From positions 1 through 64,000 of the forward strand of contig JAFXXN010000145.1 of the NCBI GenBank assembly GCA_017542245.1: a stretch of 64,000 nt of DNA. The letters are read 5' to 3'. Below are positions 1 through 64,000 of the stretch, one piece after another. Origin of the DNA: Lachnospiraceae bacterium. Its GTDB lineage: Bacteria; Bacillota; Clostridia; Lachnospirales; Lachnospiraceae. Under the pieces are notes generated by a model. The model was not told where the DNA came from. It saw only the letters and a program-made list of their open reading frames with translations, and did not search any database. Position 1 is the first letter of the stretch, and every line of letters starts with the position of its first letter. A program made the translations under genes and the position numbers.

Positions 1-354
1 CAGCGGACACTTTGATGCCAGTTTCGGGATTATCACAAATTCAAATCCTTCGTACTTTTTTCCGGGATAAAAATATCCTTCCTTAGGCAGCATTGTATCT
101 ATGCTTAGCATTCCTTTTTCAACATACCCATAGGAATCATCAGGGAAATGAACTTCACATCGTCCGTCAAGACAGCAGTTAATGAATATCATGTCATACT
201 CCGAAGATCCCTTATGAATGATCTCCTCTTTGTAAATACAGTTTGCAGAAATAAATACCCCATCCCAGATCCTTATCGAATACACATATGCTTTACCCGA
301 TGTATCCGAATAATCATTTTTGTTCTTTATATTACCTTTTAGATATTTTTCCAT
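1..354 (-). CDS. AraC-family transcriptional regulator, N-terminal part (runs off the window)
   Basis: This open frame on the minus strand starts with an ATG at 354 and continues past base 1 without a stop, giving 118 residues. The visible part resembles the N-terminal sensing domain of AraC/PchR-type regulators: a segment like YDMIFINCCLDGRCEV, then MLSIDTMLPKEGYF and YPGKKYEGFEFVIIP. The DNA-binding helix-turn-helix half would lie outside the window, so the family call rests on the N-terminus only. A GGAT ribosome site precedes the ATG. The promoter is well defined and carries a GTTAG-N6-CTAAT operator on its -10, so the gene probably belongs to the metal regulon described around 17 kb. Confidence 0.7.
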   Translation of the reverse strand, partial: MEKYLKGNIKNKNDYSDTSGKAYVYSIRIWDGVFISANCIYKEEIIHKGSSEYDMIFINCCLDGRCEVHFPDDSYGYVEKGMLSIDTMLPKEGYFYPGKKYEGFEFVIIPKLASKCPL

Positions 355-414
355 AGTTATCCTATAAACGTTTTTAGTTTTATCGATATATAATTATTTA
401 CATATCCTGTTTGA

Positions 415-457
415 GTTAGCCGAGGCTAATAATATCACCTGTTTTTTATTTTGTCCA
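415..457 (-). promoter_or_regulatory. Promoter with DtxR-type operator ahead of the AraC-family gene
   Basis: On the minus strand there is a -35 TGGACA (457-452), a 17-nt spacer and a -10 TATTAT (434-429). A palindrome TTAGCC-GA-GGCTAA (416-429), readable as GTTAG-CCGAGG-CTAAT (415-430), overlaps the -10. It matches the GTTAG-N6-CTAAC element found around 17-20 kb, and its position fits repression. Confidence 0.6.
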
Positions 458-530
458 CTCTGTTTTTGCTTTTTTACTCCATCTGACACACTTTATATAA
501 AAAGGCAACGGAAGGTTAAATTTTTACTAG

Positions 531-560
531 TCCAAAATAAAAAGAGCCTTTCGGCTCTTT
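531..560 (-). terminator. Intrinsic terminator of the aldo/keto reductase gene
   Basis: A perfect hairpin AAAGAGCC-TTTC-GGCTCTTT (541-560) is followed on the minus strand by a T-rich tract. It lies about 30 bases past the reductase stop codon. Confidence 0.85.
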
Positions 561-590
561 ATAATAATATATTTAAGTATATTTAGTATG

Positions 591-1442
591 TTAAAATGGC
601 ATTGTATCAGGGTTTCCTGACAGACCTACGCAGCCTGTAAGTCCTGCTATCAACTGAACATCTGCTTCTTCAAGTTCAAAATCAAATACCTTTAGATTTT
701 CCTCTATCCTTGAAGGTGTAACCGACTTCGGCAGAGGCAGATACCCTCTCTGAAGGCTCCAGCGGATACATATCTGAGCTATGCTCCTGCCATATTTATC
801 TGCAAGTTTCTTCATCTCAGGTACATCAAATATCTTACCAGTTCCAAGAGGACTATATGCTTCAAGGATCATCCCCTGTGATCTGCAGTACTCAACGGTC
901 TCATCCTGGGTCTCACCCGGACACAGTCTGATCTGATTTACCATAGGTTTAATCTTTGCTGTTTTAAGCAGTGCTTCAATATGATGTTTCCTAAAGTTAC
1001 TTATACCTATGGCACGTATCTTTCCGGCCTCATAAAGCTCTTCCATGGCTTTCCAGCTTTCAGCATTTGCCTTCTCCCAATGAGTTCTGTATGCTGCAGG
1101 GTTAGGCCAATGTATCAGGAACAGATCAACATAATCGGTTCCAAGCTGTCTCAACGATCCCTCAAATGAGCTCATAACGAGGTCATAACTATGATTGCTG
1201 TTCCAAAGCTTTGTTGTGATAAAAAGCTTTTTCCTGTCTACACCGCTTTCCTTAATGCCATATTTTACACAATCTTCATTTCTGTAGGCCTGAGCTGTAT
1301 CAATATGAGTATAGCCGGCTTCAATAGCACTTTTAACAGCCTTTACACCCACATCCCCATCAGGTGTCTGCCACATTCCGAATCCTATGCACGGAATTTC
1401 TACCCCATTAGAAAGTTTGTAAGTATCATTCTGATTAGTCAC
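591..1442 (-). CDS. Aldo/keto reductase
   Basis: This 283-residue protein is a cytosolic NAD(P)H-dependent reductase of the AKR superfamily, nearest to the 2,5-diketo-gluconate reductase/xylose reductase type. The four catalytic residues are visible: Asp48 and Tyr53 in IDTAQAYRNE, Lys78 in FITTKLW, and His111 in LFLIHWPNP. The C-terminal cofactor region (LPLPKSVTPSRIEENL) is also present, and the length is normal for the family. The start is a GTG at 1442 behind a strong GGAGGAGG ribosome site; no in-frame ATG fits better. It is a single-gene unit with its own terminator. The natural substrate cannot be read from the sequence; a broad aldehyde or ketone detoxification role is possible. Confidence 0.9.
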   Translation of the reverse strand: MTNQNDTYKLSNGVEIPCIGFGMWQTPDGDVGVKAVKSAIEAGYTHIDTAQAYRNEDCVKYGIKESGVDRKKLFITTKLWNSNHSYDLVMSSFEGSLRQLGTDYVDLFLIHWPNPAAYRTHWEKANAESWKAMEELYEAGKIRAIGISNFRKHHIEALLKTAKIKPMVNQIRLCPGETQDETVEYCRSQGMILEAYSPLGTGKIFDVPEMKKLADKYGRSIAQICIRWSLQRGYLPLPKSVTPSRIEENLKVFDFELEEADVQLIAGLTGCVGLSGNPDTMPF

Positions 1443-1531
1443 TTGCGTTTTCCTCCTCCGATAAAATATTTTTTCCTTGTATGCCTATGCTAACACAAAA
1501 TTATTTGTATTATCAAGAGCACTAAACCGTA

Positions 1532-2107
1532 TTATCTTGTAATCTCATCTATCTTCCTTTTCACTCCGTCAAGTCCAAGATAGTGGTAATAAATGAGAAT
1601 TTTTAACTCTTTGGCTATGCTTTCTTCGTCAGAGTATTTTAGTAGGATATCTGTCAATCCAAATATAATGATTTTGGAAATCAGTTCTTTAGCCCCTTCG
1701 TCATCTATGGGACAGGCTTCTATAAACTTTCCGATAATGGCTTGTTCTATAAGATTCCTGTCATTTTTCGCATTAGAGCGCAGCATTATCAGCATACCAG
1801 ATCGATGATTGCTCATAAGTTTTGCCAGAATGGACGATATCTCTTCACACTTTTCAGGTGTATATTTACCTATAAAATCAACAGTAAAAAAGACTATCAT
1901 TAGTTTAGCTATCTCTGCTCTTGCTGAACCTACCAATGTTTCATATATTTCTTCCTTTGAACTGTAATAGCGGTAAATGTTGCTTTTGCTGATATAACTC
2001 CTGTCAGCTATCATCTTAAGCGAAGTGTCATCATATCCATTTTTGATAAACAGCTTTTCAGCAACTGACAAAATCTTATTCTGTATATCGTCTTTTTTAA
2101 TCTGCAT
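1532..2107 (-). CDS. TetR/AcrR-family transcriptional regulator
   Basis: The 191-residue protein has a typical N-terminal TetR helix-turn-helix (KNGYDDTSLKMIADRS, then SKSNIYRYYSSKEEIYE) and an unassigned all-helical ligand-binding half. The reading frame can be opened upstream to 2206, but the ATG at 2107 follows a good AGGGAG site and starts directly before the DNA-binding domain, so the upstream 33 residues are unlikely to be translated. It lies downstream of, and on the same strand as, an FtsX-type ABC exporter, separated by a large inverted repeat. That pairing is common for TetR repressors of drug or peptide exporters, and I infer that it controls that exporter. The ligand is unknown. 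Confidence 0.85.
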   Translation of the reverse strand: MQIKKDDIQNKILSVAEKLFIKNGYDDTSLKMIADRSYISKSNIYRYYSSKEEIYETLVGSARAEIAKLMIVFFTVDFIGKYTPEKCEEISSILAKLMSNHRSGMLIMLRSNAKNDRNLIEQAIIGKFIEACPIDDEGAKELISKIIIFGLTDILLKYSDEESIAKELKILIYYHYLGLDGVKRKIDEITR

Positions 2108-2165
2108 ATAGTTACTCCCTGTAATAATAATGTATTGCTCTCTCGCCTTCGCTCGGCGGCTGGTC

Positions 2166-2211
2166 GGTCGGTGCGATTTAGAATTATGTCTTCGGCCTAA
2201 GCGCACCGACC
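2166..2211. repeat. Inverted repeat between ABC exporter and TetR gene
   Basis: Arms GGTCGGTGCG (2166-2175) and CGCACCGACC (2202-2211) are perfect and extended inward by TTAG/CTAA pairing. The element begins 3 bases after the permease stop codon. No T-tract follows on the minus strand, so it is more likely an RNA-stabilising or repeat-derived hairpin than a clean terminator. Confidence 0.6.
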
Positions 2212-2213
2212 TC

Positions 2214-4583
2214 TTATTCCTGAATTAATTTATAAGCCGAAATCTTCTTAATCTTGCTTGACATCATGAAACTGAAAAAGAAAACTATGATTATTACTGC
2301 AATAGCCGGTCCCATCACTAGCTCCGAACTAACAATCAGATTCGAGCTCTTTATGCCGAAGCCGCCAAGCACAAGTCCGAAAAACGGATTTATAAAGAAA
2401 TATCCTACTATCGCTCCTACTGCAGCTGCGATTGCCGTTGCGGGGACGAACGAAAGCGAAAGCTGCATTCTCAGCTGTGTACTGGTAAATCCAAGCGCTT
2501 TCTTTATACCAAATTCCTTTTCTCTCTTTACAAAGATACTTTTCATTAGCAGTCTTATTACCAGCAGGATTATCACAATATTTACCGCAACCAGTATGAA
2601 TACTATAAATCCTACCGCAAAAACAGGTGCATTTTCCTTGCTGTGAGTGTATCTGTAATTATTTTCAGTCTCGGTAATATTGGCGTCATGCAGCTCCTCA
2701 CCTTTCTTTAAGATATCATCCACCTTTTCTTCATCTGCATCGTCGACACTCACTCTGATGTACTCGTAGCCGGTATTTACACCCATCTCTTTTGCTGCTC
2801 CTTCAGTCACATAGAGCCTGTTATTAAGTGCCGACTGCTGGAGTCCAGTTATCTTAAATTCCTTCGTCTTACCACCATAGGTAGTCTTGATCGTATCGCC
2901 TATTCCTATCCTAAGTTCATCTGCAAGATAACTTCCAAGGACGGTTTCATCATCCTTTTCAAACATTCTTCCCTTATACAGGTCAAAACTGAGGGCTGAT
3001 GGATCAGTTGTATAACAGAGATTGGTTTCCTTATCACCTACATATGCGTAGTAAAGCGCAAGACCGTAAAACTTGCTTTCATTATCTATCACTTTAAGAT
3101 GCTCTATTGTTTCCCCTACGGCTTCAGAAGAAGTATTCTTTACATAGTAGTAGCCGTCAGCCACATCACCGAGCATCATTCTCTGTAACTTTGAAATATC
3201 TACTTTAGTATTATAATACAAAACCGCAGAAAATGCAGTTAAAAATGCAACTGACAGGATGATGCATATGATAACGCAGCTTTGTACAGGTGACTGAAGG
3301 AATGTCTTTATCGCAAGCAGTATATCTACCTTGCCCTTGGTGTTTGCCATAGGCATATGGTTCTTCAAGTTTTTAGCAGAACTGAATCCAAATCTTAGTG
3401 CATTTGCAGGATGAAGCTTCTTAATCCGCGCAGTTGAAAAGAACACTGTAATCGTACTGATAACAAGTACTCCACCCAGGATTATTAGACTAAACTCAGG
3501 GAAAAATCTTGTTTTCCATATAAGACCGGTAATTTCTCTGATGAGTGACTGCTCTATAAGCGGATAAACTATATATGAAAGTGCGATACCGATTACAGAA
3601 CCAATTAAACCTATCATCATGTATTCTGCCATCAAAGATACTCTTATCTGTGAAACGGTATATCCAACAGCCTTAAGTGCTCCGATATTTTTCACATCTC
3701 TATTAATATTATTGTTGATCGTAAATACTATTATTATAACACATATGATCAAGATAAGTGCTGCAAATGCTCCCATAAATGCAGCTATTATATTTGAAAT
3801 AGAAATATATGCCTGTCTTCCCTCAATATGTGCAAATCCGTCTGCCGGGATATGAAGTTTTTCTGCAAGTGTATCCTTAGTTTCTTTAAGACTCTTCTCA
3901 ACATTAAAGCCATCCCTGACGTTTACACTCACAATCTTATCGCATATGGAATCAGACCCGCTTTTAAGAATCTCATCACGATCTGCCATCAGGATTTCAA
4001 ACTCGTTCTTTTCAACCATCGCTGAATAGTAGGTCTCAAACCCACCCATATACTGATGCTGATAAATGCCTGCAATTATATATTCATATTTACCCTGATT
4101 AGTATCAAGATAAACCTTATCCCCAATTGTAAGATCATTGCTGAGAGCGGTATGAATATTCAGATATAGCCTTGAGCCTTTGATAGTATCATCCCGTTTA
4201 GTAAATACGATCACCTTTGTGTTATCCGCATCATCCACATTCTGGATCATCAGATATTCTTCTGTTTTTTCTTTATCATTTTTATCAGTCTTTAGTTTGT
4301 ATGAAGGGAAGCAGACTACATCTGACATATGAAATGCTTCAACATAATCCGCATCCTCAAACATCTCCCTAATGTCGTCCTCTGAATCAGGAACATAATA
4401 GGATGCAATAAAGGTAAAATAATCAGGAAGATTCAGTTCTTCTACATATTCATCAAACAGATTCTCATACTTTGATGCCATGAGACCGATGTTCATAAGG
4501 AATGTCGACAAAATCATTATCAAAAGGAAAATGGTCAGTATGGTTTTGTCTTTACGTATATGTGATTTTATTAACTTGATCAT
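2214..4583 (-). CDS. FtsX-type ABC transporter permease
   Basis: This 789-residue membrane protein belongs to the MacB/FtsX permease superfamily. It has an N-terminal membrane helix (about residues 17-36), a large extracytoplasmic domain, and a first FtsX core with helices at about 265-385 that includes the NIGALKAVGYT coupling segment. A second extracytoplasmic domain follows, then a C-terminal FtsX core that includes FGIKKALGFTSTQLR. The duplicated architecture is usual for Firmicutes exporters of peptides or lipids and for relatives involved in antimicrobial resistance. The ATG at 4583 is followed by a hydrophobic helix, as expected. It sits 40 bases downstream of its ATPase gene in one operon. 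The substrate is not deducible. Confidence 0.88.
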   Translation of the reverse strand: MIKLIKSHIRKDKTILTIFLLIMILSTFLMNIGLMASKYENLFDEYVEELNLPDYFTFIASYYVPDSEDDIREMFEDADYVEAFHMSDVVCFPSYKLKTDKNDKEKTEEYLMIQNVDDADNTKVIVFTKRDDTIKGSRLYLNIHTALSNDLTIGDKVYLDTNQGKYEYIIAGIYQHQYMGGFETYYSAMVEKNEFEILMADRDEILKSGSDSICDKIVSVNVRDGFNVEKSLKETKDTLAEKLHIPADGFAHIEGRQAYISISNIIAAFMGAFAALILIICVIIIVFTINNNINRDVKNIGALKAVGYTVSQIRVSLMAEYMMIGLIGSVIGIALSYIVYPLIEQSLIREITGLIWKTRFFPEFSLIILGGVLVISTITVFFSTARIKKLHPANALRFGFSSAKNLKNHMPMANTKGKVDILLAIKTFLQSPVQSCVIICIILSVAFLTAFSAVLYYNTKVDISKLQRMMLGDVADGYYYVKNTSSEAVGETIEHLKVIDNESKFYGLALYYAYVGDKETNLCYTTDPSALSFDLYKGRMFEKDDETVLGSYLADELRIGIGDTIKTTYGGKTKEFKITGLQQSALNNRLYVTEGAAKEMGVNTGYEYIRVSVDDADEEKVDDILKKGEELHDANITETENNYRYTHSKENAPVFAVGFIVFILVAVNIVIILLVIRLLMKSIFVKREKEFGIKKALGFTSTQLRMQLSLSFVPATAIAAAVGAIVGYFFINPFFGLVLGGFGIKSSNLIVSSELVMGPAIAVIIIVFFFSFMMSSKIKKISAYKLIQE

Positions 4584-4623
4584 TGTTGTTTTCTCCTATT
4601 ATCGTGAACTTGCCTTCCAGTGA

Positions 4624-5388
4624 CTACCATCCCATTTTCTCTAAAAAAGTCCTCAGTTTCTGATGCCGTTCTTTGTCACCGCTCACATACTTGCCAAGTT
4701 TGCATTCTCCAACTATACCGCCATCCTTAAGATAGATTATCCTGTTGCCGCGTCTGGCTGATTTTATGTCATGAGTAACCATCACAACCGACTGTCCTGA
4801 CTCATTTATATCTGTCAGTACATCCAGTACTGCCTTAACACCTGCACTGTTTAATGCTCCGGTAGGTTCATCTGCAAAAACAACATCAGGATCGTTTATG
4901 AGAGCTCTTACCATTGCACATCTCTGAGCCTCGCCACCGGACATCTGAGAAGAAAACTTTTCCGTCATATCCTCCGGGATACCAACCTTGTTAAATAAGT
5001 TTGATGCCTTTTTCTTTAAATTTTTCTGCTTCTGTCCGGTCAGCATTCCGGTACTGATCACATTGTCCATAACGCTCATGCTGTCTATCAGATGTACCTG
5101 CTGGAATACAAATCCACAGTGCTTTCTTCTGAAAACAGCAAGCTTATCATCGTTCATATTTGTAATATCTTTACCACAGTATGTTATATGTCCGTCAGAA
5201 GGCCTGTCCATGCCCGAAAGTGAATAAAGCAACGTAGATTTTCCTGCTCCCGATGAACCCATAATAACCGTAAAATCACCCTTATAAATCTCAAGATCAA
5301 GATTATCAATAACCGTCTGTTTCTTTCCGCCTATTGAGAAACTCTTTTCAAGTTTTTCTGTCTTGATTACAACTTCATTATTATTCAT
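4624..5388 (-). CDS. ABC transporter ATPase (MacB/LolD type)
   Basis: The 254-residue protein is the ATP-binding partner of the downstream FtsX-type permease. Visible motifs are Walker A GSSGAGKST (residues 44-52), the Q-loop FVFQQVHLI, the signature MSGGE, Walker B VVFADEP followed by TGALN, and the switch His in MVTHD. This is the MacB/LolD/BceA-type subgroup. The C-terminus carries about 25 extra residues after the nucleotide-binding domain. The ATG at 5388 follows an AGGAGAC ribosome site. The gene is first in the minus-strand operon with a promoter-like region at 5527-5574. Confidence 0.9.
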   Translation of the reverse strand: MNNNEVVIKTEKLEKSFSIGGKKQTVIDNLDLEIYKGDFTVIMGSSGAGKSTLLYSLSGMDRPSDGHITYCGKDITNMNDDKLAVFRRKHCGFVFQQVHLIDSMSVMDNVISTGMLTGQKQKNLKKKASNLFNKVGIPEDMTEKFSSQMSGGEAQRCAMVRALINDPDVVFADEPTGALNSAGVKAVLDVLTDINESGQSVVMVTHDIKSARRGNRIIYLKDGGIVGECKLGKYVSGDKERHQKLRTFLEKMGW

Positions 5389-5527
5389 TGTACGTCTCCT
5401 TTTTTAGCCTCCCTCACCGTCATGACAGGATGCCTCTAATAATCAGTATTCAAAAGTAACCGCGTGCACAATTAAATAAATAGCATAAAGTGTTTGAAGA
5501 ATCAATAGTTTCAAATCAAAAGCGACC

Positions 5528-5574
5528 ACTATCAAAAATAGTTATCATAGTATATAAAAAATCCCCTTTGTCAA
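5528..5574 (-). promoter_or_regulatory. Candidate promoter and operator of the ABC exporter operon
   Basis: A minus-strand TTGACA (5574-5569) is followed by TATACT or TATGAT, at a 14- or 19-nt spacing, so the -10 is uncertain. Just downstream is a small palindrome ACTAT-CAAAA-ATAGT (5528-5542) that could bind the TetR protein encoded at 1532-2107. Apart from this and a loose inverted repeat near 5489-5515, the gap 5389-5714 holds nothing I recognise. Confidence 0.35.
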
Positions 5575-5714
5575 TTAACCCAAAATTTTCCCAAATAAGT
5601 TAAGTTTTTTATTAAAATAACCGATATATATTTTAATAGGGTAAAACTTTTTGGTGCATTACTTATAGTAGAAATAATATGTGTTATCACATGTTTTTCG
5701 GAAAGAAGGTGTCT

Positions 5715-7124
5715 ATGAAGCATGTATCGGGTAAAATCAAATGGATCTTTGCTGTAGGCCAAATGGGGTGGTCTATTCTTGCAGGAATCATAGCAAATCT
5801 GCTAGTCAATTTCTATCTTCCTGATTCTACCGATAATGGCATTATCACATTCGTAACAAGTGCCACATTTATTGGGTTGACAGTCATAGGTCTCATCACT
5901 GCTTGTGGCAGAGTTGTGGATGCGGTGACTGACCCCTGGATAGCAAGTATGTCAGATAACTGTAGGAACAAACTTGGTAAACGAATACCTTTCATGAGAT
6001 ATTCCGCATTTCCTTTTGCTCTGCTTACGGTACTGATATTCTGTTGTCCGGTGCGTGGGGAATCTGTAGCAAATATCATATGGCTTGCAGTGACCATGAT
6101 ATTGTTCTATATATTTATGACCGCATACTGTACTCCTTACAACGCATTGATCCCGGTGCTTGGCAGAAATCAGAAGGACAGTATGGACATATCCACCTAT
6201 ATTTCCCTGACTTATATAGTGGGCACAGGAATAGCTTTTTCCGGAAAGATGATATGGGAGGCTGTTGCAAATGCCACCGGCTGGGATTACTATTTCAGTG
6301 CACGACTGGTACTTGCAGTTCTTGCCGGTATAGCTCTTATCTGTATGCTTCTTCCGGCTTTCATTATAAAAGAAACCGATTATGACACTACACCTCCTGT
6401 AAAGGAAAATGCTTTTAAATCTTTGGCTAAGACCTTTAAAAATAAGCATTTTAGAGTTTTTGTACTTTCAGATATTATATACTGGATTGGTATAACTATA
6501 TTCAATACCGGTTTTATCTACTATGTTGAAAATCTCCTGGCACTTGATAACTATATGGTGCTTTTCATTTTCATGACTTTTGTGACATTTATCTGTTACC
6601 CGATAGTAAATATCCTGTCCCGAAAATTTGGCAAGAAAAAACTGCTTGTGTGGGGATTTGCCCTGTTTGGATTCGCATTTCTGATTTCTGCATTTGCTGG
6701 GAAAGTTTCATTTATTCCAAATCAGATATATGGCTTTATTATCTGTGTACTGGTCGGGGTTCCACTTTCAATTCTGGGTGTCATACCCCAGGCTATAGTT
6801 GCTGATATAGCAGAAAGTGATTGCATAAACACCGGTGAAAATAGGGATGCGATGTTCTATGCAGCCAGAACCTTTGCTTTTAAACTAGGACAGTCTATTG
6901 CAATGATAATATTTACTTCTCTTGCTGTAGTCGGACAATATACCGAGACTAACGATGCCGGTGTAGAAATACTAAAAAACAACGGAACCGGATACCGTAT
7001 AAGTCTTGTGATCGCACTGGTCCTCTGCGTCATAGCTATGGCTATCATACTTTTCTACGATGAGAAAAATGTTATGAGAACTATAGAAAAGGCACATAAA
7101 GAGAACGATGGGAGGAAAAATTAA
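5715..7124 (+). CDS. GPH-family (glycoside-pentoside-hexuronide) MFS sugar transporter
   Basis: The 469-residue protein has about 12 membrane helices and resembles the MelB-type cation:sugar symporters. Its N-terminal segment (GQMGWSILAGIIANLLVNFYLP) and the loop DAVTDPWIASMSDNCRNKLGKR, split here by the first helix pair, match the conserved GPH signature region. I chose the ATG at 5715 because a GAAGG ribosome site sits 5 bases ahead; the frame opens 36 bases earlier. The stop overlaps the next start (TAATG at 7124), so transport and hydrolysis genes are translationally coupled. With a GH36 enzyme downstream, import of an alpha-galactoside such as melibiose or raffinose is the natural inference. 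Confidence 0.85.
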   Translation: MKHVSGKIKWIFAVGQMGWSILAGIIANLLVNFYLPDSTDNGIITFVTSATFIGLTVIGLITACGRVVDAVTDPWIASMSDNCRNKLGKRIPFMRYSAFPFALLTVLIFCCPVRGESVANIIWLAVTMILFYIFMTAYCTPYNALIPVLGRNQKDSMDISTYISLTYIVGTGIAFSGKMIWEAVANATGWDYYFSARLVLAVLAGIALICMLLPAFIIKETDYDTTPPVKENAFKSLAKTFKNKHFRVFVLSDIIYWIGITIFNTGFIYYVENLLALDNYMVLFIFMTFVTFICYPIVNILSRKFGKKKLLVWGFALFGFAFLISAFAGKVSFIPNQIYGFIICVLVGVPLSILGVIPQAIVADIAESDCINTGENRDAMFYAARTFAFKLGQSIAMIIFTSLAVVGQYTETNDAGVEILKNNGTGYRISLVIALVLCVIAMAIILFYDEKNVMRTIEKAHKENDGRKN

Positions 7125-10100
7125 TGATAAATCTGAAATATTCTGTAATGGGAACACAGGTAGCTACCCGGACTTCCGATACAAATGTAGTGATAGAAGA
7201 AAAAAGGTTCTGTAACAGAAGGACAGTTACAATTACTGCCTTTCAGGATATAGAGCTGATAGATGCTGATATATCTATGAAGAAATATTTTAATCCCACA
7301 GATTTGATTATGGCAAACGGGTACCAGTCATGGACTGAGACAAAAGAATTTGCTATAGGTGAATACCTTAATAATCTTAATAAAAGACCTAAAAACGTAG
7401 TAGAAAAGTTTAAGTTTAAGGCTTATGGCTCACAAGCATTTTGGGATATGCCTGTAGGGACACATCTAGGTTTTGACTTTTCCTACATCAAGGGAGAAAA
7501 AACTGTATTTATTGGTAATATGAATTTCGAAAATGCATACCTTCTCATATGGTTTGAAGAGGAAAAAAATCTGATCAGGCTGCAAAGCGACATAGAAGGC
7601 AGAAAACTTCAAAGCGGCGAGAGCTATACTTTGTTCGACTTTGTTATCCTGCCGGACGGGAAAGAATATTTTGACCGTTTTAGTCCCAGAACTAAAGAAA
7701 AACTATTCGGGTATACTTCATGGTACAATCATTATCAGAATATAAATGAAGAGCTGATAATGGATGCTTTGGAAAAATCCGATGCAAGGTTTAATTTGTT
7801 CCAGATAGATGACGGTTATGAAACTAAAGTTGGGGACTGGATGAATATAGATTCCGATAAGTTCCCGAATGGGCTCGAAGGTATAGTAAAAAAGATACAT
7901 GACAAGGGTATGAAGGCCGGTATATGGCTGGCTCCTTTTGTGGCTGAAACAGAATCAGCAGTTGCCAAAGAACATCCCGAATGGATTGTAAAAGATTCTG
8001 AAGGAAACAACATTTATGCCGGAAGTAATTGGAGCGGTTTCATGCCGCTTGACCTAAATAACGAAGACGCTGTAAATTTTGTCAGGGAGTCACTTAAGTT
8101 TCATAAAGAACTCGGGTTTGATTTCTTTAAACTTGATTTCCTCTATGCGGTAAATCTTTGCCCTATCCACGGAAAGACTAAAAGCGAAACTTCGGAATTT
8201 GCATACTCATTACTCCGGGAAGAGTTGGGAGATGCCTTGATACTGGGATGCGGTGCAACGCTATCGAATGCAAACGGGAAATTTGATTTCTGCCGTATAG
8301 GACCGGATGTATCCCTGTCCTTTGATGATGCTTTATATATGAGGATGTTCCACCCGGAAAGAGTTTCAACCAAGGTTACTCTCCAAAATACCATTTTCAG
8401 GAGTATGCTGGATGGGCATATGTTTATGAATGATCCTGATGTTTTTCTCCTGAGGGATGATAATATAAAACTTTCATTTGAACAGAGAAAAGCACTTACG
8501 AAAATAAATGCATTGTTTGGCTCTCTTCTTATGACATCGGATAATATTGCGGAATACGATGATGAAAAGAAAAAAATACTGGAGGATGCCCTTGCTATCT
8601 TTAAAAATGGCAGGCTTGTATCTTATACCAGGAAAAGCAAAAGTATTTTTATAGAATTTGAACTAAACGGAAAAAAACGCATCATTATTTATGATCCACA
8701 AAAAGGTACCATGCTGGAAAAGCAGAGACGGATAAGAAAAGATAAAAGCATAGATCATACAAAGATAATATTTGGGAATAAGATAGACAGCAAGGTTGTA
8801 GAAAAAGCTGAAAAATCAAAACAGAAATATATTGATAAATATGGTGATGATTCAGATAAAAAATATAGCTTTGATGTGACAGACGTTCCTGCTTTGGACA
8901 ATATCGGCGTAAAAAAACTGGTTTTAAAAGAATATGACGGTTATAATACCGGAGAAGTTTTTAGCTTAACTGATAATCCTCTGGTAGTAGGTAATATCAG
9001 GATGGGATTTGGTCATTACCGTATAAGCATAGCTATGGCTTCCTGTGCAAAGGCACTGGGCTATACTCCGTATTGGCTCGATCTTGCAGGTTTCGATGCC
9101 ACAGGCTCAAAAATGATACGTGAACAGAATGATATGTATTCACTTGCCTCACGCATATCACAGAAATCACACGCCTTTAACCATTTTGTGTGGGAGCCAT
9201 TGAACAAAGAAGGATTCCGTCAGATTACATATAATGCAAAGGATCAGAAAAATGCCGAACTTCTTAAGCCGATACTAAATGCATTGCCTAAAGATGTTCC
9301 GTATATAGCTACTCATGTGTGGCCCAGCCAGGCCGCAATTCATGCCGGAATGACACATGTGGTAAATGCCATCCCTGACAACTGGGCTATGGCGCTTCAT
9401 CTTTCTGAAGGTGCTATCCATACCGTGCAAACGCCTTTTGCTTATCTGGGTTACAAGATGATGAACGGTTTTTCAAAGAAAGATCTCAAAGGAATGCCCG
9501 AGAAAGACCTGAAGATGGTAGGAAGGTATGTGGATCATGAGCTGCTCGTAAACTTAGAAGCCGATAATGCATTAAGAGTAAAAAGAGCAACCGAAAATGC
9601 TCCGATGAGGTTCCTGATGACGGTAGGCGGTGCAGGAGCCGGATTTGATCAGTTTCTTTCTATGGTAAAGCATCTGGTTCCTCTGGTAAGAAGCGGAAAG
9701 GCAGCTGTTTTTATCAACTTCGGCGATCATAAGGATGTTTATGAAAAGATGCAGAAAGCTTTGGGAGACATAAAGGTAAATAAATTCTTTGACGATTTTG
9801 AAGGATTAAAAGAATATGTAAATTCTATAAGAACAGGAAACGCAAAAGGAATAACCGCCATTTATGATCCTGATATTTTTAATGCAGTTTATGCTACAAA
9901 TCTGCTTATACCTGAAAGTGATGTGTTGATAACAAAACCCGGTGAACTGGCGTATTATCCTATTCCAAAGCTGTTTATGAAACATATCGGAGGGCATGAG
10001 GTATACGGTGCTTTATGTTCACAGGAAGCAGGTGACGGTACCTTTGAATGCGATACCGAGCAGAAAGCCAATGCTATGATAGACAGGTTCATTTATGATA

Positions 10101-10204
10101 AGGAACTCTTTATTCATATATGCGAACGCATTAATGTTATGAAAAAGAACGGTGATTATAACGGAGCATATGAGTGCGTAAAACTGGCAACCGGTAGGAA
10201 ATAA
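7124..10204 (+). CDS. GH36 alpha-galactosidase fused to a C-terminal glycosyltransferase-like domain
   Basis: The 1026-residue protein has two halves. Residues about 1-560 are a clan GH-D, GH36-type alpha-galactosidase: an N-terminal beta domain (ANGYQSWTETKEF), then a TIM barrel with GYTSWYNHYQNI and FQIDDGYETKVGDW. The expected nucleophile Asp is at about 337 in FFKLDFLYA and the acid/base Asp at about 394 in CRIGPDVS. Residues about 600-1026 are unrelated and contain NIRMGFGHYRIS, VGGAGAGFDQFL, INFGDHKDVYEKM and ITKPGELAYYPIPKL, which look like a GT-B-fold nucleotide-sugar transferase or phosphorylase. No signal peptide is present, so it acts in the cytosol on imported sugar. GH36 enzymes usually end near 730 residues, so the fusion is unusual. 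The C-terminal activity is not certain. Confidence 0.8.
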   Translation: MINLKYSVMGTQVATRTSDTNVVIEEKRFCNRRTVTITAFQDIELIDADISMKKYFNPTDLIMANGYQSWTETKEFAIGEYLNNLNKRPKNVVEKFKFKAYGSQAFWDMPVGTHLGFDFSYIKGEKTVFIGNMNFENAYLLIWFEEEKNLIRLQSDIEGRKLQSGESYTLFDFVILPDGKEYFDRFSPRTKEKLFGYTSWYNHYQNINEELIMDALEKSDARFNLFQIDDGYETKVGDWMNIDSDKFPNGLEGIVKKIHDKGMKAGIWLAPFVAETESAVAKEHPEWIVKDSEGNNIYAGSNWSGFMPLDLNNEDAVNFVRESLKFHKELGFDFFKLDFLYAVNLCPIHGKTKSETSEFAYSLLREELGDALILGCGATLSNANGKFDFCRIGPDVSLSFDDALYMRMFHPERVSTKVTLQNTIFRSMLDGHMFMNDPDVFLLRDDNIKLSFEQRKALTKINALFGSLLMTSDNIAEYDDEKKKILEDALAIFKNGRLVSYTRKSKSIFIEFELNGKKRIIIYDPQKGTMLEKQRRIRKDKSIDHTKIIFGNKIDSKVVEKAEKSKQKYIDKYGDDSDKKYSFDVTDVPALDNIGVKKLVLKEYDGYNTGEVFSLTDNPLVVGNIRMGFGHYRISIAMASCAKALGYTPYWLDLAGFDATGSKMIREQNDMYSLASRISQKSHAFNHFVWEPLNKEGFRQITYNAKDQKNAELLKPILNALPKDVPYIATHVWPSQAAIHAGMTHVVNAIPDNWAMALHLSEGAIHTVQTPFAYLGYKMMNGFSKKDLKGMPEKDLKMVGRYVDHELLVNLEADNALRVKRATENAPMRFLMTVGGAGAGFDQFLSMVKHLVPLVRSGKAAVFINFGDHKDVYEKMQKALGDIKVNKFFDDFEGLKEYVNSIRTGNAKGITAIYDPDIFNAVYATNLLIPESDVLITKPGELAYYPIPKLFMKHIGGHEVYGALCSQEAGDGTFECDTEQKANAMIDRFIYDKELFIHICERINVMKKNGDYNGAYECVKLATGRK

Positions 10205-10247
10205 TAAGTTTGAAATCATAGTATTTTAGAATCGTGAATAAATCTGT

Positions 10248-10290
10248 AAAAGGCGCAAAATGATAAAAAATCATAATGCGCCTTTTTGTT
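10248..10290. terminator. Bidirectional terminator between alpha-galactosidase and ABC permease genes
   Basis: Arms AAAAGGCGCA (10248-10257) and TGCGCCTTTT (10277-10286), with an inner ATGA/TCAT pair, form a strong stem flanked by A- and T-runs. It can end transcripts arriving from both sides. Confidence 0.85.
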
Positions 10291-10292
10291 GT

Positions 10293-12839
10293 TTATTCCC
10301 TGTCTTTTAATACCTCTGCAGGAGTGATCCTGTTGATCTTTCTTAAGAGCAATGCATTCACTGCAAAGTATATTGCCAACAGTCCGATATATATCCCGCC
10401 ATACAGCATCCATGGATAATGCAGGTTCATGGAGCAGGCTACATTTGCTATAAAGGAAGGATATATTGAATCAATTATCAGCTTTGCAAGAGGGATGGTT
10501 ATTATTCCGCCTATGACAACTATGGCAGTGTTTCCATTTAGATAAAGCTTCCTGACTTCATTAGAACGGTATCCGAATATCTTGATCAATGATATTCCCA
10601 TGGCAGATCTGTCGATCATTACTGCCATCATAAGATACATAACTACACAGCATATAACTATACCGGCACTGATAAGTGTTACTGTCAGTGACATCATAAT
10701 ATCAAGAAATACTGCCGAGGAGTGCTCTATATCCTCTTTTGTGGTTACTGAATACAGTCTGCCCTCTTCTATATCAAGCTTTTCATCTGAATAGAGGACA
10801 TTGATATAATCTTCATCCTCTCCAAAGAGTTCCCTCATTGAATCTATATCCATGAATACTGTGAAGCCAACCGAATAATCACTGATACCGGTAATGGTAA
10901 ATGTGTAATTCAGATCCATGGTCTTATCTTCTAATGTAATCTTATCTCCCACTTTGTAGCCATATCTCTGTACAAGTGATGTATTGATCACCGCCTTGTT
11001 TTTCCCCTTCTCGGGATCGGCATCAAAATACCTGCTTGAACCATCTATACCGATCACGGATACATCCTGATTGTAGCCTTCACAGTCTATTGACAGGCTC
11101 TTTAAGTATGTAGATTCAGCCTCTTTCGGAATATCATCGGTTTTCATAGGATATTTTAACAGATACATATATTCATATTTTGTATCCCTTACATTATCAT
11201 CCCTTACATTTGAACATAATACATATGTATTAATACCAAGGACAATAACCATAAGTGTGATCAGCATACCTATAAGTATTATAATGGCTGACCTTGATTC
11301 CCTCAGAAGCTGTCTGACTGCAAACAGTTTTGTAAAGCTCTTTATCTTCAGATTGTATGCCTTTAGTTTTCCGCTCTTCTGTTCATTTCTAAGCAGTGAA
11401 AGTGCTGTACGAGATAACTTTCCGTTTATAGTTATCAGGTTTACTACCAGAGATATAACAGGAGGCAGAACCAGTCCATACAGTATCAGATACTCAGGAT
11501 GTACCATATCGAACTCTGGTATAGAAAAATAATCATATGTGCTCTGAGCCATCATCGGGATACCGATAGGTGTGAATGCCAATATACATCCGATACCGCC
11601 TGCAAGGAATGAGATGATGGTGGAAAGGGTTACATAGTGACGGAGTAAATCTTTTTTCTTTACTCCCATGGAATACAGAGCACCTATTACACTCTGCTCT
11701 CCCTCTATCTGATGGACTATGAATACTGATATTACATATGCAAACAATATGAGAACTATGATACCGGCCACAAGACCTACGCGCTTATCCATGATGACAT
11801 CTCCGGCTGCGGCTGCTATCCTGATATTTTCATCTGCTTTTACAAACTCAGTCAGGTTATCAAGTTTTACTTCAAATACTTCATCTATCAGTTTTTCGGT
11901 CTCGGTTTTAAACTCCTTCATACCATCATCGAGTTCAACCGTACCATCATAAAGACCGCCATCATCCATACCAAATGCAACGAGTCCGTTTTTCATCTTT
12001 TCGGCTCCGTTTTTTACCTTTTCGGTACCATCTGATAGTTTTTCAATAGCGTCGTTAAATTCCTTTTTCTTATCAAGAGCTTCGCCTATTGTCTCGCGGA
12101 AATATTCGTCTTCTACTTTTTCATAATCAAAATCTAGAGCTTTTATTTTTTCTTTCAGATCATCAGCACTTTCTTCTCCAAGCCTGAAAGCATATGTATA
12201 ACTCTCGGTTTTATCTGATATTGATCTTATGTACTCATATGTATCCGCAGATACGAATATAACTCCAAACTTTTCAGAATCTACAGCCGGACTGGCAAAT
12301 GTCTTAAGTGCAGCATCGTAGTCAGGTACGGAACCGATACCTACTATTTTAACATTAACCCCTGATACAGGGATTGTATCTCCGATTCTTATATTGTTGA
12401 CCGACGCATGATTTTTTTCTATAACCGCTTCATAATTATCACTTATTATTCCTTCAGATTCATTTTCCGTATATTGGGCATTCGGTAATCTTCCATCATC
12501 AAGTGTGATTAGGTCAATCTTTTCTCTGGTCTTAAACACTCTTAAAACCGAGCCGTTTGAGCTGTCGGCATTAAAGCTGAAAATCTTCTCTATAACTGTG
12601 CCTTTATCTGAAAGTCTGTCAATTTCGCTGTCTGTTAAAGGGATAAATACTGAAAACTGCCCGTCCTCAACCATGTTTTTACTTTTTGCTTCCTCAGTAC
12701 CGATAAGTACTAATTCTGAGGATCCTACAATACTGACTACAAGATATATACCCAGTATGATCATCAGCATCAAAGCTGCATATCTTCCAAAATTTGATTT
12801 TAAATCCCGAAGGATTCGTTTATTTAAAACACTATTCAT
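10293..12839 (-). CDS. FtsX-type ABC transporter permease with coiled-coil extracytoplasmic domain
   Basis: The 848-residue protein has an N-terminal membrane helix (about 17-38), a long extracytoplasmic part, a first FtsX core (about 355-470, with VIGALYSMGVKKKDLLRHY), a membrane helix near 520, a second outer domain, and a C-terminal FtsX core (ISLIKIFGYRSNEVRKLYL). Around residues 240-330 a charged Lys/Glu/Gly-rich segment (EKLSDGTEKVKNGAEKMKNG) predicts a coiled coil, as in Firmicutes YhgE/MmpL-like and MacB-like exporters. The last residues (INRITPAEVLKDRE) are typical of the family. Its ATG overlaps the ATPase stop by one base. The substrate is unknown; the TetR gene just upstream suggests an inducible exporter. 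Confidence 0.87.
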   Translation of the reverse strand: MNSVLNKRILRDLKSNFGRYAALMLMIILGIYLVVSIVGSSELVLIGTEEAKSKNMVEDGQFSVFIPLTDSEIDRLSDKGTVIEKIFSFNADSSNGSVLRVFKTREKIDLITLDDGRLPNAQYTENESEGIISDNYEAVIEKNHASVNNIRIGDTIPVSGVNVKIVGIGSVPDYDAALKTFASPAVDSEKFGVIFVSADTYEYIRSISDKTESYTYAFRLGEESADDLKEKIKALDFDYEKVEDEYFRETIGEALDKKKEFNDAIEKLSDGTEKVKNGAEKMKNGLVAFGMDDGGLYDGTVELDDGMKEFKTETEKLIDEVFEVKLDNLTEFVKADENIRIAAAAGDVIMDKRVGLVAGIIVLILFAYVISVFIVHQIEGEQSVIGALYSMGVKKKDLLRHYVTLSTIISFLAGGIGCILAFTPIGIPMMAQSTYDYFSIPEFDMVHPEYLILYGLVLPPVISLVVNLITINGKLSRTALSLLRNEQKSGKLKAYNLKIKSFTKLFAVRQLLRESRSAIIILIGMLITLMVIVLGINTYVLCSNVRDDNVRDTKYEYMYLLKYPMKTDDIPKEAESTYLKSLSIDCEGYNQDVSVIGIDGSSRYFDADPEKGKNKAVINTSLVQRYGYKVGDKITLEDKTMDLNYTFTITGISDYSVGFTVFMDIDSMRELFGEDEDYINVLYSDEKLDIEEGRLYSVTTKEDIEHSSAVFLDIMMSLTVTLISAGIVICCVVMYLMMAVMIDRSAMGISLIKIFGYRSNEVRKLYLNGNTAIVVIGGIITIPLAKLIIDSIYPSFIANVACSMNLHYPWMLYGGIYIGLLAIYFAVNALLLRKINRITPAEVLKDRE

Positions 12840-13540
12840 TACAGATCCTCCAGTTCAGCCGCAGGTACTCTGATCTCGTTTTCGTAGTCTTTAGTAATCA
12901 GGCCGTCTTTTAAGAATATTACTTTATGAACCATATTTTTTATAGAATTATTATGAGTTACTATCAACATCGTGGTATTATACTTTGCGTTTATCTTTTC
13001 AAGAAGCATAAGGATATCTCTCGATGTTTTTGAATCCAGTGCTCCGGTTGGTTCATCGCACAGAAGAAGTTTTGGATTCTTTATCAAGGCTCTTGCTATG
13101 GCACATCTCTGCTGCTGTCCTCCTGAAAGCTGTGAAGGGAACTTATTCTGATGCTCGGTAAGCCCCAGTGTCTCAAGCAGTTCATCCATATCCAGAGGAT
13201 TCTGTGAGATATATTCACAGATTCTGATATTTTCACGTACTGTGAGATTTGGCACCAGATTATAAAACTGAAATATAAACCCAAGACTTTCTCTTCTGTA
13301 GTCTGCAAGCTTTTTGGGATTTAACCCGAATATCTCATTTCCATCCACCTTTACAGATCCCGAATCCATATTGTCAAGTCCCCCTATGCAATTAAGAAGT
13401 GTTGATTTTCCTGAACCGCTTGTCCCCTGTATAACACACATCTGCCCTTTTTCCACACCGGTACTGACACCTTTTAATACCTGGATATAACTGCCATCCT
13501 GACCATAACTTTTCTTTACATTTTTTACTTCTAAGTACAT
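12839..13540 (-). CDS. ABC transporter ATPase (MacB/LolD type)
   Basis: The 233-residue ATPase carries Walker A GTSGSGKST, Q-loop FIFQFYNLVPNL, signature LSGGQQQR, Walker [14 protein letters not shown] and switch His in IVTHN. I place the start at the ATG at 13540, 7 bases after AAAGGAG; an in-frame upstream codon at 13564 would put that ribosome site inside the gene. It is coupled to the permease by a TAATG overlap. A TetR-type operator and two short repeats lie in its upstream region. Confidence 0.9.
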   Translation of the reverse strand: MYLEVKNVKKSYGQDGSYIQVLKGVSTGVEKGQMCVIQGTSGSGKSTLLNCIGGLDNMDSGSVKVDGNEIFGLNPKKLADYRRESLGFIFQFYNLVPNLTVRENIRICEYISQNPLDMDELLETLGLTEHQNKFPSQLSGGQQQRCAIARALIKNPKLLLCDEPTGALDSKTSRDILMLLEKINAKYNTTMLIVTHNNSIKNMVHKVIFLKDGLITKDYENEIRVPAAELEDL

Positions 13541-13560
13541 TTTTATGCTCCTTTCTTTTT

Positions 13561-13588
13561 TCAATCAGAGAACCGTCCCTCTGATTGA
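13561..13588. repeat. Dispersed palindromic repeat, family 2
   Basis: Perfect arms TCAATCAGAG and CTCTGATTGA enclose AACCGTCC. Near-identical copies occur at 45857-45884, 57569-57597 and 57648-57675, with a diverged relative at 25608-25660. Confidence 0.8.
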
Positions 13589-13592
13589 TTTG

Positions 13593-13617
13593 CATAACAT
13601 TGTTATGTAAATGTTAT
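13593..13617. promoter_or_regulatory. TetR-type operator ahead of the ABC exporter
   Basis: CATAACA-T-TGTTATG (13593-13607) is a perfect palindrome, and a further ATGTTAT half lies at 13611-13617. The core ATAACA-N-TGTTA is shared with the larger palindrome ahead of the neighbouring TetR gene (14401-14430). Confidence 0.55.
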
Positions 13618-13624
13618 TTTTTTA

Positions 13625-13674
13625 CTGTCATCCCAACAGACAATTAAGATTCTTCGCTCTGCTCAGAATGACAG
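13625..13674. repeat. Dispersed repeat, family 3 (TGTCATTCTGAGC type)
   Basis: The ends CTGTCAT and ATGACAG are inverted, and the inner part reads GATTCTTCGCTCTGCTCAGAA. Related copies are at 30765-30800 and 58982-59043, with a fragment near 29888. Elements of this kind are common in clostridial intergenic regions. Confidence 0.65.
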
Positions 13675-13689
13675 TAATATCTTAAATTA

Positions 13690-13738
13690 CACCTCATCAG
13701 TCAGCCTACGGCTGACAGCTTCCCCTCAAGGGGAAGCC
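13690..13738. repeat. Two-hairpin repeat downstream of TetR gene
   Basis: GTCAGC-CTACG-GCTGAC (13700-13716) is followed at once by GCTTCCCCT-CA-AGGGGAAGC (13718-13737). It ends 5 bases from the TetR stop codon, so it may also end or stabilise that transcript. Confidence 0.65.
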
Positions 13739-13742
13739 ATAA

Positions 13743-14366
13743 TTATTCCGACTTAAGAGATACTAACACAAGCTCTACCCAGCCTTCAATCAAGTAATTC
13801 ATTATCTTTCTAAGTTTGATTTTAGCCTGTTCAACTTCTGTCTCGTGTTTTATTACATTTATAAATGCGTCCACAGTGATATGGCACATCCAATGGGACA
13901 TGTATTCATCGTAGGTATATCCTTTCACCCCGGACAGCATGATCGGTGTTGCTTTTTCTGTTAGTTTGACAAACTCATCTATACAGTTTTCATAGACTGT
14001 GTTTTCTGCGGATGTTAACAAAAGCATAAAGCTGTCATAATTACTATATATGTACTCTACCAACATATCGGACAGGTCACTGTGATCCATCTCCATGTTT
14101 TCCATAGAGTCAAGATGTTCCATGTATTCCCCATCTTCCTTGAAGTGTTCCATAAGAAGTTTTTTCAGGCCTTTTATCGGCTCATCCACTATGGCAGAAA
14201 ACAACTCAGCTTTATTTTCAAAGAAGAAATATAATGCTCCGGTCGTAACTCCGGCTTTTGCACATATGCTCCGAAGTGATGCTTTGTTATATCCCTTTTC
14301 TCTAAACTCCTTTTTGGCAGCTTCTATAAGAAGCACTCTTTTTTCATATTCAACATTTTCTTTCAT
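13743..14366 (-). CDS. TetR/AcrR-family transcriptional regulator
   Basis: The 207-residue protein opens with a standard TetR DNA-binding domain: AKKEFREKGYNKASLRSICAKAGVTTGALYFFFENKAELF. That stretch is split here by the recognition turn at VTTGALY, giving two recognisable helices. The C-terminal half is helical and begins with a Met/Asp/Glu-rich segment (EDGEYMEHLDSMENMEMD) that has no assigned role. It lies upstream of, and on the same strand as, the ABC exporter at 10293-13540. A 30-base perfect palindrome before its start and a shorter version before the exporter suggest that it represses both. The ligand is unknown. Confidence 0.88.
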   Translation of the reverse strand: MKENVEYEKRVLLIEAAKKEFREKGYNKASLRSICAKAGVTTGALYFFFENKAELFSAIVDEPIKGLKKLLMEHFKEDGEYMEHLDSMENMEMDHSDLSDMLVEYIYSNYDSFMLLLTSAENTVYENCIDEFVKLTEKATPIMLSGVKGYTYDEYMSHWMCHITVDAFINVIKHETEVEQAKIKLRKIMNYLIEGWVELVLVSLKSE

Positions 14367-14400
14367 GTCTATCTAATCACAATCCTTAATATTTAAAAAT

Positions 14401-14430
14401 AGATAACAGTGTTACATAACACTGTTATCT
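14401..14430. promoter_or_regulatory. Perfect 30-bp palindromic operator of the TetR gene
   Basis: Arms AGATAACAGTGTTA (14401-14414) and TAACACTGTTATCT (14417-14430) are fully complementary around a 2-base centre, 34 bases from the TetR start codon. This is the geometry of a TetR-family autoregulatory operator. Confidence 0.7.
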
Positions 14431-14511
14431 TATCACCGACTTATATTATTGTCAAGTACTTTTTTATTATTTTTCCATCTTTTTTAGATTTTTGCTATTT
14501 AGCCAAGTCCT

Positions 14512-14561
14512 ATAATAAAAATCGACCGGTTCCAATTTGGGTATTTGAAACCGGTCGATTT
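14512..14561 (-). terminator. Terminator of the P-type ATPase operon
   Basis: Arms AAATCGACCGGTT (14519-14531) and AACCGGTCGATTT (14549-14561) form a 13-bp stem followed on the minus strand by a T-rich stretch. It lies about 30 bases past the ATPase stop. Confidence 0.85.
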
Positions 14562-14591
14562 CTTTTATGGAGAGAAACGATTTTTAAGAGA

Positions 14592-16703
14592 TCAAATATT
14601 CTTTGTGTCAGGCAAAAGATTAGTCATGCTTTTAAGCCCCGTCAGTATAGTTGAGCCATTATGAAGCAATGCAGACGATGCCGGATTCATTACTCCGAAC
14701 AGCCCACCTGCGATAAGAGCAGAATTAAATCCAAGTATAAACCTGTAATTCGCCTTTATCCTCTTCATAAGTGCAGTACTTATTTTCCTTAAAGTAATGA
14801 GCTGATACAGATCATCGGAAGCTATAGTAATATCTGCTATCTCTCGGGCGATAGGAGCTCCGTCAAGTATAGCAATGCCTACATCTGCTTCAGAAAGTGC
14901 CGGAGTGTCATTTACTCCGTCACCTATCATGACTACCTTATGTCCTTTTTTACGCTCATTTTTTACAAATTCTGCTTTATCTTCAGGGAGCACCTCAGCA
15001 CAGAATTCATCAAGACTTAACTTTGCAGCTACAGCTTCGGCATTCTTTTTGTTATCACCGGTCATCATGCATATTTTCTTAAATCCCAGTTCGTGAAGGC
15101 TTTTGATAACCTCTACAGCTTCTTCTCTTAACGGATCAAAGATGCAAAGTACAGCTGCTAGCCTGCCTCCTATAGCCATAAATATACGGGAGTACTCCCT
15201 GTTTATCTCATCAAGCTTATATGCCTCATCTTCAGGAATGATGCAGCCCTCATCCTCCATGACAAAGTGGTAACTGCCTATGACTACACGTTCATCATCT
15301 AAGAAACTGCTTATACCATGTGCTACTATATATTCCACCTTAGAATGCAGCTCATCATGATCCAGCCCTTTATCCTTAGCTCCTTTTACTATTGCATTTG
15401 CTACAGAATGAGGATAATGTTCCTCGAGACATGCCGCTATTCGCAGCATCTCATCCGGATCACGCCCCTCAAAACTTACCACATCCATAAGTGTTGGAGT
15501 AGCATGAGTGAGTGTTCCTGTTTTATCAAATACCAGAGTATCAGCCTCAGCCATAGCTTCCATGAACTTACCGCCCTTTACGGATATCCTGTGTTCCCTG
15601 CATTCCTTAATAGCAGAAAGCACTGCAAGTGGCATGGATAACTTCATCGCACATGAGTAATCAACCATCAGGAATGAAAGAGCTTTTGTTGCATTTCTTG
15701 TCAGCAGATATGTGATACCTGCACCCAAAAGGCTGTAAGGAACAAGTTTATCAGCCAGTCTGTAAGCCTTAGCCTCTGTATCGGATTTTAATTTTTCGGA
15801 CTCTTCAATCATTTTTACTATCTGATCGAACTTACCGCTTCCGGCTGTCTTTGTAACTTCGATTATGCATTCGCCTTCTTCTACGACAGTACCGGCATAT
15901 ACATAACCACCCGGACTCTTTACCACAGGCTCGGATTCACCGGTCATAATAGACTGATTTACTGTCATCTCACCCTCAATTACTTTCCCATCAAGAGGTA
16001 TGATTTCGGAATTTCTGACAATAATATGATCACCTGCCAGTACCTGATTTAATCCAACCTGTATTTCTTTGCCATCTTTTTTAAGCCAGACTTTATCGAT
16101 GTTCAGTGACATAGAACGTGCAAGATCATTAATTGATTTTTTACGTGTCCATTCCTCGAGGGTCTCTCCGACATTTAGAAGAAACATGATGGAAGAAGCA
16201 GTATCAAAATCTTTCCTGATTATCGATGTGGCTATAGCCACACCATCAAGAGTTTCAACCTGCAGCCTACCGTTTTTAAGCGCAACCAATCCCTTAACTA
16301 TATATGGAATGCTCTTGGCTATACTTCTGGCTATTGCCAGCGGAGTAGGCAGGAAGATTTTTCTCATGACCATTCCGGTAACGGAGAAAAAAAGTTTCTC
16401 TTCGTACTTCCGGTTCATTTCCCGACCGGTATTTTCCGGTACCAGCGCCTTGATTCTTTCATCCGAAGGATCAAAAACCGACAGTGCAGAAAACAAACTG
16501 TCCTTATCCTTTTCGGATGAATTAAGAAATGTTACTACTGCATTGCCGGTTCTTTCATCTACAGAAACTTCCTTTACGACATCGAGGTTACGGATATAGT
16601 ATTCCACGAGGTCCGCTCTTTGCATAGACATATAGGGATAAGGTATCTTTATCCTTATTTTTTTACTTGATTCATGTAATACTACACATCTCATAGGATT
16701 CAC
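14592..16703 (-). CDS. P1B-type heavy-metal-transporting ATPase
   Basis: This 703-residue membrane pump exports a transition metal using ATP. The core motifs are intact: MTGESEP (about 253), the phosphorylated Asp in VFDKTGTLT (about 391), MMTGDNKKNA and VVMIGDGVNDTPAL. The first about 70 residues look like a degenerate metal-binding or HMA-like domain without a CxxC. The membrane metal site reads DYSCAMKLSMP (about 350), so it is SCA rather than the CPC of copper pumps, which argues for Mn, Fe or Zn over Cu. The GTG start overlaps the preceding stop (GTGA); an ATG three codons later is an alternative. The operon has a DtxR-type operator upstream of its promoter. The metal is inferred, not shown. 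Confidence 0.87.
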   Translation of the reverse strand: MNPMRCVVLHESSKKIRIKIPYPYMSMQRADLVEYYIRNLDVVKEVSVDERTGNAVVTFLNSSEKDKDSLFSALSVFDPSDERIKALVPENTGREMNRKYEEKLFFSVTGMVMRKIFLPTPLAIARSIAKSIPYIVKGLVALKNGRLQVETLDGVAIATSIIRKDFDTASSIMFLLNVGETLEEWTRKKSINDLARSMSLNIDKVWLKKDGKEIQVGLNQVLAGDHIIVRNSEIIPLDGKVIEGEMTVNQSIMTGESEPVVKSPGGYVYAGTVVEEGECIIEVTKTAGSGKFDQIVKMIEESEKLKSDTEAKAYRLADKLVPYSLLGAGITYLLTRNATKALSFLMVDYSCAMKLSMPLAVLSAIKECREHRISVKGGKFMEAMAEADTLVFDKTGTLTHATPTLMDVVSFEGRDPDEMLRIAACLEEHYPHSVANAIVKGAKDKGLDHDELHSKVEYIVAHGISSFLDDERVVIGSYHFVMEDEGCIIPEDEAYKLDEINREYSRIFMAIGGRLAAVLCIFDPLREEAVEVIKSLHELGFKKICMMTGDNKKNAEAVAAKLSLDEFCAEVLPEDKAEFVKNERKKGHKVVMIGDGVNDTPALSEADVGIAILDGAPIAREIADITIASDDLYQLITLRKISTALMKRIKANYRFILGFNSALIAGGLFGVMNPASSALLHNGSTILTGLKSMTNLLPDTKNI

Positions 16704-16987
16704 GCTTCCTGTTCTTCGTAGCTCTCGATTATAGCTTTAGCCTTTTCGTATTCCTGTTTTCTCTTTTTCTCATAACGCTTTTCATTGATATCTACAGCAT
16801 CCTCGTGGATATCACCACAGTTTTCCTTAATAGTAGCTGCAGTCTTCATTACACTGTCCTTACCACGGAGAACCGCTGCAGTACAATGGGTATATACTGT
16901 TTTTGCATCCTTACTTGAAAGGATGGCTACACCTGCTGTTCCGAAAAGAACGCCGCCTGCAAATGTACATAATTTTTTCCAATTCAT
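16700..16987 (-). CDS. Small membrane-anchored protein encoded with the P-type ATPase
   Basis: The 95-residue protein has a single N-terminal hydrophobic helix (KLCTFAGGVLFGTAGVAILSS), then a short stretch with His-Cys (YTHCTAAVLRGKDSV), and a charged C-terminal coiled-coil-like helix rich in Lys and Glu. Small proteins of this shape are often found beside heavy-metal P-type ATPases in Firmicutes (I recall the DUF6110 family, without certainty). It starts with ATG behind AAGGAGGT and overlaps the ATPase by 4 bases, so a role as accessory subunit or metal chaperone is plausible but unproven. Confidence 0.75.
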   Translation of the reverse strand: MNWKKLCTFAGGVLFGTAGVAILSSKDAKTVYTHCTAAVLRGKDSVMKTAATIKENCGDIHEDAVDINEKRYEKKRKQEYEKAKAIIESYEEQEA

Positions 16988-17029
16988 ATGAAAACCTCCT
17001 TGTGCTAAATAAACTATCTGCCATTGTCA

Positions 17030-17072
17030 AGATCACCCAGAAAATGCCTTCTGAGTTTCCTCGGTAACAAAA
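17030..17072. repeat. Dispersed repeat, family 1 (AACGCCTTCTGCGTTTCCTC type), diverged copy
   Basis: The segment GAAAATGCCTTCTGAGTTTC and the following CTCGGTAACAAAAC match the better copy at 20510-20552 and a third at 36384-36419. It lies in the 5' leader of the P-type ATPase operon. Confidence 0.6.
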
Positions 17073-17108
17073 CCTGTGGCAATCCGCCTATTATAACTTG
17101 GCTTATAT

Positions 17109-17169
17109 ATAATATAGCACCAAGTGCTTATCATCAAAAAACTAACTTTTGTTAGTCTTAGCTAACAAA
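17109..17169 (-). promoter_or_regulatory. Promoter of the P-type ATPase operon with upstream DtxR-type operator
   Basis: On the minus strand: -35 TTGATG (17137-17132), 17-nt spacer, -10 TATTAT (17114-17109). The operator TTTGTTAG-TCTTAG-CTAACAAA (17148-17169, plus-strand reading) ends about 10 bases upstream of the -35. That position fits activation, in contrast to the other copies of the element. Confidence 0.6.
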
Positions 17170-17182
17170 GTGTTAAAAAAAA

Positions 17183-17563
17183 TTAGATGTCTTTATCTAA
17201 CATTCTTAAGTGTGATTTTATTTTTTCAAAAGTCGTATCAGATATAGCATGTTCTATAAGGCATGCATCCTCTTTAGCAGTTTCTTTATCTATTCCGATA
17301 TGTTCAAACCACTTAATAAAGAACATGTGCCGTTCAAGTATCTTTTCGGCGGAGATTTTTCCTGAGTCAGATAGGAGTATCCTCCAGTCATCTTTAATTA
17401 TCAGCCCTTCATTTTCCAATTTTGAAAGTGCTACGCTGACACTTGCTTTAGAATGTCCGAGATGGGCAGCAACATCCGTAACCCTGCAAGCACCAAATTT
17501 TTTGATACATACAAGGATCGTCTCCAAATAATCTTCTTTTGAAATCTTCATAGTCCTGCCCAT
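17183..17563 (-). CDS. DtxR/MntR-family metal-dependent transcriptional regulator
   Basis: The 126-residue protein has an N-terminal winged helix (ISKEDYLETILVCIK, then RVTDVAAHLGHSKASVSVAL) and the DtxR metal-binding/dimerisation domain, including ILERHMFFIKWF and the ligand pattern in ACLIEHAIS (Cys, Glu, His). It ends without an SH3/FeoA domain, as MntR does. Manganese, iron and zinc are all possible effectors. The ATG at 17563 has an AGGAG site 10 bases ahead. Two copies of the GTTAG-N6-CTAAC element lie in its own promoter, so it is probably autoregulated. Its neighbours (ZIP carrier, P-type ATPase, ZinT) make it the likely regulator of this island. Confidence 0.88.
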   Translation of the reverse strand: MGRTMKISKEDYLETILVCIKKFGACRVTDVAAHLGHSKASVSVALSKLENEGLIIKDDWRILLSDSGKISAEKILERHMFFIKWFEHIGIDKETAKEDACLIEHAISDTTFEKIKSHLRMLDKDI

Positions 17564-17590
17564 GATATAATTTCTCCTGTAAAATAAATA

Positions 17591-17644
17591 GTTAGTGCAA
17601 TCTAACCTATATACAGTTATATCACGCTAACCAGCAAATGTCAA
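17591..17644 (-). promoter_or_regulatory. Promoter of the DtxR-type gene with two operators
   Basis: -35 TTGACA (17644-17639), 17-nt spacer and -10 TATAAC (17621-17616) are clear on the minus strand. GTTAG-TGCAAT-CTAAC (17591-17606) lies around +3, and a one-mismatch copy GTTAT-ATCACG-CTAAC (17616-17631) overlaps the -10. Both positions fit autorepression. Confidence 0.7.
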
Positions 17645-17688
17645 ACAAGAATTTTTTCAACAAAAAAAACATCAAATTTAGATGCTCT

Positions 17689-18468
17689 TCATCCAAGTCC
17701 CACGTCAAGTGCCATCATAATTACAAAGCCTATTGCAAAGCAGACTGTCCCGATATTTGAATGTTCTCCTTCTGACATTTCAGGAATAAGTTCTTCAACA
17801 ACAACATAAAACATAGCACCTGCAGCAAAACTTAAAAGATAAGGAAGTACCGGTAAAAAGAAACTGGCTGCAAAAATTGTAAGCAGCGCTCCTATCGGCT
17901 CTACTATACCCGACAGAGTGCCATATATAAATGTTTTACACTTTGGCATACCTTCTGCTACAAGGGGCATAGATACTATGGCTCCCTCAGGGAAGTTTTG
18001 CAATGCAATACCAAGAGCCAAAGCCAGGGCTCCGCTCAAAGCTATCTCGTTATTTCCGTACATCCAGCCTGCATATACAATACCAACTGCCATTCCTTCC
18101 GGAAGATTATGCAACGTGACCGCAAGTACAAGCTTTGTCGTACGTTTTAAACCTGATTTCGGACCCTCTTCACTTTTATCCAGATGCATATGAGGTATAA
18201 TTATATCCAGTAATAAAAGGAACAACATACCGATAATAAATCCAATCACCGCAGGTATGAAGGATAATTTTCCCATATCATCTGATTGCTCAAGCGCAGG
18301 AAGGAGTAGACTGAAAAACGACGCCGAGATCATAACTCCGGCTGCAAATCCTCCCATTGCCTTTTTTAATTTATCATTCATTTCTCCTTTGAGGAAAAAT
18401 ACGCAGGCTGCACCTAATGTAGTACCTAAAAACGGAATCAAAATGCCTTCTATTATTTCTATTGACAT
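17689..18468 (-). CDS. ZIP-family metal transporter
   Basis: The 259-residue protein has about eight membrane helices and the two ZIP core motifs: LHNLPEGMAVG in helix IV and LQNFPEGAIVS in helix V, which form the metal path. A His-containing loop (PHMHLDKSEEG) precedes helix IV. It resembles the ZupT/GufA group that imports Zn, Fe or Mn into the cytoplasm. I prefer the ATG at 18468, 9 bases after AGGAG, over the in-frame ATG at 18477, which touches the ribosome site. The promoter carries a GTTAG-N6-CTAAC operator at the transcription start, consistent with shut-off when metal is plentiful. Confidence 0.88.
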   Translation of the reverse strand: MSIEIIEGILIPFLGTTLGAACVFFLKGEMNDKLKKAMGGFAAGVMISASFFSLLLPALEQSDDMGKLSFIPAVIGFIIGMLFLLLLDIIIPHMHLDKSEEGPKSGLKRTTKLVLAVTLHNLPEGMAVGIVYAGWMYGNNEIALSGALALALGIALQNFPEGAIVSMPLVAEGMPKCKTFIYGTLSGIVEPIGALLTIFAASFFLPVLPYLLSFAAGAMFYVVVEELIPEMSEGEHSNIGTVCFAIGFVIMMALDVGLG

Positions 18469-18495
18469 ATATATCATCTCCTAATCATAATAATG

Positions 18496-18549
18496 GTTAG
18501 AGTCTCCTAACTTCTACCCATATTATATATTTATATACCTGTTTGTCAA
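18496..18549 (-). promoter_or_regulatory. Promoter and operator of the ZIP transporter gene
   Basis: -35 TTGACA (18549-18544), 16-nt spacer, -10 TATAAT (18527-18522). The operator GTTAG-AGTCTC-CTAAC (18496-18511) starts about 10 bases past the -10, a repressing position. Confidence 0.7.
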
Positions 18550-18591
18550 TATTTATTCAAAATTACTCAAAAACCTGTCCCGACGATTGGA

Positions 18592-18634
18592 ACATAAAAT
18601 AACAAAGAGGCAGCCACATATGACTACCCCTTTG
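18592..18634 (-). terminator. Terminator of the ZinT-domain gene
   Basis: On the minus strand CAAAGGGGTAGTC pairs with GGCTGCCTCTTTG (13 pairs including wobble) around a 6-base loop, followed by TTATTTTA. It lies 43 bases past the stop codon of the gene ending at 18677. Confidence 0.75.
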
Positions 18635-18676
18635 ATCTTTAAGGAAGATTTTTATGTATTTAAGATTTTTTCATAA

Positions 18677-20068
18677 TTATTCCACCACAACAGTCTTAAC
18701 TTCCGAGAACTCGCCATATACCTTGTTACCGGCATAATCAGTACTAAATGCACGTACCTTTACATAATAAGTATTACTCTTAAGTTTCTTAGTTTTACCT
18801 GATGTTTTTCCTGTTATAGTCTTGGTCTTAGCTTTCTTAAAGCTGCTGTCTGTAGAATATACTATCTCATATCCTTCAGCATTTTCTGCTGCTTTCCAAG
18901 ATACAGATATTTTCCTGTTGCTTTTTGCCTTTGCCTTGGAGATGCTTACATTTTCAGGAGCTAAACCCTCATTATAGAAGTATTTAATGTCTCCTTCTGA
19001 TGAATGAAATACCAGTGTGCGAGTACCATCAATAACACTGATCTCATAAGTAGCAGTCTTTGTACCCTCATCCTCACTCAATACAATATAAACACCTTTT
19101 TCTGTATCATCATTCTTATCAGTTGCGTAAATAAAGAAAGGATACTGGCTGGCAAGAATATAGTCGCCGCTACCTACCATATCAACATAACTCTTACCAG
19201 AACCTGTCTTACTAAGCTTCATAATCATTGAAGCATTCTCATATCCGGGATAGTCTTTTAAAGGAGTGGTATCCATAGACCATACACCGGCCATAGAAGA
19301 TCTTTGTGCGATAGTTTCCGCTCCACTCATAGAAGATAAATTTTCTAAAGCAAAAAGGGCTATAACCTTCTGGATCATTATCTCCTGAGGATCATTAAAA
19401 GCTGAAGCAGGAAAACCTGCACTAAGCCAGTTCTTATATTTTCCCTCTGTTAATTTAAGAATCTCTTCTTCACTGCTTCCATATCTGAACTCAAGATGAT
19501 AAGTTGTAGCAGGTGTATCAGGACACATGAAGATGTATGCGAACTCATCATTGTTACCATCCTTGCTCTTATACAGATACCCGTCATATGCAATCTCCTG
19601 TCCTTCAACAGTACCTGTAGCCGATGTATTCTTTACGAATACATAATTGTGGGTAATCTTTTTTCCATCGTTCTTTGTAAATGTTACCTTTGTACCATTT
19701 TTACCGCCAAATGTGATTTTTGCGACATTTTCCGTGTAACCGCAGAAAAAATCATCCCCTGCTTCATCACCATAAGCAGTTGCTCCGATAGCCTGCTTCA
19801 TCATAGCCACACACATATCAGCCATTGATTCACCGACTATTGCTGCAGTGTAATCATGCCAATAATGATCATATTCAGTGTTAAAAATACCACCTATAAA
19901 CAGTGGAACATACTCTCCTTTGATTTCCTTTAAGAAATCCTCCCCTTTTATAGCCGACTCTGTTACCGGTTCATCCGCTTTTACTTTAGATGTAGGCATT
20001 TCAACAGTAAAAATGCCAAGTGCCAGCACTAATAAAAGTGCTGTAAGTGTTTTGATAAGTCCTTTCAT
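18677..20068 (-). CDS. Secreted ZinT-domain (zinc-binding) protein with C-terminal fibronectin III domain
   Basis: The 463-residue protein has an N-terminal signal peptide (hydrophobic TLTALLLVLALGIF, likely cleavage near VKADE). Residues about 45-215 match the ZinT/YodA fold: YDHYWHDYTAAIVGE, ATAYGDEAGDDFFCGYTENVAKITF, and a late YHLEFRYGS that corresponds to the His-rich metal site of ZinT. A middle region of about 150 residues is unassigned. The last about 90 residues form an FnIII domain (ISVSWKAAENAEGYEIVYSTD). ZinT domains capture zinc for ABC importers such as ZnuABC, encoded next door. The gene has a roughly 330-nt leader and DtxR-type operators rather than a Fur box. Confidence in the ZinT call is good but not complete, because the His ligands are only partly conserved. 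Confidence 0.78.
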   Translation of the reverse strand: MKGLIKTLTALLLVLALGIFTVEMPTSKVKADEPVTESAIKGEDFLKEIKGEYVPLFIGGIFNTEYDHYWHDYTAAIVGESMADMCVAMMKQAIGATAYGDEAGDDFFCGYTENVAKITFGGKNGTKVTFTKNDGKKITHNYVFVKNTSATGTVEGQEIAYDGYLYKSKDGNNDEFAYIFMCPDTPATTYHLEFRYGSSEEEILKLTEGKYKNWLSAGFPASAFNDPQEIMIQKVIALFALENLSSMSGAETIAQRSSMAGVWSMDTTPLKDYPGYENASMIMKLSKTGSGKSYVDMVGSGDYILASQYPFFIYATDKNDDTEKGVYIVLSEDEGTKTATYEISVIDGTRTLVFHSSEGDIKYFYNEGLAPENVSISKAKAKSNRKISVSWKAAENAEGYEIVYSTDSSFKKAKTKTITGKTSGKTKKLKSNTYYVKVRAFSTDYAGNKVYGEFSEVKTVVVE

Positions 20069-20098
20069 AAATATTATATTTCCCTTTCTGTTAAATAT

Positions 20099-20160
20099 TT
20101 AAAAGGCCTGTTTAACAAGCCTTTTATAACAAGTTTGTGTTTGAGTTAGTTTCCGCTAAC
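20099..20160 (-). promoter_or_regulatory. Leader hairpin and internal DtxR-type operator before the ZinT gene
   Basis: AAAAGGC...GCCTTTT (about 20100-20126) with an inner TGTT/AACA pair forms a terminator-like hairpin 30 bases before the start codon. Just upstream is a perfect GTTAG-TTTCCG-CTAAC (20144-20159). No convincing promoter accompanies this second operator copy. Confidence 0.5.
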
Positions 20161-20396
20161 CTTAACTGATAAATTATCGACTGATCCCCTCCCCTAAATA
20201 GGCTCAGGGTCAGTCGAAATTTACAGTTTTTCTAACAAACATATTTACTTAATCATCCGATTCCTTATCAATGTCAAATAAGATGTAAATGGGTCTCTAG
20301 TCTAAAAGTTTTTGTGGCAGTATGTTGGCGGCATACTGTCATGAGGTTTGAAGGATTAACGATAAGTTTATTATCGAATGATTATTAAAAACATCT
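20161..20396 (-). other. Structured non-coding leader of the ZinT gene
   Basis: About 235 bases without a gene. On the minus strand it can form GACAGTATG...CATACTGCC (20332-20356 region) and a hairpin of TCGACTGA-type arms (about 20180-20217), so the mRNA leader is structured. It matches no riboswitch class I can recognise by eye. Confidence 0.4.
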
Positions 20397-20447
20397 GTCA
20401 GTTACCTTACGCTAACTGACTATATCACAATGCATTTTCTTTGTCAA
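20397..20447 (-). promoter_or_regulatory. Promoter and operator for the ZinT transcript
   Basis: -35 TTGACA (20447-20442), 17-nt spacer, -10 TATAGT (20424-20419). A palindrome GTCAGTTA-N8-TAACTGAC (20397-20420), equal to GTTAC-CTTACG-CTAAC with one mismatch from the regulon element, overlaps the end of the -10. Confidence 0.68.
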
Positions 20448-20509
20448 GTATTTTTTTTAATTATTTATTTTTTTATTTATTTTTTTGTATCAGGAATCAG
20501 ATTTCGTCA

Positions 20510-20579
20510 ATGTCACCTCGAAAACGCCTTCTGCGTTTCCTCGGTAACAAAATGATGCTCCGCATCTCATTTTGTTATA
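20510..20579. repeat. Dispersed repeat, family 1, fullest copy
   Basis: AAACGC-CTTCT-GCGTTT forms one hairpin (20522-20538). TAACAAAATGA-TGC...GC-...TCATTTTGTTA forms a second (20546-20577). Other copies lie at 17030-17072 and 36384-36419. Confidence 0.7.
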
Positions 20580-20611
20580 CTCTTAAGTCCTGTCAGTATA
20601 GTAAGGCTCAT
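20567..20611 (-). pseudogene. Relic of a P-type ATPase C-terminus
   Basis: Directly after znuB an ATG-initiated 14-codon frame reads MSLTILTGLKSITK and stops. The segment TILTGLKS is identical to the C-terminus of the P-type ATPase at 14592 (STILTGLKSMTN), and the DNA is similar too. It looks like the end of a lost ATPase gene, left where repeat family 1 now sits. Confidence 0.45.
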
Positions 20612-20616
20612 CTAAA

Positions 20617-21456
20617 TCAAACTTTTTTCTTTACACTGCCTACAATACAGCACATAAAAAATGCTGCCACATCTGTTGCCACTATGGTAGAGCCTACCGG
20701 TGTACCGGTCATTATTGAAATAAGCAGCCCCAAAACCGCACATATTACAGCAAACACAGATGAAAAAGCCGTTACTTTCTTGAAACTCTGAAACAGTCTC
20801 ATGGCTGAAAGTGCCGGAAATATGATCAAAGCCGAAATAAGCAGAGAACCCACCAGATTCATTGCCAACACTATAATTACCGCTATTACCACTGCTATAA
20901 GGAAATTATACGCATTTGTCTTTACTCCCGATGCCTTCGAAAAGCTTTCATCGAAGGTAACTGCAAATATCTTGTTATAAAACAGAATAAAAATCGTTAT
21001 AACAACAACCGACAGTATTATACACAACCACACCTCTGTACTGCTAAGTGTAAGTATTAAGGTTGAACCGAACAAAGTACTGCATACATCTCCTGAAATA
21101 TTCGCCGATGTGGAAAAAACATTCATTACAAGATATCCCAGAGCAAGTGCTCCTACCGAAATCATGGCTATGGCTGCATCACCCTTTATCTTTGTATTCT
21201 GACCGGTCTTTAAAAGTAATACCGCACAGACTACGGTTACAGGAAGTATTAACAGCATATTGTTGGTTAATTTCATAACTGTGGCTATCGCCATAGCCCC
21301 GAATGCAACGTGGGACAAACCGTCTCCTATAAACGAATATCTTTTAAGCACCAGTGTCACTCCGAATAATGAGGAGCACAACGATATCAGTACACCCACT
21401 ATCAGAGCATTTACGACAAATGGATATTGCAGATATGTAAATAACTTATCAAGCAT
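20617..21456 (-). CDS. znuB: Zinc/manganese ABC transporter permease (ZnuB type)
   Basis: The 279-residue membrane protein has about eight helices and is typical of the ABC-3 permease family for Zn/Mn import. Family features are SSLFGVTLVLKRYSFIGDGLSHVAFGAMA near the N-terminus (split by the first loop), VKTNAYNFLIAVVIAVIIVLAM in the middle, and GTPVGSTIVATDVAAFF near the end. Its start overlaps the ATPase gene by 8 bases, so the two are co-translated. With the ATPase, the Fur-type regulator and the divergently encoded binding protein it makes a complete high-affinity zinc importer. Manganese cannot be excluded from the permease alone; the His-rich binding protein favours zinc. Confidence 0.9.
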   Translation of the reverse strand: MLDKLFTYLQYPFVVNALIVGVLISLCSSLFGVTLVLKRYSFIGDGLSHVAFGAMAIATVMKLTNNMLLILPVTVVCAVLLLKTGQNTKIKGDAAIAMISVGALALGYLVMNVFSTSANISGDVCSTLFGSTLILTLSSTEVWLCIILSVVVITIFILFYNKIFAVTFDESFSKASGVKTNAYNFLIAVVIAVIIVLAMNLVGSLLISALIIFPALSAMRLFQSFKKVTAFSSVFAVICAVLGLLISIMTGTPVGSTIVATDVAAFFMCCIVGSVKKKV

Positions 21457-22165
21457 TTTGTGTTCCGCCTTCCTGACTCATTAAAAAGAACCGGCCTTCA
21501 TCACTCTCAATATACTCTTCCCTGCTGCCATAGAACAGTTTCGTCCCGATATGAAGGATATGTGTAGCATATCTCACTGCAGCGGCTATATCATGTGAAA
21601 TCATTATGATCGTAATTCCCTCACGGTTAAGTCCGTTTATCAATTCATACATATCGGCAGTCACCTTAGGATCAAGTCCCGAAACAGGCTCATCAAGCAG
21701 AAGGACTTTTCTCGTGGCACATAACGCCCTTGCTAAAAGGACTCTCTGCTGCTGCCCTCCCGAAAGATTTCTGTAGCAACTGTTGGCAAGTCCGGTTATC
21801 CCCATTCTTTCCATGTTTTCTTCTGCCAGTTTCTTTTCCTCTTTATTGTAAAAAGGCCTGAAACCTGCACGTGCCTGACAGCCCGAAAGTACTATTTCCC
21901 TAACGGATGCCGGGAAATCCCTTTGCACGACCGTCTGCTGCGGAAGATAGCCAATTTCATTTGCTTTTAGGCCATCACTGAACTCTATCTCACCACTCAC
22001 AGGTTTTATCAGTCCCAACAATGTCTTCATCAATGTACTTTTGCCTGCACCGTTCTCTCCTACTATGCACAGATAATCCTGTCTGTCAACTTTAAAGTTT
22101 ATAGGTTCGGTTATGGTTTTCTTCTCATAGCCTACTTCTAGATTCTTTACCGTAATAAATGACAT
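21449..22165 (-). CDS. znuC: Zinc/manganese ABC transporter ATPase (ZnuC type)
   Basis: The 238-residue ATPase has Walker A GENGAGKST, Q-loop YLPQQTVVQ, signature LSGGQQQRVLLARAL, Walker B VLLLDEPVSGLD and switch His MISHD. The C-terminus is short and carries none of the extra zinc-binding tail seen in some ZnuC. It lies 45 bases downstream of the Fur-type gene and overlaps the permease gene. The order regulator-ATPase-permease, with the binding protein divergent, is a standard zinc-uptake arrangement. Confidence 0.9.
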   Translation of the reverse strand: MSFITVKNLEVGYEKKTITEPINFKVDRQDYLCIVGENGAGKSTLMKTLLGLIKPVSGEIEFSDGLKANEIGYLPQQTVVQRDFPASVREIVLSGCQARAGFRPFYNKEEKKLAEENMERMGITGLANSCYRNLSGGQQQRVLLARALCATRKVLLLDEPVSGLDPKVTADMYELINGLNREGITIIMISHDIAAAVRYATHILHIGTKLFYGSREEYIESDEGRFFLMSQEGGTQNA

Positions 22166-22210
22166 TAGAAATAAACCTCTTTTTCTAATTATTTAGCAAA
22201 TTTTATTTTT

Positions 22211-22630
22211 TTATTGATCCGCCTGACAATCATCACATATACCGTAAAATACAGTCCTTTTCGGATCCATACGGAACTGATGATGCTCATACAGATGCGA
22301 CTCAAGTTCGTTTAATTCATCACAATGCATATGAATAAGTTTCCCACATTTTTCACATTTACAATGGAAACAGGTCTCTTCAGAGCAGTGCAAGCCTCCG
22401 GTATATTCAAAGCACGCCGGACTGTTCATATCTATAATATATTTATTTACTATTCCTTCACCGACCAGTTTCTCTAACTGACGATACACAGTAGCCTGTC
22501 CAATAGTCTCCCCCTGTGAACGGAAAAATTCACATGCATCAGCCACAGTAATATGTTTTCCTTTAGCTCCTTCAAGGTAATTCAACAGTTTTTCTCTTTG
22601 TTTTGTCTTATATACCGATCGCTTTTCCAA
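22211..22630 (-). CDS. Fur-family regulator, probably zinc-responsive (Zur type)
   Basis: The 139-residue protein has the Fur winged helix (TVADACEFFRSQGETIGQATVYRQLEKL) split by the recognition helix TIGQATVYR. It has a dimerisation domain with the structural zinc site C-x2-C in FHCKCEKCGKLIH and a second Cys pair near the C-terminus (GICDDCQADQ). A His-rich stretch (HCSEETCFHCKC) supplies further ligands. The best start is TTG at 22630, placed 5-6 bases after GGAGGT; no ATG fits. It leads the znuC-znuB operon, and two Fur-box-like palindromes lie in the divergent promoter, so a zinc-uptake repressor is the likely role. Confidence 0.88.
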   Translation of the reverse strand: MEKRSVYKTKQREKLLNYLEGAKGKHITVADACEFFRSQGETIGQATVYRQLEKLVGEGIVNKYIIDMNSPACFEYTGGLHCSEETCFHCKCEKCGKLIHMHCDELNELESHLYEHHQFRMDPKRTVFYGICDDCQADQ

Positions 22631-22663
22631 AATGCACCTCCGCTAATTTGAAAATCTTTCTCA

Positions 22664-22771
22664 ATTATAATACATAATATCTATTTGTCAAGTTAATTGA
22701 TAATAATTATCAATTTTTATTTGAGAATTATTATCATTTTTCTTGACATAATATATCCGTTGTGATAGAAT
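22664..22771. promoter_or_regulatory. Divergent promoters with two Fur/Zur boxes
   Basis: Minus strand: TTGACA (22691-22686), 16 nt, TATAAT (22669-22664), for the regulator-znuCB operon. Plus strand: TTGACA (22743-22748), 17 nt, TAGAAT (22766-22771), for the binding-protein operon. Between them lie TTGATAAT-A-ATTATCAA (22697-22713), a perfect 7-1-7-type Fur box, and TGAGAAT-T-ATTATCA (22722-22736), with one mismatch. Confidence 0.85.
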
Positions 22772-22807
22772 CACTAACGAATCTTTTGAGAAGGGAGGAT
22801 ATAATTT

Positions 22808-23113
22808 ATGTGTAAAAACGGAATTTTCACGAAAACCACTACCGGTATCTTAGCCATTTTATTACTCATGATCACTATCTTCTCTTCAATCTATATCATA
22901 ACTGAAAGCGACCATGAATGCGAAGGAGAAGACTGCCGTATCTGTCACATGATAGAAATCTGCGAGGACATACTGCATAATACAGGTAAACTCTTATCAT
23001 TCTGCATAACTTCCGCTTTTATGTGTTCTTTAATTGAGTTTTTAACAGTTTTAAAATCTGACATTCCTTTCGGAAAAACTCTCTTTGATCTAAAAGTTCG
23101 CTTAAACAATTGA
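22808..23113 (+). CDS. Small Cys/His-rich membrane protein in the zinc-uptake operon
   Basis: The 101-residue protein has two hydrophobic helices (GILAILLLMITIFSSIYII, and one around LLSFCITSAFMCSLIEFL) flanking a short outer loop, ESDHECEGEDCRICHMIEIC. The loop is dense in His, Cys, Asp and Glu and looks like a metal-binding patch on the outside of the membrane. It starts with ATG after GGGAGG and is the first gene behind the Fur-controlled plus-strand promoter, ahead of the zinc-binding lipoprotein. I do not know a characterised function; a metal-handling or sensing accessory is inferred. Confidence 0.75.
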   Translation: MCKNGIFTKTTTGILAILLLMITIFSSIYIITESDHECEGEDCRICHMIEICEDILHNTGKLLSFCITSAFMCSLIEFLTVLKSDIPFGKTLFDLKVRLNN

Positions 23114-23166
23114 ACTGTCTTCTTTGTTTCATAAAAATGAAGAATAAACAGGAGGATAAATTTTTA

Positions 23167-24225
23167 ATGAAAAAAATAATATCAATCATAGTGGCCGTTA
23201 TGCTTATAGCCGGCTCTCTTTCAGCATGTTCAAATAAACAAAACACCAATAATAAACAAGATTCTCAGGCAGTATCAGATAATAATACCGGTGCAAAGAG
23301 ACTAAATATAGTTACAACCATCTTTCCGGAATATGATTGGGTTAAGAATGTCATTGGAGATAAAATTGATCAAATCGATCTGACTATGCTGCTTGATAAC
23401 GGTGTAGATCTACACAGCTATCAGCCGACAATAGATGATATACTGAAAATATCATCCTGCGACATGTTTATCTATGTTGGAGGAGAATCAGACAAATGGG
23501 TTAATGATGCCTTAGCTCAGGCAGCCAATCAAAATATGATTGTGATTAATCTTTTGGAAGTTCTAGGAGATAAAGTGAAAAATGAAGAAATAGTCGAAGG
23601 TATGGAACATGAGCATGAGCACGACCATGAAGATGAGGAACATAATCACGATGAAGATCATGAAGAAGAACACGATGAGCATGAAGAAGAGCTCGATGAG
23701 CATGTATGGCTTTCCCTCAATAACGTTATAATTTTATGTGACAAGATTACAGAAAACTTAAAGAAACTTGATAGCGTTAATGCTGATCTATATCAGTCAA
23801 ATTTTGATGCTTATAAGGAAAAACTTAGTTCTTTGGACTCTCAGTATAAAGCCGCAGTCAATGAATCTGCTGTAAAAACACTTTTATTCGGAGACAGATT
23901 TCCTTTCAGATACATGACTGATGATTACGGTCTAAGCTACTATGCCGCCTTTACAGGTTGTTCTGCCGAAACTGAAGCCAGCTTCGAAACGGTGATTTTT
24001 TTGGCCGGAAAGATTGATGAATATAACTTAAAGGCAATTCTGACAATTGAAGGCAATGATAAAAAGATAGCTGAAACCATAAAAAATAATACAAACACAA
24101 AAGATCAGAAAATACTTACTTTAAACTCTATGCAAGGAATTACATCCGTAGATATCGAGAACGGTGTAACATATCTTTCCGTTATGACCGATAATCTGAA
24201 TATTCTTAAAGATGCATTGAACTGA
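23167..24225 (+). CDS. znuA: Zinc-binding lipoprotein of the ABC importer (ZnuA/AdcA type)
   Basis: The 352-residue protein has a lipoprotein signal ending in SLSACS, then the cluster A-1 metal-binding fold (IVTTIFPEYDWVKNVIGD; VDLHSYQPTIDDI). A long His/Asp/Glu-rich loop (residues about 145-180; EHEHEHDHEDEEHNHDEDHE) is followed by DEHVWLSLNN. The His-rich loop is a hallmark of zinc rather than manganese binding proteins. I use the ATG at 23167, which follows AGGAGG by about 11 bases; the frame opens earlier at 23110, overlapping the previous gene, but that lacks a ribosome site. It delivers zinc to the ZnuC-ZnuB pair encoded divergently. Confidence 0.9.
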   Translation: MKKIISIIVAVMLIAGSLSACSNKQNTNNKQDSQAVSDNNTGAKRLNIVTTIFPEYDWVKNVIGDKIDQIDLTMLLDNGVDLHSYQPTIDDILKISSCDMFIYVGGESDKWVNDALAQAANQNMIVINLLEVLGDKVKNEEIVEGMEHEHEHDHEDEEHNHDEDHEEEHDEHEEELDEHVWLSLNNVIILCDKITENLKKLDSVNADLYQSNFDAYKEKLSSLDSQYKAAVNESAVKTLLFGDRFPFRYMTDDYGLSYYAAFTGCSAETEASFETVIFLAGKIDEYNLKAILTIEGNDKKIAETIKNNTNTKDQKILTLNSMQGITSVDIENGVTYLSVMTDNLNILKDALN

Positions 24226-24243
24226 GTGCGGAGGTGAACCCGG

Positions 24244-24912
24244 ATGAAAAAAAGGATATATATGTTACTGAGTGCTGTTATCTTATCTGTTATGGCCGGT
24301 TGCAATGCAGATCCCGGAACATCCGACAGGGTAAGTAATCAAACATCACAAGTTGATAAAGTCATACAACAGCAGGTAGAAAAAACGGAAGTACAAAAGC
24401 AGGATGAAATCGAAGAAAAACCGGTTACTCCTACAGAGATAACTGATCAGATAACATCCACACCTATACCAACAACTGACGTTCCTGAAAAGATTACTGA
24501 AGTTCCTGAACAAATTACAGACCCTCAGGGAAAACAAACGTCAGAAAACATCCCTGAATATAAAAACGTCGATATAGACCTTACCGAACTTTCAAGTACA
24601 ATGGTATATTCAGAGGTATATAACATGATGTCGATGCCTGAAAATTATATCGGCAAAACTATTAGGATGGAAGGTGATTATTATACATATTATGACGAAA
24701 AACAAAATCAATACTACTTTGCCTGTCTCATCCGTGATGCTACAGCATGCTGCGCACAGGGTATAGAATTTGTCTTAGCAGGCGACTATACATATCCTGA
24801 TGACTACCCCGAGGAAGGCAGTTTTGTATGTGTTTCAGGAGTGTTTGATACTTATGTAGACGAACCATTTACCTATTGTACACTTAGGAATGCCATATTT
24901 GAAAACACATAA
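24244..24912 (+). CDS. Lipoprotein with Thr/Pro/Glu linker and Cys-containing OB-like domain
   Basis: The 222-residue protein has a lipobox (SVMAGCN), a low-complexity linker of about 85 residues rich in Thr, Pro, Ile and Glu (residues about 30-110, with repeats of TEVPE/ITD type), and a compact C-terminal domain. That domain contains MPENYIGKTIRMEGDYYTY, CLIRDATACCAQGIEFV and SGVFDTYVDEPFTYCTL. It resembles OB-fold-like domains related to YcgQ-type zinc-associated proteins, but I cannot name the family with certainty. It follows znuA by 18 bases in the Fur-controlled operon, so an extracellular zinc-capture or delivery role is inferred. Confidence 0.7.
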   Translation: MKKRIYMLLSAVILSVMAGCNADPGTSDRVSNQTSQVDKVIQQQVEKTEVQKQDEIEEKPVTPTEITDQITSTPIPTTDVPEKITEVPEQITDPQGKQTSENIPEYKNVDIDLTELSSTMVYSEVYNMMSMPENYIGKTIRMEGDYYTYYDEKQNQYYFACLIRDATACCAQGIEFVLAGDYTYPDDYPEEGSFVCVSGVFDTYVDEPFTYCTLRNAIFENT

Positions 24913-24949
24913 AATATCCACAAATTTTTATCGAACACAACAGTCAATA

Positions 24950-25579
24950 TCACTTCGGCAAACTGTCCTGTAAGATACTCTTTATTATCACGATTACTTC
25001 CGACCTCATCACTTCATTGTTTATATCTTCGTGGTGATGGTAAACAGTTTCGTGACAATAGTTTTCAATAAGTCCGTAAATAATATGTATCTTTTCTATC
25101 GGGTTCTCCAGAATGATATTGTTATTTTCCAGAAAAGCCACTATTTTTTTAGTCATGGCAAGTTCCGATGAACTGAAAACATTTGCAATCTCCTCATCGG
25201 CATGTGCCATCATTTCCAGCTCTTCATGTGCTTTCTGGGTCATCCTGTGGCTCTGGACCGTCAATGTTATAAGCCTGTCCAGTATTCTTTCTATATCGTT
25301 CAGATCAATCTTAGTAGCATTTACACTTGACGCATCCAGAATATACATCATCGGAAAAAGAACAGAATTTGAGAAATGTTTCAGACCTTCCATAAATATT
25401 TCTCGTTTATCCTTAAAATACTGATATATTATCCCGGTCGAAACATCCGCTGCTTTTGCGATATCAGGAGTGCTGGTTTTGTAAAAACCTTTTTCACACA
25501 TCAGCTCAAATCCTTTTTCTATTATCCTGTCACGCTTTGCCACCGCTTTTTCACTTTTGGGAATTCTTATTTCAGACAT
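24950..25579 (-). CDS. TetR/AcrR-family transcriptional regulator
   Basis: The 209-residue protein starts with a basic N-terminus (EIRIPKSEKAVAKRDRII) followed by a TetR DNA-binding domain (EKGFYKTSTPDIAKAADVST, GIIYQYFKDKREIFMEG). The helical C-terminal domain has no assigned ligand. It lies downstream of, and on the same strand as, the ABC exporter at 25676-28758, separated by a palindromic repeat. Candidate operators are upstream of the exporter rather than of this gene, so it may be read through from the exporter operon and feed back on it. Confidence 0.87.
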   Translation of the reverse strand: MSEIRIPKSEKAVAKRDRIIEKGFELMCEKGFYKTSTPDIAKAADVSTGIIYQYFKDKREIFMEGLKHFSNSVLFPMMYILDASSVNATKIDLNDIERILDRLITLTVQSHRMTQKAHEELEMMAHADEEIANVFSSSELAMTKKIVAFLENNNIILENPIEKIHIIYGLIENYCHETVYHHHEDINNEVMRSEVIVIIKSILQDSLPK

Positions 25580-25607
25580 TTTTCTTACCTTGTCTTTCTT
25601 ATAATTT

Positions 25608-25678
25608 TAGGGACGGTTCTGTGATTGACATTTTTTCATGTTGATTACAAAACCGTCCCCATGATTAACATTTTTTCA
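25608..25678. repeat. Diverged family 2 repeat with flanking direct repeats
   Basis: GGGACGGTT (25610-25618) and AACCGTCCC (25651-25659) are inverted. The segments TGATTGACATTTTTTCA and TGATTAACATTTTTTCA form a direct repeat, the second running into the permease stop codon. The layout is MITE-like. Confidence 0.6.
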
Positions 25679-28060
25679 CTCGTTACTCTTCAGGCTTGAT
25701 ACCATATCTATGTCATTTACCTTCCTGCCCAGGAACATTGATACTACAAATGATACCAGGAATGTTCCGACTGCACCCAGAAAGTATGTAAGCAAGCTGA
25801 TATAAGTATCTATGTCAAACTTATCATCTATACAGATTTTAAACAGCCATGATGTAAGTCCTCTGCCCAGCGGCAATCCAATGATTATTGCAGCAATCGC
25901 TATCCAGTTGTTCTGCTTGATGAATATTCTTCTAATCTTTGAATCTTCAAATCCTAATACCTTTAAGGTAGAGAACTGATATTGTTTCTCACTGTATGAC
26001 AGGATACTCATACTGTAGATGATGATCACGCCCAGTAAAACGGCTACAACGATTATGATAACGATCATTGTTCTCATCATCTCGAGCATACCTGAGATAT
26101 TTTTCTTAAGGTTACTCTTATCCTGTACAACCTGGACATTTGCTATATCCTTTTTATTAGATAAGTCATCATTAGTATATATTGTATCGGGCATATAGTC
26201 AAGTCCCAGACTTTCAATATATGCACGTGTAGCTGTCACGCTCTGTGTTTGAGGATCCTTATTGTATCCTACAACCTTTGATTCATAATAATCTTTTGAC
26301 CCATATATATGCCAAATTATGGTATCACCGATTTTAATATTTTCATTTTCTCCAAGCTTATGAGTGATATAAACACCATCATTCCTGTCCAGAGTCATGA
26401 AATCATTATCAGGATCAATAAACCTTACAAGATCACCTGCATCATGGACAAAAATTGTATTTGCAGTCCTATTCCCGTTACCATCCTTTATCTCTATACC
26501 GAGAGTCTGAGAAGTCTTATCACCATAAGTATCGGTCAATGTCTTTATCTCATCACTTGATATACCCTCTTTTAATGACAGACTGTAATTGAAATTATAC
26601 AGATCCTCAAATTGCAGGTCAATGAAGTGATCAATACTGTTAAGCATACCAAGTGCACAGACGATAAGTACACAGCATCCGGTAATTCCCACTATTGCAG
26701 TAAGCGTCCTTATTTTGTTTCTGATTATATCCCTTATATTCCACTTTGTAGCAAACTTCATCTTTTTAAAAACAGAAGTAGTTGTAAATCCCAAAGTACC
26801 TGATTTTACCTTAGGAAGTTCAATCCTTAAGGTCTCTGCCGGATTTTCCTTTAACTGCTTACGGCATGTAAGATAAGTAACAAATGAAATGCCCAAAACT
26901 ACAGCAAATGCTACCAGATAATTCAACGGGTTCATTACGGAACCGTTATTCGGGATCTCGAAGAAATCCATCTCAAGTCCCATAAACACTTCGCCGATGA
27001 AAAACTTTCCGGCAAGCAGACCTAAACCCGCTCCTATAAGTGATACCCAGAAACCATATCCTATATAATGCAGCTGGACTTTCATATCAGAGAAACCCAG
27101 AGCCTTTAATGTACCGATCTGTATCCTCTGCTTCTTTATAACCCTAGTCATGGTTGTTATAACGGAAAGGATTGCAATAAACAGGAACAATCCTGAGAAA
27201 ATACCAACAAAGCCTCTGCCTTCATCTATTTCTCCCTGGTAAGTCGAATAAGAAAGCGAATCTTCAATTTTTATGATAGCCATTGCGCCTTCTACAGCAT
27301 CTTCAATATTGTCCTTTACAACATCAACATTTGCTTTATCATCCACATCAACAATTATGTAATTAAACGGAAGAAATTTCTTATAGTCAAACTCCGGCAT
27401 AAACATATTGAACAGATTTTCATCAGTTATACCTGCTTCTTTCATAATCATTTCTTTGACATAATCCTCAGGTATCTCATTTACTGAGAGATAAACAAAT
27501 CCAAATGTTGAGTGATCAGGAAGAAGAGCCGATTCATCCTTTATATCGTAGATATGATCCGGAAGCTTTATCGCTCCGACTACTGTTTCCTCTAACTCCA
27601 GTGTATCATACTTTAATTTTATCTTATCGCCTATCTTTAAATTGTTTTCCCTTAAGTACCAGGAGTCAACCCATGCACCCTTGGTGTTAACATCAAAAGG
27701 AACACCTTCATCCACATAGAATCTTGAGATATCATTTGATTCTATAAACGAAACTACAAAACCCTTATCATTATCTTCACTGTTGATCGCATTGAATACA
27801 AGTTTTCTTTCAGCATTCCTTACATGAGCCAGACCTTTTACAGTATCAAGGTCATCCGATGAAAACCCTGCACCCATTACATCCAGGTCCTGTAGATTAT
27901 TATCTGTATAAAACTTATCGGCCGCTTCTATCATTCCGTCCATATATGCTTCTATGCCGGAATAAGCCATTACGCCTATCATTACCATAAGAAGTATCGT
28001 GATAAACTGTGATAAGTTCTTTCCGATCTCCCTGAACAGTTTTCTTCTTAACATTACCAC
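25676..28060 (-). CDS. FtsX-type ABC transporter permease
   Basis: The 794-residue protein has the duplicated FtsX arrangement: an N-terminal helix (FITILLMVMIGVMAYSGIEAY), an outer domain, a core with IQIGTLKALGFSDMKVQLHY, a second helix near residue 450 (TLTAIVGITGCCVLIVCAL), a second outer domain, and a C-terminal core with FSTLKVLGFEDSKIRRIF. It overlaps the ATPase gene by 7 bases. The sequence is not closely similar to the exporters at 2214 and 10293, so the three are separate systems. The substrate is unknown. Confidence 0.88.
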   Translation of the reverse strand: MVMLRRKLFREIGKNLSQFITILLMVMIGVMAYSGIEAYMDGMIEAADKFYTDNNLQDLDVMGAGFSSDDLDTVKGLAHVRNAERKLVFNAINSEDNDKGFVVSFIESNDISRFYVDEGVPFDVNTKGAWVDSWYLRENNLKIGDKIKLKYDTLELEETVVGAIKLPDHIYDIKDESALLPDHSTFGFVYLSVNEIPEDYVKEMIMKEAGITDENLFNMFMPEFDYKKFLPFNYIIVDVDDKANVDVVKDNIEDAVEGAMAIIKIEDSLSYSTYQGEIDEGRGFVGIFSGLFLFIAILSVITTMTRVIKKQRIQIGTLKALGFSDMKVQLHYIGYGFWVSLIGAGLGLLAGKFFIGEVFMGLEMDFFEIPNNGSVMNPLNYLVAFAVVLGISFVTYLTCRKQLKENPAETLRIELPKVKSGTLGFTTTSVFKKMKFATKWNIRDIIRNKIRTLTAIVGITGCCVLIVCALGMLNSIDHFIDLQFEDLYNFNYSLSLKEGISSDEIKTLTDTYGDKTSQTLGIEIKDGNGNRTANTIFVHDAGDLVRFIDPDNDFMTLDRNDGVYITHKLGENENIKIGDTIIWHIYGSKDYYESKVVGYNKDPQTQSVTATRAYIESLGLDYMPDTIYTNDDLSNKKDIANVQVVQDKSNLKKNISGMLEMMRTMIVIIIVVAVLLGVIIIYSMSILSYSEKQYQFSTLKVLGFEDSKIRRIFIKQNNWIAIAAIIIGLPLGRGLTSWLFKICIDDKFDIDTYISLLTYFLGAVGTFLVSFVVSMFLGRKVNDIDMVSSLKSNE

Positions 28061-28758
28061 TCCACCTCCTCGATATTCTTAGGATTGGAGTTTAATTCAT
28101 TACTGCGGATTTTACCATTCTTTACACGGATAACTCTGTCCGCTATCTCAGCTATCAGGCTGTTGTGAGTAACAACTACAACTGTATTTGCATCCTCACC
28201 GCACTGGGCCTTTAAAAGTTTCAGTACTTCCACTCCCGTCTGTGAATCAAGTGCTCCGGTCGGTTCATCGCAGAGTAAAAGCAGAGGGTTCTTAGCTATA
28301 GCTCTTGCAATAGACACTCTCTGCTGTTCACCACCGGAAAGCTGGTTAGGAAACTTTCCTGCATGCATATCAAGTCCGACTCCCTTTAAGACCTCCATGG
28401 CAGGTTTAGGGTTCTTTACTATATCATTAATTAGTTCTACGTTTTCCTGAACGGTCAATGTAGGCAGAATATTATAAAACTGGAAAATAAAGCCTATGTT
28501 TTCTGCTCTGTACTTTGTAAGTTCTTTGCTCGAAAGTTTTGAGATATCTTTTCCATCAATGATTATTTCACCTGATGTTGCCTTGTCCATACCGCCGAGC
28601 AGATTCAATATAGTAGATTTGCCCGCACCGCTGGGTCCGAGTATAACAACAAACTCACCCTTGTTGATACTGAAGCTTGCTCCGTTTAAAGCATCAAAAG
28701 ACTTCTCACCTACAGTGTATGTTTTCTTTACATTTCTGAAATTAATTAATTCTTTCAT
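28054..28758 (-). CDS. ABC transporter ATPase (MacB/LolD type)
   Basis: The 234-residue ATPase contains Walker [11 protein letters not shown]-loop [12 protein letters not shown], signature [15 protein letters not shown], Walker [14 protein letters not shown] and VVTHN. The ATG at 28758 is chosen because GGAGG lies 5 bases upstream; a TTG four codons earlier would bury that site. It overlaps its permease by 7 bases. Palindromic operator candidates lie 17 and 80 bases upstream. Confidence 0.9.
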
Positions 28759-28774
28759 ATGACCCTCCAAAATG

Positions 28775-28862
28775 TGAAATATGTTTCATATTCTTTACAA
28801 GTCAGCATTATAAAACTAATAATTTCGTTTGTCAATACAAATATGAATATTTTTTCATATTT
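28775..28862. promoter_or_regulatory. Candidate TetR operators ahead of the third ABC exporter
   Basis: TGAAA-TATG-TTTCA (28775-28788) and AAATATGAA-N6-TTCATATTT (28839-28862) are both palindromic and share the half-site ATATGAA/TTCATAT in part. They are likely binding sites for the TetR protein encoded at 24950-25579. Confidence 0.45.
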
Positions 28863-28949
28863 TGCCATTTTTACCAAATTAAGCCACTTTATTTCGTTAT
28901 GATGGTTTATAGTGCACAAAAAAATTTTAATTTAGGGTCTTCACAAAAA

Positions 28950-28998
28950 CGGTCAATGGAATATAATTATTATTAACCGGAGCGGTCAATACAATATT
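28950..28998 (+). promoter_or_regulatory. CGGTCAAT repeats ahead of the plus-strand ABC genes
   Basis: CGGTCAAT occurs at 28950-28957 and 28983-28990, each followed by an AATAT segment. The first also pairs imperfectly with ATTAACCG (28972-28979). They probably bind the TetR protein encoded at 30815-31420. The rest of the gap 28863-29053 holds only a weak hairpin of ACAGGC/GCCTGT. Confidence 0.4.
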
Positions 28999-29053
28999 AA
29001 AGGAACAGGCAGGACACCAATTATCTACACCGGCCTGTGGCAAGGAATATGCT

Positions 29054-29875
29054 ATGAATTATATTATAGAAACTAACCGTCTAACTAAAACTTATGGCAA
29101 AAGCAGGGGAATTAAAGAACTGGAACTTAAGGTCGAAGAAGGTGATTTCTTCGGCTTCATAGGTCCTAACGGAGCCGGCAAATCAACTACCATAAGGACA
29201 CTTCTCGGGTTTATCAGCCCAACATCAGGAAGTGCCAAAGTACTCGGGTTTGATATTGTAACAGACAAAGAAAACATCTTGAAAAATATTGGATATCTTC
29301 CTTCAGAGATAAACTTCTATCGTGGGATGAAGGTAAAGGATATAATTAAATACTCTGCTGATTTAAGGAGAACTGATTGTTCCAAGAAAGCAAATGAGCT
29401 TTCGGAAAGGCTCGGGCTCGATCTGAATAAAAAAGTAGATGAGCTTTCGCTGGGTAACAGAAAGAAGGTTGGTATAGTATGTGCTGTCCAGCATTCACCG
29501 AAGCTGCTGATCCTCGATGAGCCTACATCCGGACTCGACCCTCTTATGCAAAGAGAATTCTTTAATATATTAAATGGAGAAAACAAGAGCGGAGTAACCA
29601 TTTTCTTCTCCTCTCACATACTCTCAGAAGTCCAGAATTATTGTAAATCAGCAGCGTTCATCAAGGACGGCAAAATCATAATGGCTGATAGGGTTGAAAA
29701 GCTCGAAGAAACAGGAGCAAAAAAGATAACCGTAAAGACTGCTTCAGGGACTGAAGAATATCTGTTTAAGGGAGACATCAGAGAGCTTTTGAAAAATCTG
29801 TCAGAGAAAAATCCTATAGATGTAACCATAACAGAGCCCAGTCTTGAGGAAATATTTATGACATACTATGAATAA
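29054..29875 (+). CDS. ABC transporter ATPase (CcmA/BcrA type)
   Basis: The 273-residue ATPase has Walker A GPNGAGKST, Q-loop YLPSEINFY, signature LSLGNRKKVG (a variant of LSGGQ), Walker B LLILDEPTSGLD and switch His FFSSHI. It has the C-terminal extension typical of ABC-2 type exporters (residues about 215-273, ending EPSLEEIFMTYYE). The start ATG follows AAGGA. It forms an operon with the ABC-2 permease and a TetR regulator. Family members export bacteriocins, antibiotics or lipids; the cargo here is unknown. Confidence 0.9.
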   Translation: MNYIIETNRLTKTYGKSRGIKELELKVEEGDFFGFIGPNGAGKSTTIRTLLGFISPTSGSAKVLGFDIVTDKENILKNIGYLPSEINFYRGMKVKDIIKYSADLRRTDCSKKANELSERLGLDLNKKVDELSLGNRKKVGIVCAVQHSPKLLILDEPTSGLDPLMQREFFNILNGENKSGVTIFFSSHILSEVQNYCKSAAFIKDGKIIMADRVEKLEETGAKKITVKTASGTEEYLFKGDIRELLKNLSEKNPIDVTITEPSLEEIFMTYYE

Positions 29876-29948
29876 AATTATAACAATTGTCATTCTGAAT
29901 AAAAAATCTTTACCATATCTTATAATATATATAATAAAGGAGTCTCAT

Positions 29949-30734
29949 ATGCCCATATTAAAACAGGAAATCAAAACCCAAAAACTATCAATAACCATCT
30001 GGAGTCTGTCCATAGGCTTGCTCATCGCTGCATGTGTCCTCATGTACCCTGAGATGAAATCGGAGATGGGTAATGTAAATGAAATGTTCTCAGCAATGGG
30101 CAACTTTACTGCAGCATTTGGTATGGACAAACTGAATTTCGGTACCCTGCTTGGTTTCTATGCCGTGGAAGCAGGAAATATACTTGGTATAGGTGGAGCT
30201 TTTTTTGCTGCCATCACCGCTGTTTCATCACTGATGAAAGAAGAAAAGGAACGGACAGCTGAATTCCTAATGGCTCACCCTGTATTACGTACAAGAGTTG
30301 TGTTAGAAAAGCTTTTTAGTACATTCGTTATCATCCTTATCCTCAACATTGTAGTATTTCTTTGCTCAGCATGTTCAATACTGATCATCGGTGAAGAAAC
30401 TGATTGGGGCATTATGATACTCTTCCATCTTGCAGCACTCCTCATGCAGTTTGAAATAGCCGGGATATGTTTCTGTATCTCAGCATTCTTAACCAAGTCC
30501 GGCATAGGCATTGGCATAGGCATTGCCGCGGTTTTGTATTTTTTAAATATTATAGCCAACATCTCAAACAGTGCAAAAGGGTTAAAATACCTTACTCCGT
30601 TTGGCTATACAGAAGGCGCCGATATCATAAACGATAGGGCTCTTAATATCGGCTATATTATTCCAAGTATGATTATTATGTCAGTTGGCATAATAATCGC
30701 ATTCTTTGAATATAAAAAGAAAGACCTAAAATAA
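29949..30734 (+). CDS. ABC-2 type transporter permease
   Basis: The 261-residue protein has six predicted membrane helices, beginning with LSITIWSLSIGLLIAACVLM and ending with YIIPSMIIMSVGIIIAFFEY. The first outer loop (YPEMKSEMGNVNEMFSAMGNFTAAFGMDK) is split here only for length and resembles the loops of Firmicutes ABC-2 permeases annotated for drug export. The ATG at 29949 lies 6 bases after AAAGGAG; the frame opens 81 bases earlier but without a ribosome site. It works with the ATPase just upstream. Confidence 0.87.
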   Translation: MPILKQEIKTQKLSITIWSLSIGLLIAACVLMYPEMKSEMGNVNEMFSAMGNFTAAFGMDKLNFGTLLGFYAVEAGNILGIGGAFFAAITAVSSLMKEEKERTAEFLMAHPVLRTRVVLEKLFSTFVIILILNIVVFLCSACSILIIGEETDWGIMILFHLAALLMQFEIAGICFCISAFLTKSGIGIGIGIAAVLYFLNIIANISNSAKGLKYLTPFGYTEGADIINDRALNIGYIIPSMIIMSVGIIIAFFEYKKKDLK

Positions 30735-30764
30735 TAAATCATAATCATGGTCTTAAATATTGAT

Positions 30765-30800
30765 TTTGTCATTCTGACCTGCTTCGCTCAAAATGACAAA
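30765..30800. repeat. Dispersed repeat, family 3
   Basis: TTTGTCATTCTGA and TCAAAATGACAAA are inverted around CCTGCTTCGC, forming a hairpin between the permease and TetR genes. Confidence 0.65.
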
Positions 30801-30814
30801 GTAAGAGGTGACAT

Positions 30815-31420
30815 ATGAACGAAAAATTTTACGCACTTTCAGAAGAAAAACAGAACGCAATAATAAATGCAGGATTTAAAGTTTTCGCAAAAAATTCATA
30901 TAAAAAAAGCCCCGTTAATGAGATTGCCATTGAAGCCGGTATCAGTAAATCCCTCCTGTTCTTTTATTTTAAAAACAAGAAGGAATTATATATCTTCCTC
31001 TTAAAAAAATCCGAAGAACTGACCAGAAGGACTCTGATGGAATCAGGCGTATTAAACGGAACTGACATCTTTGATATTATGTATCGAGGTCTCCTCGCAA
31101 AAGCTTCCATGATGAAAAAATATCCCGATATGGGAAATTTTTCAATCAAGGCATATTACGAAAAGGATCCCGAGGTTGTTAATGATGTACAAAAAATCGT
31201 AGCCCCCTATACTAAAATAGAAACCAATCTGACATTGCCTCCCCTTGATAAGTCAAAATTTAAGGATGGACTTGATCTTAATATGATGTACCAGGACATG
31301 TATCTCGCATCCGAAGGATACCTCTGGCGCATGCAGCAGACCGATAAGCTTGATATTGACAAAATGGTTGCTGATTATAAAAAGATAATCAATTTTTGGA
31401 AATCCATATACCTCAAATAA
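30815..31420 (+). CDS. TetR/AcrR-family transcriptional regulator
   Basis: The 201-residue protein has a TetR DNA-binding domain (GFKVFAKNSYKKSPVNEIAI, then GISKSLLFFYFKNKKELYIF) and a helical C-terminal domain ending in INFWKSIYLK. It is the last gene of the plus-strand ABC-2 exporter operon and precedes a strong terminator. It probably represses the operon from the CGGTCAAT repeats near 28950. A hairpin repeat precedes its start. Confidence 0.87.
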   Translation: MNEKFYALSEEKQNAIINAGFKVFAKNSYKKSPVNEIAIEAGISKSLLFFYFKNKKELYIFLLKKSEELTRRTLMESGVLNGTDIFDIMYRGLLAKASMMKKYPDMGNFSIKAYYEKDPEVVNDVQKIVAPYTKIETNLTLPPLDKSKFKDGLDLNMMYQDMYLASEGYLWRMQQTDKLDIDKMVADYKKIINFWKSIYLK

Positions 31421-31467
31421 TAATAATTTTTGATGATAATTTGGATTTTTTTAGCATGTAACTTAAT

Positions 31468-31504
31468 CAAACAAAAAAGTGCTTAACCAGCACTTTTTTG
31501 TTTG
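31468..31504. terminator. Strong bidirectional terminator
   Basis: CAAACAAAAAAGTGCT (31468-31483) and AGCACTTTTTTGTTTG (31489-31504) form a perfect 16-bp stem with a TAACC loop between converging genes. Confidence 0.9.
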
Positions 31505-31510
31505 GTTCTC

Positions 31511-32704
31511 TTATTCAACAACTTTAATTATTTCAGAAATCATATAATTAAACAGCGGATATGATGTATTTTGATTTTCGATATATCCTTTGCTTAAGTC
31601 ATAGGTATCTGACGGATTATCCGGATTTACACCGATATAATCTCCTTTGAAAACAAAATCATTTTTCCCTTTTTTAAACCGTTGTATAGCATTGTTCATA
31701 GCCTCTTCGGTGCCCGGTGCAGCAACCTGCAGGTTTAGATCGACCATTTCTACCCAACCTTTATCAAAACCTGCTGAAACATCAGTCCCATGAATATTGC
31801 CTGAAACAGCGGATTCTATCTTTTTATCCATTTTTACTGCCTCAACAGCACCAAGTACATACGGTTCCCAGCATACCCTAGAGGTAACAAGAGAAACTGC
31901 AGGGGCTACCTCCGACATACTCTGATTGAAGCCAACAAAACAAACCTCTTTTTTCTGTGAAGCCTCTTCACATGCTATAGCAGGACCAATTGTATCCGTA
32001 TGCTGAGATATTATCACACATCCGTCATCAATAAGTCTTTTAGCCACGCTCTTCTCTTGCGTATAACTGCTCCAAGTATATGTATAGCATACTCGCATTT
32101 CAGCCTGTGGAACCACCGATCTAATACCCAGTATAAATGCAGTATACCCTGAAATAACCTCTGAAGTGGGAAATGCAGCTACAAAACCAACTAAAGCCTG
32201 ATTCTCAGAAATAACTCCATCAGAAATCATCTGCTTAATCTTCATGCCTGCAGCAATGCCGCTTACATACCTTCCCTGATAAGCTTCACCCTTAAAGGTG
32301 TGATAATTCTCAGGCACAGTCTTCCCATACATATCCATATATGATGTCTGACAAAACTCGATATCCGGGTATTCCGGAGCAAGTTTAACAACCGTTTCAC
32401 TATAGCCGTTAAAGAAAATAATGTCACATCCTTTAGATGCTAAATCTCTTAACGGCTCTTCCATCTCATCATCAAGCACGTTACTGCAGGTCAGTATTTC
32501 AATACTTTCACCATATTTTTTCTCCAGAGCATCTTTCGCAAGAGAAAAATTATAAGTGTAAGGTGTACTCTCATCATTGTCATAGATAAAGCCTACCTTC
32601 AGGTTTTCCTTTCCCCCCGAAATATGCAAAAAACGTAACAATCCAAAGAACGCAGCAAGCATGACTGCACAGGTCAATGCCGTTGTAATATATACTCGTT
32701 TCAT
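31511..32704 (-). CDS. BMP-family (PnrA/BmpA-like) nucleoside-type binding protein
   Basis: The 397-residue protein has an N-terminal membrane anchor (TALTCAVMLAAFFGLLRFL) with no lipobox cysteine, followed by a BMP domain. Recognisable stretches are KVGFIYDNDESTPYTYNFSL, EFCQTSYMDMYG, GRYVSGIAAGMKIKQ, VGFVAAFPTSEVISGYTAFILG, IISQHTDTIGPAIACEEA and CFVGFNQSMSEVAPAV. BMP proteins bind purine nucleosides for ABC uptake or act as receptors. No ABC ATPase or permease is encoded nearby. Instead the gene overlaps the upstream HD-GYP sensor gene by 4 bases (ATGA), so a receptor role for that sensor is the more likely one. Confidence 0.8.
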   Translation of the reverse strand: MKRVYITTALTCAVMLAAFFGLLRFLHISGGKENLKVGFIYDNDESTPYTYNFSLAKDALEKKYGESIEILTCSNVLDDEMEEPLRDLASKGCDIIFFNGYSETVVKLAPEYPDIEFCQTSYMDMYGKTVPENYHTFKGEAYQGRYVSGIAAGMKIKQMISDGVISENQALVGFVAAFPTSEVISGYTAFILGIRSVVPQAEMRVCYTYTWSSYTQEKSVAKRLIDDGCVIISQHTDTIGPAIACEEASQKKEVCFVGFNQSMSEVAPAVSLVTSRVCWEPYVLGAVEAVKMDKKIESAVSGNIHGTDVSAGFDKGWVEMVDLNLQVAAPGTEEAMNNAIQRFKKGKNDFVFKGDYIGVNPDNPSDTYDLSKGYIENQNTSYPLFNYMISEIIKVVE

Positions 32705-35700
32705 GCTTCTGCTCCTTTCTTGTCTTCACTCTTCATTTGAGCTTCCTGGATTTTTTTATCCTCCTCAACACGACGCTTTAGCTCAGCCTGAGCCTCCTGA
32801 TCTGCCTGCTGAATTTCTGTCTGTTTCTGCGCATACAATTCATCCAGATTGATTACCTTTTTATCTATGAGACGCATGAACGCATCTACGACATCCGGAT
32901 CAAACTGTGTGCCTCGTCCGTTTTGCATTTCTTTAACAACATAATCCGTATCCATACAATTACGATAGACACGGTTTGAAGTCATTGCATCAAAGGCATC
33001 AGCCACACCGATGATACGTCCGTAGAGTGGGATTTCTTCCCCCTTAAGTCCATCCGGATAACCACGGCCATCGAAGCGTTCATGATGATATCTGGTTCCG
33101 TCCACAACATGATCAACCAAGGTGAAGTCTTTTAATATTTCCGCACCTCCCAAAACATGGGATTTCATTTTTACATATTCATCATCTGTCAATCTACCAA
33201 CCTTATTAAGTACACTGTCAGGAACACCTATCTTTCCGATATCGTGCATCTGTGCTGCTTTCCTAAGATTTTCAATCTCCTTGTTACGTCTCCACCACTT
33301 GAAACAGTTCATTTCCTTTGCTATAAGTGCAGAATACTCAGCAACACGGGTGGAATGCTGATGCGTACGTACGTCCTTGGCATCGACTGCGTTCGCTATA
33401 GCCATAACCGTCTGATTGGCCATATTAATCTTTATCTGCTGTTTATTTAACTGTCTTTGTACAACAAGCCATGTAAACCAGATCAGGAACAATGAGAGAA
33501 TGATGAGCATATACATAGAAAAGCCCGGCTGCTCATAAAATTTTCCTTCCTTAACCACTTCAAACTTACGTTCCTCAAGAACCTTTTCACCGGCACTGTC
33601 TATAATAGCCAGATGGAACGTATAAGTTCCTGACGGGACATTGCCATAAATGATATTGTTCAAGCTATTCTGAGGAACTATAGTCCATTGTGTGTCAAAT
33701 CCTTCAAGAAAGTAGCCTACATTCGGCTCCTGGATCGTATAGTTTAAAATCTCCGGATCAAGCTCGATACGGCTGACACCCTGGCCTATTGTAATAGCTC
33801 CAGTCCTGTCGATCGGCTGTAAGACACCGTCTAATTTTACAGATGCCAGCTGCATACGATAGGATCTTACATCACTGTTGTACTTTTCAACATCAATCTG
33901 ATAAACACCTGTATCGCAGGGAAGGAACAATTCATTGTTTCCGTTATAATAGTTCCATGAATTTGCAGTCAGTGAAGTACCCAAGCCTCTCCTGGCATCC
34001 AAAAGCTCCCATGCGAGCTCTCCGCCTTCAACCAGTTCATCGCGTTCTACTACATATATTCCGGCACTGGACATTACGAAGAAAGTGTCTTCATCCTTAA
34101 CCCAGATATCATAATTGTTGAAATAAGGGAATTTATCCAGTATACGGACAGTTCCTGTCGGTTCAAGATAGCAGAGACTGTTACTTGTAACTATGAAAAC
34201 GCCCTCTGATTTCGGATCCTTTATAGTACGCAGGATAACACCGCTGCTTAAGCCGTCATCACGGGTGATCATCCTATCTACCTTTCCGTCCTTAAGAACT
34301 GCAATACCGTCTCCGTCGGTTCCGGCTAGGATCGTGCCGTCACTCCGTTCAGTAATTGTCAGTATCATGGAATTGATCAGACCGTCCTCATTACGGATAG
34401 TTTTTTCTACTTTATGATCCCTGATATAGCTTATACCTGTGTCACCGGCTGCTAAGATCGTCCCGTCAGAAAGGCCTGTGACTACTCGTGCCCGGTTTCC
34501 AAAGCTTCCATCTTCGGCATTATATGACCAGCTCTCTCCATTGGGCGAATACTCCCTAAGCCCGCTTCCGTAAGTACAAACCCACAGATGATCATTACTG
34601 TCCACATACATACAGCGGATACGCTTTCCAGTCAGCTCCTCTGTCAAAGCATTCTCTACCTGAGAATGACAGGCTTTATCCACTACATCCAGTCCTTTAT
34701 CGGTACCGATATAGTAATTTCCCTGCCAGAAGACTATAGCATTGACTACTCTTCGGTCCATGCCTATGGCACCGTAAATATCCTTAAAAGGTGATTTAGC
34801 CAGGCGGAGCAGGCCAAGTCTTGAGGATGTAAACCACAGATTCCCCTGGTAATCATAAAGCATATTGTCTATAGAATTATTGAAATCGTTTGTATTTAAA
34901 CGATGATAGCCGGTTGAATCTATATAAGATACTCCGCTGTCGGTAGAAAGGAAAAGAGTTCCGTCGTCTATAAAGTTAATATTGTTTATGCTTGTTACAT
35001 CTTCACAGGTCCTGACACCAATCTGCCTGAATTCATCATTTGTTACATCATACTGATAAATATGATTGGTAGAAGTACCTACCATCAGTGTCCCGTCGGG
35101 AGCAAATGCACAGCAGTTAAACAGATCCTGTCCGTTATCAAGCTGAAGCGAAGTCTTAATCTCACCGTTCTTCAGCAGGAACAAACGCCCGTCAGATGCA
35201 ATAGCTGCCACGTGGCCACGCTTATCCGCAGTAATACTGTCAGCATAATTGACCTCTTCAAGAGTACCTGCCGCTTTAAGTCCGTTATTCATCATTAGGA
35301 TCTGCAGGCTGCCTGTTGTCCCGATATAATAGTATCCATCAGACGCATGGGTAATGCATCGTACTGAATTTGAAGGAAGTCCGCTTGACATATCGATTAC
35401 ATTTACTACCTTTTCACGTATGACAATGGAAAGACCGTTATCATTAGTACCGATCCACAGACGTCCTTCCTCATCCACATAAAGACAGTTTACATTTTTT
35501 ACCGATTCATAATTATCGATCCAACGGAATTCGCGACCATTATACCGATATAATCCTGCATAAGTACCAATCCAAAGTACTCCGTCATTTGTCTGTACTA
35601 TGTCATTAGCTTCACCGCAGGGTAAGCCATTATTACTGCTAAAAACTGTTTTTACATAATCGTTATAATCGATTATATCCGTAGAAGTATCCGCTTTGAC

Positions 35701-36333
35701 GTTTTTGGGAGTAACTAATCCACAGAGCAGGCAAAGTGCGATAACAGCACTAACTATATTTTTTTTGTTTATAGTCTTATCATCGCTCCTATTATGTCGC
35801 ATATTATTAATCCAAATGATCAGGCAAACGGCAACTACAGTAAGCATCTTATCAACAAATTCTATAGCCAGCTGACCTAAAATTATACACAGGAAACGTG
35901 GCCATTCCTTATCGAGAAGGAAATCGATGACTCCGTCACCCCATTTATTTCCGGTATACCCCTGTGAAAAAATCATATTCACGGGCACCGATACTACCAA
36001 TGAAGTAACCATAGTCAGGGAAACAGCCTTCATAAAGCCGTAAAACCGTTCAAACCATTTTCGTTGCGCCGCTATACCTATAATAACTCCCAACGCAACA
36101 CTCGTTACAGCATAGACGGCAGAAAGCGAATATACAATGCTATATGCAATATTCCCCGTAAATCCAACCATAGCACCGCATATAGGTCCTCCCACATAAG
36201 CACACAAAACTGTACCAAAGGAATCCATCCACATGGGCAGTTCCAGCCATGAAGACAGTAGCTTTCCTCCTATGTTCATACAAAGACATAGTGCTATAAA
36301 CAGAACAATTTTCCAGGTTTTCCAATTTTTCAT
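32701..36333 (-). CDS. Membrane sensor with S-component-like domain, beta-propeller and HD-GYP output
   Basis: The 1210-residue protein has about six membrane helices in residues 1-185 that resemble ECF-type S components (SWLELPMWMDSFGTVLCAYVGG is split at the first loop). Residues about 215-800 are repeated propeller blades of the two-component-regulator type (DGVLWIGTYAGLYRYNG, GRLWIGTNDNGLS, GNLWFTSSRLGLL, DHLWVCTYGSGL). A Y_Y_Y-type domain spans about 835-920, a membrane helix lies near 940, and an intact HD-GYP domain follows (HDIGKIGVPDSVLN near 1029; HHERFDGRGYPDG near 1090). A charged coiled-coil tail ends it. HD-GYP domains degrade cyclic di-GMP. I start at the ATG at 36333, 11 bases after GGGAGG; an upstream TTG would include that site. 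It may sense a small ligand captured by the overlapping BMP protein. Confidence 0.82.
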   Translation of the reverse strand: MKNWKTWKIVLFIALCLCMNIGGKLLSSWLELPMWMDSFGTVLCAYVGGPICGAMVGFTGNIAYSIVYSLSAVYAVTSVALGVIIGIAAQRKWFERFYGFMKAVSLTMVTSLVVSVPVNMIFSQGYTGNKWGDGVIDFLLDKEWPRFLCIILGQLAIEFVDKMLTVVAVCLIIWINNMRHNRSDDKTINKKNIVSAVIALCLLCGLVTPKNVKADTSTDIIDYNDYVKTVFSSNNGLPCGEANDIVQTNDGVLWIGTYAGLYRYNGREFRWIDNYESVKNVNCLYVDEEGRLWIGTNDNGLSIVIREKVVNVIDMSSGLPSNSVRCITHASDGYYYIGTTGSLQILMMNNGLKAAGTLEEVNYADSITADKRGHVAAIASDGRLFLLKNGEIKTSLQLDNGQDLFNCCAFAPDGTLMVGTSTNHIYQYDVTNDEFRQIGVRTCEDVTSINNINFIDDGTLFLSTDSGVSYIDSTGYHRLNTNDFNNSIDNMLYDYQGNLWFTSSRLGLLRLAKSPFKDIYGAIGMDRRVVNAIVFWQGNYYIGTDKGLDVVDKACHSQVENALTEELTGKRIRCMYVDSNDHLWVCTYGSGLREYSPNGESWSYNAEDGSFGNRARVVTGLSDGTILAAGDTGISYIRDHKVEKTIRNEDGLINSMILTITERSDGTILAGTDGDGIAVLKDGKVDRMITRDDGLSSGVILRTIKDPKSEGVFIVTSNSLCYLEPTGTVRILDKFPYFNNYDIWVKDEDTFFVMSSAGIYVVERDELVEGGELAWELLDARRGLGTSLTANSWNYYNGNNELFLPCDTGVYQIDVEKYNSDVRSYRMQLASVKLDGVLQPIDRTGAITIGQGVSRIELDPEILNYTIQEPNVGYFLEGFDTQWTIVPQNSLNNIIYGNVPSGTYTFHLAIIDSAGEKVLEERKFEVVKEGKFYEQPGFSMYMLIILSLFLIWFTWLVVQRQLNKQQIKINMANQTVMAIANAVDAKDVRTHQHSTRVAEYSALIAKEMNCFKWWRRNKEIENLRKAAQMHDIGKIGVPDSVLNKVGRLTDDEYVKMKSHVLGGAEILKDFTLVDHVVDGTRYHHERFDGRGYPDGLKGEEIPLYGRIIGVADAFDAMTSNRVYRNCMDTDYVVKEMQNGRGTQFDPDVVDAFMRLIDKKVINLDELYAQKQTEIQQADQEAQAELKRRVEEDKKIQEAQMKSEDKKGAEA

Positions 36334-36383
36334 TCCTAGTATAGCCTCCCAGTTTCTCAAAGTTATATAATAGTATTGTTAAT

Positions 36384-36419
36384 GCCACCTTGAAAACGCC
36401 TTCAGCGTTTCCTCGATAA
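36384..36419. repeat. Dispersed repeat, family 1, third copy
   Basis: AAACGC-CTTCA-GCGTTT (36393-36410 region) followed by CCTCGATAAAAAT. It lies just upstream of the sensor gene. Between it and the cysK terminator (36420-36563) I see nothing else. Confidence 0.65.
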
Positions 36420-36563
36420 AAATCAATTCTCAACAAGATTATATTATCTGTATTTATTTAACATTATATTATAACAAATGGCATTAATATAGTCAAACCT
36501 TTTTAAAATTCAGTCCTCATTTTGCAAGCATGCTTATACTAAAGGAATTCGCTTATCACATAC

Positions 36564-36588
36564 AAAAAGGAGCAGTCGCCTGCTCCAA
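36564..36588 (-). terminator. Terminator of the metY-cysK operon
   Basis: GGAGCA (36569-36574) and TGCTCC (36581-36586) form the stem, with TTTTT following on the minus strand. It is 33 bases past the cysK stop. Confidence 0.75.
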
Positions 36589-36620
36589 TTTGCCAATCAT
36601 ATATCCAAAGAGTCTCTCTA

Positions 36621-37553
36621 TCAATCTGTGAATAATGCTGTTGAATAGTATCTGTCGCCGCTGTCGGGAAGAAGCGCAACTATCACCTTGCCCTTGTTTT
36701 CCGGACGCTTAGCGAGCTCTAATGCTCCGTGAAGAGCAGCACCTGAAGAAATACCTACGGAGATACCCTCCTTCTTTGCAAGTAATTTAGCTGCTGCAAA
36801 TGCGTCAGCGCCTTCAGCCTTGAAAATCTCGTCATAAATTTTTGTGTTAAGGACGTCGGGAACAAAGCCGGCACCGATACCCTGTATCTTATGAGGGCCT
36901 GCCTTGCCTTCTGAAAGGACGGGTGAGTCCGAAGGCTCTAACGCAACTATCTTTACATTAGGATTCTGTGATTTTAAATATTCTCCTGTACCGGTAAGGG
37001 TCCCGCCAGTACCTACGCCTGCGATAAAAATATCAACCTTTCCGTCGGTATCATTCCAGATTTCGGAACCTGTGGTTGCCTTATGTACGGCAGGGTTAGC
37101 AGGATTTACGAACTGTCCGGGGATAAAGCTGTTAGGGATTTCCTTTGCAAGCTCTTCAGCCTTTGCTATGGCACCCTTCATACCCTTTGCTCCTTCAGTA
37201 AGGACAATCTCAGCACCATATGCCTTTAAGATATTTCTTCTCTCAACGCTCATGGTCTCAGGCATGGTAAGGATAATCCTATATCCCTTTGCAGCTGCTA
37301 TAGAAGCAAGACCGATTCCTGTATTTCCGCTTGTAGGTTCTATGATAACCGAACCTTCCTTAAGAAGACCCTTAGCCTCTGCATCCTCGATCATGGCCTT
37401 TGCAATACGATCCTTAACACTGCCTGCGGGATTGAAATATTCGAGCTTAACAAGTACTGTTGCCTCTAATCCCAGTTCCTTTTCAATATTTGTAACCTCA
37501 ACAAGAGGTGTATTTCCTATTAATCCTAAAGTTCCCTTATAAATTTTTGACAT
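36621..37553 (-). CDS. cysK: Cysteine synthase A (O-acetylserine sulfhydrylase)
   Basis: The 310-residue PLP enzyme joins sulfide to O-acetylserine to make cysteine in the cytosol. Signature features are GNTPLVEV at the N-terminus, the PLP lysine (about 44) in [11 protein letters not shown], the substrate loop [12 protein letters not shown], the PLP phosphate site GTGGTLTG, and SGISSGAAL near the C-terminus. Length is normal. The ATG follows GAAGGA. It is the second gene of an operon with metY behind a cysteine-coding leader peptide, so its expression is probably tied to cysteine supply. CysE, the maker of O-acetylserine, is encoded at 60267-61226. Confidence 0.95.
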
Positions 37554-37592
37554 GATATTTATCCTTCTTTCTTATTATTTTAATTGTTCCTA

Positions 37593-38873
37593 TTAAACAG
37601 CAGCAAATCCATTTTCAAGATCTGCAATTATATCATCAACATGCTCTGTACCTATTGAAAGTCTGATAGTGCTCTGGTTAATACCCTGATCTAAGAGTTC
37701 TTCTTCGGTCAGCTGTGAATGAGTTGTTGTTGCGGGATGGATAACCAAACTCTTTACATCTGCAACGTTTGCAAGAAGTGAGAAAATCTTAAGATTATCG
37801 ATGAACTTCCAAGCTTCTTCTTTTCCGCCCTTGATATCAAATGTGAATATCGAGCCACCGCCGTTCGGGAAGTATCTCTTATAAAGCTCGTGATCGGGAT
37901 GATCCGGAAGTGAAGGATGATTTACCTTAGCTACCTTAGGATGGTTCTTTAAGAACTCTACAACCTTCTTTGTATTCTCTGCATGTCTGTCAAGACGGAG
38001 TGATAATGTCTCAACGCCCTGAAGAAGAAGGAATGCATTGAAAGGAGAAATAGTAGCACCGGTGTCCCTAAGAAGTATAGCTCTGATGTATGTAACAAAA
38101 GCAGCGGGACCAACTACATCGTAGAAGGATACTCCATGATAGCTGGGATTGGGAGCTGCAATGTTCGGATACTTTCCGCTTGCCTTCCAGTTAAACTTAC
38201 CCGACTCAACAATTATACCACCAAGAGTTGTTCCGTGTCCACCGATAAATTTAGTAGCCGAATGAACTACGATATCTGCACCGTGTTCGAAGGCTCTGAA
38301 AAGATAAGGAGTACCAAATGTATTATCTACTACTACGGGAAGTCCGTACTTGTGAGCTATCTCCGAGATAGCATCTACATCGGGGATGTCGCTGTTGGGA
38401 TTGCCGAGAGTCTCTAAGTAGATCGCTCTGGTGTTTTCCTTTATGGCTCCCTCAACCTCTGCCAGATTATGAGCATCAACGAATGTGGTCTCTATGCCGT
38501 ACTGGGGAAGTGTATGTGCAAGTAAATTGTAGCTGCCACCGTAGATGGTCTTCTGGGCTACGATATGTCCGCCGTTAGCTGCTAAAGCTTCTATTGTATA
38601 AGTTATTGCTGCTGCACCTGATGCAAGTGCTAATGCTGCACTTCCGCCTTCAAGTGCTGCAAGTCTCTTTTCTAATACATCCTGGGTTGAATTGGTAAGT
38701 CTGCCGTAAATATTACCTGCATCTGCAAGACCAAAACGATCTGCTGCGTGCTTACTGTTATGGAATACATAAGAAGTTGTCTGGTAAATCGGAACTGCTC
38801 TTGAATCTGTAGCGGGATCTGCCTGTTCCTGTCCAACGTGCAACTGTAATGTCTCAAATTTATAATTGCTCAT
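37593..38873 (-). CDS. metY: O-acetylhomoserine/O-acetylserine sulfhydrylase
   Basis: The 426-residue enzyme is a Cys/Met-metabolism PLP protein of the MetY group (start [23 protein letters not shown], split after QLHVGQ). It makes homocysteine from O-acetylhomoserine and sulfide. The PLP lysine (about 207) lies in [13 protein letters not shown], with the SSAxA-type region [16 protein letters not shown] earlier and [13 protein letters not shown] at the end. The ATG follows AAGGAG. It is preceded by a roughly 300-nt leader with a promoter, a Cys-rich leader peptide and a terminator. A paralogue lies at 57652-58920. Confidence 0.93.
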
Positions 38874-38950
38874 AATCGTAATCTCCTTGAATATATATTG
38901 TTTTATTATTTTGGGTTATATGTTTTTATTTCGTTATTTAAGTGAGTCAA

Positions 38951-39082
38951 TAAAAAATGCCCGAGGCATTTCGGCTCCCGGGCAAATGGCTTGAAGAATT
39001 CAGCGAATAGATCAACATCGTTCTGTTATGAGGCGCATGAAGTACCCTTCAACTGCCCCAGCCATATCAACTGCCCGGGAGT
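38951..39082 (-). promoter_or_regulatory. Transcription attenuator with competing hairpins before metY
   Basis: On the minus strand, arm 1 CTCCCGGGCA (39081-39072, inside the leader peptide) can pair with arm 2 TGCCCGGGAG (38984-38975). Arm 2 can instead pair with the distal CTCGGGCA (38964-38957), and AAATGCC-TCG-GGCATTT plus a T-run (about 38970-38951) forms an intrinsic terminator. The alternatives are mutually exclusive, as in amino-acid attenuators. Confidence 0.78.
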
Positions 39083-39134
39083 TTTGCATTCGACAACAAC
39101 ACATGACATCTGTTTTATAATATGTAGTGGTCAT
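39012..39134 (-). CDS. Cysteine-rich leader peptide of the metY-cysK attenuator
   Basis: A 40-codon frame starts with ATG at 39134 behind AGGAGG (10-base spacing) and ends at TGA 39012. It contains VMCCCRM: three successive TGT codons at 39101-39093, with a further Cys as the last residue. The three codons lie 11 bases before arm 1 of the attenuator. By analogy with His and Trp leaders, a ribosome stalled here by lack of charged tRNA-Cys would free arm 1 to pair with arm 2 and block the terminator. With ample cysteine, the ribosome covers arm 1 and transcription stops before metY. The peptide itself need have no other function. Confidence 0.8.
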   Translation of the reverse strand: MTTTYYKTDVMCCCRMQNSRAVDMAGAVEGYFMRLITERC

Positions 39135-39186
39135 ATCCCAGCGCCTCCTTTTTCTGTCTTTCGGTCTTGTTTCATCCGATGTACAT

Positions 39187-39220
39187 GTTATAACACATAT
39201 TACCTACTATGTCAATAGGT
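39187..39220 (-). promoter_or_regulatory. metY promoter with shared sulfur-gene operator
   Basis: -35 TTGACA (39215-39210), 17-nt spacer, -10 TATAAC (39192-39187). The -35 is embedded in CCTATTGACATAGTAGG (minus strand, 39219-39203), an imperfect palindrome also present at the promoters at 40085-40118 and 43250-43282. Confidence 0.75.
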
Positions 39221-39277
39221 TTTAAAATAAGCAAAATTTATAGCAGGTTATCAATTTAATTGATAACTGAATCATGT

Positions 39278-39317
39278 TAAAAAAATAGGCATCCCATCAA
39301 TACTCTGACGGAATGCC
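39278..39317 (-). terminator. Terminator of the JAMM-TusA operon
   Basis: On the minus strand GGCATTCC pairs with GGGATGCC around a 14-base loop, followed by TATTTTTTT. It starts 7 bases past the TusA-like stop codon. Confidence 0.8.
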
Positions 39318-39323
39318 AAACTT

Positions 39324-39575
39324 TTAATCTCCTACTTTTTTGATAAACAGTTCAAATGTACCATCACCGTTATCCACAAGTTTCAGCACCTGATGACCTT
39401 CTTCTTTGATGCTTCTGGGTACGTTCTGGACAGGCTCACCGTCATTGATATGCACCTGAAGTATCTGTCCGTCATCAAGCTCCTCTAAAGCTACCTTTGT
39501 CTTAACGAATGTTACCGGGCATACCACATCGGTAATGTCCACCTTGTCATCTGCTTTGATATCATACTCTGCCAT
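39324..39575 (-). CDS. TusA/SirA-family sulfur-carrier protein
   Basis: The 83-residue protein matches the TusA/YeeD fold: beta strand VDITDVVCPVTFVKTKVALEEL with the family Cys-Pro at the helix start, then DGQILQVHINDGEPVQNVPRSI and a final strand. TusA-like proteins pass persulfide sulfur between cysteine desulfurases and acceptors. It shares an operon with a JAMM-type peptidase, 32 bases upstream, and lies in a region with ThiS, ThiF and an encapsulin-linked cysteine desulfurase. The second Pro of the classic CPxP is replaced by Thr (CPVT), so carrier use may differ from E. coli TusA. Confidence 0.88.
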   Translation of the reverse strand: MAEYDIKADDKVDITDVVCPVTFVKTKVALEELDDGQILQVHINDGEPVQNVPRSIKEEGHQVLKLVDNGDGTFELFIKKVGD

Positions 39576-39607
39576 AATCGTTTATCCTCTCCTTCATTTG
39601 TTTTTCA

Positions 39608-40042
39608 TCAATCATCCACGATGATCAAATCTTCCTTCCTGACAATCTTATCACCCTGTTCACCCTCTACATGGAATGCATTGAGCACAGGATTCCCTTC
39701 CTCCATCAAAGACAGGATCAGGTAACTTGCCTTGCTGTCATTTGCTAATCTCTTATCCTCTTCGGAAGGCCTCGAAGGGGATTCGGGATGAGAATGCCAG
39801 TTGCCTAAAGGTGTCAGGCCGTTAGCTCTCATATCCTTGATAGATGTCAGCTGATCCTTGGGAGAAATTGTGAAATGCTCATTCGTATGATCTATGTTCT
39901 CAAGCAGGTATACCTTTTTTATCTCACGGACTCCATCCTCCCTGTCGATACCGGCTATTAGTCCGCAAGCCTCGTCAGGACGATCCTTTAAAGCATGTTC
40001 ATACATTTTTTCAAAATCACTTTTCTTAAGTACTATCTTCAT
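39608..40042 (-). CDS. JAMM/MPN-domain metallopeptidase (Mec-like)
   Basis: The 144-residue protein is a small bacterial JAMM peptidase. Motifs are the Glu in DEACGLIAG and the zinc site in GNWHSHPESPSRPSEEDKR (His-x-His, then Ser and Asp at the expected distance). Relatives cut after the C-terminal GlyGly of ubiquitin-like sulfur carriers: Mec releases cysteine from CysO-Cys in Mycobacterium, and QbsD trims QbsE. The ATG at 40042 lies after GGAG; the frame opens 15 bases earlier. It is the first gene of a two-gene operon with a TusA-like protein, and its promoter shares the sulfur operator. A possible substrate is the ThiS-like protein at 60007-60213. Confidence 0.88.
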   Translation of the reverse strand: MKIVLKKSDFEKMYEHALKDRPDEACGLIAGIDREDGVREIKKVYLLENIDHTNEHFTISPKDQLTSIKDMRANGLTPLGNWHSHPESPSRPSEEDKRLANDSKASYLILSLMEEGNPVLNAFHVEGEQGDKIVRKEDLIIVDD

Positions 40043-40084
40043 TTCGTCTCCAAGCAATCAAATATTTTTATAACAACAAAGGTG

Positions 40085-40118
40085 AGTATAACACCATTTG
40101 CCTACTATGTCAATAGGT
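40085..40118 (-). promoter_or_regulatory. Promoter of the JAMM-TusA operon with shared sulfur operator
   Basis: -35 TTGACA (40113-40108), 17-nt spacer, -10 TATACT (40090-40085). The 17-base CCTATTGACATAGTAGG surrounding the -35 is identical to that of the metY promoter. Confidence 0.75.
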
Positions 40119-40128
40119 TATTTATTTT

Positions 40129-41364
40129 TTATAACATCACTTTTCTTTTTACAAGACTAAAGTGTTTTTCATCCTTTGGTGCAGGCAGCCAGTTTTTAGC
40201 TCTATGAGGATCTTTAGGTTTTTCTTTTGAAATAAAAACGTCTAATGATCCGTCTTCATTTATATCCACAACTCCGTCATTAATATCATATGTATTTATG
40301 ATATACCTGTTTATTTCATTATCTACCAGATAATAACTTGGCTCTCCATATAAAGTTAATGACCAGAAATGCGAAGCATGAGGAAATCCCTCTTTGTCAA
40401 AATGAAGATTATATACTTTATCACTGTCTAATTTTACCCCTTTTGAATCCGTCAAAGTAGATGAATATACGCTATCTTCAGGGATATTTGCACCCCACCC
40501 GCTTAACGCTACTGAAGCTCTCGTAATATAATCATCCCCATATACTCCTACTCCGCCAATAGCAGTATACCATCCGTTTTCAACATAGTATTTTAATTTT
40601 CCTTTAAAATGACTGTTTTTCAAATTTTCAAGACCTTCCTTTACGGAATCCTCTAAATCCTTCTTTTCCTCAGGTGTCCTGTCCTGATAATTAAATGTAC
40701 CGTTATCGGCGTTATAACCCAGCCTGATAAAATCCTCATAAACTTTTTTATCATAGATCGGATTGTGAAGAGCTGCATTTGCCAGGATCGAATAAAACTG
40801 TTCCGCTTTCAGGTTAATAACATAGTTTTTTACAGGCCCCACATATTCATGCACTTGATCAAGTTTATCTGGATATACAGGTTTAACTACAAACTGGTCC
40901 TGCAGACTATTTATATATTTATAATCTGATTTTCCCCTGGTCTCTATACGAAGAAGGATTGAATTGAGTGAATTCTTAAAATATAATGGTCTGTATGATT
41001 TATATTCTTTCGGGATTTCTTCTCCTTCAAGCAGCAGGATATAGTCTCCGGCACTTTTATCAGGTGTTCTTGTCCCTATTGATTCAACAACGTTTGTATA
41101 TGCATCCAGTATCGGAAAAAGATAATATCTGTCCTTTATATCCGGCACATGTGCAATATACGGAGTATTATGAAGCTGCGTACTGACTGCAGAATACAAA
41201 GTATCATTATTCATCTTTACAATTGTCTGATCCTTTACATCAGGGAACTCCCTTTTATGAATAAAACCTTTTCCATCCTGTCCCCAATGACTTATCTCGG
41301 TTACTACCAACGGAAATCCAAAAAGAAAAACATTATCAGCTGCCTCTCTAAATTTTGTACTCAT
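40129..41364 (-). CDS. DUF1254/DUF1214-domain protein
   Basis: The 411-residue protein begins with an N-terminal DUF1254-like part (NVFLFGFPLVVTEISHWG, VKMNNDTLYSAVSTQLHNTPYIAHVPD) and ends with a DUF1214-like part (FWSLTLYGEPSYYLVDNEINRYIIN, DGSLDVFISKEKPKD, NWLPAPKDEKHFSLVKR). These two domains normally occur together. No signal peptide is visible, though many relatives are exported. The biochemical role of the family is not settled. It lies among sulfur genes but has no recognisable link to sulfur, and its end is 11 bases from the JAMM-operon operator. Upstream are two unrelated hairpins. Confidence 0.75.
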   Translation of the reverse strand: MSTKFREAADNVFLFGFPLVVTEISHWGQDGKGFIHKREFPDVKDQTIVKMNNDTLYSAVSTQLHNTPYIAHVPDIKDRYYLFPILDAYTNVVESIGTRTPDKSAGDYILLLEGEEIPKEYKSYRPLYFKNSLNSILLRIETRGKSDYKYINSLQDQFVVKPVYPDKLDQVHEYVGPVKNYVINLKAEQFYSILANAALHNPIYDKKVYEDFIRLGYNADNGTFNYQDRTPEEKKDLEDSVKEGLENLKNSHFKGKLKYYVENGWYTAIGGVGVYGDDYITRASVALSGWGANIPEDSVYSSTLTDSKGVKLDSDKVYNLHFDKEGFPHASHFWSLTLYGEPSYYLVDNEINRYIINTYDINDGVVDINEDGSLDVFISKEKPKDPHRAKNWLPAPKDEKHFSLVKRKVML

Positions 41365-41388
41365 TTTTTACTCTCCTTTATTATTGAA

Positions 41389-41490
41389 AGCCACGGCATT
41401 TATAGTTCGCTTCGCGAAGCCGTGGCTTACGTAGTGTAAAGTTTTCATAGAAAATTTACACTACCATCATTAATATGCTTATTAGCATAT
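41389..41490. repeat. Cluster of three inverted repeats upstream of the DUF1254 gene
   Basis: AGCCACGGC/GCCGTGGCT (41389-41427), GTAGTGTAAA/TTTACACTAC (41431-41464) and ATATGCT-TATT-AGCATAT (41473-41490) follow each other. The first two have long perfect arms. The rest of the gap (41491-41611) is AT-rich, and I see no gene or clear terminator in it. Confidence 0.55.
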
Positions 41491-41611
41491 ACGATTCTCT
41501 AGGATTTGTGAAATACTCCTGATTGATTAATCTATATAAATAAATATTATAGTAAAATATAAAAAAACAAAGCCACCGAATCTTGCGATGACTTTTCTCA
41601 CACATAAATAT

Positions 41612-42757
41612 TTAATATCCTTCCAGAAAACTATGCCGTACACCTTTCTTCTTGTAGGCAATAACAGTATCTAAATTTACATTTTCAACACTCTTAAAAA
41701 TATTAGACTCTATAAAGGGATTATCCTTTTTTAATTGTGCTATCAGCTTCTTTGTCTCCAATCTCTTAGACGATGTGGTCCCATCCTCATGACAGGTAGT
41801 GCAGGTATCAGTAAAATGACAGGCACACTGAAGAAAATGCAGATCATTATAATCCCTCCAAGCACAGATATCGCTTTCCCTGATAAAATACATAGGTCTG
41901 ATAAGTTCCATACCGGCGAAATTGGTACTGTGGAGCTTCGGCATCATAGTCTGTATCTGACCTCCGTGCAGCATACCCATAAGGATTGTCTCTATCACAT
42001 CATCATAATGATGACCAAGTGCTATCTTATTGCATCCAAGTTCTTTAGCTTTACTGTACAGATATCCCCGCCGCATTCTTGCACAAATATAGCACGGGCT
42101 CTTTTCTATAGTGTCGACCGCATCAAAAATGTCACTCTCAAAAATACTGACCGGAATACCCAGTGCCTTGGCATTGCTTTCAAGCAGCTCCCTGTTTTCT
42201 TTGTTATATCCGGGATCCATAACAAGAAAAGTCAGTTCAAAGTTAACCTTCTTATGCCTTTGGATCTCTTGAAACAGCTTTGCCATAAGCATTGAATCCT
42301 TGCCACCGGAAATACACACCGCAATATGATCGCCATCATTGATCAGCCGATATGTCTTGCAGGCTCTGGCAAATGAAGAAAAAAGACTTTTATGATATTT
42401 TTTTCTTATACTGTCCTCTGCCTTACGCTGCTTTTCTTCCCTTTCTGCTTCATTCAGCATTTCAGACCTGATATATCCTATATATCCTCCGGCAAGACTA
42501 TAACATTCCTTATCAGCAAGGCTGTTCAGATCACCTATTTCCTTTGATTTTCTTCCGATCTGGCAGTAAAAGACCATTTTTTTCTCCGGTGCTATATCAG
42601 CCATTACAGAACTGTCTCCGGCCTCAAGCTCATCCATAGAAATATGAACTGCTCCAGGTATCATACCATATGAAACCAGCCCCTCATCTCTTATGTCTAT
42701 AAGTAAATAAGAGTTCTTCTGCCATTTTTTCAGATTTTCGAATGTTATTTCTTCCAT
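41612..42757 (-). CDS. Rhodanese domain fused to a TtcA-like PP-loop sulfur-transfer ATPase
   Basis: The 381-residue protein starts with a rhodanese domain (about 1-100; DIRDEGLVSYGMIPGAVHI and the persulfide Cys in VFYCQIGRKS). It continues as a PP-loop ATPase (CISGGKDSMLMAKLF, about 147). A CYICARMRRGYLY motif (CxxC) and a second group in LQCACHFTDTCTTCHE resemble the iron-sulfur or zinc Cys pairs of the TtcA/TilS-related tRNA-thiolating family. A likely reaction is ATP-dependent transfer of persulfide sulfur to a tRNA base or another acceptor. It follows ridA by 14 bases on the same strand. The precise acceptor is inferred only at the family level. Confidence 0.8.
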   Translation of the reverse strand: MEEITFENLKKWQKNSYLLIDIRDEGLVSYGMIPGAVHISMDELEAGDSSVMADIAPEKKMVFYCQIGRKSKEIGDLNSLADKECYSLAGGYIGYIRSEMLNEAEREEKQRKAEDSIRKKYHKSLFSSFARACKTYRLINDGDHIAVCISGGKDSMLMAKLFQEIQRHKKVNFELTFLVMDPGYNKENRELLESNAKALGIPVSIFESDIFDAVDTIEKSPCYICARMRRGYLYSKAKELGCNKIALGHHYDDVIETILMGMLHGGQIQTMMPKLHSTNFAGMELIRPMYFIRESDICAWRDYNDLHFLQCACHFTDTCTTCHEDGTTSSKRLETKKLIAQLKKDNPFIESNIFKSVENVNLDTVIAYKKKGVRHSFLEGY

Positions 42758-42771
42758 TCTTTTTTCCTTTT

Positions 42772-43152
42772 TTAATCAGTTTCTACTACCGCAATAACCT
42801 CAATCTCTGCCAGTGCTCCCTTAGGAAGTGCTGCCACCTCAACACAGCTTCTGGCCGGTTTACCTGTAAAATACCTTCCGTATACCTCATTAAACACTGC
42901 AAAATCACTCATGCTTTTGAGGAAGCATGTGGTTTTCACAACCTTTCCCAGATTACTTCCTGCGGCTTTCAATACGGCATCCAGATTTTTGATTATCTGT
43001 TCTGTCTGTCCAACTATATCCATCGCTTCAATCTGACCTGATACCGGATCGATCGGTATCTGCCCGGATGTATATATTAATCCGTTTACTACTTTTGCCT
43101 GTGAATACGGTCCTATTGCCGCCGGTGCATTTTTTGTTTCGATACTGGTCAT
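42772..43152 (-). CDS. ridA: RidA family reactive enamine/imine deaminase
   Basis: The 126-residue protein is a full-length RidA/YjgF/UK114 member: [28 protein letters not shown], split after GPYSQA, the catalytic Arg in [22 protein letters not shown], and a C-terminal Glu. RidA hydrolyses 2-aminoacrylate, which leaks from PLP enzymes acting on serine and cysteine, so its place inside a cysteine locus is sensible. The frame opens at 43206, but the ATG at 43152 follows AAAGGTG at 5 bases and matches the family start. Its promoter bears the shared sulfur operator. Confidence 0.92.
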
Positions 43153-43249
43153 ATTTTCACCTTTCTTTTTATCTGTTGTTTCATTTATTTGAAAATTTAA
43201 AAACAAGGATGTTTCTCAAGTCATTTCTGACAAAAGAAACCTCCTTGTA

Positions 43250-43282
43250 AGAGTAGCACCTTTTACCTACCATGTCAATAGG
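43250..43282 (-). promoter_or_regulatory. ridA promoter with shared sulfur operator
   Basis: -35 TTGACA (43278-43273), 17-nt spacer, -10 TACTCT (43255-43250). CCTATTGACATGGTAGG around the -35 differs by one base from the metY and JAMM-operon copies. The leader (43206-43250) folds into a hairpin of ACAAGGA/TCCTTGT arms with an inner TGTCA-GAAA-TGAC. Confidence 0.68.
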
Positions 43283-43286
43283 CCAT

Positions 43287-44930
43287 TCAAATAAAACTGG
43301 AATCCTTTACAAGTCCATATTCGTATGATGAAACTTTTCTTACGAATGATACTATATCTTCCTCGTGTTTTTGTTCCTTTTCATAACTTGTTACTTCAGA
43401 TTTTGAGTCAAGCAGTGCTTGAATCTGATTATCATTATGTGTAAGAAGCAATACTACTATTCCCGCTTCATTAAGATGCTTAATAATAACATGCAGTTCA
43501 TTTTCTTTCACATTTTCATCTGCTTCCAAAAGATATGTATGTCTTCCACCTAAAATCAGTTTCTTTTCAACCTTTTCAAGCAATGCCTTGCTAATCCCCT
43601 GAGAACTCTTAAACAATATGGTTACAGCCTTTTGGCCAAGGACGGAACTTCTTGTATCCTTTGTTACATTATCTCCGATCAGTCCGCCATTCTTTTCATA
43701 CTGTTCAACCACACCACACGCACTTGTGACAAAAGATATCCTGTCTATAAGTATCAGCTCGCCCAGTGTTTTATGATCTTTAAACTTTGCGATGCTGATC
43801 CTGTCAGTAAGAGATATCCTGCAGACTGCAATCTCGTTTTTCTGAACAACATCTGTTTCTCTGAACTTTCCGGTATTGACATCTATTGTATACAAGATTT
43901 TTGTTACTATACCAGGTATAAGGGAAGTTCCAAGTTTAACAAAATAATTTATTCCGTTATGAAGCGGAGTATCATCCATCCAAAGGATGGTAGCTGTTAA
44001 TGAATCGGCGGTCTCAATTCCTGCATCCTTTACTATAACAGAGCCACGCGAAATGTCTATTTCCCTGTCTAACTGCAGTGTTACCGCCTCTCCTTTTACT
44101 GCACTTCTTTCTTTTTTATCTCCGACATAAATTGAATTTATCCTTGCTTTTTCTCCGCCGGGAACAACGGTTATTTCATCTCCTTCTGTAATATTTCCGC
44201 TTTCTATCTGTCCCTGGAAACCTCTGAATGTGTGGTCAGGTCTGCAGACTCTCTGTACAGGAAGATAAAAGCCTTTTTCTTCTGAATTTTCGGATACTTC
44301 TACATTTTCAAGGTATGAAAGCAGGCTTTCTCCTGTGTACCATTTCATAGTATCCGTGGTATGTGCAACGTTGTCCCCTTCAGTCGCAGATACAGGAATA
44401 ATCTTAATATTTGCCAGCTGAAGTTCCTTTGCTAGTTCCTCAATCTCTGCCTCTATTTTATGAAATACGTTTTTATCATATTTAACAAGATCCATCTTGT
44501 TGACAGCAAATACAAAATATCTGATGCCCATTACAGAACAGATGCGGGAATGTCGTCGTGTCTGGATCAATACCCCCTTAGCAGCATCTACAAGTATGAT
44601 CGCCAGATCTGCAAATGAAGCACCTACAGCCATATTTCTTGTATATTCTTCGTGTCCGGGAGTATCTGCCACTATAAAACTCCTGACATCTGTCGTAAAA
44701 TAACGGTATGCCACATCTATTGTTATGCCCTGCTCTCTTTCCTCGGTCAATCCGTCAAGCAAAAGAGAATAATCTATTTCTCCGTTTCTGCTCCCGACCT
44801 TTGATTCGAGAGCAAGTGCTCTTTCCTGATCAGCATAGAGCAGTTTTGAATCGTATAATATATGTCCGATAAGTGTTGATTTTCCGTCATCAACACTTCC
44901 ACATGTTATAAATCGAAGTAGATCCTTCAT
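43287..44930 (-). CDS. cysN: Sulfate adenylyltransferase subunit 1 (CysN) with a degenerate APS-kinase-like tail
   Basis: The 547-residue GTPase drives ATP sulfurylase (with CysD), making APS from sulfate. Motifs are GSVDDGKST, the switch DTPGHEEYTRNMA and NKMDL. The beta-barrel domains follow to about residue 420. The last about 125 residues resemble the APS kinase CysC (QKAVTILFKSSQGISKALLEKVEKKL, GRHTYLLEAD, HLNEAGIVVLLLTH), but the kinase P-loop GxSGSGKS is gone (SSQGIS) and the domain is short, so it cannot bind ATP in the usual way. The ATG at 44930 lies 1 base after the cysD stop. A dead kinase fits a pathway that reduces APS directly through AprAB. Confidence 0.92.
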   Translation of the reverse strand: MKDLLRFITCGSVDDGKSTLIGHILYDSKLLYADQERALALESKVGSRNGEIDYSLLLDGLTEEREQGITIDVAYRYFTTDVRSFIVADTPGHEEYTRNMAVGASFADLAIILVDAAKGVLIQTRRHSRICSVMGIRYFVFAVNKMDLVKYDKNVFHKIEAEIEELAKELQLANIKIIPVSATEGDNVAHTTDTMKWYTGESLLSYLENVEVSENSEEKGFYLPVQRVCRPDHTFRGFQGQIESGNITEGDEITVVPGGEKARINSIYVGDKKERSAVKGEAVTLQLDREIDISRGSVIVKDAGIETADSLTATILWMDDTPLHNGINYFVKLGTSLIPGIVTKILYTIDVNTGKFRETDVVQKNEIAVCRISLTDRISIAKFKDHKTLGELILIDRISFVTSACGVVEQYEKNGGLIGDNVTKDTRSSVLGQKAVTILFKSSQGISKALLEKVEKKLILGGRHTYLLEADENVKENELHVIIKHLNEAGIVVLLLTHNDNQIQALLDSKSEVTSYEKEQKHEEDIVSFVRKVSSYEYGLVKDSSFI

Positions 44931-44931
44931 C

Positions 44932-45834
44932 CTAGAAATATCCCTCCTTCTTTCTGCGTTCCATGCTGCCGTCACCACTGTCCTTGTCAATGACTCTTGT
45001 GGTACGCTCAGATTCTACGGCACTCAGAGTTTCTTGAATTATGTCATCCAATGTCACAGCATCCGACTCAAAACCTCCTGTCAGAGGATAACATCCAAGT
45101 GTCCTGAAACGTATCTTCTTTGTCTCTATTTTCTCGCCTTCCTTTAGCTTCATACGGTCATCATCAACCATGATAAGCTGTCCGTCACGCTCTACACATG
45201 GACGTTCGGCGGCAAAATACAGCGGAACTATATCGATATTTTCCTGTTTTATATATTGCCAGATATCCTTCTCGGTCCAGTTTGAAAGAGGGAATACACG
45301 TATGCTCTCGCCCTTATGTATTTCCGTATTATAGAGCTTCCACATTTCAGGCCTCTGATTCTTGGGATCCCAGCCCTGTGCTTCATTCCTGAAAGAGAAA
45401 ATTCTTTCTTTGGCCCTTGATTTTTCCTCGTCTCGTCTGCCTCCGCCAAATGCTGCTGTAAAACCATATTTTGTAAGCGCCTGCTTTAAAGCCTGGGTCT
45501 TCATAATATCCGTATATGATGAGCCGTGATCAAAAGGATTAATACCCTGTTTCACACCCTCTTCATTTGTATATACGATCATATCCAACCCATACTTTTC
45601 AGCCTGTTTATCACGGAAAGAAATCATCTCCTTAAACTTCCAGGTTGTATCTATATGCATGAAAGGAAACGGAGGTTTTTCCGGATAAAATGCCTTTAAT
45701 GCCAAATGTAGCATTACAGAACTGTCCTTACCGATAGAATACAGCATTACCGGTTTCTCACATTCTGCTGCCACCTCACGCATAATATATATTGCTTCTG
45801 CTTCCAAGCTGTCTAAATGAGTTAATTTTTTCAT
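44932..45834 (-). CDS. cysD: Sulfate adenylyltransferase subunit 2
   Basis: The 300-residue PP-loop enzyme adenylates sulfate together with CysN. Characteristic segments are [56 protein letters not shown] and [15 protein letters not shown], all conserved. Length is normal for CysD. The ATG follows AAGGAG at 9 bases. It lies between aprB and cysN in the operon, with a family 2 palindromic repeat in the 50-base gap before it. Confidence 0.95.
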
Positions 45835-45856
45835 CTGTTTTTACTCCTTTTTCAAA

Positions 45857-45884
45857 TCAATCATAGGGACGGTTCTCTGATTGA
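45857..45884. repeat. Dispersed palindromic repeat, family 2
   Basis: TCAATCATAG-GGACGGTT-CTCTGATTGA, nearly identical to the copy at 13561-13588. It abuts the aprB stop codon and may modulate read-through to cysD. Confidence 0.8.
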
Positions 45885-46199
45885 TTAATAATTATTCGCC
45901 TCAGCTGTGTCGGTAATGATAACCTTTTTATCACCGTTTCCTCTTGTAATTGTCCATTCCGTAACATTGCCGTCCGTCTTCAATGACATCCTGCCACCCT
46001 GCCCTCCTATCTCAGGAGAAAGTTTGAGTTCGATGGCGGATACAGGACATTCCTTCACGCATGATACACAGCTCCAGCAGTCTTCTTTCCTTTTAAGATA
46101 TGCCTTACCGCTGTCATTTATCCTAATAATATTTCCCGGACATATATTAATGCATTTTCGGCATCCCCTGCATTTATTCTGATCTATTACAACTCCCAT
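45885..46199 (-). CDS. aprB: Adenylylsulfate reductase beta subunit (ferredoxin type)
   Basis: The 104-residue protein carries two [4Fe-4S] motifs: CRGCRKCINICPG and CWSCVSCVKECPV. A C-terminal tail follows (VTEWTITRGNGDKKVIITD) that wraps the alpha subunit in known AprAB complexes. AprB feeds electrons to AprA for reduction of APS to sulfite. Its length and Cys spacing fit AprB, although the tail is shorter than in dissimilatory sulfate reducers. It sits 10 bases after aprA. Because cysD, cysN, importers and sulfite reductase genes surround it, the pair is assimilatory. Confidence 0.88.
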   Translation of the reverse strand: MGVVIDQNKCRGCRKCINICPGNIIRINDSGKAYLKRKEDCWSCVSCVKECPVSAIELKLSPEIGGQGGRMSLKTDGNVTEWTITRGNGDKKVIITDTAEANNY

Positions 46200-46209
46200 A
46201 TTCCTAACC

Positions 46210-47916
46210 TCATAATTTTATAAGTTCTCTCTTGAAAACTTGCACCTTACCATTCTCATATACTGAGTTGATATAACATTCAAAATTCTTATCTTTCTCG
46301 GGATAATTAGCATTCTCCTGGAAACCGTGCCATCTTGTTTCTTTTCTGGCTCTTAAATGTGCTATCAATACCTTTGAAACTATCAGCCGTTCCCTTACTT
46401 CATATGCCAAGAGCAGCTCATCTAAGTCAGCTACGGAAAGTTTCGACCACAGTTCAAGTAACTTATCAATTTCTTTTTCTGCTTTTTCCAATCCGCTTTC
46501 GGTATATTTATAATTAGTTCTGATACCGCCTGCATATTCATCCATTATTTTCTGCATGGCATTTTCAAGCTGTTTTGAATTATACCTGTCTGCCCGTTCA
46601 CTTTCCGCACCATAATTGATAAATCCATATGCATCATATTTATCATTAAGAAAACTTTCATATTCGGCTTTTTTCTCAGCTGCCTGTTTCCCGAGTTTTT
46701 CTTCATCAACTGAAACGGAATCATGACTTAAAAAATCAATAATTCCTTCCGCTGCTATTTCGCCTTCAGCTAAAGCTCCGGTCACATATTTCTGGGGTGC
46801 ACCACCTGCCACATCTCCTGCAGCAAAGAGTCCTGTTACAGTTGTACTCCTGTCCCTATTTATCCAATATCCGCTGGCTGTATGACCGCCAACCACATAC
46901 GGTTCTGTACCTTCTATCTCAACGTTTTCTTCTGCCGGACCCTTTCCTGAATCAAGCCACTTCAGAGTTTGAAGCGGAGCCATATTTAAGTATGCTTTAT
47001 ACAGATCGTTTTCCTGCTTTTCATCTATTCCTATGGTTTTCAGATAACATGGTCCACGGCCTTCAAGGTTTTCAACCACGGTACCCCACAGTCTGTTTGA
47101 TGTTTCTAACCCATATTTTTTTTCGTAGATTTCTCCTTGAGAGTTAAGCTGTTTTGCTCCAACTCCCTGTGCCAATGTACCTGTCGGAGCTATGGTATCT
47201 TTACATCTGAGCGCGATAAATCTCATCTCAAATGTAGTCATCTCTGCTCCTGCAAGTATACCCATACTGTACCCTGCTCCTGTATTAAACGGACAATACC
47301 ACATCTGATGTGAATTTTCACCCGGATTGTTTGGTCTGTATATACCTGACGCTCCGCCGGTAGCAATCAGTACTGCCTTAGCTCTGAATTCATAAAATAT
47401 CGCATCCTCTATACCAAACCCATATGCCCCTCTTACTATACCTGCATCAAATCTATAGTCCGTAATATTTACATGATTATACACTTCCACATTTGGCTGA
47501 GCATATACAGCCTCTGCCAATATGGGTTTAATATTTTCACCGTTTATTTTCAGGTTTCTCCAGCCTCTTGAAACATATTTACCGTTTTCGTCCTTAAGGA
47601 TGGTCAAACCTCTTTTTTCCATATCGTGAGTGACAGAGTTAAGCCGGTTACATATATCCAGCAACAGGTCTTCCCTGACTATCCCGTCTGCATCCTTTGA
47701 AGCATAATTAACATAATCCATCGGTACATGGCCATCGGTAATATAAGCATTTAAAGCATTTACACCTGCAGCCAGGCATCCGCTTCTCTTTATATTTGCT
47801 TTTTCAGCCACAACAACCTTCAGCTCTGAATTTTCTCCCAAGCGTATTGCCGCATAGCACCCGGCAGTTCCTCCACCGATTATCAAAACGTCAGATTCAA
47901 TTATCTTATGCTCCAT
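46210..47916 (-). CDS. aprA: Adenylylsulfate reductase alpha subunit (flavoprotein)
   Basis: The 568-residue flavoprotein of the fumarate reductase/AprA superfamily has the N-terminal FAD site (DVLIIGGGTAGCYAAIRL). Further features typical of AprA are KRSGCLAAGVNALNAYI, LIATGGASGIYRPNNPGE, TTFEMRFIALRCKDTIAPTG and YVVGGHTASGYWINRDRSTTV, the last for the covalent-type succinate/APS site fold. It reduces APS to sulfite and AMP. No cysH (thioredoxin-dependent APS/PAPS reductase) lies in the window, so AprAB is the likely route. The ATG follows AAGGAGC. Confidence 0.92.
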   Translation of the reverse strand: MEHKIIESDVLIIGGGTAGCYAAIRLGENSELKVVVAEKANIKRSGCLAAGVNALNAYITDGHVPMDYVNYASKDADGIVREDLLLDICNRLNSVTHDMEKRGLTILKDENGKYVSRGWRNLKINGENIKPILAEAVYAQPNVEVYNHVNITDYRFDAGIVRGAYGFGIEDAIFYEFRAKAVLIATGGASGIYRPNNPGENSHQMWYCPFNTGAGYSMGILAGAEMTTFEMRFIALRCKDTIAPTGTLAQGVGAKQLNSQGEIYEKKYGLETSNRLWGTVVENLEGRGPCYLKTIGIDEKQENDLYKAYLNMAPLQTLKWLDSGKGPAEENVEIEGTEPYVVGGHTASGYWINRDRSTTVTGLFAAGDVAGGAPQKYVTGALAEGEIAAEGIIDFLSHDSVSVDEEKLGKQAAEKKAEYESFLNDKYDAYGFINYGAESERADRYNSKQLENAMQKIMDEYAGGIRTNYKYTESGLEKAEKEIDKLLELWSKLSVADLDELLLAYEVRERLIVSKVLIAHLRARKETRWHGFQENANYPEKDKNFECYINSVYENGKVQVFKRELIKL

Positions 47917-47954
47917 GATATTTTAAGCTCCTTATATACCGGATTATTATTGGA

Positions 47955-49031
47955 TTAAATAAATACTGATTCGGACCTGAGTGATTCATTCTGAACCATG
48001 GAAATAGTGTCTCCATCTATCAAAAACATTCTGTAAATAAATATATCCACTGTCTCTCCGATTTCGATTGAAGAGTCATTTATACTCCTGATAGCCGACA
48101 AAAGATTATCATTAATGCTTACTTTTATTTCAAGATTACTGCCTCTGAAAATAATATCTTCAACTGTTCCTTCCTCTACGGATTTTGAATATTGAACGCT
48201 TTCTCCCTTTTTAAATACCGATACAAACTCCGGTCTGATAATGGCAGTAACATTGTCACCCCTGTTTTCAAAAAATCGGAAGCTGTCGTAATTTTTTATG
48301 GGAGTAGAATTTCCTATGAAATTCGCAACAAACGGAGTTGCAGGATTTCTGTATAGCTCCTGAGGAGTACCGGCCTGCTCGACTCTGCCCTGATTGGTTA
48401 CTATGATCTCATCTGCCACCTCAATTGCTTCATCCTGGTCGTGTGTAACAAAGATACTGGTAATATGAAGCTTGGTGATCATCTGTTTTAGCCAGGTACG
48501 AAGTTCAAGTCTGACCTTCGCATCTATCGCGGCAAAGGGCTCATCAAGGAGTAAGATCTGCGGGTTCGGAGCGAGAGCACGGGCAAATGCCACTCTCTGT
48601 CTCTGCCCTCCTGAAAGCTGGCTGGGATATCTTTTTTCAAGGCCTTCACAGCTGATAAGCTTCAATAATTCACCAACTCTGTTTTTTATTTCTTTTTCCG
48701 GTACTTTTTTTACCCTTAATCCAAATGCAATATTATCAAATACTGTCATGTATCTGAAAAGGGCATAGCTCTGAAATACAAATCCGATGCCTCTTTCACT
48801 TCCTGGTACTTTATTTACAATTTTCCCGTCAATGATTATATCCCCCGAATCTGGCTGCTCCAAACCTGCTATCATACGGAGTATTGTTGTTTTTCCACTT
48901 CCTGAAGGTCCCAGCAGCGCTACAAGTTTTCCTTTGGGTATAGATATATTCACATCCTTAGAGGCATGAAAGTCTTTGAAATGTTTATTTATATTCTTTA
49001 ACTCAACATATGCTTTGCTTTGTTCACTCAT
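47955..49031 (-). CDS. cysA: Sulfate/thiosulfate ABC transporter ATPase
   Basis: The 358-residue ATPase has Walker A GPSGSGKTT, Q-loop FVFQSYALFRYMTVFDNIAFGL, signature LSGGQRQRVAFARAL, Walker B ILLLDEPFAAIDA and switch His FVTHD. A C-terminal TOBE-type regulatory region extends from about 240 to the end. FRYMTVFDNIAFGL is typical of CysA. It is the fourth gene of sbp-cysT-cysW-cysA, 38 bases before aprA. Confidence 0.93.
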   Translation of the reverse strand: MSEQSKAYVELKNINKHFKDFHASKDVNISIPKGKLVALLGPSGSGKTTILRMIAGLEQPDSGDIIIDGKIVNKVPGSERGIGFVFQSYALFRYMTVFDNIAFGLRVKKVPEKEIKNRVGELLKLISCEGLEKRYPSQLSGGQRQRVAFARALAPNPQILLLDEPFAAIDAKVRLELRTWLKQMITKLHITSIFVTHDQDEAIEVADEIIVTNQGRVEQAGTPQELYRNPATPFVANFIGNSTPIKNYDSFRFFENRGDNVTAIIRPEFVSVFKKGESVQYSKSVEEGTVEDIIFRGSNLEIKVSINDNLLSAIRSINDSSIEIGETVDIFIYRMFLIDGDTISMVQNESLRSESVFI

Positions 49032-49077
49032 TTCCGATCTCCTTAAAATGCACTCTGCTACATTGCTTTACTATTCC

Positions 49078-49908
49078 CTACTTCTGCATATCCAGGCTTT
49101 TCTTTCCCTTCCATTCCAGTATAAGACGCAGAATAAGTATTATTATAGCCATAACCACCAACACGGAAGACGCTGCAAATGCTCCAGTAAAGTCATAGCC
49201 CTGATACAACAGCTCTATGTATAGTGGCAGGGTATTGGTCTTTCCTCTCAAATGTCCTGAAAGTACGGAAACGGCACCAAACTCTCCCATTGCTCTGGCA
49301 GTACATAACACTATGCCGTACAACAACGCCCATTTTATATGAGGGAGTGTAACCTTTCTGAATATAGTAAATGTCCCGGCCCCCATAAGTGCAGCAGCCT
49401 CTTCTTCGTCCGTTCCCTGTGCCGTAAGAACAGGAATAAGCTCTCTTGAAATAAAAGGAAATGTAACAAATATCGTGGCAAGAATAATACCGGGTACGGC
49501 AAATATAATCTGTATGCCGTACTCATCAAGTATCGGATACAGATCGCTCTGTCTGCCGAATGTCAGCACGAATATCAGACCGGCTATGATCGGAGATACC
49601 GTTACAGGCAGATCTATAAATGTTGAAATAATCTTCTTACCCTTAAATGCATATTTTGTAAGACACCATGCAGCTGCCAAGCCAAAAATTGTATTGATGA
49701 CAACTGCCCATATTGTTGCCTTTATAGTAAGTAATGCTGCTTTTACAGCATATTCATCCGTTACCGCATCTATATATGCGGATATACCCTGGCGAAGTGC
49801 CGTAGTTATTATATATATTAGAGGTAATATCAAAAAGACTATCAGGAATACAAAACATATTCCGATCAAAACCCATTTTAATACACCACTGTTTTTTCTC
49901 AGTTCCAT
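49078..49908 (-). CDS. cysW: Sulfate ABC transporter permease CysW
   Basis: The 276-residue permease has about six helices and the coupling motif EEEAAALMGAGTFTIFRKVTLPHIKWALLYG (split at the loop after MGAG), typical of the CysW/ModB group. ARAMGEFGAVSVLSGHLRGKTNTLPLYIELLYQGYD is the conserved CysW C-terminal segment, split here after VLSGHL. It pairs with CysT to form the sulfate channel. The ATG at 49908 is well placed. Confidence 0.93.
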   Translation of the reverse strand: MELRKNSGVLKWVLIGICFVFLIVFLILPLIYIITTALRQGISAYIDAVTDEYAVKAALLTIKATIWAVVINTIFGLAAAWCLTKYAFKGKKIISTFIDLPVTVSPIIAGLIFVLTFGRQSDLYPILDEYGIQIIFAVPGIILATIFVTFPFISRELIPVLTAQGTDEEEAAALMGAGTFTIFRKVTLPHIKWALLYGIVLCTARAMGEFGAVSVLSGHLRGKTNTLPLYIELLYQGYDFTGAFAASSVLVVMAIIILILRLILEWKGKKSLDMQK

Positions 49909-49918
49909 ACTTTTTTCC

Positions 49919-50749
49919 TCAAGACAATCCGTTTACTCGTTTAGATACAACACTCTGTATGATCGCATTTACCGAAAGGATGATAAATGCCATAGCCAGC
50001 ATCACCAGAGCTATGGAAGTAGCAGAAGCATAATCAAACTCCTGAAGCTCCGACATTATTAACAGAGGTGCTATCTCTGTTTTATAAGGAGTATTTCCCG
50101 CAATAAATACTACGCTCCCGTATTCTCCGATGCTTCTCGCAAATGCGAGGGTAAATCCGGAAATAATAGCCGGGAGTATCTCGGGAAATATTACCTTCCA
50201 GAAAGTCGTTTTTCTGGATGCACCAAGTATCATGGCCGCTTCCTCATATTGCTTATCTATTTTTTCCAATACAGGCTGTACGGATCTCACAACAAAAGGT
50301 ATTCCGATAAATATCAAAGCTATTGTAATACCTGTTCTGGTATATGCTATTTTTATACCGAAGACATTATAAAAGAATTCTCCAACCCATCCGTTAGTAG
50401 TTGTTAAATGTGTAAGCGATATACCTGCTACCGCCGTAGGTAAAGCAAACGGAAGTTCAATTATTCCGTCTAAAAATTTCTTTCCGCGGAAATTGTATCT
50501 TACCAGAACCCATGCCAATATGATCCCCATTATTACATTTATAACCGATGCTATAAAAGCTGTGGAAATACTGACAAAATATCCTGACAAAACTCTCGGT
50601 CTTGTAATCGTTTCAAAAAATTCCGCAGGGGTAAGTTTTGCTGTAAAAACAACAAGTGAACAAAGCGGAATCAAAACCACTATTGATAGGATCGCTATTG
50701 TGATGCCAAAGGATAATCCAAATCCCTGAATAATACTTTTTTTCTTCAT
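49919..50749 (-). CDS. cysT: Sulfate ABC transporter permease CysT (CysU)
   Basis: The 276-residue permease has six helices, ELPFALPTAVAGISLTHL, the coupling loop EEAAMILGASRKTTFWKVIFPEILPAIISG (split after LGAS) and ARSIGEYGSVVFIAGN, all characteristic of CysT. I start at the ATG at 50749: it gives the usual family length, and the longer frame to a GTG at 50821 would run across a large hairpin (50791-50824) and lacks a ribosome site. The ribosome site at 50749 is itself weak, so this start is less certain than others. Confidence 0.88.
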   Translation of the reverse strand: MKKKSIIQGFGLSFGITIAILSIVVLIPLCSLVVFTAKLTPAEFFETITRPRVLSGYFVSISTAFIASVINVIMGIILAWVLVRYNFRGKKFLDGIIELPFALPTAVAGISLTHLTTTNGWVGEFFYNVFGIKIAYTRTGITIALIFIGIPFVVRSVQPVLEKIDKQYEEAAMILGASRKTTFWKVIFPEILPAIISGFTLAFARSIGEYGSVVFIAGNTPYKTEIAPLLIMSELQEFDYASATSIALVMLAMAFIILSVNAIIQSVVSKRVNGLS

Positions 50750-50790
50750 ATATATTTTTACCGCCTTGTTTAGTTTTTCTATAAACAAAT

Positions 50791-50824
50791 GCTGTGGCAA
50801 TGTTTTCAGGCTCTTTGCCACAGC
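50791..50824 (-). other. Intercistronic hairpin between sbp and cysT
   Basis: GCTGTGGCAA (50791-50800) and TTGCCACAGC (50815-50824) form a 10-bp stem with a weak T-rich tail on the minus strand. Such hairpins protect the 3' end of the binding-protein mRNA and lower downstream expression, giving more binding protein than permease. Confidence 0.65.
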
Positions 50825-50871
50825 AAATGTTTCTCATGAAGTATTTAAAAATGGCTTATTTACACTCTCAT

Positions 50872-51969
50872 TTATTTTTCATATATCTGATCGAAGTTAG
50901 CACCGTCAGCAAAATGCTTTGCTCTTGCTTCTTTCCATCCACCAAAATGATTAATATCAGTTAAAGTAATATTAGTATTTATCCACTTGCCGTCTGCAGG
51001 TATTTCCTTAATAGTATTTCCTTCTGAGGCAAATACATACTTCTCTGAAATTGTCTTGTTGCTTGGTCTGTAGAAATTCTGTGCTTCGATTTCCTGAGCC
51101 TCGTCTGAGTACAGATATTTTAAATACTCTGTAGCTGCCTTTTCAGTACCGTGTTTCTTAGCAACCTCATCTACTACAGCAACTGTAGGCTGGCAAAGGA
51201 TAGATACTGAAGGAACAACTATTTCATACTCTCCTGGATATTCCTTTAATGAAAGGAATGCTTCGTTTTCCCATGCAAGAAGTACATCGCCCTGCTTATT
51301 CTCTACGAAAGAAGTTGTCGATCCTCTTGCACCTGAATCAAGAACCACTACATTGCTGTATATTTTTCTGATAGATTCAAGTATCTCTGCCTCACTCTGT
51401 CCCTGCTGCTCAAAATAGTACCATGCAGCTAAATAATTCCACATTGCACCGCCCGATGTCTTAGGGTTAGGAGTTATGATTCCTACATCATCTCTTACAA
51501 GATCGTTCCAGTCAAGTATTGACTTGGGATTTCCCGAACGAACAAGGAAAACGATGGTAGAAGTGTAAGGTGAACTGTCAAGATCAAACTCAGAAGTGAA
51601 GCCTGCATCAATAAGACCTGCATCTGCTACAACCTGAACATCGCCTTCAAGTGCAAGAGTAACTACATCTGCCTCAAGTCCGTTTGCAACTTCAAGTGCC
51701 TGCTTACCGGATCCGCCATGTGACTGGGTAACTGTTATCTTCTGCCCGAAGGTTTTTTCATAATATGCTTCAAATACCTTATTGTATGCCGCATATAACT
51801 CTCTGGTAGGATCATATGATACGTTTGTGAGTTCTATAGGAGCACTGCTTTGCTCTGTTTCATCTGTATTTCCTGCGGCTCCCTTTGCCTGACTTTCTGA
51901 CTTACCGCAGCCTGAAAGCGAAGCCACAAGTACCAGTGCTAAAATTAGTGCCAAAAATCTTTTTCTCAT
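50872..51969 (-). CDS. sbp: Sulfate-binding lipoprotein of the ABC importer
   Basis: The 365-residue protein has a lipoprotein signal (LALILALVLVASLSGCGKS) and the sulfate/thiosulfate-binding fold: VTQSHGGSGKQALEVANGLEADVVTLAL, split after GGSGKQA, ITPNPKTSGGAMWNYLAAWYY, VVLDSGARGSTTSF and GDVLLAWENEA. These are classic Sbp/CysP contact segments. It captures sulfate (or thiosulfate) outside the membrane. The gene has its own promoter with a LysR-type operator and a short upstream ORF, and starts the import-activation-reduction operon that runs to cysN. Confidence 0.94.
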   Translation of the reverse strand: MRKRFLALILALVLVASLSGCGKSESQAKGAAGNTDETEQSSAPIELTNVSYDPTRELYAAYNKVFEAYYEKTFGQKITVTQSHGGSGKQALEVANGLEADVVTLALEGDVQVVADAGLIDAGFTSEFDLDSSPYTSTIVFLVRSGNPKSILDWNDLVRDDVGIITPNPKTSGGAMWNYLAAWYYFEQQGQSEAEILESIRKIYSNVVVLDSGARGSTTSFVENKQGDVLLAWENEAFLSLKEYPGEYEIVVPSVSILCQPTVAVVDEVAKKHGTEKAATEYLKYLYSDEAQEIEAQNFYRPSNKTISEKYVFASEGNTIKEIPADGKWINTNITLTDINHFGGWKEARAKHFADGANFDQIYEK

Positions 51970-52041
51970 TTTTTATAATCTCCTTTATAATTCCTAAATA
52001 TATTTTTAAATATGTCTTGTAGTTTTCTTAGTCAAAAATAA

Positions 52042-52083
52042 TTAACAGTCTATCATACCTCCTGCTGAGTAATTTCTTTTCAT
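52042..52083 (-). CDS. Short upstream ORF ending in cysteine, before sbp
   Basis: A 13-codon frame MKRNYSAGGMIDC starts with ATG at 52083, 7 bases behind a perfect AAGGAGG, and ends with TGT-TAA. It lies 73 bases before sbp in the leader of the sulfate-import operon. The strong ribosome site and the terminal Cys suggest a regulatory leader peptide sensing cysteine or its tRNA. I see no clear terminator after it, so any control may act on translation or RNA stability. Confidence 0.55.
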   Translation of the reverse strand: MKRNYSAGGMIDC

Positions 52084-52103
52084 CCTTCAACCTCCTTACT
52101 TTG

Positions 52104-52188
52104 GGAACATTGTTCCTTCAACATGGTCGAAGTATACAACACTTTATTTTATCTGTAAAATACATCGGATTGATAAAGTGTTATCAAT
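52104..52188 (-). promoter_or_regulatory. Promoter of the sbp operon with LysR-type operator
   Basis: -35 TTTACA (52159-52154), 17-nt spacer, -10 TATACT (52136-52131). Upstream lies ATTGATAA-AGTG-TTATCAAT (52169-52188), perfect arms of LysR T-N11-A type, just before the -35, an activating position. Downstream GGAACA-T-TGTTCC (52105-52117) may be a second protein or RNA element. The LysR gene at 52309 is the obvious candidate regulator. Confidence 0.65.
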
Positions 52189-52230
52189 TTGTTTTATATC
52201 AAAGCATCTCTGTACCATTTTCCCTTCTAC

Positions 52231-52276
52231 AAAAAAATCATCGGAATACAGCCATGTGCCTTTTCCCGATGATTTT
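52231..52276 (-). terminator. Terminator of the sulfite-reductase/LysR operon
   Basis: AAAATCATCGG (52234-52244) and CCGATGATTTT (52266-52276) form an 11-bp stem, with a T-run on the minus strand. It is 33 bases past the LysR stop codon. Confidence 0.85.
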
Positions 52277-52308
52277 CTGATCAGTCTCTATTCTCTTTTC
52301 TCCAATTA

Positions 52309-53241
52309 CTACAGTATGTCTCTTTGGACATTTTCCAGATATTTATTTAATTCCTCAATATACTCCTCTCCCATTTTACTCAGCATACTGTTCTTTTTAG
52401 TAACGTAACCTATCTCCATTATACTGTTAGGATTTTCAGCATCTTCTTTGAATGGTACTACTACATATCCGTCTCCGTTTAAATCACTTGAGATAATACC
52501 GGAGCATAGCGTGTATCCGTTTAGTCCGACCATCAGATTCAGCATAGTTGAACGATCCGTAACCTTTATAGTTTGAGGATACACGTTTTCACTTAATATT
52601 TCTTCTGCAAAATAATGTTCCTCTTCATCCTGTTCAAATGAAAGACAGGGATATGGTTCAAGCTGTTCTATACTTATTGTTTTTTCTTTTGCCAAAGGAT
52701 GCTGGCCCCATAGATAAACATAAGCTCTGCACTTTATCAACGGATGAAATTCCAGTTCCTCATCCTTCATTATTTTTTCAATGGCCTTTCGGTTTCTCGA
52801 GCTCATAAAAAGCACTCCGATTTCACTTTTTAATGAGCCTACGTCTGTAAGCACCATCTTTGTCTGTGTTTCGCGTATGGCAAAATCAAATTCTTTCATA
52901 TCATATTTTTTTGCCATCTCGGTAAATGCTTTAACGGCAAAAGAATAATGCTGGGTAGACACGCCAAACTTTCTTTTATAGTCACCCTCACCTTCGTATT
53001 TCTGCATTACCATATTGTAATGCCTGTAGAAATTTCTTATATCATCAAGGAATTCCGCACCTTCAGGTGTAGGAATAACTCCCTTTCGTGTTCTTAAAAA
53101 AATCGTTAATCCTACTTCATTCTCCAACTCCTGTATAGCACTTGTAAGCGTGGGCTGTACTATAAAAAGTTTTTCCGATGCCTTATTCATCGATCCGCAT
53201 TCTGCTATTGTAAGAGCATATAAAATCTGCTGTAATGTCAT
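52309..53241 (-). CDS. LysR-family regulator, probably of sulfur assimilation (CysL/CysB-like)
   Basis: The 310-residue protein has an N-terminal winged helix (IAECGSMNKASEKLFIVQPTLTSAIQELENEVG, split after SEKLF) and a periplasmic-binding-protein-like effector domain (EIGVLFMSSRNRKAIEKI, ECLSFEQDEEEHY-type segment, GYTLCSGIISSDLNGDGYVVVPF). CysB and CysL activate sulfur genes in response to O-acetylserine. The gene overlaps the siroheme gene by 4 bases, lies in the sulfite reductase operon, and faces the sbp promoter with its T-N11-A palindrome, so it most likely activates both. The effector is inferred. Confidence 0.85.
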   Translation of the reverse strand: MTLQQILYALTIAECGSMNKASEKLFIVQPTLTSAIQELENEVGLTIFLRTRKGVIPTPEGAEFLDDIRNFYRHYNMVMQKYEGEGDYKRKFGVSTQHYSFAVKAFTEMAKKYDMKEFDFAIRETQTKMVLTDVGSLKSEIGVLFMSSRNRKAIEKIMKDEELEFHPLIKCRAYVYLWGQHPLAKEKTISIEQLEPYPCLSFEQDEEEHYFAEEILSENVYPQTIKVTDRSTMLNLMVGLNGYTLCSGIISSDLNGDGYVVVPFKEDAENPNSIMEIGYVTKKNSMLSKMGEEYIEELNKYLENVQRDIL

Positions 53242-53807
53242 TTCCTTTCTCCCTCTAATAAATCATTTAACTTAGCTTTTAAGAATTTTCTCCGCTCTGA
53301 TACATCACTGATTTCCTGCTTGGCACTTATTCGGTATTCTCCCATTTTATCATTTATAAGTCCGATATCTTTAGGCATATTATCCCGCACGATTGCTTTT
53401 ATATACTGTGCCACATAAGGACTCTTTCCGCCGCTTGATACTGACACTACTACATCCCTGTCTTTTATGATAGCAGGGAAAATAAAGCTGCACAATTCCG
53501 TATCATCAACAACATTTACAGGTATTTTATTTTTTCCTGCCAGTTCACTGATATGTTTGTTTAATGTTCTGTCATTGGTAGCAGAAACTATCATGCTATA
53601 CTCTTCCTTTATATCAGTGTCCTCAAAAGGTCTGTTAAAAAAAGCCGTTGATTTTTCTATAGCAGCCTTGGTTGCTTCCTTTGCCACCAGTATTATTTTA
53701 CATCCAAAGTCATATAACACTTCAACCTTTTTGGTCCCCTCTTCACCGGCTCCTATTACCAGTACCGGTTTGTCCTTCAAATCTATCATCATTGGGAAAT
53801 ATGCCAT
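53238..53807 (-). CDS. Precorrin-2 dehydrogenase / sirohydrochlorin ferrochelatase-type siroheme synthase
   Basis: The 189-residue protein matches the Met8/CysG N-terminal domain: YFPMMIDLKDKPVLVIGAGEEGTKKVEVL with the NAD site, then VSATNDRTLNKHISELAG, IPVNVVDDTELCSFIFPAI and VSVSSGGKSPYVAQYIKAIV. It makes siroheme for sulfite reductase. No CysG methyltransferase domain is attached. It shares its end with the LysR gene and follows the iron ABC transporter, an arrangement that supplies both the ring and its iron to the sulfite reductase at 56679. Confidence 0.88.
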   Translation of the reverse strand: MAYFPMMIDLKDKPVLVIGAGEEGTKKVEVLYDFGCKIILVAKEATKAAIEKSTAFFNRPFEDTDIKEEYSMIVSATNDRTLNKHISELAGKNKIPVNVVDDTELCSFIFPAIIKDRDVVVSVSSGGKSPYVAQYIKAIVRDNMPKDIGLINDKMGEYRISAKQEISDVSERRKFLKAKLNDLLEGERK

Positions 53808-53857
53808 TCAATTTACCTCTTTACCATTATATGATCCTTCACTCCGTATGATCAGTT

Positions 53858-54619
53858 TTATTTTAAAAATGCATAAGGATATAATAATGTACTATCATCC
53901 ATTTTCTTTATAGTTACTCCAAATATCTTACGAAATGTTTCATCATCATCTATTATTTCATCAGGCGTACCTGATTTAATAACAGTTCTATTATCCATAA
54001 TATATATCATATCACTGTATGTCAAGGTCTGTTCTATATCATGACAAACCATAACTATACCTCTGCCATCTGCAGCAAGCTTCGTGAGTATCTCAAAAAA
54101 ACTCTGTTGCACTGACAGATCCATATATGTAGTAGGTTCATCCAGCATTATCATTGGTGTATCCTGGGCTATGACCATAGCTAAATATGCTCGCTGCCTT
54201 TCGCCGCCGGATAATTCTGACAGGCTCCTGTCTCTGTATGGCTCCATACCTGTCAACAGTAATGCTTTAGCAACAATACGCATATCATTTTCCGACATAC
54301 GGCGTAAGTTTCCATGCCAGGCATACCTTCCGTGTTCAACAAGTGTTTCGACATCTATCCCTACATTTCTCAGATTTTGAGGAAGAAAAGCCACTTCTCT
54401 GGCACGTTCGATTGATTTATAGTCACGGGATTCCTTTCCGTTTATAAGGATATTCCCTTTATATTGCTTCATACCTGCAACGGTTTTTAACAGAGTTGAT
54501 TTTCCGCATCCGTTCCTTCCTATGATCGTTGATATCCTGCCCTTTTCAAATCTCATATCAGGAATCCTAAACAGATCGCCATACTCATATTCAGTTGTCA
54601 TATTCCTGATTTCGATCAT
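53858..54619 (-). CDS. Iron/siderophore/cobalamin-type ABC transporter ATPase
   Basis: The 253-residue ATPase has Walker A GRNGCGKST, Q-loop FLPQNLRNVGIDV, signature LSGGERQRAYLAMVI, Walker B MIMLDEPTTYMDL and switch His MVCHD. The set is typical of the FepC/FecE/BtuD group. I start at the ATG at 54619; an earlier TTG in frame has no ribosome site. It sits in the sulfite reductase operon between the siroheme synthase and its permease. Confidence 0.88.
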   Translation of the reverse strand: MIEIRNMTTEYEYGDLFRIPDMRFEKGRISTIIGRNGCGKSTLLKTVAGMKQYKGNILINGKESRDYKSIERAREVAFLPQNLRNVGIDVETLVEHGRYAWHGNLRRMSENDMRIVAKALLLTGMEPYRDRSLSELSGGERQRAYLAMVIAQDTPMIMLDEPTTYMDLSVQQSFFEILTKLAADGRGIVMVCHDIEQTLTYSDMIYIMDNRTVIKSGTPDEIIDDDETFRKIFGVTIKKMDDSTLLYPYAFLK

Positions 54620-54684
54620 AATATGTTTCTTCTCTTTCTCATCAAAATTAATCAATTTAATATAAGAATATTATTTAATGTGAA

Positions 54685-55665
54685 TCAGTCAAATAATCCA
54701 AGCCGCTTCCGTTTCTTAATTAGTAAACGTATAAGAAATGGAGCTCCCAATACGCTTAAAAGCAACCCACAAGGAAGCTCATAGGGAAATACCAATATTC
54801 TTGAAAAAGTATCACAAAGGAGCAAAAAAACTGCCCCTATAAGAACACAAAATACAATACCTCCTCTTGCTTTTCCTTTATAAAACAATCTTACAAAGTT
54901 GGGTATTAAAAGTCCTACAAAACCTATGAGTCCACACATGCTCACTGCTGCTCCGGCAAGCAATGAGGCAGCTAAAAGGAGAAGCCCCCTATTTAGTCTG
55001 ATATTAAGTCCAAGACCAAAAGCAGTCTCGTCTCCCAAAGCCATAATGTCCATGGCAGGTGCAAATAATAAAGACACTATAAGTGTTATTACTATCACCG
55101 AGACAGCCAATTTTACTGAACCAAGCGGTACACTCGCAAATCCGCCCAATTGAAAAGCTGCTTTATCCGCTACTGTTTCAGGCTTCAGCGAAATTATAAC
55201 ATCGATTATTGATACACATATCGCCGATACCGCAACTCCTGACAATATAACTGAAGTTTTTGACATTCCCGTAGCATTTGAAAGCACGCTTACCAACAAC
55301 GTTACTGTCAAAGCTCCGATAAATGCCATCAGACACTTTACTTCTGCCTGATACGGAAAAATTAAAGCTGAAATAAGTACAAAAAGTCCGGCACCATTGT
55401 TAATTCCCAAAAGTCCCGGAGAAGCTATTGTATTGTTCAGATTATTTTGTAGTATAAATCCGGAAACCGATAATGCAGCTCCGGAAAATAAAGCTGCGAT
55501 AATCCTCGGAAGACGGATGTCAAATACTATAAGTCTCTGACTCTCCGTCCCGCCGCCAAATATCACTTTTATTATATCCCCTGTCCCTATGGCACTGTTT
55601 CCGCTAAAAAGTGCAAAAAGAATTATAAGAACAAGGCTTATTGTTACTAATACATATTTACGCAT
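54685..55665 (-). CDS. FecCD/BtuC-family ABC transporter permease
   Basis: The 326-residue permease has about ten helices and FecCD landmarks: VFDIRLPRIIAALFSGAALSVSGFILQ near the start (split after LPRIIAAL), SPGLLGINNGAGLF, WLSG-like AGAAVSMCGLIGFVGLLIPNFVRLF and PYELPCGLLLSVLGAPFLIRLL at the end. It transports Fe(III)-siderophore, heme or cobalamin-like ligands. The partner ATPase and binding protein are adjacent. The single permease gene implies a homodimer, as for BtuC. Confidence 0.9.
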   Translation of the reverse strand: MRKYVLVTISLVLIILFALFSGNSAIGTGDIIKVIFGGGTESQRLIVFDIRLPRIIAALFSGAALSVSGFILQNNLNNTIASPGLLGINNGAGLFVLISALIFPYQAEVKCLMAFIGALTVTLLVSVLSNATGMSKTSVILSGVAVSAICVSIIDVIISLKPETVADKAAFQLGGFASVPLGSVKLAVSVIVITLIVSLLFAPAMDIMALGDETAFGLGLNIRLNRGLLLLAASLLAGAAVSMCGLIGFVGLLIPNFVRLFYKGKARGGIVFCVLIGAVFLLLCDTFSRILVFPYELPCGLLLSVLGAPFLIRLLIKKRKRLGLFD

Positions 55666-55693
55666 TTACTATACCATAATTTTGTTCTATAAA

Positions 55694-56716
55694 TTATTTA
55701 ACTAACAGATCATATGCCTGCTCGTATGCTACAGCCCACTGGGCATTTGGCTTTAACCCAAACAGATCTTTCGATAAAAGATAATATCTGTTTCCTTTTA
55801 CTGCCGAAAGCTTTTCCCAAACCGTCTGAGAGCTGAAATTTTGCGAAAATGCTTCCAGAGCTTTTTCCTCACTGCCTCTGGGGATCACAAATATATAATC
55901 AGGATCGGCTGCCACGATTGCTTCCAATGACAGCTCATCAAAAGCATTGGTATCCGAAGCAATATTGGTCAGTCCTAGATCACTAAATATTTCACATGCA
56001 AAATAATCGTTTTTTTCCACCTTTTGTTTTGTGGCTGATACATGCAGGCATAAATAAGTACCTGAGAGATTACTTCCCTTTGATTTTTCGATTATCTTAT
56101 CTATTCCGTTTCTTACATCCTTGACATTTTTTTGATATAAATCTTCTTTACCTGTCCTGAATGTAAATGCCGTCATTACCTTTTCATAATCAGCAAATCC
56201 ATCTATATTGGTGTAATAAACATTTATACCTATGCTTTCAGCTGCTTCGCCTAAAGCTTTCTGAGCAGGATCAGTGGAGAACAGGATCAGTAAGTCAGGG
56301 TTAAGGGCCGCTATCGCTTCAAGACTTACATGATCCATATCTCCTAAAGATATCACATCTTCATTTAAACCTTCTATTTCAAGTGCATCGTCTGAAGTTG
56401 CAATGAGACTGCCTCCTGCTAAAATCCACAGTTCTGCATTTGATTTAGAAAGAGCTATTACACGTTCCGTTTTTTTGTTTTCCGGCACTTCTGTTATTTC
56501 TGAATCTTTTTCATCTGTATATGAGTCAATATTATCATGTGATTCACTTTCAATTAATTTTTCTTCCACTACTTTAATATCTGCGTTTTCTTTATTATTT
56601 GCCTTACATCCTGACAATGCAAAAGTGAACACTATGATTAAAACAACTGATACCAAAATATTTAGTTTACCAATTTTTTTATTTTTCTTTGTTAAATGCC
56701 TTCCAAACCGCTTCAT
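55694..56716 (-). CDS. Iron/cobalamin-type ABC transporter substrate-binding lipoprotein
   Basis: The 340-residue protein has a lipoprotein signal (VSVVLIIVFTFALSGCKAN), an acidic linker, then the BtuF/FepB fold: ERVIALSKSNAELWILAGGSLIATSDDAL, SLEAIAALNPDLLILFSTDPA, DYIFVIPRGSEEKALEAF and a C-terminal helix. Ligand-specific residues are not identifiable by eye. The ATG at 56716 follows AGGGA by 8 bases and overlaps the sulfite reductase gene by 38 bases. The transporter lies within the sulfite reductase operon, so import of iron (or a tetrapyrrole) for siroheme is the simplest idea. Confidence 0.85.
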   Translation of the reverse strand: MKRFGRHLTKKNKKIGKLNILVSVVLIIVFTFALSGCKANNKENADIKVVEEKLIESESHDNIDSYTDEKDSEITEVPENKKTERVIALSKSNAELWILAGGSLIATSDDALEIEGLNEDVISLGDMDHVSLEAIAALNPDLLILFSTDPAQKALGEAAESIGINVYYTNIDGFADYEKVMTAFTFRTGKEDLYQKNVKDVRNGIDKIIEKSKGSNLSGTYLCLHVSATKQKVEKNDYFACEIFSDLGLTNIASDTNAFDELSLEAIVAADPDYIFVIPRGSEEKALEAFSQNFSSQTVWEKLSAVKGNRYYLLSKDLFGLKPNAQWAVAYEQAYDLLVK

Positions 56717-57545
56717 CCAGTTTTTCCCTGCCAACCCTGTCTATAGTAAACTTAAATCTTTCACTGGGATTAGCATTTTCCTTAAAGAATTTTAATGTTG
56801 CATCACATATATCAAACAGTGTCTTTTTGTCCTCAATAAAAGGCACGATATATGTTCCCTTATTAATATGATTACCGAACAGGCCTCCAAAACTTATAAG
56901 GTATCCGGGTGTCTTTTCGTATGCATCAGTAGGGCAGCTGAAAGTACAGCGTCCGCAGTAATTACATTTATCGGTATTAATACTAACCTTTCCATCCTTT
57001 ATCTCAATGGCCTTTTCGCGACATACTTTTTCACATACGCCACAGGATATACATTTATCCTCTATCCAGGTAACCTTTAAGCCTCCCTTTATACCAAGAT
57101 CGTTTTCTTCCGCCTTTAAGCAATTGTTCTGGCATCCTGTGACACCAAATTTAAACTTATGGGGTAACTCAAGTCCAAAATATCTGTCATTGAGTTCTTT
57201 AGCAAGCTCTTCTGTTTCTATGCAGCCGTTAGGACATACTGCAGCACCCTGACAAGCTGTGATCGTTCTTACTCTCGGTCCGCATACTCCGGGAGTGACT
57301 CCGCCCTTTGCCAGATTCTCTTTAACTGCCTCTATGTCCTCCAGTTTTATAAAAGGTATCTCAACACCCTGTCTGCTCGTAAGATGTACATATCCATGTC
57401 CGTATTTCCTGGCTACTTCCGTGATAGCTACCAATTGTTCAGCCGTCACCTGTCCACCGACTACGGATAATCTCAATGAGAAATTATCCTTCTGCTTCTG
57501 CTTCATGAAGCCACCTTTTTTTAGTAATGCATAATCCGTTGCCAT
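56679..57545 (-). CDS. Small assimilatory-type siroheme sulfite reductase with ferredoxin domain
   Basis: The 288-residue protein has half the length of usual sulfite reductases. It contains a ferrodoxin-like SiR half (GYVHLTSRQGVEIPFIKLED), the siroheme-[4Fe-4S] ligand motif C98-x5-C104 (CQGAAVC) and C138-x3-C142 (CQNNC), and an inserted 2[4Fe-4S] ferredoxin (CISCGVCEKVC, 165-175; CNYCGRCTFSC, 194-204). It reduces sulfite to sulfide for cysteine synthesis. It resembles the compact one-repeat sulfite reductases of anaerobes (Fsr-C/alSir types). The ATG follows GGAGG. Confidence 0.9.
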   Translation of the reverse strand: MATDYALLKKGGFMKQKQKDNFSLRLSVVGGQVTAEQLVAITEVARKYGHGYVHLTSRQGVEIPFIKLEDIEAVKENLAKGGVTPGVCGPRVRTITACQGAAVCPNGCIETEELAKELNDRYFGLELPHKFKFGVTGCQNNCLKAEENDLGIKGGLKVTWIEDKCISCGVCEKVCREKAIEIKDGKVSINTDKCNYCGRCTFSCPTDAYEKTPGYLISFGGLFGNHINKGTYIVPFIEDKKTLFDICDATLKFFKENANPSERFKFTIDRVGREKLDEAVWKAFNKEK

Positions 57546-57568
57546 TTATTTATCCTCCAAACCTCTTT

Positions 57569-57597
57569 AAATCACAGGGACGATTCTCTGATTGATT
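57569..57597. repeat. Dispersed palindromic repeat, family 2, diverged copy
   Basis: AATCACAG (57570-57577) ... CTCTGATT (57586-57593), enclosing GGACGATT. It lies between the sulfite reductase gene and the second copy at 57648-57675. Confidence 0.65.
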
Positions 57598-57647
57598 TTT
57601 AATCATCAAAAACCGCCTATTTTACGATATTTTTTTTCCCTTTAATT

Positions 57648-57675
57648 TCAATCAGAGAACCGTCCCTCTGATTGA
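57648..57675. repeat. Family 2 repeat that supplies the end of the sulfhydrylase gene
   Basis: TCAATCAGAG-AACCGTCC-CTCTGATTGA is identical to the copy at 13561-13588. On the minus strand it encodes the last residues (SIRGTVL) and stop of the OAH sulfhydrylase gene ending at 57652. Confidence 0.75.
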
Positions 57676-58920
57676 TTCCTCTATAGCGTTTGTAAAATCT
57701 CTTATCAGATCATCTGAGTCTTCAATCCCAACGCTTACCCTTATGGTATCTGCATATACTCCTGCTGCTTCCATCTCCCCTTCGGTAGATCTTATATAAA
57801 GTGTTGATGCGGGATGTATTACCAAGGTCCTCAGATCTCCTATATTACTCGCTATTAAAGCATACTTCAGTAAATTGATTATCTTAAATGCCCTTTCCTT
57901 AGAACCGGCGCGAAAGTTTAGTATACCTCCTCCCAGACCTCCCAGCTCCTTTTCCACATACTCATGATAAGGATGTGAAGGTAATGTCAGATAATTAACT
58001 TTTATATCAGGGATTTTATCAAGTGCCTTTGCCAGTGCATCGGCATTCCTGCATATTCTCTCCATACGCAGGCCCAAAGTATCCAGTCCGATAAATGAAA
58101 GATATGCATTAAACGGTGCCATACAGCATCCCAGGTTTTCCCAAAGATCCGTACGCAACCGTACAGAAAATGCCAGCTTACTATACTTCTTAAATTCTTT
58201 TAAAGCCTCATGTTTTTCAAAATCCCAGGCAAATTTACCACCGTCTACGATGATTCCGCCTATGGAATTACCACCGCCGTTAATATATTTAGAAGTAGAA
58301 TGGATTACAACATCAGCACCTAGTTCCAATGGCCTTGCAATAAACGGAGTTGCCGTAGTGGAGTCAACAAATAATGGGATTCCGGCTTCATGGGCCACTT
58401 TTGAAACCTCAGGTATATCAAGTACTTTTTGAGCAGGATTACTGATCAACTCGCCAAAAATCACCTTCGTTTTATCCGTTATAAGGCTTTTTATATTTCC
58501 GGCTGTCATGTTTTCAGTAAATATGGTATGAATTCCCAGTTTCTCAAGATCATGAAAAAGATCTATCGTACCGCCATACAATCCTGATCCTGTAATAATC
58601 TCATCTCCGCTATTACAGACTGCAAGAAGTGCTGCAGAGATAGCAGACATACCGCTGCTGCAGCATATAGCTCCGGCTCCGCCTTCCATCTCATTTATTT
58701 TCTGTTCAAAAGCAGACATCGTCGGATTACCTATACGTGTATAGGCATAGCCCATGCTCTTATGGGCGAACACCTTTTCAAGTTCCTCCATATTTTCATA
58801 TTGGAATGCAGTTACTTGTGCTATAGGCGGCAGAATCTCTCTCTGCCCATATCCCTTTGATGCTCTTGAATGAAGAAGCCTTGTATTAAATCTACAGTCA
58901 TCCGATACTTTATCTCCCAT
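57652..58920 (-). CDS. Second O-acetylhomoserine/O-acetylserine sulfhydrylase-type PLP enzyme
   Basis: The 422-residue Cys/Met-metabolism enzyme has the PLP lysine (about 208) in VVIHSTSKYINGGGNSIGG, GSGLYGGTIDLFHDL, RIGNPTMSAFEQKINEMEG and RVSVGIEDSDDLI, as in OAH sulfhydrylases and cystathionine gamma-synthases. The GNSIGG (rather than GHG) and the long N-terminus point to the OAH/OAS sulfhydrylase group. It is the first gene of the sulfite reductase operon, so newly made sulfide can be captured at once. It differs clearly from the paralogue at 37593. The final seven residues come from a family 2 repeat. Confidence 0.88.
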   Translation of the reverse strand: MGDKVSDDCRFNTRLLHSRASKGYGQREILPPIAQVTAFQYENMEELEKVFAHKSMGYAYTRIGNPTMSAFEQKINEMEGGAGAICCSSGMSAISAALLAVCNSGDEIITGSGLYGGTIDLFHDLEKLGIHTIFTENMTAGNIKSLITDKTKVIFGELISNPAQKVLDIPEVSKVAHEAGIPLFVDSTTATPFIARPLELGADVVIHSTSKYINGGGNSIGGIIVDGGKFAWDFEKHEALKEFKKYSKLAFSVRLRTDLWENLGCCMAPFNAYLSFIGLDTLGLRMERICRNADALAKALDKIPDIKVNYLTLPSHPYHEYVEKELGGLGGGILNFRAGSKERAFKIINLLKYALIASNIGDLRTLVIHPASTLYIRSTEGEMEAAGVYADTIRVSVGIEDSDDLIRDFTNAIEESIRGTVL

Positions 58921-58981
58921 AATGTTGTACGCTCCTGTATATAAAAATTCATTTTTTATTCATATTTCGTCAATGTCTCTT

Positions 58982-59043
58982 TGTCATTCCGAACGAAGTG
59001 AAGAATCTTTATGATTCTCCGCTGTCGCTCAGTATGGCAAACG
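58982..59043. repeat. Dispersed repeat, family 3
   Basis: TTGTCATTCCGAACGAAGTG, then AGAATC and GATTCTCCGCTGTCGCTCAG, ending in TATGGCAAACG. It is a diverged copy of the 13625-13674 element. The rest of 58921-59145 is AT-rich and shows no gene. Confidence 0.6.
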
Positions 59044-59145
59044 AATTCTTGTAGACGTATGTATAATACATGGTTTACACGTATATGTAAAATATTCAAG
59101 ATTTAGAATTTATTATCAAAAAAATTAATAACTATTGCCAGAAGA

Positions 59146-59172
59146 AACTCCGCTCTGGATTGGAGCGGAGTT
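59146..59172 (-). terminator. Terminator of the encapsulin-desulfurase-cysE-thiS-thiF operon
   Basis: AACTCCGCTC (59146-59155) and GAGCGGAGTT (59163-59172) form a 10-bp stem with a TTTCTTCT tail on the minus strand, 20 bases past the thiF stop. The T-tract is weak, so termination may be incomplete. Confidence 0.7.
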
Positions 59173-59191
59173 ATACTCAATATACTTCACA

Positions 59192-60007
59192 TCAGTGTTT
59201 TGATTTTAATTCACATGCCGGCTGTTCATAATCGATAAGCTCTGTAATAGTAGGTGTATCCGAACATACTGCACAGCCCTTGCCACGAGGCGGCAACTTT
59301 ATCTTATGGAATTCCATCTTAAGTGCATCGTAAGTCAACAGATATCCGGAGAGTAATTCTCCTACACCTGTAATGTACTTTACTGCTTCCATCGCCTGAA
59401 GTGAACCGATAACACCACCCATGGCTCCTATGACACCTGCCTGCTTACAGGTAGGAACTGCATCCTTGGGGGGCGGATTTTTGAAGATACAACGATAGCA
59501 CGGACCTTCCCCCGGAAGGATCGTAGTCAGCTGCCCCTTAAACCTTATTATTCCGGCATGGCTGAAGGGCTTTTTAGCCATAACGCATGCATCATTTATC
59601 AGGAATTTTGCAGGGAAATTATCCGTTCCATCCAGAATGAAATCATAATTCTTAATAAGATCCATGATATTGTAGCTGCTGACAAATTCATGATAAGTAT
59701 TTACCGTTATGTCAGGGTTGATAGCACGCATAGTTTCTGCTGCTGACTCAACCTTTAATTTTCCAACATCATTTGTGGAATGAATGATCTGGCGCTGAAG
59801 ATTGGACAGATCTACAACATCGGCATCAACAATACCGATAGTTCCTACTCCTGCCGCAGCCAGATACATTGCTGCAGGTGCACCAAGACCACCTGCGCCT
59901 ATGATCAGCACCTTGGCATTGAGGAGTTTTTTCTGACCTTTTACGCCTATTTCCTTTAATATAATATGTCTCGAATAACGTTCGAGCTGTTCATTTGTAA
60001 ATGCCAT
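59192..60007 (-). CDS. ThiF/MoeB-family adenylating enzyme for a ThiS-like sulfur carrier
   Basis: The 271-residue E1-like enzyme has the nucleotide site GAGGLGAPAAMYLAAAGVG, the Asp in DADVVDLSNLQRQI, DGTDNFPAKFLINDA, the CxxC zinc pair CYRC (with CAVC near the end) and the candidate catalytic Cys in AVPTCKQAGVIG. Such enzymes adenylate the C-terminal glycine of ThiS, MoaD or CysO so that it can be thiolated. It overlaps the thiS-like gene by one base (TAATG) and lies in the operon of encapsulin, cysteine desulfurase and CysE. No thiamine or molybdopterin genes are near, so a role in cysteine or sulfur trafficking is more likely. Confidence 0.9.
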   Translation of the reverse strand: MAFTNEQLERYSRHIILKEIGVKGQKKLLNAKVLIIGAGGLGAPAAMYLAAAGVGTIGIVDADVVDLSNLQRQIIHSTNDVGKLKVESAAETMRAINPDITVNTYHEFVSSYNIMDLIKNYDFILDGTDNFPAKFLINDACVMAKKPFSHAGIIRFKGQLTTILPGEGPCYRCIFKNPPPKDAVPTCKQAGVIGAMGGVIGSLQAMEAVKYITGVGELLSGYLLTYDALKMEFHKIKLPPRGKGCAVCSDTPTITELIDYEQPACELKSKH

Positions 60008-60213
60008 TATCTTCCTCCTCCCATAAAGTAAAGGAATTCTACCTCATCTCCTTCTTTAAGGGTAGTTGTATCAAATGCAGCCGAATCAACAAACTCCTCG
60101 TTTACTGAAACGGTTACATACTGAGGTGTCTCAACATTTTCAAGTTCAATAAGCTTAGAAACTGTTAAGCCATCATCATACTCTTTCTTTTCACCTGCAA
60201 CTGTAATTTTCAT
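60007..60213 (-). CDS. ThiS/MoaD-like sulfur-carrier protein with extra C-terminal arginine
   Basis: The 68-residue ubiquitin-like protein reads MKITVAGEKKEYDDGLTV at the start, LIELENVETPQYVTVSVNEEF in the middle (split after NVETPQ) and FLYFMGGGR at the end. Sulfur carriers normally end in exposed Gly-Gly; here one residue, Arg, follows. That would have to be removed before ThiF could activate it, as with QbsE, or else the enzyme tolerates it. The ATG at 60213 follows AAGGAG; the frame opens earlier without a ribosome site. It is coupled to thiF by a one-base overlap. Confidence 0.85.
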   Translation of the reverse strand: MKITVAGEKKEYDDGLTVSKLIELENVETPQYVTVSVNEEFVDSAAFDTTTLKEGDEVEFLYFMGGGR

Positions 60214-60266
60214 TTTGAATCTCCTTAAATATTTAATACTATTTATGACACCATAGATTGGTCGTA

Positions 60267-61226
60267 TCATATGATATAATACCAGGCATCGCTCTGATGT
60301 ATTTCTTCCTTCTTTACCTGATTATTGGTGGTACGATATTCCATCTCAGGGTTCTTCATGCTCACCCTGGTATTTGCCGGTACAGAACTTGTAATAAAGG
60401 TATTACCACCTATCACGGAATTCTCTCCGATTATGGTGTCACCGCCTAAGATCGAAGCTCCGGCATATATAGTCACATTATCTCCCACAGTAGGATGACG
60501 TTTCTTGCCCGAAAGTTTCTGTCCGCCTCTGGTTGATAAAGCACCTAATGTCACGCCTTGGTAAATCTTTACATTTTTGCCTATAACGGTAGTCTCGCCG
60601 ATAACTATACCTGTGCCATGATCTATAAAGAAATACTTATCGATCTCGGCTCCGGGATGTATATCTATTCCGGTTTCCGAATGGGCATATTCTGTCATAA
60701 GTCTGGGAATTATCGGAACCCGGAGCTTATACAGTTCATGCGCCAATCGATATACCGTAATAGCCATTAGGCCCGGATATGCAAGTATTATTTCCTCAAA
60801 ACAACCTGCTGCCGGATCTCCGTCAAATGTTGCAAGAAGATCCGTTTCTATAGTCTCGCGTATAGCAGGGAATCTTCCAAAGAATTCAGTACAGATCTCA
60901 TAGGCGGTATTGATACGCTCTTCCTCCGTCATTGTGCCCCTCAGTTTACAGAAATCAAGAGCAAGTACCACCTGTTTATGCAGACGGTAATACAGATCCT
61001 CTATAGCTACCGCCAGACTGTTTTTCAGATTATAAATCTTATATGCTCTCTCTTTAAAATATCCCGGATAAACAATCCTTGTAAGTTTAAGCAGGATTTC
61101 CCTAACCTCAGTCTTATCAGGCTTGTTAAAGACATTAAAGGCATCTATATTTTTTTCTCCGTCATAGTCCGAAAGGATATTCTGAACTATGCTGTCTATA
61201 CCAAATTCTATTTTCTTTTCTTCCAT
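60267..61226 (-). CDS. cysE: Serine O-acetyltransferase
   Basis: The 319-residue protein has an N-terminal helical domain (about 1-180), then the left-handed beta-helix of hexapeptide repeats with the catalytic His-Asp region (EYAHSETGIDIHPGAEI, DHGTGIVIGETTVIGKNVKIYQGVTLG) split here at the repeat junction. KRHPTVGDNVTIYAGASILGG is also typical of EpsC/SAT enzymes. It makes O-acetylserine for CysK. Family 2A encapsulin loci commonly carry a serine acetyltransferase, and this one follows the desulfurase gene by 13 bases in the same operon. The long N-terminus is that of the SrpH/EpsC subgroup. Confidence 0.92.
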   Translation of the reverse strand: MEEKKIEFGIDSIVQNILSDYDGEKNIDAFNVFNKPDKTEVREILLKLTRIVYPGYFKERAYKIYNLKNSLAVAIEDLYYRLHKQVVLALDFCKLRGTMTEEERINTAYEICTEFFGRFPAIRETIETDLLATFDGDPAAGCFEEIILAYPGLMAITVYRLAHELYKLRVPIIPRLMTEYAHSETGIDIHPGAEIDKYFFIDHGTGIVIGETTVIGKNVKIYQGVTLGALSTRGGQKLSGKKRHPTVGDNVTIYAGASILGGDTIIGENSVIGGNTFITSSVPANTRVSMKNPEMEYRTTNNQVKKEEIHQSDAWYYII

Positions 61227-61239
61227 ATTCAGAACCTAT

Positions 61240-63096
61240 TTAAGCAAATGTTTTCAGTACTTTTACAAGTGCATCAACATCATCAAATGAATTATACAAT
61301 GCAAGTGTTGGTCTTACCGAACCCTCTAAACCAAAGTGTCGAAGTACAGGCTGTGCACAGTGATGACCCGTACGGACTGCTATGCCGTAGCTGTCAAGAC
61401 GCTTTCCAACCTCTTCATCCGAATACCCGTCCAGTTTGAAGGAAAGCACTGAAGCTTTATTAAGTGCAGTACCTATCAAATGAAGTCCCTTAACAGTCTT
61501 CATCTCCTTTATTGCATACTGAAGGAGCTCATGCTCCCATCTGTATACGCAGGGCATTCCGATTTCTGTCAGATACTGCAGTGCTGCGCCTAATCCTACC
61601 GCATCAGCTATGCTGCCTGTACCTGCTTCAAATTTGTTAGGTATGGGATTATAGATAGTACGTTCAAAAGTAACGTCAGCTATCATATTCCCGCCGCCGT
61701 GATAAGGTCTTGCAGCTTCCAAAAGCTCTTTCTTTCCGTATACAACACCTATACCTGTGGGAGCGAAAATCTTATGTCCCGAGAACACAAAGAAATCAAC
61801 ATCCAGTGCAGAAACACTTACCGGAATATGTGCTACCGACTGGGCACCGTCTATCAGTATCCTTACTCCATGCCTGTGGGCAATGGCAGTAAGCTCTGCT
61901 ACGGGTGTAACGGTTCCGAGTACGTTCGAGACATGTGTCACAGCAACAAACTTTGTTTTCTTTGTAAACAGCTTCTCATACTCATGAAGAATGAGCTGTC
62001 CTGTTTCATCACAAGGGATGACCTTTATTATCGCGCCTGTTTCCTGAGCTACAAGCTGCCAGGGAACTATATTGGCATGATGCTCGAGGATGGAAACAAT
62101 TATCTCGTCTCCCGGCTGTAACTGAGGCTTAACATAGGCATTAGCCACAAGGTTTATAGCCTCTGTAGTACCTCTTACGAAGATTATCTCTTCGGAAGTA
62201 GGTGCTCCGATAAAGTCCCTTACGATATCCCTTGCATTTTCATATGCATCCGTAGATCTGGCTGCTAATGTATGTGCACCTCTGTGAACATTTGAGTTTT
62301 CATGCTCATAATAGTACTTTAATCTGTCTATTACTGCCTTAGGTCTCTGGGTTGTAGCACCGTTATCCAGCCATACCAGACGATTTCCGTTTATCTGTTC
62401 CCGAAGGATAGGGAAATCGCTTCTTATCTGTGCCAAAGTTTTACTTCCTATACGGATGCTTTCATCCCTGGAAGTAAATACCCTTCTTTCTTCCTTTTTC
62501 TTATCTACCGCATCACCGCCAAGTGATGTGGGAGCGTCGATCTTTCTGCCTTTCTGCTGGCTTTCTGTCTGTGACATAACAACCGGGGCATAGCCTTTGT
62601 TTTCTCCGGCTATTGCAGGTATATCTCCTGCTCCGGGAAGATAAACCGCATCAGTTGATGCCGGTGCCTGAACTGTCTTCAGGTATGGCTCAGCAACTTC
62701 AGATGAACCACCATATGCAAACGGATGCTCCCAATCGAAACCATCGCTTGCTATATCGGAATATCTGCCATATCCACCATTTCCAGCTGATACTTCCGGT
62801 AGACTAGCAGGTGCTGTTTCTGTAGCATCCTTTGTAGGAACGCCTGCTCCCGGGATAGCATTTTGTGCTTCGGTAGGAACAATACCTTCTGCATAACCCC
62901 GACCGGACTGCGCAGGAGAAGTACCTGCGGCCTGCAGAGCATCCTCCGGCTGAGGAACTGCGGAACCTGCCCCTGCAGCATTGCTGCTTATACCGGCTAA
63001 ATCAGGAAACAGTTCATTTGCCCACGCACTGACTTCGGCGGCGCTCGGAAGCCCGTAAAGACCTTCAGCTCCAAAACCTCTATCAATCGTAGTCAT
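61240..63096 (-). CDS. Encapsulin-cargo cysteine desulfurase (SufS-like) with long disordered N-terminal domain
   Basis: The 618-residue enzyme has two parts. Residues 1 to about 218 are low-complexity, rich in Ala, Gly, Pro and Ser, with two conserved-looking islands (GLPSAAEVSAWANELFPDL and YSDIASDGFDWEHPFAYGG). The rest is a group II SufS-like desulfurase: VWLDNGATTQRP, the His in LEHHANIVPW, the PLP lysine (442) in FSGHKIFAPTGIG, and the persulfide Cys (580) in RTGHHCAQP. In Synechococcus SrpI encapsulins an N-terminal disordered region of this kind directs loading. The ATG at 63096 is preferred over a TTG and GTG just upstream. It overlaps the encapsulin gene by 14 bases. Confidence 0.93.
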   Translation of the reverse strand: MTTIDRGFGAEGLYGLPSAAEVSAWANELFPDLAGISSNAAGAGSAVPQPEDALQAAGTSPAQSGRGYAEGIVPTEAQNAIPGAGVPTKDATETAPASLPEVSAGNGGYGRYSDIASDGFDWEHPFAYGGSSEVAEPYLKTVQAPASTDAVYLPGAGDIPAIAGENKGYAPVVMSQTESQQKGRKIDAPTSLGGDAVDKKKEERRVFTSRDESIRIGSKTLAQIRSDFPILREQINGNRLVWLDNGATTQRPKAVIDRLKYYYEHENSNVHRGAHTLAARSTDAYENARDIVRDFIGAPTSEEIIFVRGTTEAINLVANAYVKPQLQPGDEIIVSILEHHANIVPWQLVAQETGAIIKVIPCDETGQLILHEYEKLFTKKTKFVAVTHVSNVLGTVTPVAELTAIAHRHGVRILIDGAQSVAHIPVSVSALDVDFFVFSGHKIFAPTGIGVVYGKKELLEAARPYHGGGNMIADVTFERTIYNPIPNKFEAGTGSIADAVGLGAALQYLTEIGMPCVYRWEHELLQYAIKEMKTVKGLHLIGTALNKASVLSFKLDGYSDEEVGKRLDSYGIAVRTGHHCAQPVLRHFGLEGSVRPTLALYNSFDDVDALVKVLKTFA

Positions 63097-64000
63097 AGTA
63101 TTCACCAACCTCTACATCCTCCAAAACTGCTATAGCGTCGTCTGCAAGTATTGCTGCTGAGCAGTATAATGATAAAAGATATGATGCAACGCCCTTGTCA
63201 TCAATGCCTCTGAAACGAACAGAAAGACCTCTAGAGTGTTCATTCTTAAGTCCTGCCTGGAAAAGACCGATAACACCACGCTTTGCTTCTCCGGTACGGA
63301 TGAGCAGGATATTGGTCTTGCCGCTCTGTGATGTAGGATTCTTAAGTCCGTCAACAAGGAGCTTATCTGTAGGAACGATCGGGATTCCTCTCCATGTAAG
63401 GAATGTGCCGCCTGCGATATTTACAGTAACCGGGGGTACTCCACGTCTTGTACATTCTCTCTCAAATGCAGCTATTGCTCTCGGATGAGCAAGGAAGAAG
63501 CTGGGCTCTTTCCATACTTTAGAGATAAGTTCATCCATATCATCGGGAGTGGGAGCACCTGTTCTGGTCTGGATTCTCTGTGAATCAGCAATATTCTTAA
63601 GCAGACCGTAATCATCATTATTGATAAGCTGGCTTTCCTGACGCTCTCTTAAGGACTCAATCGCAAGACCTAACTGTTCCTGTACTTGATCATAAGGTGC
63701 ACTGTATACATCTTCGATAGCAGTGTTTACATTAATAATGGTGGAAATAGAATTTAATCTGTACTCTCTGGGCTCTGTCTCATACTCAACATATCCGTTA
63801 GGAATAATATCTGACTTCTTGGTCTGGCTGCACAGAACATCAAGCGGTGTTTCGCCCTCTACAACCTTGTTTACTCTGTAGATACCTGTCTCTAAGCCCT
63901 TGAACTCAAGGAACTTTGTTAGCCACTTGGGAGTCAGGGCTCCATACTGGGGCTTTGTTTTGGTGACGTTGGCCAGGTTATAGGCTGCTTTTGCGCCTAA
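63083..64000 (-). CDS. Family 2A encapsulin shell protein (SrpI-like), N-terminus outside the window
   Basis: The minus-strand frame runs without a stop from 64000 to the TGA at 63083 (305 codons), so only a few N-terminal residues are missing. It reads AAYNLANVTKTKPQYGALTP, KFLEFKGLETGIYRVNKV, LNSISTIINVNTAIEDVYS, LKNIADSQRIQTRTGAPTP and then EPSFFLAHPRAIAAFERECT, RRGVPPVTVNIAGGTFLTW and FQAGLKNEHSRGLSVRFRGI. This is the HK97-fold E-loop, P-domain and A-domain layout of SrpI/major membrane protein I encapsulins. The shells are 24-nm-class compartments that enclose cysteine desulfurase. The next gene encodes that cargo. The genes around it are biosynthetic and no other phage gene is near, so it is not a prophage remnant. 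Confidence 0.92.
   Translation of the reverse strand, partial: LGAKAAYNLANVTKTKPQYGALTPKWLTKFLEFKGLETGIYRVNKVVEGETPLDVLCSQTKKSDIIPNGYVEYETEPREYRLNSISTIINVNTAIEDVYSAPYDQVQEQLGLAIESLRERQESQLINNDDYGLLKNIADSQRIQTRTGAPTPDDMDELISKVWKEPSFFLAHPRAIAAFERECTRRGVPPVTVNIAGGTFLTWRGIPIVPTDKLLVDGLKNPTSQSGKTNILLIRTGEAKRGVIGLFQAGLKNEHSRGLSVRFRGIDDKGVASYLLSLYCSAAILADDAIAVLEDVEVGEYYDYD

Follow-up and report, generated by a model that had tools for sequence, protein, structure and literature searches.

A Probable Cysteine Attenuator Family, Widespread yet Patchy in Clostridia, That May Read Methionine by Codon Exchange

Leader Locus Upstream of metY-cysK

The window, which is the whole stretch of 64,000 nucleotides analyzed from contig JAFXXN010000145.1 of a Lachnospiraceae bacterium, carries on its minus strand a leader region followed by metY and cysK. 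The promoter, the ribosome-binding site and the sensor codons were read from the sequence itself. In the direction of transcription, the features are:

39202..39220, minus strand: operator-like palindrome ACCTATTGACATAGTAGGT, an exact match, overlapping the -35 box
39187..39215, minus strand: predicted promoter, TTGACA (39215-39210), 17 nt spacer, TATAAC (39192-39187)
39144..39150, minus strand: ribosome-binding site of the leader ORF, AAGGAGG
39012..39134, minus strand: leader ORF MTTTYYKTDVMCCCRMQNSRAVDMAGAVEGYFMRLITERC, 40 codons, last codons CGA TGT TGA; relatives carry related ORFs
39093..39101, minus strand: sensor codons TGT TGT TGT, Cys 12-14, peptide context …VMCCCRM…
39086..39092, minus strand: CGA ATG C, with the near-invariant CGA Arg codon; possible 5' strand of helix P0
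39061..39081, minus strand: antiterminator arm 1, CTCCCGGGCA (39081-39072) and ATGGC (39065-39061); helix P1
39030..39059, minus strand: inner hairpin P2, GGGGC (39059-39055) with GCGCCTC (39036-39030)
38975..38990, minus strand: arm 2, GCCAT (38990-38986) and TGCCCGGGAG (38984-38975), common to antiterminator and terminator
38952..38983, minus strand: intrinsic terminator GCCCGGG/CCTCGGGC and T run (38957-38952), computed to form when arm 1 is masked
37593..38873, minus strand: metY, O-acetylhomoserine sulfhydrylase (TIGR01326, 626.5 bits, cut-off 495.1)
36621..37553, minus strand: cysK, cysteine synthase (TIGR01139, 449.2 bits, cut-off 350.95)

The promoter, the 40-codon frame, its ribosome site and the three TGT codons proposed in a preliminary description of this DNA are all present on the minus strand, and the complementarity of the two arms and a terminator reusing arm 2 were likewise found in the sequence. 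Helix P1 is longer than had been described, its arm 1 extension ATGGC pairing with GCCAT, and both the palindrome and hairpin P2, which P1 encloses, were absent from that description. The predicted promoter gives the leader ORF a 5' stretch of about 45 nt. A generic scan of the locus for promoters and terminators listed neither the leader promoter nor the leader terminator; the promoter was missed because the scan demands T at the last base of the -10 box. Folded as a single sequence, the leader has a z of -1.55, with 14/200 shuffles equally good; since this barely beats the shuffles, its non-chance status rests on conservation and covariation.

Searches of the leader region against Rfam 15 returned no family at the gathering score, ten relative loci had no Rfam match up to E 0.5, and membership of an Rfam family was therefore rejected. 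The T-box model RF00230 had no match at 38850-39350 up to E 5; elsewhere in the same genome it gave 12 matches, 8 of them over the cut-off. In the NCBIfam search, no leader family matched the peptide.

Distribution of the Leader Family

With E values up to 1 accepted, a search with the peptide matched 22/61 related genomes, most of the weak matches being chance; the good ones share GTCATGTGTTGTCGAATGC..A.CTCCCGGGCA, with small differences, together with the palindrome. A strict pattern matched 9/392 genomes of the window's order, and a pattern scan of named species genomes gave at least 118 stretches, including at least one apparent chance match (L077). The titles of the matches listed are nearly all from Lachnospiraceae, Saccharofermentans, Ruminococcaceae and other Clostridia; isolates among these matches include Hungatella hathewayi DSM 13479, Clostridium citroniae, C. 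porci, C. fessum, Lachnospiraceae YSD2013 and YSB2008, and Ruminococcaceae P7. The search pattern required two Cys codons, CG-, ATG and TCCCGGG. Loci from the genome searches brought the listed pattern matches to 138, and removal of duplicates and N-containing stretches left 126 distinct leaders, referred to below as the pattern set.

Because the pattern set is preselected for Cys, conservation of Cys was judged on a second, model set only. Its basis is the covariance model R1, built from the CGA codon onward without the Cys codons and run on whole genomes; the set comprises every place from the order and family searches with R1, re-found and aligned (n = 84). R1 includes CGAATG, and the R-M and CGA counts in the model set (CGA in 74/84) are therefore non-independent. 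In the large model searches, whose strict filters lose weak matches, R1 matched 25/392 genomes of the order and 46/397 genomes of the window's family, the latter in 42/334 genera; a second model, built from an enlarged leader set, matched 10/291 genomes of the class (own included), adding four families, and, in 199 genomes sampled from the phylum, matched the own genome with the other 198 blank. The preliminary description had proposed looking for the peptide and hairpins ahead of sulfur genes in related genomes. Hairpins and Cys codons were indeed found there, while 351/397 family genomes gave no match. Judged by these searches, the leader is a large, patchily distributed family in Clostridia, with many carriers from the gut and rumen.

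Conservation and Covariation of the RNA Helices

From 79 representatives of the pattern set (among the matches listed), 62 diverse leaders were aligned with MAFFT. Across this alignment P1 and P2 were paired in 89.8% of cells, compared with 27-52% for slid structures, and showed 38 two-sided changes against 10.6 (sd 3.0) in shuffled alignments, with 0/500 as high; counting against this, the slid structures still showed 10-29 two-sided changes. The terminator helix was paired in 82.9% of cells, with 6 two-sided changes against 1.9 shuffled (1/500 as high); slid by one, it was paired in 73.8% and showed 12 two-sided changes. The arm 1 core is fixed by the search pattern in this set and unable to covary, and R1 was therefore built and run on genomes. 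The 84 model-aligned loci, in an alignment biased towards the structure to which it was fitted, contain 151 two-sided changes, compared with 34.7 (sd 5.8) shuffled and 28-53 slid. Two pairs of the P1 core show 12 changes from G-C to A-U apiece, giving CCCAGG with CCTGGG, and GGAC with GTCC. As the helices are conserved and covarying, the candidate explanation of a chance hairpin was rejected.

The RNA arm can outlast the peptide it encodes. In L035, L041 and L071, compared by eye, an indel shifts the frame and the MAGA peptide is gone, with the arm kept; a script found such frame-shifting indels in 5/72 leaders of the pattern set that have a recognised arm.

In a further, early hairpin, P0, CGAATGC would pair with GCGTTCG and arm 1 with ATGGCCGGGG, which would correspond to a trp-like fourth segment. 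P0 was paired in 80.5% of cells as against 30-40% slid, but with no covariation. Its effect on folding was a terminator probability of 0.19 compared with 0.14 when the P0 strand was shuffled (p 0.03), and P0-driven termination was not predicted for the window's own leader. With covariation absent and the folding effect small, P0 was dropped as a proven protector hairpin.

Computed Fold Switch

Base-pair probabilities of arm 2 were computed for 117/126 pattern leaders, among the matches listed, by equilibrium rather than co-transcriptional folding. The nine left out comprise two incomplete leaders and seven in which arm 2 or the T run was not recognised; among the seven are the chance-like L077 and three (L012, L065 and L102) that show both arms by eye. 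The extent of the ribosome footprint follows general knowledge. Hiding the RNA before +15 mimics a ribosome positioned on the Cys codons; in this state arm 2 paired upstream with a mean probability of 0.88 and with the terminator strand at 0.11 over the 117 leaders, although the terminator still exceeded 0.5 in 12/117, which counts against the switch. When arm 1 itself was hidden, these values became 0.01 and 0.83, with the terminator above 0.5 in 113/117; shuffling arm 1 gave a terminator value of 0.79 (117 leaders). As free RNA, 116 leaders showed upstream pairing of 0.59 and terminator pairing of 0.35; the window's own leader reached 0.99 for the antiterminator, that is, predicted read-through without a ribosome.

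By pairing and by computed folding, antiterminator and terminator are mutually exclusive. The comparison suggested in the preliminary description, folding with and without arm 1 exposed, thus predicts a switch from antiterminator to terminator in most of the 117 leaders; by computation, a stalled ribosome would permit the antiterminator and a ribosome over arm 1 would prevent it.

Sensor Codons: Cysteine, and Methionine in One Genus

A Cys codon lies at most four codons before the conserved Arg in 82/84 loci of the model set, and two or more Cys codons occupy those four positions in 63/84, with TGT used 146 times and TGC 21 times. Loss of Cys with the hairpins kept, which the preliminary description had named as refuting, was seen in the remaining two loci (L245 and L246), which have no Cys among the four codons and speak against the attenuator reading. 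An ATG with a ribosome site is present at any distance upstream in 74/84 loci, and at 13-17 codons in 63/84.

The three successive Cys codons that the preliminary description regarded as the sensor did not prove to be the conserved feature: CC stands directly before R in 51/84 loci compared with CCC in 14/84. A required CCC run was accordingly rejected, L003 reading MCCY and L007 MCCP. Other forms of the core include MWCRM, MYCRM, MCMCRM, MCMMRM and MCMRRM, so that a single Cys with Trp, Tyr or Met is also seen, and Met codons are common in the leaders as well.

Genus g47 shows a distinct form. The leader was found in 9/29 of its genomes, 20/29 having no match, and all nine leaders, which represent one lineage and not nine independent cases, precede a MetN-like ATPase (best model TIGR02314 MetN, 330.7 bits, below its cut-off of 499.7). 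All nine have three Met codons within the last six before R, reading MMyMCMR, MMhMCMR or MMCMCMC with at least one Cys retained, and all nine carry the compensated core CCCAGG:CCTGGG. In the three g47 loci whose next genes were read, an ATPase, a permease and a lipoprotein follow in succession; Pfam confirmed the identity of the permease and of the NlpA lipoprotein at one of the three. Another genus contributes L228, with a partial MetN match of 261 bits. Enrichment of Met in the first four MetN-like loci gave a Mann-Whitney p of 0.0013, a weak test because 3/4 of the loci belong to one genus. Which codons are sensed seems to depend on the target gene, with Cys and Met apparently exchangeable on one scaffold. 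If so, swapping these codons on one RNA scaffold to suit the target would be a natural experiment on attenuator specificity.

Genes Served by the Leaders

The genes behind the 84 model loci, assigned by BLAST to the first gene set, point mostly to sulfur metabolism. The gene within 1.5 kb encodes MetY in 47 loci, an importer binding protein in 15 and a MetN-like ATPase in 4; the others are 3 CysK, 3 ABC permeases, 1 JAB, 3 M20 peptidases and 8 unmatched. A sulfur-amino-acid enzyme or an import-type transporter thus stands behind 73/84 model leaders; the 11/84 loci that serve genes outside these main groups count against the attenuator reading. In three loci (L182, L225 and L249) the named gene starts 700-900 nt downstream. 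In the first set, among the matches listed, a downstream gene was found for 149/154 leaders; 92/149 precede MetY and 37/149 an importer binding protein, the one behind L080 combining a solute-binding domain of family 3 with an NlpA lipoprotein domain.

The eight unmatched genes comprise four GST-like ones, a PFL-like enzyme (L210), a cyclase-family protein (L223), a weak HD match (L242) and a LysR gene (L244). The GST-like targets (L207, L224, L226 and L241) are unexpected for a cysteine switch. Pfam assigned a GST C-terminal domain to L207, L226 and L241 and returned no match for L224, by eye a close relative. Behind L244, the LysR gene (by eye) is followed by a nitrogenase-like oxidoreductase (PF00148), which by analogy perhaps serves sulfur scavenging.

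Proposed Mechanism and Alternative Explanations

The leader is, with a probability of roughly 0.85, a ribosome-mediated transcription attenuator that would read charged tRNA-Cys. RNA polymerase would start at the promoter and a ribosome enter the leader ORF. With Cys-tRNA scarce, the ribosome would halt on the Cys codons and its leading side would stop immediately before arm 1. This arm (CTCCCGGGCA...ATGGC) could then pair with arm 2 (GCCAT..TGCCCGGGAG) around P2, the terminator would be blocked and metY-cysK transcribed. With Cys plentiful, the ribosome would cover arm 1, arm 2 would join the terminator strand and transcription would end. We infer that the leader ORF is translated, that the ribosome has such a footprint, that it stalls and that read-through follows. 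Antitermination at low cysteine, as the preliminary description proposed, is the best-supported reading, given the Cys codons, the fold switch and the mostly sulfur-related genes; it is favoured because Cys precedes arm 1 in 82/84 loci that were found without Cys in the model. The family would thus probably be a widespread yet patchy cysteine attenuator of Clostridia, extended to methionine by codon exchange, and would give many gut and rumen Clostridia a leader-peptide cysteine sensor.

A putative repressor binding the palindrome could instead be the main sulfur response, with the leader only fine-tuning it, which we regard as possible but doubtful. The palindrome ACCTATTGACATAGTAGGT, which we take to resemble an Rrf2-type site, is widely kept: ACCTA-N9-TAGGT with at most one mismatch occurs at 48/83 model leaders (one of the 84 loci lies too near a contig end), compared with 0.6 expected by chance in shuffles, and five more (L200, L223, L227, L235 and L236) carry the variant TCCTA...TAGGA, with both outer bases exchanged. 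In the own genome the palindrome matches exactly at four sites and with one mismatch at three; with up to two mismatches allowed there are 9, against 3 for a reversed-pattern control. Two one-mismatch sites in the window stand ahead of leaderless genes, at 40100-40118 before JAB and TusA genes and at 43265-43283 before a RidA-family gene and a rhodanese/TtcA-like fusion. However, the three metN leaders tested (L179, L180 and L183) have no good match to the palindrome, and the helices and Cys codons are conserved independently of it. Promoter repression and attenuation are compatible layers, not exclusive ones.

Arrest by the nascent peptide, in which free cysteine or another small molecule would be sensed in the ribosome tunnel in place of tRNA charging, appears improbable. 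Good conservation of the short core (M)CCRM speaks for it, but at codons -14 to -6 before R no residue is found in more than 17/84 loci, C, M, W and Y interchange in the core, and Met dominates ahead of the MetN-like importer. A riboswitch or protein-binding RNA with an incidental ORF is very improbable: the RNA is strongly conserved, with hardly any variation of arm 1 and CGAATG across the pattern set, in part a product of the search pattern itself, but the in-frame Cys codons, the ATG and ribosome site described above and the blank Rfam searches argue against it.

Neighboring Sulfur Genes and a Second Leader

The palindrome-linked genes inside the window are likely to form a sulfur regulon. 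Adjoining genes at 43287-45834 encode EF-Tu-type GTPase and PAPS-reductase domains, a pair that presumably corresponds to the two subunits of sulfate adenylyltransferase.

A second leader (L216), absent from the preliminary description, lies on the same contig at 66032-66175, about 2 kb past the window. Behind it are genes for JAB, ThiF-rhodanese and a type 2A encapsulin shell protein (PF19307, E 1.6e-96), and further on a class-V aminotransferase (desulfurase-like) with a long N-terminal extension, a hexapeptide transferase (CysE-like by eye) and a ThiF protein. The part inside the window is:

59192..63108, minus strand: ThiF protein, hexapeptide transferase and class-V aminotransferase of the second cluster

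From its gene content, this cluster is possibly a sulfur-storing compartment under the same cysteine switch. At the other end of the window, a GA-cis RNA (RF02987, 58.1 bits) was matched at 2127-2215.

Comparison with Known Attenuators

The trp, his and leu attenuators combine a short ORF with codons for the pathway amino acid with exclusive antiterminator and terminator hairpins. The Clostridia leader resembles them in its ORF with pathway codons, its exclusive hairpins and a predicted stall site just before the antiterminator arm. It differs in probably sensing Cys (or Met), in its occurrence in Clostridia and in arms nearly fixed in sequence; an early protector hairpin (P0) is weakly supported in it, and, unlike the classic trp attenuator, the window's leader is predicted to read through without a ribosome.

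T-boxes and repressors are the usual tools in Clostridia, and polycysteine leaderless ORFs have reportedly been described in mycobacteria by Canestrari in 2020. No earlier description of the leader in Clostridia was found among open-licence PMC papers. Cys leader peptides are known in Actinobacteria, where the mycobacterial regions are described as lacking conserved terminator hairpins (PMC1262725). These ORFs share with the Clostridia leader Cys codons ahead of sulfur genes, whereas the latter has a ribosome-binding site and a conserved intrinsic terminator and is not leaderless. Closer in design is uORFC-8-2, a tandem-Cys uORF ahead of cysS in Rhodobacterales, with 145 examples described and attenuation proposed (PMC8632094). 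Both have tandem Cys codons in a uORF and a U-run terminator. uORFC-8-2 belongs to Alphaproteobacteria and serves cysS only, while the Clostridia leader serves MetY, CysK and importers; its arms and peptide are also different, and genes and taxa set the two apart. His leader peptides known in bacilli (PMC2965389) are a further case of leader-peptide attenuation in Firmicutes, with another amino acid and in another lineage.

Fixed CGA Codon and a Possible Role of tRNA Thiolation

The Arg codon after the Cys codons is CGA in 122/125 pattern leaders (among the matches listed), its third base having been left free by the search pattern; in the downstream genes CGA makes up 49/1608 Arg codons (3%). 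Among the same listed matches, RC or RCx closes the peptide in 53/125 leaders, encoded with CGATGT in all 53; the window's leader ends likewise, with CGA TGT TGA at 39012-39020. A plain explanation would be that CGAATGC is held constant by P0 pairing, which leaves the terminal CGATGT unaccounted for. A near-invariant CGA beside the Cys codons also raises tRNA thiolation as a possible regulatory signal.

All 73 tRNA-like matches in the genome fall within loci scanned with ARAGORN, which gave the Arg anticodons ACG, TCT, CCG and CCT; no tRNA-Arg with anticodon TCG was found in this assembly (completeness 97%, contamination 8.6%). Of the tRNAs found, tRNA-Arg(ACG) alone is expected to read CGA, through inosine wobble, and its copy on contig C8 has C at position 32 (by eye). 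According to a review (PMC5372741), E. coli tRNA-Arg(ICG) is unable to bind CGA when position 32 carries 2-thiocytidine. It is conceivable, though we consider it unlikely, that the switch reads sulfur twice, through charged tRNA-Cys and then through tRNA thiolation at CGA. In a sulfur-rich cell, pausing at CGA would keep the ribosome on the start of arm 1 and thereby enforce termination; as sulfur and thiolation drop, the pause would disappear. The TtcA-like gene in the window, behind the RidA-family gene and its one-mismatch palindrome, scored 195 bits against a model cut-off of 272.

Elsewhere in the genome, contigs C111 and C7 carry dense tRNA clusters, one with the odd anticodon Asp ATC; these contigs are perhaps phage or contaminant sequence in the assembly.
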